Below, piece by piece: positions 1-22,477 of a stretch of DNA of 22,477 bases. Both the position numbers and the translations under genes were made by a program. The DNA lies in the IMG/VR virus record IMGVR_UViG_3300010148_000135, positions 1 to 22,477 of that record. One strand, written 5' to 3'. The notes beneath the pieces were generated by a model. The model searched no databases. It was not told the DNA's origin and worked only from the letters and a program-made list of their open reading frames with translations. Within the stretch, counting starts at the first letter, position 1. Each line of letters starts with the position of its first letter. The DNA is from a virus.

Positions 1-1252
1 AAATCCAACCATCGTCGTGAAAGTTGTTCTGTAAAAAGCAATCAATGTCATTTGTTGCGTCGTTAATGTAGACTTGTAAAGCCGCACCATCATAAGTACC
101 GCTTTCTTTAATTCTAAATTGAGTAATACCAAGAGTAGAGAAATAAGAACAGTGTTCAATTGCTATACCGTTAGAATTACCTGCTCCAAATAGATGTGAA
201 GCCGTCAATTTAACTGTTTGGTGTCTTGAACTGTCATCTTCTCTAAGTATGAAATTACCAATACCTCTTTGTTGAGTTCCTCCCGTACCGCTCGCAGAAC
301 CTCCACTTCTTCCCTCAATAACGGCAAAAGTGTACCATCCTACTGATAAATCATCTCCAAAGTCTATGTACGATTGAAATGTATTACCTGTAATTTTAGC
401 ATCACCTGTGACAGTTAGAGTACTTCCGTCAAAAGACATGTTTGCCTCTCCAGTTAATGTACCATCCCCATCCGAAGTTAGAACTCTATTGGCTCCATCC
501 GATGCAATTACTTCTGTTAAATCTAAATTGATTGTAGCAGAATAGGCTCCACTTGTAGTATTGGTTTCCGAAGCAATATCAATACCTGCACCTTCGCTTA
601 AATCAACTCCTGTAATGTCACCTTGAGGTGCTAATGCGGCAATTGAAGCGGCTGTGACTGATTTGATTACATCGGAAGAACCAGTATCTTGAATCAAGAC
701 TTTATCATCGCTTGCTACTGTCGCTGTACCAATACCGGAAACAAATAGTCCGTCACTTGTACCAGTAATAGCACTTACTTCGGTGTATGTCCCACCATTG
801 TTTCTACCAATACTAACGCTGTTTTCTGTCTTATTAACAGTTAGGTATTGTATTGGTATTGATGTAGTTCCATTATGTGTGACAACAGCAACAATAGTGT
901 CTCCCGAAGAATATGCAGGGACTTTATCCGGTTCGCTTGGTGTCTTCAAAACAATGTCGTCGTCACTTTCAACAACCACCAAATGATAGCCATTTGTGTG
1001 AGAAGCAGAAAGAGTCAAATTTGGGACTGCGGAAATAGCCACTCTTTTACCGTCTCTAAAAATAACTCCGGACCCAACATCAATCTGTGTAGCACTATCC
1101 ACTGTAATATCAAAACCACTAATAGCATAGTTTTGACCTAATCCATCCGAAAGAGCCTTAATAATTCCGGAATGTGGAAAATCTACGCCGTCTTCAATTT
1201 GGCTCGGCGTACCGTGTGTGCTTTGTCCGTAAAAATTAGGATTGCTTACCAT
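1..1252 (-). CDS. Tail fibre / receptor-binding-type protein, C-terminus beyond window
   Basis: An open frame of 417 codons starts at ATG 1252 (GGAGG lies 9 bases upstream, inside the end of the previous gene) and runs off the left edge without a stop. The protein is rich in Ser, Thr, Gly and Asp and lacks hydrophobic anchors. It carries motifs recurrent in marine phage fibres: a stretch at residues 185-207 like fibre sequences reading VLIQDTGSSDVIKSVT, GDITGV at 211-216 followed by GAGI, and FDGSTLTVTG at 274-283. Established knowledge: such repeats occur in long trimeric tail fibres of marine tailed phages. It is the last visible gene of the tail operon, behind the hub and a small fibre-associated protein, where host-recognition fibres usually sit. 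The receptor and the C-terminal tip domain are not visible. Fibre identity is fairly sure; receptor binding is inferred from position. Confidence 0.75.
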   Translation of the reverse strand, partial: MVSNPNFYGQSTHGTPSQIEDGVDFPHSGIIKALSDGLGQNYAISGFDITVDSATQIDVGSGVIFRDGKRVAISAVPNLTLSASHTNGYHLVVVESDDDIVLKTPSEPDKVPAYSSGDTIVAVVTHNGTTSIPIQYLTVNKTENSVSIGRNNGGTYTEVSAITGTSDGLFVSGIGTATVASDDKVLIQDTGSSDVIKSVTAASIAALAPQGDITGVDLSEGAGIDIASETNTTSGAYSATINLDLTEVIASDGANRVLTSDGDGTLTGEANMSFDGSTLTVTGDAKITGNTFQSYIDFGDDLSVGWYTFAVIEGRSGGSASGTGGTQQRGIGNFILREDDSSRHQTVKLTASHLFGAGNSNGIAIEHCSYFSTLGITQFRIKESGTYDGAALQVYINDATNDIDCFLQNNFHDDGWI

Positions 1253-1253
1253 A

Positions 1254-1592
1254 TCACTCTACCTCCATGAGAACAAAAATTTCCAATGTTTCTGTTGATG
1301 AAAATGGGCCAACTCCGTCAAAGTTCAGCCTATGTACCATGTCGCTACCATTGAACAATCCGGCTTCCCTTATCACCTTTCCCTGTATGACACTACCGGA
1401 AATTGAGATTTTTGCCTCGATAACATTAGCGGTAGATTTTGTCTTGACCAAGGTAGGTGTCACAGAAAGGGCTACATCTAAGTCGTTTGATACTGGATTG
1501 GTGGAGTTTCCTCCAAGCCCTATCTTTGCAGTATCAAACAGGCTGTCTTTAATATATGTTGCAATTTCTTCTTTCAGTTTATCTGTTATCAT
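1254..1592 (-). CDS. Small baseplate / tail-fibre-associated protein
   Basis: This 112-residue protein starts at an ATG overlapping the stop of the 2020-residue hub gene (ATGA junction) with GAGG upstream, so the two are translationally coupled. It has an N-terminal helix (residues 3-18), an IGLGG turn near 24-28, a proline pair of the type found before beta repeats, and the motif VIREAGLF at 73-80 followed by a hydrophobic beta strand at the end. Small proteins with an iGxGxxxxP turn and an I-x-E-x-GLF motif are common between baseplate and fibre genes of tailed phages, where they are thought to connect fibre and baseplate. The exact function is inferred from this pattern and the neighbours. 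Confidence 0.6.
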   Translation of the reverse strand: MITDKLKEEIATYIKDSLFDTAKIGLGGNSTNPVSNDLDVALSVTPTLVKTKSTANVIEAKISISGSVIQGKVIREAGLFNGSDMVHRLNFDGVGPFSSTETLEIFVLMEVE

Positions 1593-4500
1593 GCTAAGTC
1601 CTCTTCAATTAAATTTGTAATGGTTATGGAAGAGCCTCCAAAACCAAGAGTTTTTGTAAATCCTAAAGTCGTAGTAAAGCCTAAAGATGAGCCTCCCGAA
1701 GTTCTTGTCCTAACCAATAGTTTTAATTCTTTTACACTTACTGTATCTAAGAAACTGAATGCATTTACCTTTTCCTCAAACTTTTTGCTTCTAAGAAAAG
1801 CATTTGTTTTCTTTCCAGAAATAATAAGTTCGGAAAAAAGGTCGGAGAGGTCTTTGGAATATCTCCCTAATTCCAATGTCATTAAGCCCGTAAGTTCGTG
1901 AGTCACTTGTAGAACTATGAATCTTGATAATTCAATCCCTTCTTGAACGAGTTCCACATTGATTATGTCTCCCGCTCTTAATTGTGTCAATCCAAAAGAA
2001 CCAATTTTTAAAGATATTTTTTCATTTAAACGAGAATGTAAATTCAGCAAATCATAGGCCTTTGAGTCTACTTCTTCTTGAGATAATAGAGAATCATCTA
2101 CGACTTCAAGGCTCTTTCTTCCCCTTTTCTGTATTGAGCGAAGGTCCCGTCTAACACTTCTATGAGCGTTCCCATACACTATGATTTCATTATAGAAGTC
2201 GAAGAGCGTGGTAGTCTTTCCAAACTCAAAGATTCTAAACTCTCCAGAATCAGTAATTGTAATATGGTTATAATAGGAAGAATCAGTATTTGGTTTGATA
2301 ACAAAAGTACCGTTTTCTTCAACAAGGCTCATATCTTTCTTATCTAATGCAAATTTAATGGCGGAGAATAAATCAATTCCTTGATAGTTTGGTGCCAAAT
2401 ACATAGGGTAGTCAGTAGGGGTTTTTGTAAAGACAAGGCCTTCTTCTTCTAACAATTCATTTACAATATCTTCCGACTCTAAAGAAACTGTAGCCGTTGC
2501 CCCAATAGCGGCCCTTGTAGGATTAATTTTTAATTCTGTAAAAGAAGACACAGTAAATGGCTGTGATACAGAAACTATGCCTTTAGCATTTATTTGCTTA
2601 TCTACACTAAAAGAGTAGTCTTGATTGCTAACGACTGCGAGTTTCTCACCATTGTCTCCATCACTAAAATACATACTGTATTCTCCTTCGGGGAGTAAGT
2701 TCTTAAAAAATAGTCTTCTGTCTTTAATAACTAAACCGGTATCTTGGGAGGCATAGTCTGTATCAATGGCAACAAACATAGAAAGAACCCCTTCATTCTC
2801 TACTGAATTATTTCCACCGAGAGTTCCCTCTTGATATTCATATGCCGACTTAAAGGAATAGGTTTCATTTTTATTTGCTTTCTTGGTGTACTGTGGCTTA
2901 AGGACATTTAAGTGAATATCGTTTGGGAAAAAGTCATACAGGCAAGTCTCGTTTGGTTGCATCACTCGGTAGGCAGTATTAGCAGTTAAAATCGTATCAG
3001 TAAGAATTTCGTGATTACTTATGGTACTGCTATCGACTTCGTGTGAAACAACATAAATAAGTTCGTCTGGAGCAACACTTACCATTCTCTTTGACAAAGT
3101 TTCACTACCTGTTGTTATGGTAGTGTTGTTTAAATTTTTACCTTTTTCTGGAACTAAGTAGCATCCTGTTAAATCAATAAAATTAAGAAAGTGATTTACT
3201 CCAGCAGATGTGCTAAAAGTAGCCTTGTTTAAATTACCATTAGAAGACTTAACTGTGGCAGTTGATAAAGTGCCCACCCAAAGCCTCGGTTTGAATACCA
3301 TATATGCCCCATCTACAGGGAATGGGTCGGAGGTCTGTTCGTCGCTTGTGCCAGTATCTCCATGGTTTCTTAGTCCCTTGTAGTGGGTGCCGCTTTTCAT
3401 ACCAAAGTGCGTAAAATTACCACTGTTAGTGGTAATGGTTTCTTTACCTACCAAAACTTGTGTAGTCTCTCCTTCTTCTAACTTAAATCTGCCACCAGTT
3501 TCAACATCGAACCTGTCAAGAGCAACACCAATTAGGCCATCATAGTGCCTTGCACTATTTGATTTATTTGTAGTGAGGTGGAATAGGGGGCGAATCGCAT
3601 TGTAATCGTAGTCAATAATTTCAGTATGCTCCGTCGTTAGCATCCAAATTGGCAAATCTATTTCATAGTCCGTAGGCAGTGTGATTTGTCCCGCACCGTT
3701 TGGATTATATTGGCAATAGTCTGGCACAACTACGCACTTTAATGGATGAATTGCATCTTCATTGTCACCTGCTCGACTAAAGGTATCTTCTTTTGACCTG
3801 CCGTAATAATCGTGGGATTTAAGAACAAACTTAGCAACAGTGGTTGCCGCATTTCCATTATTAGTCAAATAGCCATTTGCTTTCAAAGTGTGGCTTGTAG
3901 CGGTTGCTGTTGATTGAACTTGGCCAATTAAACTTCCATTCGTAGCATCGAATAAATAGTCGTCTGCGGTTAATTGAAAGGCACTTCCGTTAAAAGAAAT
4001 AGTTGTTCCGGATATAGAGGATACAGTGTTAGTGATGGCAGTAAAGTCTCCTTGGAAAGGAACGCTGTTAAATTTTCTTTCTATTTGGGTAATTGGTTTT
4101 TCCGGATTAACAGGGTTATATAAAAAATCAAAACATACTTCTGTTAGTCTCATAAGACCAAAGTTCTTTAGTTGAGAAACATCTTGCTCGCTTTCAAAAT
4201 TTATTGTTTGGAAGTTAATATCTTTAATTCCCAACCTACTTCCGCTAAAAACTTCAGCATCTTTTGTCTTTTTATTTTCTAATAAAAGCATGCTATAGTT
4301 TGTTAAAGACTTAGTAGAAGCACCACTATTAGAATGTGCTAAACTGTCTGTTCTTAATGCACTGTATGGTTGTAAGTCTGAATTGATGTATAAGAATAGC
4401 CTTAGAGCAGAAGGGTCAGCATAACAGAATGAGTTTTTCCAAAGCGAAGCAGAAAAACTTGTAGCCAAAACAGAACTGTCTGTCTTATGTATTCTTACAT

Positions 4501-7500
4501 CTGTCGCATTAGAACCGAAAGGACTGGTATGGCCTCTAAAATCTAATGGGAAGGTTCTATATGAAGAGTCTGTTTTATCAAACTCATTTAAATTAGTTGA
4601 GCCACTATTTGGTTTAAACTGGTATGTTGAAAGATAATAGTTTAATAGGCTTCTATTCTTATAGATTGTAGGGTTAGTGAAGTCGTCAAAGGTGTTTGTA
4701 GCGATAATTCCTGCGGCGGGATTTATCATTTTGACATTTAAATCAAAATTACCAATAACCAATCCTGTTGCCTTATACATCATTTGACCATGCTTTGAAG
4801 TGTAATCCCCAGAACCGTTAATGTTTTCAGCATTCAATGGTATTACTCCATAAGTAGAACTCATAAGAGGATGAGGGTGAGAAAGAATCTTTCCTCCCCA
4901 TAAGTGCATTCCATTGATAACTGCTAAATCATTAGTGGGCTTACTTGCAGAATAAACAACATCACCCACGGAAAAATTATACACATCTCGGTCAAGGCCG
5001 ATAAGAGTCGCATCGCTCCCACCACTGACTTTTCTTGGCTGAACACTTACAATGTTTCCAACAAATGTTTTATCATCTCCCACAAACATAGGAGTACCTA
5101 CCTTTAGAGCATATGCGGCTGTAGAATCAATAACCACAAAGTAGTCTCCTTTGGTATCTATGGAGTTTGTAATCGTCACTGTACCTGCTTGGGTAAAGGT
5201 GTATTCGCTTGTTTCAAAATGGTAGTCTACTTTTCTACCCAATGTAATTGGAACATAGGGAGCAATTTCAATATCTGTGGAATTGTCTTTCTTGCTAATA
5301 GAGACTATTTCATAATCTATTAGTGTGTTAGCAACCTCAAATGTGGAAGGCGAGGAAGAACCAAACTCATCATGTAGTTTGGCTTGGAAAGCCCTATCCT
5401 TAGAGATACCATTAGGGCCGTTAATAGAATAACCCAATGCTTTTGAATTAGTATTGCTACTGCTCCCTACCAAAGAATCGGCGTCGGCACCGATTGGGTG
5501 AACAACGCCATTTAATGTTTCTGCCACTTGTCTAATTTGGGAACCACTTGTAAAGAACACTCCTTTGTTAGCACTACCAGTAAGGGAAGTAGGGCTGTTT
5601 GTAGCCAAATGCGAAGAACCTAAAGATTTACTCAAAATGTAGTTCTTTTCGAGGTCCATAAAAACAGCCTCCGAAACTACTTTTGTTTGAGAAGGGGTAA
5701 TTGTGTATTGTCTTTTGGTAGCACCGCTAAAATATGTTGATGAAGTAAGCACCTCCCCAATATACCCATTAACAGTAAAGAGTTTAGTTCCTACAACAGG
5801 GTAGTTATCAAATGCCGCACCATCACCAGTATTATCTACAATACCGGTTTGGAAAGTGGTGTCGCCTAAATCTAATGTATGAGTAGTACTGCTTTTGATA
5901 TTGCCTAAATCATTATACGGGCTGTTGGAAGAATATACAATTTCTTCCGAAAACAAAGTGTTTGTGTTGACAATGGGCGAGAGTAATTTATTAAACCTGT
6001 CTCTTCCTTTAATTTCCATAATTGTTTGCCCTTGCTCCTTAACACTGTCAATTTGCTCAATCTCACCATTGAATCTTTCGACAAACACTGCGTAAGAACC
6101 GTTAGCATATTTCATAGGGTTTCCAGTATAAGAATCACCTGCGAATGAAAGAGTGAGCATTGATTTCTTTTTGTCACAAGCAGTGACGGAAGCATACAAG
6201 TCATTCATGTTTGGAGAAGTGAACCCGACATAGAGTTTAGAGAACCTTGAGTCAATCAAGTCCATGTTGAGAAGAAGAGTCTTGTCTGTAGCATTAAAGG
6301 CCCTCCTGTAGAGCACAGCAGACGAAGAAGGGCTAAGGGTAGCAGTGGCAAAAAGCCCGTCGCTCTCGGCTCTTATTTTAGCATTAAATGTTATCGTTTG
6401 ATTGTTGTTTGAGAAACTACCTATGCCAGCACTGGCGACAACAAGTATCTTGTCGTCAATCTTAACTTCGTCGCCTACATTCAAAACTGCTCCTAAGTCA
6501 TAATCTGTTTCAAAGACATAACTATTAGTTCCGGCGGTTGAAGAGTATCTTGCCCCAACATCAAAGAATTCTTCCAAGTCTCCTCTATGAACCAAATGCC
6601 TTACTCGATATTTGCCAAATGGTTTAATCTTCTTTGGCATAATCCTTCCAGCATCAAGTATTCGGGTTTCAGCAAAGCCGCCCTTGCCATTAACAGATTC
6701 TGTGTTCTCATGCCCCATCACACCATAAGCAAAATTAGCCTTCAATGGCGAAGTATCGTAGTGCAAATATCTGTATGGCCCACCAGTATTGAATCCGGAA
6801 TGAATGTAATCATTAGTGTCTCTTCGAGCGTTTGGGAATATTTCATCATAATCGTCAGTATCGGCAGTAATAGACTGGCCTTCATTGACAGTAATTGTTC
6901 CGCTAATGGTGTTATCTAAAAATCTTAATTTATCTGTTAAACTTATTTTAAGCCGATACTTGCTATAATCAATAAGACTGCTACCAAAGTCTTGGACTGT
7001 TCTAAAAGTGATGCTTGTTCTATCTCCCGAAGAACCTGCGGTCAAAGCAAAACTTGTTGCAGTCCCTCCGTTAATTGTAGCATAGTATTTTTTATTGTGA
7101 TTTAACTCATCTTTTTTGTCAAGCCTATCATTGTGAAAGTAAAACAGTGGTCTTGAACAAACCAGTTCTTCTTGTAGTTCTCTTTTAATTCCAGCAGATA
7201 CCGCATGAACTTCTAAAGACTTAAGTTCCCCAGTAAATATGATAAATTTACTACCCTTTGGTATCTCTTTGCCAATCTTAGGCTCAAACTCAAATGCGTC
7301 ACCTGCAACATCTTCTGTAATTATTTCTGTAATTCTTGCAAAATGGTGCTCTAAATGATTATCGGAATGTAAAAGAACATAATAGTTTCTTGTAGCAAAG
7401 TCAGCAGGAGCAAAAGAAATGCCTTCTGCTTTGTAAGAATCATAGCATTTTATTCTAAATCCTTTAGTTGTAATCAAATTGTCATAACTGTTAGTATTCC

Positions 7501-7651
7501 CACTAAAATGTGTTAATGTAAAAGTATCATCCATTTCTGGACTAACTCTCATAAACATTCTTTCTCCGCTTGTATAGACCGAACTTCCTCCCGAAGTGAA
7601 CTTTGGGTTCGTTGGTGCTTCACTAATAGATGGGGTGACTGTTAATGCCAT
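1589..7651 (-). CDS. Giant tail hub / tail-tip protein (2020 aa)
   Basis: The largest gene of the window; it starts at ATG 7651, which overlaps the TAA of the lectin-like gene (TAATG), with GAGGTG upstream. Most of the protein (about residues 1-1750) is beta-rich, Ser/Thr/Asn-rich and without membrane segments, and looks like an array of Ig-like or fibre-like beta modules. Only the end is recognisable: about residues 1760-1935 resemble the hub domain of phage Tal/gpP/gp27-like proteins, including EIIVYGN, a SIQKRGRKS stretch, a conserved A-x-DLL helix and LRAGDIINVE, followed by LELGRYSKDL. The C-terminus has a short LGF repeat (LGFTTTLGFTKTLGFGG). Position after tape measure and distal tail genes matches a tail tip. 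Hub domains usually sit near the N-terminus, so this arrangement is odd. Host-adhesion or carbohydrate-binding roles of the large N-terminal part are guesses. Confidence is high for a tail structural protein and moderate for the hub. Confidence 0.7.
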   Translation of the reverse strand: MALTVTPSISEAPTNPKFTSGGSSVYTSGERMFMRVSPEMDDTFTLTHFSGNTNSYDNLITTKGFRIKCYDSYKAEGISFAPADFATRNYYVLLHSDNHLEHHFARITEIITEDVAGDAFEFEPKIGKEIPKGSKFIIFTGELKSLEVHAVSAGIKRELQEELVCSRPLFYFHNDRLDKKDELNHNKKYYATINGGTATSFALTAGSSGDRTSITFRTVQDFGSSLIDYSKYRLKISLTDKLRFLDNTISGTITVNEGQSITADTDDYDEIFPNARRDTNDYIHSGFNTGGPYRYLHYDTSPLKANFAYGVMGHENTESVNGKGGFAETRILDAGRIMPKKIKPFGKYRVRHLVHRGDLEEFFDVGARYSSTAGTNSYVFETDYDLGAVLNVGDEVKIDDKILVVASAGIGSFSNNNQTITFNAKIRAESDGLFATATLSPSSSAVLYRRAFNATDKTLLLNMDLIDSRFSKLYVGFTSPNMNDLYASVTACDKKKSMLTLSFAGDSYTGNPMKYANGSYAVFVERFNGEIEQIDSVKEQGQTIMEIKGRDRFNKLLSPIVNTNTLFSEEIVYSSNSPYNDLGNIKSSTTHTLDLGDTTFQTGIVDNTGDGAAFDNYPVVGTKLFTVNGYIGEVLTSSTYFSGATKRQYTITPSQTKVVSEAVFMDLEKNYILSKSLGSSHLATNSPTSLTGSANKGVFFTSGSQIRQVAETLNGVVHPIGADADSLVGSSSNTNSKALGYSINGPNGISKDRAFQAKLHDEFGSSSPSTFEVANTLIDYEIVSISKKDNSTDIEIAPYVPITLGRKVDYHFETSEYTFTQAGTVTITNSIDTKGDYFVVIDSTAAYALKVGTPMFVGDDKTFVGNIVSVQPRKVSGGSDATLIGLDRDVYNFSVGDVVYSASKPTNDLAVINGMHLWGGKILSHPHPLMSSTYGVIPLNAENINGSGDYTSKHGQMMYKATGLVIGNFDLNVKMINPAAGIIATNTFDDFTNPTIYKNRSLLNYYLSTYQFKPNSGSTNLNEFDKTDSSYRTFPLDFRGHTSPFGSNATDVRIHKTDSSVLATSFSASLWKNSFCYADPSALRLFLYINSDLQPYSALRTDSLAHSNSGASTKSLTNYSMLLLENKKTKDAEVFSGSRLGIKDINFQTINFESEQDVSQLKNFGLMRLTEVCFDFLYNPVNPEKPITQIERKFNSVPFQGDFTAITNTVSSISGTTISFNGSAFQLTADDYLFDATNGSLIGQVQSTATATSHTLKANGYLTNNGNAATTVAKFVLKSHDYYGRSKEDTFSRAGDNEDAIHPLKCVVVPDYCQYNPNGAGQITLPTDYEIDLPIWMLTTEHTEIIDYDYNAIRPLFHLTTNKSNSARHYDGLIGVALDRFDVETGGRFKLEEGETTQVLVGKETITTNSGNFTHFGMKSGTHYKGLRNHGDTGTSDEQTSDPFPVDGAYMVFKPRLWVGTLSTATVKSSNGNLNKATFSTSAGVNHFLNFIDLTGCYLVPEKGKNLNNTTITTGSETLSKRMVSVAPDELIYVVSHEVDSSTISNHEILTDTILTANTAYRVMQPNETCLYDFFPNDIHLNVLKPQYTKKANKNETYSFKSAYEYQEGTLGGNNSVENEGVLSMFVAIDTDYASQDTGLVIKDRRLFFKNLLPEGEYSMYFSDGDNGEKLAVVSNQDYSFSVDKQINAKGIVSVSQPFTVSSFTELKINPTRAAIGATATVSLESEDIVNELLEEEGLVFTKTPTDYPMYLAPNYQGIDLFSAIKFALDKKDMSLVEENGTFVIKPNTDSSYYNHITITDSGEFRIFEFGKTTTLFDFYNEIIVYGNAHRSVRRDLRSIQKRGRKSLEVVDDSLLSQEEVDSKAYDLLNLHSRLNEKISLKIGSFGLTQLRAGDIINVELVQEGIELSRFIVLQVTHELTGLMTLELGRYSKDLSDLFSELIISGKKTNAFLRSKKFEEKVNAFSFLDTVSVKELKLLVRTRTSGGSSLGFTTTLGFTKTLGFGGSSITITNLIEEDLA

Positions 7652-8316
7652 TACTCATCCACCTCTTCAAATCTTAAGTAAAGTAGGGTTTCATTATAAC
7701 TCGGCAATAAATTATACAAGCCCCCAAAATCACTTTTTGAAATACTCGTTATCGCCATTTCGTGCAACTCTCCCATAAATTGCTTATTGGTCGTAGCCGA
7801 ACTGGCCCCTGTAGAACCTCCTCCCGTTGCCCCCAAATATAGATTCTCATTAGCGAAGGTAAAGGAATCTGTACGAGTATGGGTGCCACTACCCACTAAT
7901 TGGCCATTTAAGAAAATGTCAATGGCATGTGCAGTATCATTCCAAGAGCAAGCAACATGATACATGTTATTGATATAGTTTGGCTCTTGAGTGTCTTTGA
8001 TGTAAATGGTATTGTTTGGAGCACTTGTTGATATAGTCACAGAAGGCACACCGCTAAGAAGAATATCGCTACCGCCAATACTGTCAATATATCCAATAGA
8101 AACAAAATCTTGACCGTCCCGAATAAAAAGTTCTAATCTGTTATTGTCAAAAAAATAGTTTGTGTTAGAAACCGTTAGTGTGGCACTGTTCACCGCAGAA
8201 ACAGTCGCTACTCCCCGATACTGCGCTCTACCATCTTCATTGAAACCTACCTCGTCTTCCGAAGATGAGTAAAAGTATTGGGATTCTTCATTTGCTGTTA
8301 TGACAACTCCCTTTGA
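7651..8316 (-). CDS. LamG/concanavalin-like tail protein, C-terminal half (other frame)
   Basis: This frame has no ATG, GTG or TTG between its upstream stop (8346-8344) and a GTG at 8193, which has no well-spaced ribosome site. Coding-quality sequence already runs from about 8316. The half carries the second part of a LamG/concanavalin A-like fold: NNMYHVACSW, then IDIFLNGQLVGSG, NLYLGATGG and FMGELHEMAI, the classic order W-x-HVA, L-x-lxlNG, lxIG, and G-x-lxxl. The first strands of such a fold are in the preceding ORF in the neighbouring frame. Joining both at the TTTT run (8316-8319) by a -1 shift gives one smooth protein of 396 residues. Either the gene is expressed by frameshifting, it is broken, or a T is missing from the assembly. 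Probable role: carbohydrate-binding tail or fibre component. Confidence 0.7.
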   Translation of the reverse strand, partial: SKGVVITANEESQYFYSSSEDEVGFNEDGRAQYRGVATVSAVNSATLTVSNTNYFFDNNRLELFIRDGQDFVSIGYIDSIGGSDILLSGVPSVTISTSAPNNTIYIKDTQEPNYINNMYHVACSWNDTAHAIDIFLNGQLVGSGTHTRTDSFTFANENLYLGATGGGSTGASSATTNKQFMGELHEMAITSISKSDFGGLYNLLPSYNETLLYLRFEEVDE

Positions 8317-8840
8317 AAATACTCCATGGTGTTGCTTCCGAGTTTAACACCGACCTTTATTTTATATTCTGCCGGTTGGTTCTCATTATGAAGAGTTGAA
8401 TTGACTAAACTAATTTGCAAATTGGTACTGCTAAAGAGTCGCATTTCGTGAGTCAATCTCGCAGTGTTTGAAAGATACAATTGGTTCTGCCATTGGGCCT
8501 GTGTACCTGCTGTGAAAATATCTTCATTCAATGCCGACATTATCTTCTTACTATTAGAAAGTGTATTATTTGCACTTGCTGTCAAACTTCCACCTGTAGG
8601 AACCAAACCATGTCCGGAACCCGAAATACTGCCATAGCCATTTATGTCATAAGGAGTGACCACTGCCTCAAATGTAAAGTCGCCAGTATGTCCCCAAATG
8701 CCATAGGTAATGTCGTCAGTAGTGTCGGAGGAAACTCCGGAATCTACAATGTTATCGCTGTATCCGATTGTAGCAAAAGCGTTGCACATGATTGGAAAAA
8801 CCAATGATTTTTGTTCGCCAGTGAAAACAGAATACGACAA
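8298..8840 (-). CDS. LamG/concanavalin-like tail protein, N-terminal half
   Basis: The likely start is TTG 8840, six bases after GAGGTG; the GTG at 8849 belongs to the ribosome site itself. The 180-residue product contains YGIWGHTGDFTFEAVVTPYD, a typical first strand of LamG-like domains in phage tail proteins, followed by more beta strands (MRLFSSTNLQISLV, EYKIKVGVKL). It stops abruptly at 8298-8300 right after MEYFQRELS. The downstream ORF in the -1 frame continues with the missing half of the same fold, and the two frames overlap over 8298-8343. A lectin-like tail protein between a Dit-like gene and the hub gene would be exposed at the tail tip. As written the half fold is unlikely to be stable alone, which argues for frameshift expression or a sequence error. 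Confidence 0.7.
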   Translation of the reverse strand: MSYSVFTGEQKSLVFPIMCNAFATIGYSDNIVDSGVSSDTTDDITYGIWGHTGDFTFEAVVTPYDINGYGSISGSGHGLVPTGGSLTASANNTLSNSKKIMSALNEDIFTAGTQAQWQNQLYLSNTARLTHEMRLFSSTNLQISLVNSTLHNENQPAEYKIKVGVKLGSNTMEYFQRELS

Positions 8841-8850
8841 AATTAACACC

Positions 8851-9513
8851 TCATGGTAATACTGTTGCTACTTGGAAGTCCATAGAAAATTCTATCTCTA
8901 CGCTTTCTGCTGAAAGGGTGGGGCTAAAACTCGCAATAAATCCCTTTACCCCACTATCTGTAAGTAAGTCGGGAAACGCACTTCTTAGTGCAACAAAGGT
9001 ATTATCTTTGCTATTAGCGGCTCCTCTCGATTTGAAGGTAAATGGAATTAAAGGAATGTTGTCTTCAGTAGTGAGGTGAGGATTTGTAGTATCTATTCCA
9101 GTACGGTATGCATAATTAGAGTCTACGAAAGAAGGCATAAGAATAACAAGTTCATCAAATGCTTGGTACTTTGCAAGACCTGTTGAATCTACACCCGAAG
9201 CAATCATTTGTGCAATTTCATGGGCTGAAAAGAAAAGACTCTTTGCCGCACCACCATCTGTTGTGTGACTTCTTTTGAGCCGTGAAGATACAATGAACCC
9301 ACTTAAGTTCATTCTTTTATTTGACATTCCTAAATCTAAAGCCAAGGTAGTTGATTCTCCTGTTGCTAATCCACTTAACGGTAAAGGAAATGCGGGAATT
9401 GTTTTGTCTACACTAATACCAACACTGGTAAGCCGTAGAGGAATGGTATCAACCTCTAAGTCAGTACCTTTGAAATTCTTTAGTTTCAAGTATGCGTAAA
9501 ACTCTCTTGCCAT
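8851..9513 (-). CDS. Putative distal tail (Dit-like) / baseplate protein
   Basis: The start chosen is ATG 9513, five bases after AGGTGA, rather than the in-frame GTG at 9522, which lies inside that ribosome site. The 220-residue protein begins MAREFYAYLKLKNFKG and is mixed alpha/beta with no signal peptide or membrane segment. It has a hydrophobic beta-rich N-terminus (IPLRLTSVGISVDKTI), a loop, then a strand NLSGFIVSSRLKRS, and ends in strand-rich sequence (EIEFSMDFQVATVLP). The gene directly follows the tape measure gene, whose TGA overlaps the ribosome site. In siphovirus maps this slot holds the distal tail protein that caps the tube and binds the hub. I infer the role from position and the beta pattern; sequence similarity to a known Dit is not clear to me. 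Confidence 0.5.
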   Translation of the reverse strand: MAREFYAYLKLKNFKGTDLEVDTIPLRLTSVGISVDKTIPAFPLPLSGLATGESTTLALDLGMSNKRMNLSGFIVSSRLKRSHTTDGGAAKSLFFSAHEIAQMIASGVDSTGLAKYQAFDELVILMPSFVDSNYAYRTGIDTTNPHLTTEDNIPLIPFTFKSRGAANSKDNTFVALRSAFPDLLTDSGVKGFIASFSPTLSAESVEIEFSMDFQVATVLP

Positions 9514-9518
9514 TGTAA

Positions 9519-11402
9519 TCACCTAAAGTTGCTTGATGAAGTAGTTCTGTTAATCTTGGAAGAAACCATCTTACCGATTTCATCAGCCATTCTTCTCATT
9601 TCTGCTTTTGAAGAATCCCTTGCGTTCACTGTTATGTTGAAGTTATTCACAGTAGAAGAGCCCTTTACCATTCTTCTACTCTCGGCATTGCTATGGACTC
9701 TTGAGTTTTTAGGAAGGTTCAGCAATTCCGGACCCTTCTCTCCAACAACTGTCAATCCTCCAGCAGAAACACCACCTTCCGCCATAAAGTCTAATTTGGG
9801 GAATTTTGGCTTAAGGGCCTTTCTAATGGCCTTTCCAATTGCTTTTGACACCATATTAACAACCATGGGGAGTCTTTTAGCAAGCCAATATACAGCAATG
9901 AAAACAACTGCTACAAGCCAAACAGGAGCACTGAAAATTATAGCCGCAATTGCGCCAATAACAGCAAGAATAATAGGGATAGACTTTAGGAATTCACTGG
10001 GCTTTTTAATAATCTTATTGACATAATCCTTTGCTCTCTCAAATAGGATAAAAGCAGTATCCATTGCAATCAATAGTAGTCCTCCGACTATTGTTGAAAC
10101 TATGCCAAGTGCAGTAATGAGCAAGCCCCCTGCAATCATAACCATGCCCTCGATAATATCTACTAATTCGCCATCCGGACCAAAGGCCCCAAGAACCATG
10201 GCTATACCCTCACCTATCGTTAATATGCCAAGTAGTGCTATCTTGCTAATTTCCTTAATTGCTGGCCACATGTTTTGTAAGGCTTCTACAACACTTGTAC
10301 CTATTGTTTTCCATATAACATATACAGCCATTAGAAGAAGAGTAGCCAAAAGGAACGCTTGTCCCATAAAGATAAGTGCTTTACCCGCAAACTCCCCGAT
10401 TAGTTTAGAAATATCCAAGAAAGACTCCCCCACTTTCTTAGTAGTCCTCTTTATGGCTTTTACCACTTTAGTCCTAACAAGGTTTTCTTTTCTCGCTTTT
10501 TTAGCAAGTTTAAGTCCCATTTCATCGAATCTTAGTTTAAGCCTTTCATTTGCCATCATTGCGGGAGATATTGTTCTTAAGTTTGCACCCAAGCGACTTT
10601 CAAATTGCATTTTCGCTTCCATTTCTTTAACAATTTTGGCTTGGGCTTTAACCCCCTTACCTTGTGTTCGAATTTCCTTTCTTGTAAAATCTGTTCTGGG
10701 TTTTCCATAATCTCGATGTAAGCGGGTTATATTCTTATGCCTTCTTTTAGACTCTTCAACTCTACCGGCCTCAGTAAAAGTTTTCTTTAAAAATCCTTTA
10801 CCATCAAACTTCATCATAGGGATAGTTGAAATCTTTTGAGCAATCTTACCAAATGTACCTAATTCATCACCAGTATCTTTTGCACCTTTTCTTAGGCTTC
10901 TAAAGAAGCCACCCACACCATTTAGTAAAACGGAGAATTTGTTCACTACTCTAAACATTCCGGGCGGTAAGAAACCATACATTATTCTACGGGCATTCTG
11001 CGCTTCAAGACCCATTAAGCGCAATTCTTCTTGAGTGCCTGTTAAGAACAGTGCTAAATATTCAAGAGAATTTCCTCCATTCCGAGTATATTCGCTAAGT
11101 GTCTGCATTCCAAAATTAAATGCTTTACCTTGGTCCCTAAATGCTTTAATAGATTTTGTAGCAATAGCAGTTCTCTTGTTAAATTTAGCAATAATTTCTC
11201 CACTTTCGTCTAATTCAAGATTTAGAGACTTAGCCCTCTTTTCCAGTGCTTTATTAGCCTCTTCTACTTTGTTCGTAGCCTCTATTTGTGCTTTAAACAT
11301 CTTGTTAAGAGCCTCTACTTGTCGGGACTGTGCCATGACAGCCGCAGTGACTTCATCCAAAGTAGTCTTTAATTTGCCAGTTGCTACTATCCCCTTCCCC
11401 AT
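9519..11402 (-). CDS. Tail tape measure protein
   Basis: A 627-residue protein starting at ATG 11402, four bases after the stop of the GT frameshift frame. It has a coiled-coil N-terminus (about 10-65), a long basic helical middle (about 185-330) and four strongly hydrophobic stretches (about 342-364, 388-407, 416-453, 474-508). Near the end is the hallmark FMAEGGVSAGGLTVVGEKGPEL (539-560; GEKGPEL at 554-560), shared by many tape measure proteins. Established knowledge: this protein sets tail length, is packed inside the tube by the G/GT chaperones and helps DNA cross the membrane. At about 0.15 nm per helical residue its length would predict a tail of roughly 90 nm, which is short to medium for a siphovirus. 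The gene order tube-G/GT-tape-distal tail supports the call strongly. Confidence 0.92.
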   Translation of the reverse strand: MGKGIVATGKLKTTLDEVTAAVMAQSRQVEALNKMFKAQIEATNKVEEANKALEKRAKSLNLELDESGEIIAKFNKRTAIATKSIKAFRDQGKAFNFGMQTLSEYTRNGGNSLEYLALFLTGTQEELRLMGLEAQNARRIMYGFLPPGMFRVVNKFSVLLNGVGGFFRSLRKGAKDTGDELGTFGKIAQKISTIPMMKFDGKGFLKKTFTEAGRVEESKRRHKNITRLHRDYGKPRTDFTRKEIRTQGKGVKAQAKIVKEMEAKMQFESRLGANLRTISPAMMANERLKLRFDEMGLKLAKKARKENLVRTKVVKAIKRTTKKVGESFLDISKLIGEFAGKALIFMGQAFLLATLLLMAVYVIWKTIGTSVVEALQNMWPAIKEISKIALLGILTIGEGIAMVLGAFGPDGELVDIIEGMVMIAGGLLITALGIVSTIVGGLLLIAMDTAFILFERAKDYVNKIIKKPSEFLKSIPIILAVIGAIAAIIFSAPVWLVAVVFIAVYWLAKRLPMVVNMVSKAIGKAIRKALKPKFPKLDFMAEGGVSAGGLTVVGEKGPELLNLPKNSRVHSNAESRRMVKGSSTVNNFNITVNARDSSKAEMRRMADEIGKMVSSKINRTTSSSNFR

Positions 11403-11406
11403 AGGC

Positions 11407-11987
11407 TCATCTCATCTTGTTTTTGCTTTGCTGTTCCATCTTTTTATACTCTTCTGCTTCCAACTCAACCATTACTTTGTGAACAGATAGCAAGTCAATA
11501 ACCATACTGGCTGGCATTTTGTATATTTCCAAGGGGCTTATCGCTAAGGCCTTAGAAAGAGTATAGACGACGAATAAGGAAATGTCTTCGGGAGAACCTG
11601 CGCCTCCCCTAACAACTTTCCTTAGTCTTCGTTTTTTTCTTCATCCCCCTCAAGTGCCGAAAACGGGTTTGGGAGAATTTCTTTTAGTTGATTGCCGATA
11701 TACGGCGTGAGTCTTAAAATGTCAATAGCAGACAGACTTGGTTCTGTTTTAACAATAAAGTTCTCAACCATGAAGCGGAACATAGCATTTAAATCTAATT
11801 CCATATCTTGCTTCTTAGCATCAATTTTCATCATGCTATTCATGGCTTTATCTACCTCAAGCCAAGTAGGTTCTTTAACCCATACTTTGAGGTATTCGTC
11901 TTTATCTTCTGCTACTCTAATGTAGTGTAGCGTAGGCTCGGTTAGTGCAAAAAGCACATTCTTATCACTTACAATTTTCTTTTCCAT
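11407..11987 (-). CDS. Tail assembly chaperone GT (product of -1 frameshift)
   Basis: The fusion product consists of residues 1-119 of G followed by 74 residues read in the -1 frame (11631 down to 11410, stop TGA 11409-11407), 193 in total. The extension has no start of its own and no stop for its whole length, and it encodes a basic helical T-like domain: PEDISLFVVYTLSKALAISP, then LEIYKMPASMVIDLLSVHK, then a charged coil ending SKNKMR. Established knowledge: in lambda and many siphoviruses a small fraction of ribosomes shift near the end of G to make G-T, which binds the tape measure and recruits tube protein. Here the extension ends 4 bases before the tape measure start, exactly as expected. 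The slippery heptamer is at 11637-11631. Expression is inferred from sequence only. Confidence 0.85.
11622..11987 (-). CDS. Tail assembly chaperone G
   Basis: The start chosen is ATG 11987 with AGGTGG seven bases upstream; an in-frame TTG at 12011 has no ribosome site. The 121-residue acidic, mostly helical protein (MEKKIVSDKN... EEKNED) has the size and position of G-type chaperones: after the tail tube gene and before the tape measure gene. A conserved-looking TWLEVDKAMNSMM helix is followed by MFRFMVENFIV and an acidic tail rich in Glu/Asp. The last codons contain the heptamer A AAA AAC, so a proportion of ribosomes should continue into the GT frame. In lambda the G:GT ratio matters for tail assembly; here it would be set by the slip site. 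Identity rests on gene order plus the frameshift architecture, both clear. Confidence 0.85.
   Translation of the reverse strand: MEKKIVSDKNVLFALTEPTLHYIRVAEDKDEYLKVWVKEPTWLEVDKAMNSMMKIDAKKQDMELDLNAMFRFMVENFIVKTEPSLSAIDILRLTPYIGNQLKEILPNPFSALEGDEEKNED
11631..11637 (-). promoter_or_regulatory. -1 ribosomal frameshift site A AAA AAC
   Basis: The minus strand reads GAA AAA AAC GAA GAC TAA at the end of the G gene. The heptamer A AAA AAC (11637-11631) is in the correct X XXY YYZ phase, two sense codons before the G stop, and the -1 frame then stays open for 74 codons. A Shine-Dalgarno-like GAGGGGG lies 7 bases upstream (11651-11645), an element that can stimulate -1 slippage in bacteria. A possible hairpin GGGAG/CTCCC starts about 22 bases downstream, farther than usual for a stimulator. 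Confidence 0.8.
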
Positions 11988-12036
11988 ATATTCCACCTTT
12001 AATACCAACAAACAAACAAACGGTGTTGGTGGAAAA

Positions 12037-12150
12037 TTATTCAGTTAATTTAGATTCTTTCTTTGGAGTGTCTTTCTTTGCTGGCTTCTTTTTAGGAGCC
12101 GCCTTTAGTCTTTCTTGAATCAAAATTCTTTTTTCTGCTTTTGAAACCAT
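12037..12150 (-). CDS. Small lysine-rich protein (37 aa)
   Basis: A short ORF between the tail tube gene and G. It starts at ATG 12150 with GGGGTGA upstream (inside the end of the tube gene) and ends with TAA at 12039-12037. The product is 37 residues, begins MVSKAEKRILIQERLK and continues with an Ala/Pro/Lys-rich basic tail (AAPKKKPAKKDTPKKESKLTE in two parts). It fills a gap that would otherwise be the longest in the tail region, and has a good ribosome site, so it is probably real. Function is unknown; the charge suggests binding to DNA, RNA or an acidic protein such as the Glu/Asp-rich G chaperone. Confidence 0.6.
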   Translation of the reverse strand: MVSKAEKRILIQERLKAAPKKKPAKKDTPKKESKLTE

Positions 12151-12154
12151 CAAA

Positions 12155-13774
12155 TCACCCCTGTAAAACCCAATGTGTTTTGACTGTGCAAGAGTTCAAA
12201 GTTCTTGGCATAACAGTTCCTTCTACTGTAATTGGGCCTTTATCGTCAGGAATAGTAAAGTTAGCCGCACTTAGATAGTAGTCTTGCAACTTAATTAGAA
12301 TTTGTTCACCATTAGCCTTATCGAATTGTAAAGTAAGAAGAGTTGAAGAAGTATCTCCGACTTCTGTTTGATTTAGCAATTCTTCAAACAATTTATCATC
12401 AGTCACCATAGCAGTAAAAGACACTTCATAAGTTCTTTGTGCTGGAATTGCTTCTTTAATGCTTTTATTTCCTACTCCAATAAATCTCTTATCTTGTAAG
12501 TTATTGTTAATAGTAAGAGTTAAGTTTGTGACCTTCAAGAACTGTTGCCCAAAGATACTAAATAGACCATTTGAAAAGAAGAAGGGTTCTAAAAATTCAG
12601 CATCTTTATCTGTTGTGCTTGAGTCATTTGCTTGTTCAAAGTTAAATAATTGGCGATTATCTGAAATCCCGCCTCTCGCTTCATAGTTTTCATTTTTATC
12701 TAAAGCATGAACTGCTCTTGAATTTAAATCAAGCGTCATTTTAACTTCTTCATTCTCATTAGCAGTCATTGTTAATGTATTAACTCGATTTCCTCTTGCA
12801 ATTCTAACAAATGTAGTATCTTCCGATTTAGTACCATCAGTATTTGTTGTTAATGTGCTGGACTTAGCCATAGTTTGTTCTAAAGCAAAAGAAGGTAGTC
12901 TTTCCCCATTTGCTTCCCCAAACTTGTAAGTAATTGGTTGGGATAGCGCAGTAGCGGTTGAGGTTGTTCTATTCAATAATTCCGAATTTGCGACAGCATC
13001 AAAACCATGAAGTAAAGGAGGAACTAAAGTATTGGATGCTCTTGCGGTTTTGTAAAAGAATGGGCCTTGTGATAAAAAAGTACTAACTGTATGTTCTCCT
13101 GTTGAATTAGCAGATTCAAGATAAACATGTCGTCTATCATCAACCGTAGGCGTTCCATGAGCATTTAACAAATCAGTTGGTGAACGAGCAGAAGGATTTC
13201 CAAAAGTAGCGGTAATTTCTGTGCATTGCCCTAAAGCATAATACAAGAAAGCACCATGATTTGCCATCAATGCTAAGTTTCCTCCGGAGGCAGTCTCAAT
13301 ACCTTTGTATTGATGAGTAAAGTTTCTTGAGCCGCCGAGAGAAAGATTCATTTGTTTCATTTCAACTTCGACATTCGGGAAAGAAGAAGTTTCAAGAAGA
13401 CCAAGCCAATTATCAGCGTTTAATCTTTTAACTGCCCCATTCGCTTCCCCGACACAAGGCGCACCATATCCTCTAATGTGAATAAAATCTCCAGAAACAA
13501 TTGTTCTTGGTGCAGGTGTAAGCGTTAAGTCTTTTTCGTCGTTAGTGGTGACAGTGTGAGTAGAAATAACAGTAGTCGGTGCGCCAGTAGCATACAACTC
13601 AACAGTACAACCAACATAGATGTTATTTACCATTAAGAAATGTGCTTCCCAATCATCATGTGCTCTTACTACACTCCCTGTGCTTGCGCTATGGTCTAAC
13701 GGGATATACAAATCCACTTCTGGAACTAATGTTAAACTGGCTTGGCTTCCTAAAAATATATCTTCTGCTGACAT
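12155..13774 (-). CDS. Major tail tube protein (large form)
   Basis: A 539-residue beta-rich protein starting at ATG 13774 with GGAAAGGAGAG upstream. About residues 418-520 resemble tail tube proteins: a strand LTLTINNNLQDKRFIG, a loop, QRTYEVSFTAMVTDD, then KLFEELLNQ and a final strand-rich part with NGEQILIKLQDYYLSA and GPITVEGTVMP. In tube proteins these strands form the hexameric ring lining the tail. Gene order (terminator before it, G/GT and tape measure after) supports this strongly. Typical tube proteins are 150-250 residues, so this one has a large N-terminal beta addition (roughly residues 1-400) that may decorate the outside of the tail. No membrane segment is visible. The alternative, a tail sheath protein, is disfavoured since no separate tube gene follows. 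Confidence 0.75.
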   Translation of the reverse strand: MSAEDIFLGSQASLTLVPEVDLYIPLDHSASTGSVVRAHDDWEAHFLMVNNIYVGCTVELYATGAPTTVISTHTVTTNDEKDLTLTPAPRTIVSGDFIHIRGYGAPCVGEANGAVKRLNADNWLGLLETSSFPNVEVEMKQMNLSLGGSRNFTHQYKGIETASGGNLALMANHGAFLYYALGQCTEITATFGNPSARSPTDLLNAHGTPTVDDRRHVYLESANSTGEHTVSTFLSQGPFFYKTARASNTLVPPLLHGFDAVANSELLNRTTSTATALSQPITYKFGEANGERLPSFALEQTMAKSSTLTTNTDGTKSEDTTFVRIARGNRVNTLTMTANENEEVKMTLDLNSRAVHALDKNENYEARGGISDNRQLFNFEQANDSSTTDKDAEFLEPFFFSNGLFSIFGQQFLKVTNLTLTINNNLQDKRFIGVGNKSIKEAIPAQRTYEVSFTAMVTDDKLFEELLNQTEVGDTSSTLLTLQFDKANGEQILIKLQDYYLSAANFTIPDDKGPITVEGTVMPRTLNSCTVKTHWVLQG

Positions 13775-13803
13775 GTTATTCTCTCCTTTCCTTTACAAAC
13801 TTA

Positions 13804-14316
13804 CTAAGGGAGTGCTAATGCGAATCTTTTTGCTTCTACTGTGACTTTGTATCCGAATAGTTTTTTTGCCCTATCATTGCTTTCACTTCTTGGTCCGAGA
13901 AAAATTAAATCAAACTTATGTCCCGAATCATCCGAAGCCGAGTATCCTTTGCGGTTAGACTCAATCACTCTACGAAGTATCAGGTATATAGCCCTTAGCC
14001 TATCCTTTCCGTAAGAAGCATCGAAGCCTCCCCGCTCATCATGTAGGGTTCTCAAGTGAATTGTAAAATTGTAGGTTTCATGTCGCACATCATAGTGTAC
14101 GGTAGGATATTCAATGTTTTGAGAATCTTCAAAGACTACCGCAGTGGTGTCAAATCTTCCCATATCTACTCTTTTTCCTTTGTTGGCAGTAATGCTACGA
14201 ATATCAATAAATTCCGGCAAAGGGGTGCTTGAAATAACCCCTGCGGTATTGAGAGCATTAGCATTAGTGGCCCACTGTGTCGATAGGAGGTCTATGAGTA
14301 AAGTGACTTCATCCAT
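13804..14316 (-). CDS. Putative tail terminator / tail completion protein
   Basis: A 170-residue protein starting at ATG 14316, nine bases after GGGAGG, and overlapping the end of the preceding small gene by 25 bases. It begins with a helix (MDEVTLLIDLLSTQW), then has strands including IEYPTVHYDVRHETYNFTIHLRT, a helix DRLRAIYLILRRVIES, and ends with a strand FGYKVTVEAKRFALALP. This alpha-beta-alpha-beta pattern with an N-terminal helix, together with its place directly before the tail tube gene, fits the ring protein that closes the tail and binds the neck (lambda gpU-like or HK97 gp10-region proteins). I do not see a diagnostic motif, so the assignment is by size, fold pattern and position. 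Confidence 0.55.
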   Translation of the reverse strand: MDEVTLLIDLLSTQWATNANALNTAGVISSTPLPEFIDIRSITANKGKRVDMGRFDTTAVVFEDSQNIEYPTVHYDVRHETYNFTIHLRTLHDERGGFDASYGKDRLRAIYLILRRVIESNRKGYSASDDSGHKFDLIFLGPRSESNDRAKKLFGYKVTVEAKRFALALP

Positions 14317-14510
14317 TCTTCTACCTCCCTATTGACTTCCTTTTCAATCTGCTTTTCATACTCTTCTATTGCGAATTTAATAACTTCTTCATTGCTAAAA
14401 GAAATGTCTATTCCTAATCGAATTGATAAATCGTCCATAGCGAGTTTTCTTTCTTTCTGTATCTCTATGAGTTCATCTAAGTGCTTCAAGTCTATTTTGA
14501 TAGCCAACAC
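14292..14510 (-). CDS. Small helical protein of the neck region (hypothetical)
   Basis: A 72-residue highly charged helical protein. The start is either GTG 14510 or TTG 14507; GAGG in the ribosome site lies 4 or 7 bases upstream, and the second spacing fits its neighbours better. It contains coiled-coil-like stretches (LDELIEIQKERKLAMDDLS and EEYEKQIEKEVNREVEEW). The centre NEEVIKFAIEEYEKQ resembles the C-terminal helix of ribbon-helix-helix-like proteins, but no N-terminal strand pair is clear. It sits between the head-tail adaptor and the tail terminator and overlaps the latter, suggesting coupled translation. Function unknown; a neck or stopper role is possible. Confidence 0.55.
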   Translation of the reverse strand: MLAIKIDLKHLDELIEIQKERKLAMDDLSIRLGIDISFSNEEVIKFAIEEYEKQIEKEVNREVEEWMKSLYS

Positions 14511-14516
14511 AATCCC

Positions 14517-15830
14517 TCAAATTAGATATACAATATCGCTTTTCCCTTTTAGGGTATCCATGGCTTCCTTTCTAAGAATGTCGTATTTTTCTTTAGTGGA
14601 GATGTTAGCCCCTGTTTCTGTAATTAAAATGCTTTGGTCGTCATGTCGTATAATTTCTGCGGCAACTAATTTTGTGGCCGCTTCGTGAACTGCGGCTGGA
14701 ACCCGATTATTACCTGCAATGTAGGTGACAAACACAGAATTGCGAGTATGGTAGGGATAATCTTGTAAAAAGAAAACTCTTCCTTCTTCATTTAATACCC
14801 AATAGTCGCCAGTTCTTTTCATGTCCTCACTACTCGTAAAAGAAGATAACGAACAAACGCTCGGTATTTCATCCGTAGTAGTAAAGGTCAAGGTATTGGT
14901 AGCACTTGTAGTTGCACTGGCACTTAACTCTAAAGTAGTTGAGTTTGTGATGGAAGCAATTGTAGCATTGGTCGGAATACCAGTTCCAGAAACAACCATT
15001 CCTACAGACAACTTGCTTGAATCTGCAACTGTTAATGTGGCATCAGTATTGGCCGTTGTGCATGATTGTTTGATAGTGGCTTTAATAATACACTCGGAAC
15101 CGTCGTCTCCCGAAAGGAGAGAGGATATGAGGACACTGGACCCCTTTCCCTCCTCCTTTTGAGCATAGAAAAAATCCGATATGTCGAGAGAGTCCCCTGT
15201 GTCTTGTAGAGCCTTGGGACTGAATGCCTTTGTATATTTGTGCGTACTGGGGAACTCTTCGTTCACTAATGAGACTATTTCACTTGCAGTGGTCTTTTTT
15301 CCATATGCTGTGCAAAATTCATCGGACCCTAATGCTGTCCCGACTCCGCTTTCTGCCACTAATTCAAAAGAGGCCCCACTATTAGGCAACTGTAAGATAA
15401 TAGAATGCATGTCTCTATAATTTTCAAGAAGGTTAATTGAGCCTTGAGCAGAAGCAAGTTCCTTATATCCACTACCCGACCAAACTTGTAAAGATACAAT
15501 CTTTTGAACTTTCATCATTCTTAACTGAATAAACCCAACATATCCTCCAAAAAGCGTCATTCCGGGCCTATTGGTGTATTCAAAGTTATGAACTTCTTTT
15601 TTAGTAATGATTGGTCTATATGACCTTTTTAGTTTATCATCTACAATACCTTCTACTCTCTTAATAATACTCCCTACTTGCGCTCTTGTAGGATAAGTAT
15701 TGCTTGTATCAAAATGTGGCAATTGTAATAAGTTCGCTACTTCTTTGTAGTCCGTGTAGAATCCAAAACCATCGCTATATTTAGGTTCAGCAGTTGGTTG
15801 AAAGTCACTTGGGGAATTGGTAATTGACAC
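14517..15830 (-). CDS. Head-tail connector (gp6-like adaptor) with inserted beta domain
   Basis: The start chosen is GTG 15830, eight bases after GGAGG, rather than ATG 15845, which would lie upstream of that site. The product has 437 residues. The N-terminal helices (about 25-80) and the C-terminal segment FVTYIAGNNRVPAAVHEAAT with the following helix (about 367-400) match HK97 gp6-type adaptors, where a GN-x-x-VP turn leads into an Ala-rich helix. About residues 253-319 form a separate Thr/Ser-rich beta unit with TLTVADSSKLSVGMVVSGTG and LELSASAT, a module found in many virion proteins of marine phages. Adaptors are usually 100-200 residues, so this is an enlarged, probably decorated version. 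It sits between head genes and tail genes, as expected for a neck protein. Confidence 0.65.
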   Translation of the reverse strand: MSITNSPSDFQPTAEPKYSDGFGFYTDYKEVANLLQLPHFDTSNTYPTRAQVGSIIKRVEGIVDDKLKRSYRPIITKKEVHNFEYTNRPGMTLFGGYVGFIQLRMMKVQKIVSLQVWSGSGYKELASAQGSINLLENYRDMHSIILQLPNSGASFELVAESGVGTALGSDEFCTAYGKKTTASEIVSLVNEEFPSTHKYTKAFSPKALQDTGDSLDISDFFYAQKEEGKGSSVLISSLLSGDDGSECIIKATIKQSCTTANTDATLTVADSSKLSVGMVVSGTGIPTNATIASITNSTTLELSASATTSATNTLTFTTTDEIPSVCSLSSFTSSEDMKRTGDYWVLNEEGRVFFLQDYPYHTRNSVFVTYIAGNNRVPAAVHEAATKLVAAEIIRHDDQSILITETGANISTKEKYDILRKEAMDTLKGKSDIVYLI

Positions 15831-15831
15831 A

Positions 15832-17184
15832 TTAAATTCCTCCATTAATACCGTAGGCTTCTAAATACTCTACTTTTGTTTTGATTTCATTTAAGTGGTC
15901 ATTCATCTTATCTTTTTTAACTTGACCTGCTTTAGAATAATAACTGAAATCAAAAGAACCAACTTGGTGTTCATCTTCCTTTACTCCGAGAGGGACATTT
16001 CTAAAGGCTTTTTGTAGTTGTGCGTTCTTTTCCGATATAGATGCTTTAGAATAGTCTGCTTTTTTAGGAGTCTTAATCTGCCTAATCCTGCAATCTAATT
16101 CTAATAATGAAATGTCATACGGAGAAGATATTCTTTTAACAAGCATTTGTACTTTATCATTTTTAAGGGCCGCATCTTCTATTTCTTTGGGACTAATATA
16201 TTCTTCTAAAATAGTAAGTTCTTTATCTTCATCATCTTCTAAAGGTACATCAGTGCTTGTTAAGTACTCTACAAATTCTTTTTCGATATATTCTGCCGTA
16301 ATGTGGCCAAGTACTTCTGTTAAATCTATTGGAATTGTGTATCTTGTCACGCTAACCTTAATGTTCGATTCTACACCAGTGGTATAGGTTGCTCCAGCAG
16401 GGACAAAGCCCCCGCTTCTTATACCCGCTTTCCTAATTTGCTTAACATACCAATCAGTAATCAACGGCGCAGTATTAAATATGCCTTTATTTTCTGGAAT
16501 TTCAATAAGCAATTCAGTGCCTTTTAATCCTACAAATGCCATTCCAAGAGTCACTCCTTCCAAAATAGTAGATGTTTTTGTAATGTATTCTTTCCTATCC
16601 TTTCTATTCAATTTACCAAGAATCTCTTTACTCAATAAAAGCCTTACATTTTTTGGAATCTTAATAGTGACTTCTAAAGTAATGCCACCTGTGCTTTCTG
16701 CAAAGATGGGGGCCAACGCATTATCTTTAACAAATTCAGAAAAATCTAATTTAGGCATCTTAGCATCGTCAATGTCTCTACCAAATTTTAATGATGTTGC
16801 CCCAATTAACTCATAAAACTTTTTAGTATCAGTAAATACTTCATATAAGGAAGTCTCTCTTGCAAAGGCATCTTTCTCATCAGCAGACACAGTACTGCCA
16901 TCGGGGGCAATATAATCACTCCAAGCATCTCCATCTGCCTTGTATGCCTTGTATGAAGTATCTTTATCTTTAAGCACTTCTTTTAAAAGAGAAGACAGGT
17001 TTTCTCTAATAGGGCTTTCTCTATCTGTTCCCCTAACATCTCTCATAAGAGTTTGGAGGTCGTCTCTAAATCCCTGCCTGTCTTCCTCTTCGGACAAAAA
17101 TTCTACAAGTTTGCCCCTCATAGTGGGTTTGTCGTCGGGAAAAGCAAAATTATTGCCACCAAAACGAAAGGCTACTTGCTCCAA
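15832..17184 (-). CDS. Unknown 450-residue late protein
   Basis: The start is TTG 17184, eight bases after GAGG; no ATG is better placed. The product is soluble, charged, and mixed alpha/beta, without signal peptide or membrane segment. The N-terminal 160 residues are helical and acidic (LVEFLSEEEDRQGFRDDLQT). A middle beta-rich part has GITLEVTIKIPKNVRLLLSKE and LGMAFVGLKGTELLIEIPEN. The last 100 residues are helical again and end EYLEAYGINGG. I recognise no family. The gene overlaps none of its neighbours but is separated by only a base or so from the adaptor gene, and its TTG start lies within the ribosome-site spacing of the previous gene's end, so it is part of the same operon. A virion component or an assembly factor are both possible. 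Confidence 0.7.
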   Translation of the reverse strand: MEQVAFRFGGNNFAFPDDKPTMRGKLVEFLSEEEDRQGFRDDLQTLMRDVRGTDRESPIRENLSSLLKEVLKDKDTSYKAYKADGDAWSDYIAPDGSTVSADEKDAFARETSLYEVFTDTKKFYELIGATSLKFGRDIDDAKMPKLDFSEFVKDNALAPIFAESTGGITLEVTIKIPKNVRLLLSKEILGKLNRKDRKEYITKTSTILEGVTLGMAFVGLKGTELLIEIPENKGIFNTAPLITDWYVKQIRKAGIRSGGFVPAGATYTTGVESNIKVSVTRYTIPIDLTEVLGHITAEYIEKEFVEYLTSTDVPLEDDEDKELTILEEYISPKEIEDAALKNDKVQMLVKRISSPYDISLLELDCRIRQIKTPKKADYSKASISEKNAQLQKAFRNVPLGVKEDEHQVGSFDFSYYSKAGQVKKDKMNDHLNEIKTKVEYLEAYGINGGI

Positions 17185-17194
17185 TTAAATCGCC

Positions 17195-17839
17195 TCACAT
17201 TAACCATTTAGCCCAAGCCGCTCCTTTTTGAATGGCTGAACCCAAGTGTAATCCACTTGAAGGAGGCTCATAACTCATTTGCCCAGTTTGCTGGTCAATC
17301 CAGTATGGGCGACCATATCCATCTTGACCGTTTGGAGGGATGGGGTAGCCTGTTCCATTTTGAGTAGCCCCTTGCATTTGTTGATACTGTTGCATATTTC
17401 CTGTGACTCCCGCAAGAGCGGCAACTGCCGTTGGTTGAACACCGCCACCAAAGCCTTGGGATTCGAGGTATTGTTGCTTTGCCATTTTTCTTTGATTGAT
17501 AACTTCTGTGTTTAAAGCACTCTCTAAGACTTTAGAAATATCAACCTCTATATTTTCTTGGGTAATCTTTTCGTATTCTCGAAGACATTCTTGATTTAAA
17601 GTAATGACTCCCCCATTTGTAGTGAATGTAAGTTTGGATAGCATTTCCGAAACAACTCTTTTTGTCACATCTTCCATTAGCACTTCAAGAGAAGACATGA
17701 ATGATTGGCCATGATATTGGAAAAACTCTTCAACATGGTTATCTTGTAAAGAAAGTAGGTTGTTCACTGTTTTGAATTGCGTATCGTTCTGCGCCTGTAC
17801 TGCGCCCATTACTGCTTTATTGCTTGTTCCAAAAACCAT
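17195..17839 (-). CDS. Unknown protein with Gln/Gly-rich linker and half-WW-like motif
   Basis: A 214-residue protein from ATG 17839 with a strong GGAGG site. Residues 20-125 are helical and amphipathic (FKTVNNLLSLQDNHVEEFFQ, MSSLEVLMEDVTKRVVSEML), likely coiled coil. Residues 128-165 are a Gly/Gln-rich linker. Residues 166-193 read PIPPNG then GYGRPYWIDQQTGQMSYEPP, similar to the second half of a WW domain (GRPYYVDHNT-x-x-T-x-W-x-x-P), but the first Trp is absent and the last Trp position is Tyr. The end (residues 197-214) is a short amphipathic helix with two Trp. It follows the Zn-finger-like gene by 2 bases. Function unknown; a protein-protein adaptor is a guess. Confidence 0.65.
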   Translation of the reverse strand: MVFGTSNKAVMGAVQAQNDTQFKTVNNLLSLQDNHVEEFFQYHGQSFMSSLEVLMEDVTKRVVSEMLSKLTFTTNGGVITLNQECLREYEKITQENIEVDISKVLESALNTEVINQRKMAKQQYLESQGFGGGVQPTAVAALAGVTGNMQQYQQMQGATQNGTGYPIPPNGQDGYGRPYWIDQQTGQMSYEPPSSGLHLGSAIQKGAAWAKWLM

Positions 17840-17841
17840 GT

Positions 17842-18531
17842 TTATTCCTCCAAGTCTCCTTTGCTATCCGTCTCCGGCGTCGGCCTATTGACTTTCACTC
17901 CTTCGTGTATCATCAAGTAGTTCAACCTATCTGTTAATATGTTGATTTCCCCGACAATTTCAATCGACTCGTTGGTAGCCGACCTATTATCACGCAGGGT
18001 GGGAGGTTTAATAAAATAACCTGCGGCAGTCAAAGAAGAAATGTCTTGTTTGCTTAATGAAGTTAGTGGCCCTCCTTTCAAAATATTAGGCATTTTTCTC
18101 TTAAACCCTTTATATTCCAACCCATGTTTTTGTGCCATAATCTGCTGTTCTAACACTTCTAATTGATGCCAAATAGAAGCATGCTTAGGGCAGTATGTTC
18201 CCATCAGTGGTCTTCCTTTGACTACCTTATCGAGAGGCATAGGTGGTCGTAAATAGTCTCCTTGTTCCCAAATATGATGGAAGCCACAAACTACGCACCT
18301 ATCTCTTAGATTGAATTTTTTACCATACTTGATAAAAAGAAATTTTTTAGGTTCTGCTTGTAAAACCTTAATAAATTCTTTTTTCTGTTTTGCTGGCTTA
18401 ACCGAAATGGGTCTAAATTCCATAACTGGCCCTGTTGTTCTTGCTTGCTGAATTGGACTTAAAGTAGGATTAAACGAATGTTGCGGTCCTAAGTTCTGCC
18501 CTATAATTTGTTGCTCGTACATAATATTCAT
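17842..18531 (-). CDS. Zn-finger-like protein of unknown function
   Basis: A 229-residue protein. ATG 18531 is given; the in-frame ATG at 18522 is an alternative with better spacing to AGAG. The N-terminal 45 residues are Gln/Pro-rich and probably disordered. A basic segment (FIKYGKKFNLRDRC) leads to a putative zinc site with C79-x2-C82 and, about 31 residues later, C114-x2-H117 (YCPKH), with H85 and H86 near by. After it a helix LEVLEQQIMAQKHG and a basic loop follow, and the protein ends with a helix and an acidic tail. Four metal ligands in this CxxC...CxxH arrangement are typical of small treble-clef or zinc-ribbon modules. It sits directly behind the GTPase gene, so it may act with it, but this is inference. 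Confidence 0.65.
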   Translation of the reverse strand: MNIMYEQQIIGQNLGPQHSFNPTLSPIQQARTTGPVMEFRPISVKPAKQKKEFIKVLQAEPKKFLFIKYGKKFNLRDRCVVCGFHHIWEQGDYLRPPMPLDKVVKGRPLMGTYCPKHASIWHQLEVLEQQIMAQKHGLEYKGFKRKMPNILKGGPLTSLSKQDISSLTAAGYFIKPPTLRDNRSATNESIEIVGEINILTDRLNYLMIHEGVKVNRPTPETDSKGDLEE

Positions 18532-18536
18532 CTCTT

Positions 18537-19199
18537 TCAGTAGTCTTTTATCATGGTCACTATCCCTTTATACACCATTTCCGAATCGGATTTTGCAGAA
18601 ACAATGTATTTAAAACAAGGTATTCCCTTATCATTTAATTTTCTCATCCCATATGAAAAGGGTTCAAAGATAGAATGTTTAGTAATTTCAACATCTTCTT
18701 TGTACTTTTCTCCCCAAATATCATATTTATTAGCCCAAATAGATACTGCTAAAGGGTAATCGGATTCTTTTTTTCTTTTACCAGTAGACCAAAGATTAGA
18801 GGTAATGGTATCTATAAGAAACTTCCAAGCAACTTGATGGTCTAAATTAGAAGTGTTATCTAAATGTCTATGGTCAATCATAAAGATAATATATTTTGGT
18901 CTTCTCTTAATCATATCTTTTTCCCATTCCTTCCAATATATTGCTTCTCCTCCAATATCGGCTGATTTTATAGTGTGGGATTCTCCATCAATTTTAATGG
19001 TCTTTCGAGAGGCACTTGCTCTTCCAATAGTTCTTTCATTGACTTGCGGTACTTCTCCTCTTGTTCTAAGTTGATGGCTTAATGTTGTTTTACCAACCAT
19101 TGTTGCACCATATACTCCGTAATTGATAGCATGAATCTTCTTATAGAATCCTATTACTGCTTCCCCTACCAGTATGGCAAAGCCTGTCATTAAAGACAT
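18537..19199 (-). CDS. Ras/Arf-type small GTPase with hydrophobic N-terminal helix
   Basis: A 220-residue protein starting at ATG 19199, seven bases after GGAGG. All five G motifs are visible in order: G1 P-loop GATMVGKTT (G31, G36-K37-T38), G2 T57 in ERTIGR, G3 DIGGE (D81-G84), G4 NKYD (157-160) and G5 SAK (201-203). The TIG around T57 and DIGG instead of DTAG are Arf/Sar/Rab-like features. Residues 4-19 (TGFAILVGEAVIGFY) form a hydrophobic helix before the G domain, comparable with the membrane-binding N-terminal helix of Arf proteins. A longer helix insert with basic residues lies before the G4 motif (about 134-147). Two small membrane-protein genes are immediately upstream. Established knowledge: small GTPases switch by GTP binding and hydrolysis. 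A role in virion assembly, DNA delivery or membrane remodelling is only inferred. Confidence 0.88.
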   Translation of the reverse strand: MSLMTGFAILVGEAVIGFYKKIHAINYGVYGATMVGKTTLSHQLRTRGEVPQVNERTIGRASASRKTIKIDGESHTIKSADIGGEAIYWKEWEKDMIKRRPKYIIFMIDHRHLDNTSNLDHQVAWKFLIDTITSNLWSTGKRKKESDYPLAVSIWANKYDIWGEKYKEDVEITKHSIFEPFSYGMRKLNDKGIPCFKYIVSAKSDSEMVYKGIVTMIKDY

Positions 19200-19421
19200 T
19201 TAATGGCCTCCAAATATAGATTTGACTAACCCAATTATCCAACCCATGATGTTTATGTCAAAAACACCCATAATATTTCCAATGAGTAATGCTGATAATG
19301 TGGCACAACTGCCCCAAAACCATGCTCTCATCTTAATAAAAAACAAATCAGCAGAATGCGCCCTTTGTTGATTGTAGGCATAATCCGAATCGGAAAAACC
19401 CATTAAATCTCCAAAGACCAT
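19200..19421 (-). CDS. Small membrane protein (73 aa)
   Basis: Starts at ATG 19421 with GAGGTG six bases upstream and ends one base before the GTPase start, so the two genes are probably translationally coupled. Residues 1-30 are polar (MVFGDLMGFSDSDYAYNQQR). Residues 33-54 form a clear transmembrane segment (AWFWGSCATLSALLIGNIMG), and residues 56-70 (INIMGWIIGLVKSIF) a second short hydrophobic or amphipathic segment. Holin-like size and topology are possible, but the gene is in the middle of the structural module and next to a second membrane protein and a GTPase, so a membrane anchor or partner of the GTPase is an equally good guess. Confidence 0.7.
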   Translation of the reverse strand: MVFGDLMGFSDSDYAYNQQRAHSADLFFIKMRAWFWGSCATLSALLIGNIMGVFDINIMGWIIGLVKSIFGGH

Positions 19422-19431
19422 TTAGCGCACC

Positions 19432-19821
19432 TCATTGTAATGTGGCTAAAAATTCACTTCCGACTACGCTGTTCTCTTCTTCTTGTAGGGGTGGAGTATA
19501 AGAAAAAGTGGTGTTATATTGCTTTGCACTCTCTCTCATCTTTTGACGCTGTTGCTCATCTCTTGCTTTTCTTTCCCAAAAAGCCGCAATCTTTCTGTCA
19601 AGTAGCCACATTTCAATTCGGTCATTTAGGGCTAAATCAAAAACTGCTTTCATAACCATAATGGCCCCAATGGTTCCCAACCCGAATAGGAAAGAATGTG
19701 CTAATGGCCCATAAGGGAACCCTGTTCCGAACTGTGCATAAGAAAACACATTCGTACCGCTCATTACTCCCACAAATAGGATGGTCATAACCAACCGTGT
19801 GTCTTGATTCAATGCCGCCAA
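19432..19821 (-). CDS. Membrane protein with two TM helices and charged tail (129 aa)
   Basis: The start is TTG 19821, five bases after GAGGTGA. Transmembrane segment 1 is about residues 10-26 (LVMTILFVGVMSGTNVF) and segment 2 about 40-62 (AHSFLFGLGTIGAIMVMKAV). The loop between them is Gly/Pro-rich. Residues 67-110 are strongly charged (RIEMWLLDRKIAAFWERK, ARDEQQRQKMRES) and probably cytoplasmic and helical. The last 20 residues are acidic and polar. It lies 10 bases before the 73-residue membrane protein and near the GTPase, as part of a membrane-oriented gene group in the operon. I know no family for it. Confidence 0.7.
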   Translation of the reverse strand: MAALNQDTRLVMTILFVGVMSGTNVFSYAQFGTGFPYGPLAHSFLFGLGTIGAIMVMKAVFDLALNDRIEMWLLDRKIAAFWERKARDEQQRQKMRESAKQYNTTFSYTPPLQEEENSVVGSEFLATLQ

Positions 19822-19830
19822 AGTTTCACC

Positions 19831-20157
19831 TCACGAAAATTCCACACTAACAGCCGCAGATGCGCCGCCAGTGTTGGTAATTTGGAGGTAAATCCCTTCA
19901 TCACAAATGACATTGTGCATGTCGTATTCCATATTACGAATATCGGTTTGGTCGGCTTGAGAATGCAAGTATCTTGCAACTTCTGTCTTTCCGCCGAGGG
20001 AGGCACTGTTGGAATTGAAAACCTTTATAGTCACAAGACCAGCAGAACCCGCCGCATCGTTATTGGAAGTGATGTGTAGGCTGGTAAGCATTGCTCTTGT
20101 AGAGGTAATTACCGCACTTGCTGTCTTTACTCCACTGGTTCTGCAAATACCTGCCAT
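19831..20157 (-). CDS. Small beta-rich virion-like protein (108 aa)
   Basis: Starts at ATG 20157 with GGAGAG upstream. The sequence is a run of beta strands: SAVITSTRAMLTSLHIT, GLVTIKVFNSNSASLGGK, a polar loop, GIYLQITNTGG and AAVSVEFS at the end. No membrane segment and no disulphide pattern are evident (two Cys only). Small proteins with this strand order (a leading beta strand before 'sl', a 'V-x-n-s-x-s-G' turn, and a final GIY-x-x-x-t strand) are found among head decoration or fibre-like proteins of marine phages. Position just after head genes and before the membrane-protein group fits a virion surface role. Assignment is by pattern, not motif identity. Confidence 0.5.
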   Translation of the reverse strand: MAGICRTSGVKTASAVITSTRAMLTSLHITSNNDAAGSAGLVTIKVFNSNSASLGGKTEVARYLHSQADQTDIRNMEYDMHNVICDEGIYLQITNTGGASAAVSVEFS

Positions 20158-20176
20158 GTATCTCTCTCCAATATTT

Positions 20177-20200
20177 CGTTATGGCCCAAGCCTATTAACG
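20177..20200 (-). other. Possible hairpin in the widest intergenic gap
   Basis: The 47-base gap between the genes ending at 20205 and starting at 20157 is the widest in the window. It contains CGTTA at one end and TAACG at the other (20177-20181 and 20196-20200) enclosing GGC/GCC (20183-20185 and 20190-20192). This could fold as an interrupted stem of 8 pairs. No T run follows, so a classical terminator is unlikely; an RNA-processing site is possible. Confidence 0.3.
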
Positions 20201-20204
20201 GTTC

Positions 20205-20531
20205 CTACTCTTTCTTAGTTAGAGAAGATGCCACTTTTGCCTTCTTTGGGCGACCTGCCTTCTTCACTTTAGGAAGAAGTAGGTCAGCCAAATCGGATGC
20301 ACTCTTGAGTTCTTCACCCATAACTCGACTCAACCTTCTTAGGGTTTTTTCGTCAGTTTTGAGCAGTTCTTCTCTATCGGATTCTTCAAACACAAACATT
20401 AGATTAGCGTCTTTAAGTCGATACAAGGCCCAGTCTACCGGTACTTTGGTAGTCTTTCTTCGCATAACTCTCCCATTTGGAGACTCTAATCGGGTGATTG
20501 ATGCCCCTTCTACAAGTTTCACAGTAGGCAA
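20205..20531 (-). CDS. Small basic protein with AT-hook-like tail (108 aa)
   Basis: The start is TTG 20531, five bases after GAGGTG. Residues 1-45 are a small beta/alpha region (TVKLVEGASITRLE, VDWALYRLKD). Residues 50-85 are helical and charged (EESDREELLKTDEKTLRRLS, DLADLLLPK). The end is basic with KKAGRPKKAK, which resembles the AT-hook core GRP flanked by Lys. It lies between the decoration-like gene and the widest intergenic gap. An internal head protein or DNA-binding role would fit the charge but is not shown. No known family recognised. Confidence 0.6.
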   Translation of the reverse strand: MPTVKLVEGASITRLESPNGRVMRRKTTKVPVDWALYRLKDANLMFVFEESDREELLKTDEKTLRRLSRVMGEELKSASDLADLLLPKVKKAGRPKKAKVASSLTKKE

Positions 20532-20540
20532 ATTAACACC

Positions 20541-20903
20541 TCAAAGGTTTCCATAGACACGAACACGAACACTTCCACCGTTAGCATCGTTGGAAAGCGT
20601 TGTTCCACTGGCCACTGTTGTATGCATAAAAGCAACCGAAGTCGCTGATTCATACGCACCGGTAGCACTGCATTCTACTTTGATAGCAATGTCATTAGTG
20701 CTATTGTTAGGGTTATCGTCTCCTGTAATCATAACCGCAGTAATCGACTTCAAACCAAAATCCGAAGCCGGAATCACTGAACCAGCCGCAACAACTTGGC
20801 TAATGTCAATAACTGCATCCACAAAATATTCATCTCCGGAAACTCTCGGAGTTGTGAATCCTTTGTGGTCTGCTAAAATAGTGACTGCCTTTATCAATCC
20901 CAT
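20541..20903 (-). CDS. Putative head decoration protein (120 aa)
   Basis: Starts at ATG 20903 with GAGGTG eight bases upstream, 10 bases after the stop of the capsid gene. The product is strand-rich (VDAVIDISQVV, LKSITAVMITGDD, DIAIKVECS, SVAFMHTTV) and ends with GGSVRVRVYGNL. The place directly behind the major capsid gene is where many tailed phages encode a decoration or stabilising protein. The strand pattern resembles the 108-residue protein further downstream, so the two may share a fold. Evidence is positional plus composition. Confidence 0.55.
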   Translation of the reverse strand: MGLIKAVTILADHKGFTTPRVSGDEYFVDAVIDISQVVAAGSVIPASDFGLKSITAVMITGDDNPNNSTNDIAIKVECSATGAYESATSVAFMHTTVASGTTLSNDANGGSVRVRVYGNL

Positions 20904-20913
20904 TCAAAACACC

Positions 20914-22248
20914 TCACTTTAGGTTGGTCATTTTGCCTTGACCCTTGAAGTACGAACAGCCGACTTCCGCAATAGTGCGGTACAATGCTCGGTTTCCGAG
21001 TTGTCCGACACCGAATGGGTTGCCGTTGCTAATACCATCTTCGAAGTATTGTGTAGGCTTCATAACAGCAAGCCATAGATGGTCAGTGTCAAGAACAAGC
21101 ATATCGGAGATAGTTCCCGAATCAGCAGAAGTGCTTTGCATTGAGATAACTGGAATCAATGGAATGTCGTAGTAGGTTGCCACACGGAAACCAACTTCTG
21201 CACCCTTAACACCACGAACACCGTTCACAGTAGGAACAATTTCCTTTCGGTCCATAAATCGCTCTTGGCTTTGTAGAAGGTCCGATAGAGTTTGTAGTGT
21301 GTCGTATCCTGTTAGAATGACCTTTGGGGAACCGCCATTTTCACGGAGTTCTCTCAAAAGTTTGTTCATAAGTGTTAGCGTAAATGGTCGAGAATCGCCA
21401 CTTGCATATCCGTCACCATCTTCAACAACAGCATCAAGGAAAGATGCACTGTCACGGTTAGTACCATAGATGTGGTATGCTGTGCTAATGTCACCTGTGA
21501 TTGAACTCACAGGGAAGTTATCAGTATCCATTTGGTCAAGTTCTGCGTTAGAGGAAATAACCTTGTAAAGAGAAGTGTAGTTTCTTTCAATGTTGACAGA
21601 AGCGTTGCTCTTATCAGTATCCAAATAGGCTTCCAAAGGAGAAACAAGCATCAAGTTCTGCGATTCTGCGTGGTGCTTACCCATATCTTCTCGCATTTGT
21701 GCTCTAATGTCACCAATACCGTCGTCAATTTGAGCCATTTCCATAGCAAGTTCGCTAAAGTCGAACTGATGTGCAATGGTCTTAGGACTCATAAAGAGAG
21801 TCGAGTATTCCGGTGCAATAGCAATTAAGCCATCTCCACTTGTTGAAAGGGAAGCATTTTCTGGAACGCCACCAATACTGTCAAGTCGAGGTGCATCAGT
21901 ACCAACCAAATCAGTACCGGTTCGGGTAAAGGCGTGTGCGTTTCCACTGCCACCAGCAGGTCGCTTGGAAAGAACTCTCCAACCGCTTGATGTGTAGGGT
22001 CTCTTTGACATAACCGACAAAGCATTGACTTCTCGGTTTAGCATTGACCAAACCTTTTGTCCGTAAAGGACATTGTAGAGATTACCGGCAATACCGGAAG
22101 TTGCGGAAGTTTGTGTAGCCGCATCATGGCCACCATGAATACCGGTGACTGCACCGGCTGTTTTGAGAAGCATGTTTGTGCTTCCACTCAAGTTCATTCC
22201 GTAGGTTTGGGCTTCTAAGTCTGCAATTGTGTTAATATATCCTGTCAT
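20914..22248 (-). CDS. HK97-fold major capsid protein
   Basis: A 444-residue protein from ATG 22248 with GAGGTGA ahead of it; the ribosome site overlaps the stop of the scaffold-like gene. The pattern is that of an HK97-fold capsid protein: an N-terminal arm, a helix-rich region (QFDFSELAMEMAQIDDGIGD), a long P-domain helix with HHAESQNLMLVSP, an A-domain stretch SPKVILTGYDTLQTLSDLLQ, and a C-terminal beta part with YYDIPLIPVI, MLVLDTDHLWLAVM and LYRTIAEVGCSYF. No delta domain is obvious because a separate helical scaffold-like gene precedes it. The gene order scaffold-capsid-decoration is canonical. I do not see the residues needed for HK97-type cross-linking with confidence. Confidence 0.82.
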   Translation of the reverse strand: MTGYINTIADLEAQTYGMNLSGSTNMLLKTAGAVTGIHGGHDAATQTSATSGIAGNLYNVLYGQKVWSMLNREVNALSVMSKRPYTSSGWRVLSKRPAGGSGNAHAFTRTGTDLVGTDAPRLDSIGGVPENASLSTSGDGLIAIAPEYSTLFMSPKTIAHQFDFSELAMEMAQIDDGIGDIRAQMREDMGKHHAESQNLMLVSPLEAYLDTDKSNASVNIERNYTSLYKVISSNAELDQMDTDNFPVSSITGDISTAYHIYGTNRDSASFLDAVVEDGDGYASGDSRPFTLTLMNKLLRELRENGGSPKVILTGYDTLQTLSDLLQSQERFMDRKEIVPTVNGVRGVKGAEVGFRVATYYDIPLIPVISMQSTSADSGTISDMLVLDTDHLWLAVMKPTQYFEDGISNGNPFGVGQLGNRALYRTIAEVGCSYFKGQGKMTNLK

Positions 22249-22259
22249 GGTAAATCACC

Positions 22260-22477
22260 TCAAAGGTTTCCTCCAGCCATCTTATGAATATCCGACCATT
22301 CCATTTCCGAAATGTCATTCAATGATGGTAGAGTAATAGTAGCCGCTTCTTGTGCCTTTAGGATTGTTTCCTTTTCAGCAGTAAGAGACTTTCTTAGTTG
22401 TGTAAACTCGTTCTTTAGAGAAGCGATTTCAGAAGCCGCATCATATTGAGACTTTGCAAGAATATTCTCTCGGTTGT
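22260..22477 (-). CDS. Scaffold-like protein, C-terminal end (partial)
   Basis: The last 72 codons of a gene that enters from the right edge; its stop TGA (22262-22260) overlaps the ribosome site of the capsid gene. The visible part is almost entirely coiled-coil helix (SQYDAASEIASLKNEFTQLR, LTAEKETILKAQEAA), then a Pro kink (LPSLNDISEMEWSDIHKMAGG) that ends in a short helix. A helical, acidic C-terminus immediately before a capsid gene is the signature of an internal scaffold protein or of a protease-scaffold fusion. The ending short helix may be the part that binds the capsid protein. Only position and coiled coil support this. Confidence 0.6.
   Translation of the reverse strand, partial: NRENILAKSQYDAASEIASLKNEFTQLRKSLTAEKETILKAQEAATITLPSLNDISEMEWSDIHKMAGGNL

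Follow-up and report, generated by a model that had tools for sequence, protein, structure and literature searches.

The window, by which we mean the whole analysed stretch of 22,477 nucleotides, is a 22-kb fragment filed as IMGVR_UViG_3300010148_000135, and it encodes a Ras-superfamily small GTPase among virion genes (Table 1). The GTPase gene stands in a compact block of five, between the major capsid gene upstream and the head gene g442 downstream. Its start codon abuts the stop codon of the preceding gene, a Shine-Dalgarno sequence lies just ahead of it, and the next gene begins 5 nt past its stop. The tight coupling and the strong ribosome site pointed out in the initial annotation of this DNA are thus borne out, as is the placement of the gene between head and neck genes, since the homologue of g442 in the haloviruses HVTV-1 and HCTV-1 stands shortly ahead of the tail-tube gene. 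In the comparison with these two viruses, the capsid, g442, tail-tube and tail-assembly-chaperone genes align, framing the interval. More than 300 relatives of the GTPase were confirmed in one IMG/VR scan, so its gene is not a chance open reading frame.

Table 1. Features of the GTPase locus, from the capsid gene downstream (TM, transmembrane).
Feature	Position	Strand	Basis
Major capsid protein (HK97/SU10-like), upstream boundary	20914..22248	-	phrog_24667 E 6.7e-27, SU10_MCP E 8e-8
g129, 129 aa, two TM segments and charged C-terminal tail	19432..19821	-	hydropathy, conservation
g73, 73 aa, one TM segment, invariant RAHSAD	19200..19421	-	hydropathy, alignment
Shine-Dalgarno GGAGG, 7 nt before GTPase ATG	19207..19211	-	sequence inspection
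Ras-superfamily small GTPase, 220 aa	18537..19199	-	ORF, profiles, AF2 model, Foldseek, motif conservation
N-terminal hydrophobic/amphipathic helix, residues 2-22, invariant Glu13	19134..19196	-	alignment, AF2 model, hydropathy
G1 P-loop GATMVGKTT, residues 31-39	19083..19109	-	GxxxxGKTT invariant 187/187
G2/switch I, R56-T57-I-G59	19023..19034	-	RTxG 187/187; R56 candidate intrinsic arginine finger
G3/switch II, D81-I-G-G-E85	18945..18959	-	DxGG[EQ] 187/187
G4 guanine-specificity motif NKYD, residues 157-160	18720..18731	-	NKxD 187/187
G5 SAK, residues 201-203	18591..18599	-	187/187
g229, 229 aa, soluble, invariant CxxCG...TYCxKH (zinc-ribbon-like)	17842..18531	-	alignment
g214, 214 aa, soluble, conserved helical N half, W-rich C-terminus	17195..17839	-	alignment; weak WW-domain match
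g450, left out of block, between block and g442	15832..17184	-	length in relatives 373-1326 aa
g442, conserved head gene, downstream boundary	14517..15845	-	homologue of HVTV-1 gene 125

The five G motifs read as intact in the initial annotation (G31-x4-GKT, T57, DIGG, NKYD and SAK) were found at the residues assigned to them, and all are invariant among 187 distinct GTPase homologues. With regard to the DxxGQ form of G3, DxGG is invariant and the residue that follows (position 85) is Glu in 142 sequences and Gln in 45, with nothing else occurring there; the window has Glu. The hydrophobic N-terminal helix that had been described ahead of the G domain is likewise predicted here; it is moderately amphipathic across the family (18-mer H 0.38, muH 0.32; muH range 0.24-0.49) and borderline in hydropathy, and the protein has no Gly2 for myristoylation.

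Taken alone, the window protein matched GTPase models below the curated cut-offs (Pfam, TIGR00231), although 70 of 70 diverse members match NCBIfam TIGR00231 (small_GTP) at E≤0.1 (best 1.8e-7), and for this reason we class it, judging by its sequence, as a divergent new family inside the Ras superfamily. Among the same 70 members the Pfam models matched were MMR_HSR1 (66), SRPRB (50), Ras (36) and Arf (23), with Roc also frequent. AlphaFold2 run on the single window sequence gave a pLDDT of 39.5, and the model used was instead computed on the 70-sequence alignment; it has a pLDDT of 75, with low confidence in the P-loop region, and shows the canonical Ras-like order a0-b1-a1-b2-b3-a2-b4-a3-b5-a4-b6-a5, the extra helix of residues 2-22 preceding the core. 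Against the PDB, Foldseek returned Rab, Ras and G-alpha proteins with E from 1e-8 to 1e-7, the target TM reaching 0.73 with Rab5c. Among predicted viral structures the best matches were Ras/Rab/Ran proteins of giant viruses that infect eukaryotes, and no entry among the 50 matches listed is named as a virus of prokaryotes. A PHROG search gave no family covering the GTPase. Profiles, fold and motif conservation establish the protein as a GTPase of the Ras superfamily. Two outcomes that the initial annotation had named as speaking against this identity did not arise: the Ras fold was obtained (AF2, Foldseek), and no relative was found in the kinase or AAA families. Any other P-loop family was rejected, as the guanine motifs G4 and G5 are invariant and the Sak4-like and guanylate-kinase PHROG matches reach only E 0.015-0.03. 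The label "Arf/Ras-like" holds as far as the superfamily is concerned, and the profiles do not narrow it further: RT[VI]G and DxGG[EQ] have an Arf-like look to the eye, but pairwise hhalign gave E 2.9e-6 for HRas versus 9e-4 for Arf1, with no preference for Arf. An Arf-specific origin is not supported by this profile comparison, nor by the rank of Arf (PF00025), which comes only fifth when Pfam families are ordered by how many members they match.

The GTPase is the most conserved among 14 proteins compared, and its dN/dS of 0.053 is the lowest of seven genes (capsid 0.162; five neighbours 0.09-0.14); these values were estimated by simple counting where dS is high, and serve only to rank the genes. 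Invariant G motifs, low dN/dS and top conservation together say, as far as a pattern of constraint can, that a catalytic function is in use.

Between the capsid gene and g442, the block of five is complete in 150 of 164 distinct loci, absent in 14 and partial in none, numbers that count distinct capsid proteins rather than independent evolutionary events, many of the loci having been sampled by the same ocean surveys. The search of virus contigs for the same gene order, suggested with the initial annotation, thus recovers one arrangement, g129, g73, GTPase, g229 and g214, fixed in all 150. The 14 loci that lack it belong to haloviruses and to a marine sister clade, the latter with a gene for a protein of about 1005 aa in the interval; no relation was found between this protein and g450, and the proposed homology of the two was dropped. 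A single change on the capsid tree (branch support moderate, 69/83) suffices to explain the distribution, which implies a single gain (or a single loss) of the block and its retention ever since. Long genomes of the block clades carry exactly one GTPase (12/12), and five others carry none.

Two hydrophobic peaks are present in g129 in all 149 sequences and one in g73 in 148 of 153, while g229 and g214 have no hydrophobic segments. The pair CxxCG and GTYCxKH in g229 is a pattern typical of a zinc ribbon. Family searches with g129, g73, g229 and g214 gave no match to any family of known function. A conserved C-terminal stretch of g214, NPYWIDPxTGQxTYxPP, matches the WW domain weakly (E 0.02-0.06), which could be chance. 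Given the hydrophobic segments of g129 and g73 and the hydrophobic-to-amphipathic helix of the GTPase, membrane contact is likely for three of the five proteins of the block. The magrovirus source of the DNA (see below), the block with its two membrane proteins and the top constraint of the GTPase had escaped the initial annotation.

The window is a magrovirus fragment, an assignment that rests on its relatives, whose family-B DNA polymerase (PolB), chaperonin and Druskaviridae-related capsid match the published descriptions. Magroviruses, order Magrovirales, are described as tailed viruses associated with marine Poseidoniales archaea (PMC12999244, PMC10768690), and it is from these papers that we take the host to be Poseidoniales. 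The traits of the order (a genome of about 90-110 kb, PolB and a Druskaviridae-related HK97-fold capsid) were found on the relatives: IMG/VR contigs of up to 92-103 kb carry close GTPase relatives, their PolB is split into two frames, the long contigs tested in the window's own clade encode a GroEL/thermosome-family chaperonin, and the only annotated relatives of the capsid protein are the haloviruses HVTV-1, HCTV-1, HCTV-5 and kin (Druskaviridae). PolB occupies two frames in both GTPase-bearing clades (G001-G021) and one frame in the GTPase-less sister clade (G022, G023, G028) and HVTV-1, a second trait that tracks the same clade division as GTPase presence or absence. One record of 184,733 bp (IMGVR_UViG_3300021958_000021; loci L067 and L112) has two GTPase genes and two PolB sets and looks like two magrovirus genomes joined. 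A search of cellular genomes for the GTPase matched a single contig, NZMJ01000024.1 (L082), filed in a Maricaulis MAG; its GTPase is 79% identical to that of the window, and the contig is therefore probably a mis-binned magrovirus fragment. No paper naming magrovirus and GTPase together was found in a literature search whose reach did not extend to the key magrovirus papers, so that an earlier annotation is possible.

In relatives, the g73/GTPase and GTPase/g229 junctions behave as hot spots of insertion: most loci, like the window at both junctions, have nothing there (about 0-27 bp), and the rest hold one or two cargo genes. These extra genes form at least 29 unrelated clusters with a common N-terminal M-W-x-x-[ILV]-[LI]-K (e.g., L067:9056-9999, L016:3814-4317, L049:9503-10000, L049:10675-11217 and L065:10675-11139); some appear by eye GNAT-like, nucleotidyltransferase-like or HExxH-like, and one tagged gene lies outside the two junctions (L055:14998-16119). 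The motif occurs within residues 1-20 of 43 of 3403 long ORFs and at residues 61-80 of none, and as the third codon positions vary, selection acts on the tag peptide. Several GTPase genomes and the GTPase-less sister clade have the tag, and ten genomes of the other GTPase clade and the haloviruses do not. A coupling of the GTPase to the tagged genes was rejected, as GTPase-positive genomes (G012-G021) lack the tag and GTPase-negative ones (G022-G024) have it. By analogy with capsid-targeting sequences, the tag is perhaps a targeting signal for packaged or ejected cargo.

Small GTPases that control membranes are seen as a speciality of eukaryotes, to which prokaryotes add scattered relatives. 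The membrane helix, the two co-inherited transmembrane proteins, the zinc-ribbon-like protein and the position in the virion operon suggest to us, with about even confidence, that a catalytically competent GTPase, as predicted here, acts with its four block partners as a membrane-bound GTP switch at the host membrane in late assembly or egress. According to this model, magroviruses would have gained the GTPase once and retained it as a core gene, presumably expressed late with the rest of the block. The N-terminal helix would hold the protein on the inner side of the host's cell membrane, where it would alternate between GTP and GDP in physical contact with four obligate late-operon partners, g129, g73, g229 (probably binding zinc) and g214. 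Once loaded with GTP, it would recruit the membrane complex or open it, and hydrolysis would reset the complex through the Glu or Gln at position 85, perhaps with Arg56 as a built-in arginine finger. The purpose would be to time and shape a late membrane step, either assembly at the membrane or exit by its deformation or permeabilisation. Among the roles proposed in the initial annotation (timing of assembly at the membrane, subversion of host vesicles or membranes, energy use in DNA entry or egress), those at the membrane fit best. Against such a switch, haloviruses and the sister clade get through a tailed-virus cycle lacking all five genes, so the block is no general requirement for assembly or exit; the interval between capsid and connector usually holds genes for virion parts; and the partners fall in no family of known function, the hydropathy of the helix being borderline and g229 and g214 matching neither ArvC nor ArvB. 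A bolder proposal, which we hold only tentatively, is that the block is the virus's own GTPase-driven membrane-remodelling machine, analogous to eukaryotic Arf/Sar and archaeal ArvA and with unrelated partners, by which the particles would bud from, assemble at or exit through the membrane of wild Poseidoniales. If true, this would be the first machine of its kind known from a prokaryotic tailed virus.

The place of the block, between capsid and connector genes in 150/150 loci, is the normal one for virion genes of tailed viruses, and gene 124 of HVTV-1, found in the matching interval, also encodes a small protein with one TM segment. These facts suit a different idea, that the five proteins are carried in the particle, perhaps in its neck or at one vertex, and come into play when another cell is met: the TM proteins would insert into its membrane, and the GTPase would read host GTP and so gate DNA entry. 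Yet TM proteins are unusual in HK97-type heads and we know of no GTPase-like virion part in tailed viruses, and we consider this unlikely. An improbable role, too, is that of a lysis module, with g129 and g73 as a holin-like pair and the GTPase and its Cys/His partner as a permeabilisation timer: the small one- or two-TM proteins with charged tails, the virion operon and the tight coupling would agree with it, but neither g129 nor g73 matches a holin family, the block lies inside the head module and not at its end, and a GTPase timer in phage lysis has no precedent known to us. That the GTPase is a head-assembly chaperone with no membrane function, whose hydrolysis of GTP drives maturation or connector attachment and whose helix binds a capsid protein, accords with the gene neighbourhood and with a constraint stronger than that on the major capsid protein, but is very doubtful given that half of the co-inherited partners, g129 and g73, are predicted to be integral to the membrane.

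The way in which tailed viruses of archaea cross the membrane of their hosts is, to our knowledge, little understood, and this conserved set of five genes is a concrete, testable candidate for the step, for which the single change on the capsid tree and the absence from the sister clade offer a natural control. The GTPase represents a new G-domain family whose Glu/Gln alternation at the catalytic position and possible built-in arginine finger are useful for tracing small-GTPase evolution.

Several known systems resemble the one described here in part. Giant viruses of eukaryotes (Edafosvirus, Harvfovirus, Pithovirus and others) also encode Ras-superfamily GTPases, but these are of eukaryotic Rab/Ras/Ran type, with about 10-20% identity to the magrovirus protein. 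Some accepted prokaryotic small GTPases, those of group 1 Rup, also lack the catalytic Gln after DxxG. Group 1 MglA has an essential intrinsic arginine finger, supplied by the Arg that immediately precedes its G2 Thr (PMC4316618); the viral Arg56 stands in the same place (187/187) and may by analogy work in the same way. The viral G3, however, is DxGG[EQ] and that of MglA is TVPGQ, which places the protein outside MglA group 1, and no roadblock partner (MglB) was recognised among the GTPase neighbours. With Arf/Arl/Sar and SR-beta the viral family shares a membrane helix before the G domain, the DxGG G3, a switch I of the form [R/P]T[VI]G (compared by hand) and weak SRPRB and Arf Pfam matches; it differs in having no Gly2 and in the Glu that replaces the catalytic Gln in about three-quarters of its members.

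The archaeal ArvABC operon comes closer. ArvA is a small GTPase with an amphipathic N-terminal helix, whose deletion in Haloferax volcanii abolishes RNA-bearing vesicles, and the zinc-ribbon protein of its operon is the proposed GAP (PMC10927574). The magrovirus block resembles this system in combining a small GTPase bearing an N-terminal membrane-type helix with a zinc-ribbon neighbour and one more partner within a compact archaeal operon; it differs in being viral and not cellular, in its two TM proteins and in the Pfam matches of its GTPase, spread over MMR_HSR1, Roc, SRPRB, Ras and Arf. The ArvB model (DUF2073), whose gene would stand directly downstream of the GTPase, has no match in the g229 or g214 families at E≤5, and that of ArvC (DUF2072 zinc ribbon), looked for within two genes of the GTPase, does not match g229 despite its CxxC...CxxH pattern. 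Membership in ArvABC was rejected because the viral partners match neither ArvB nor ArvC, and in this comparison, made through the partner models and the GTPase helix rather than the ArvA sequence, ArvABC appears as the nearest functional analogue of the magrovirus block.
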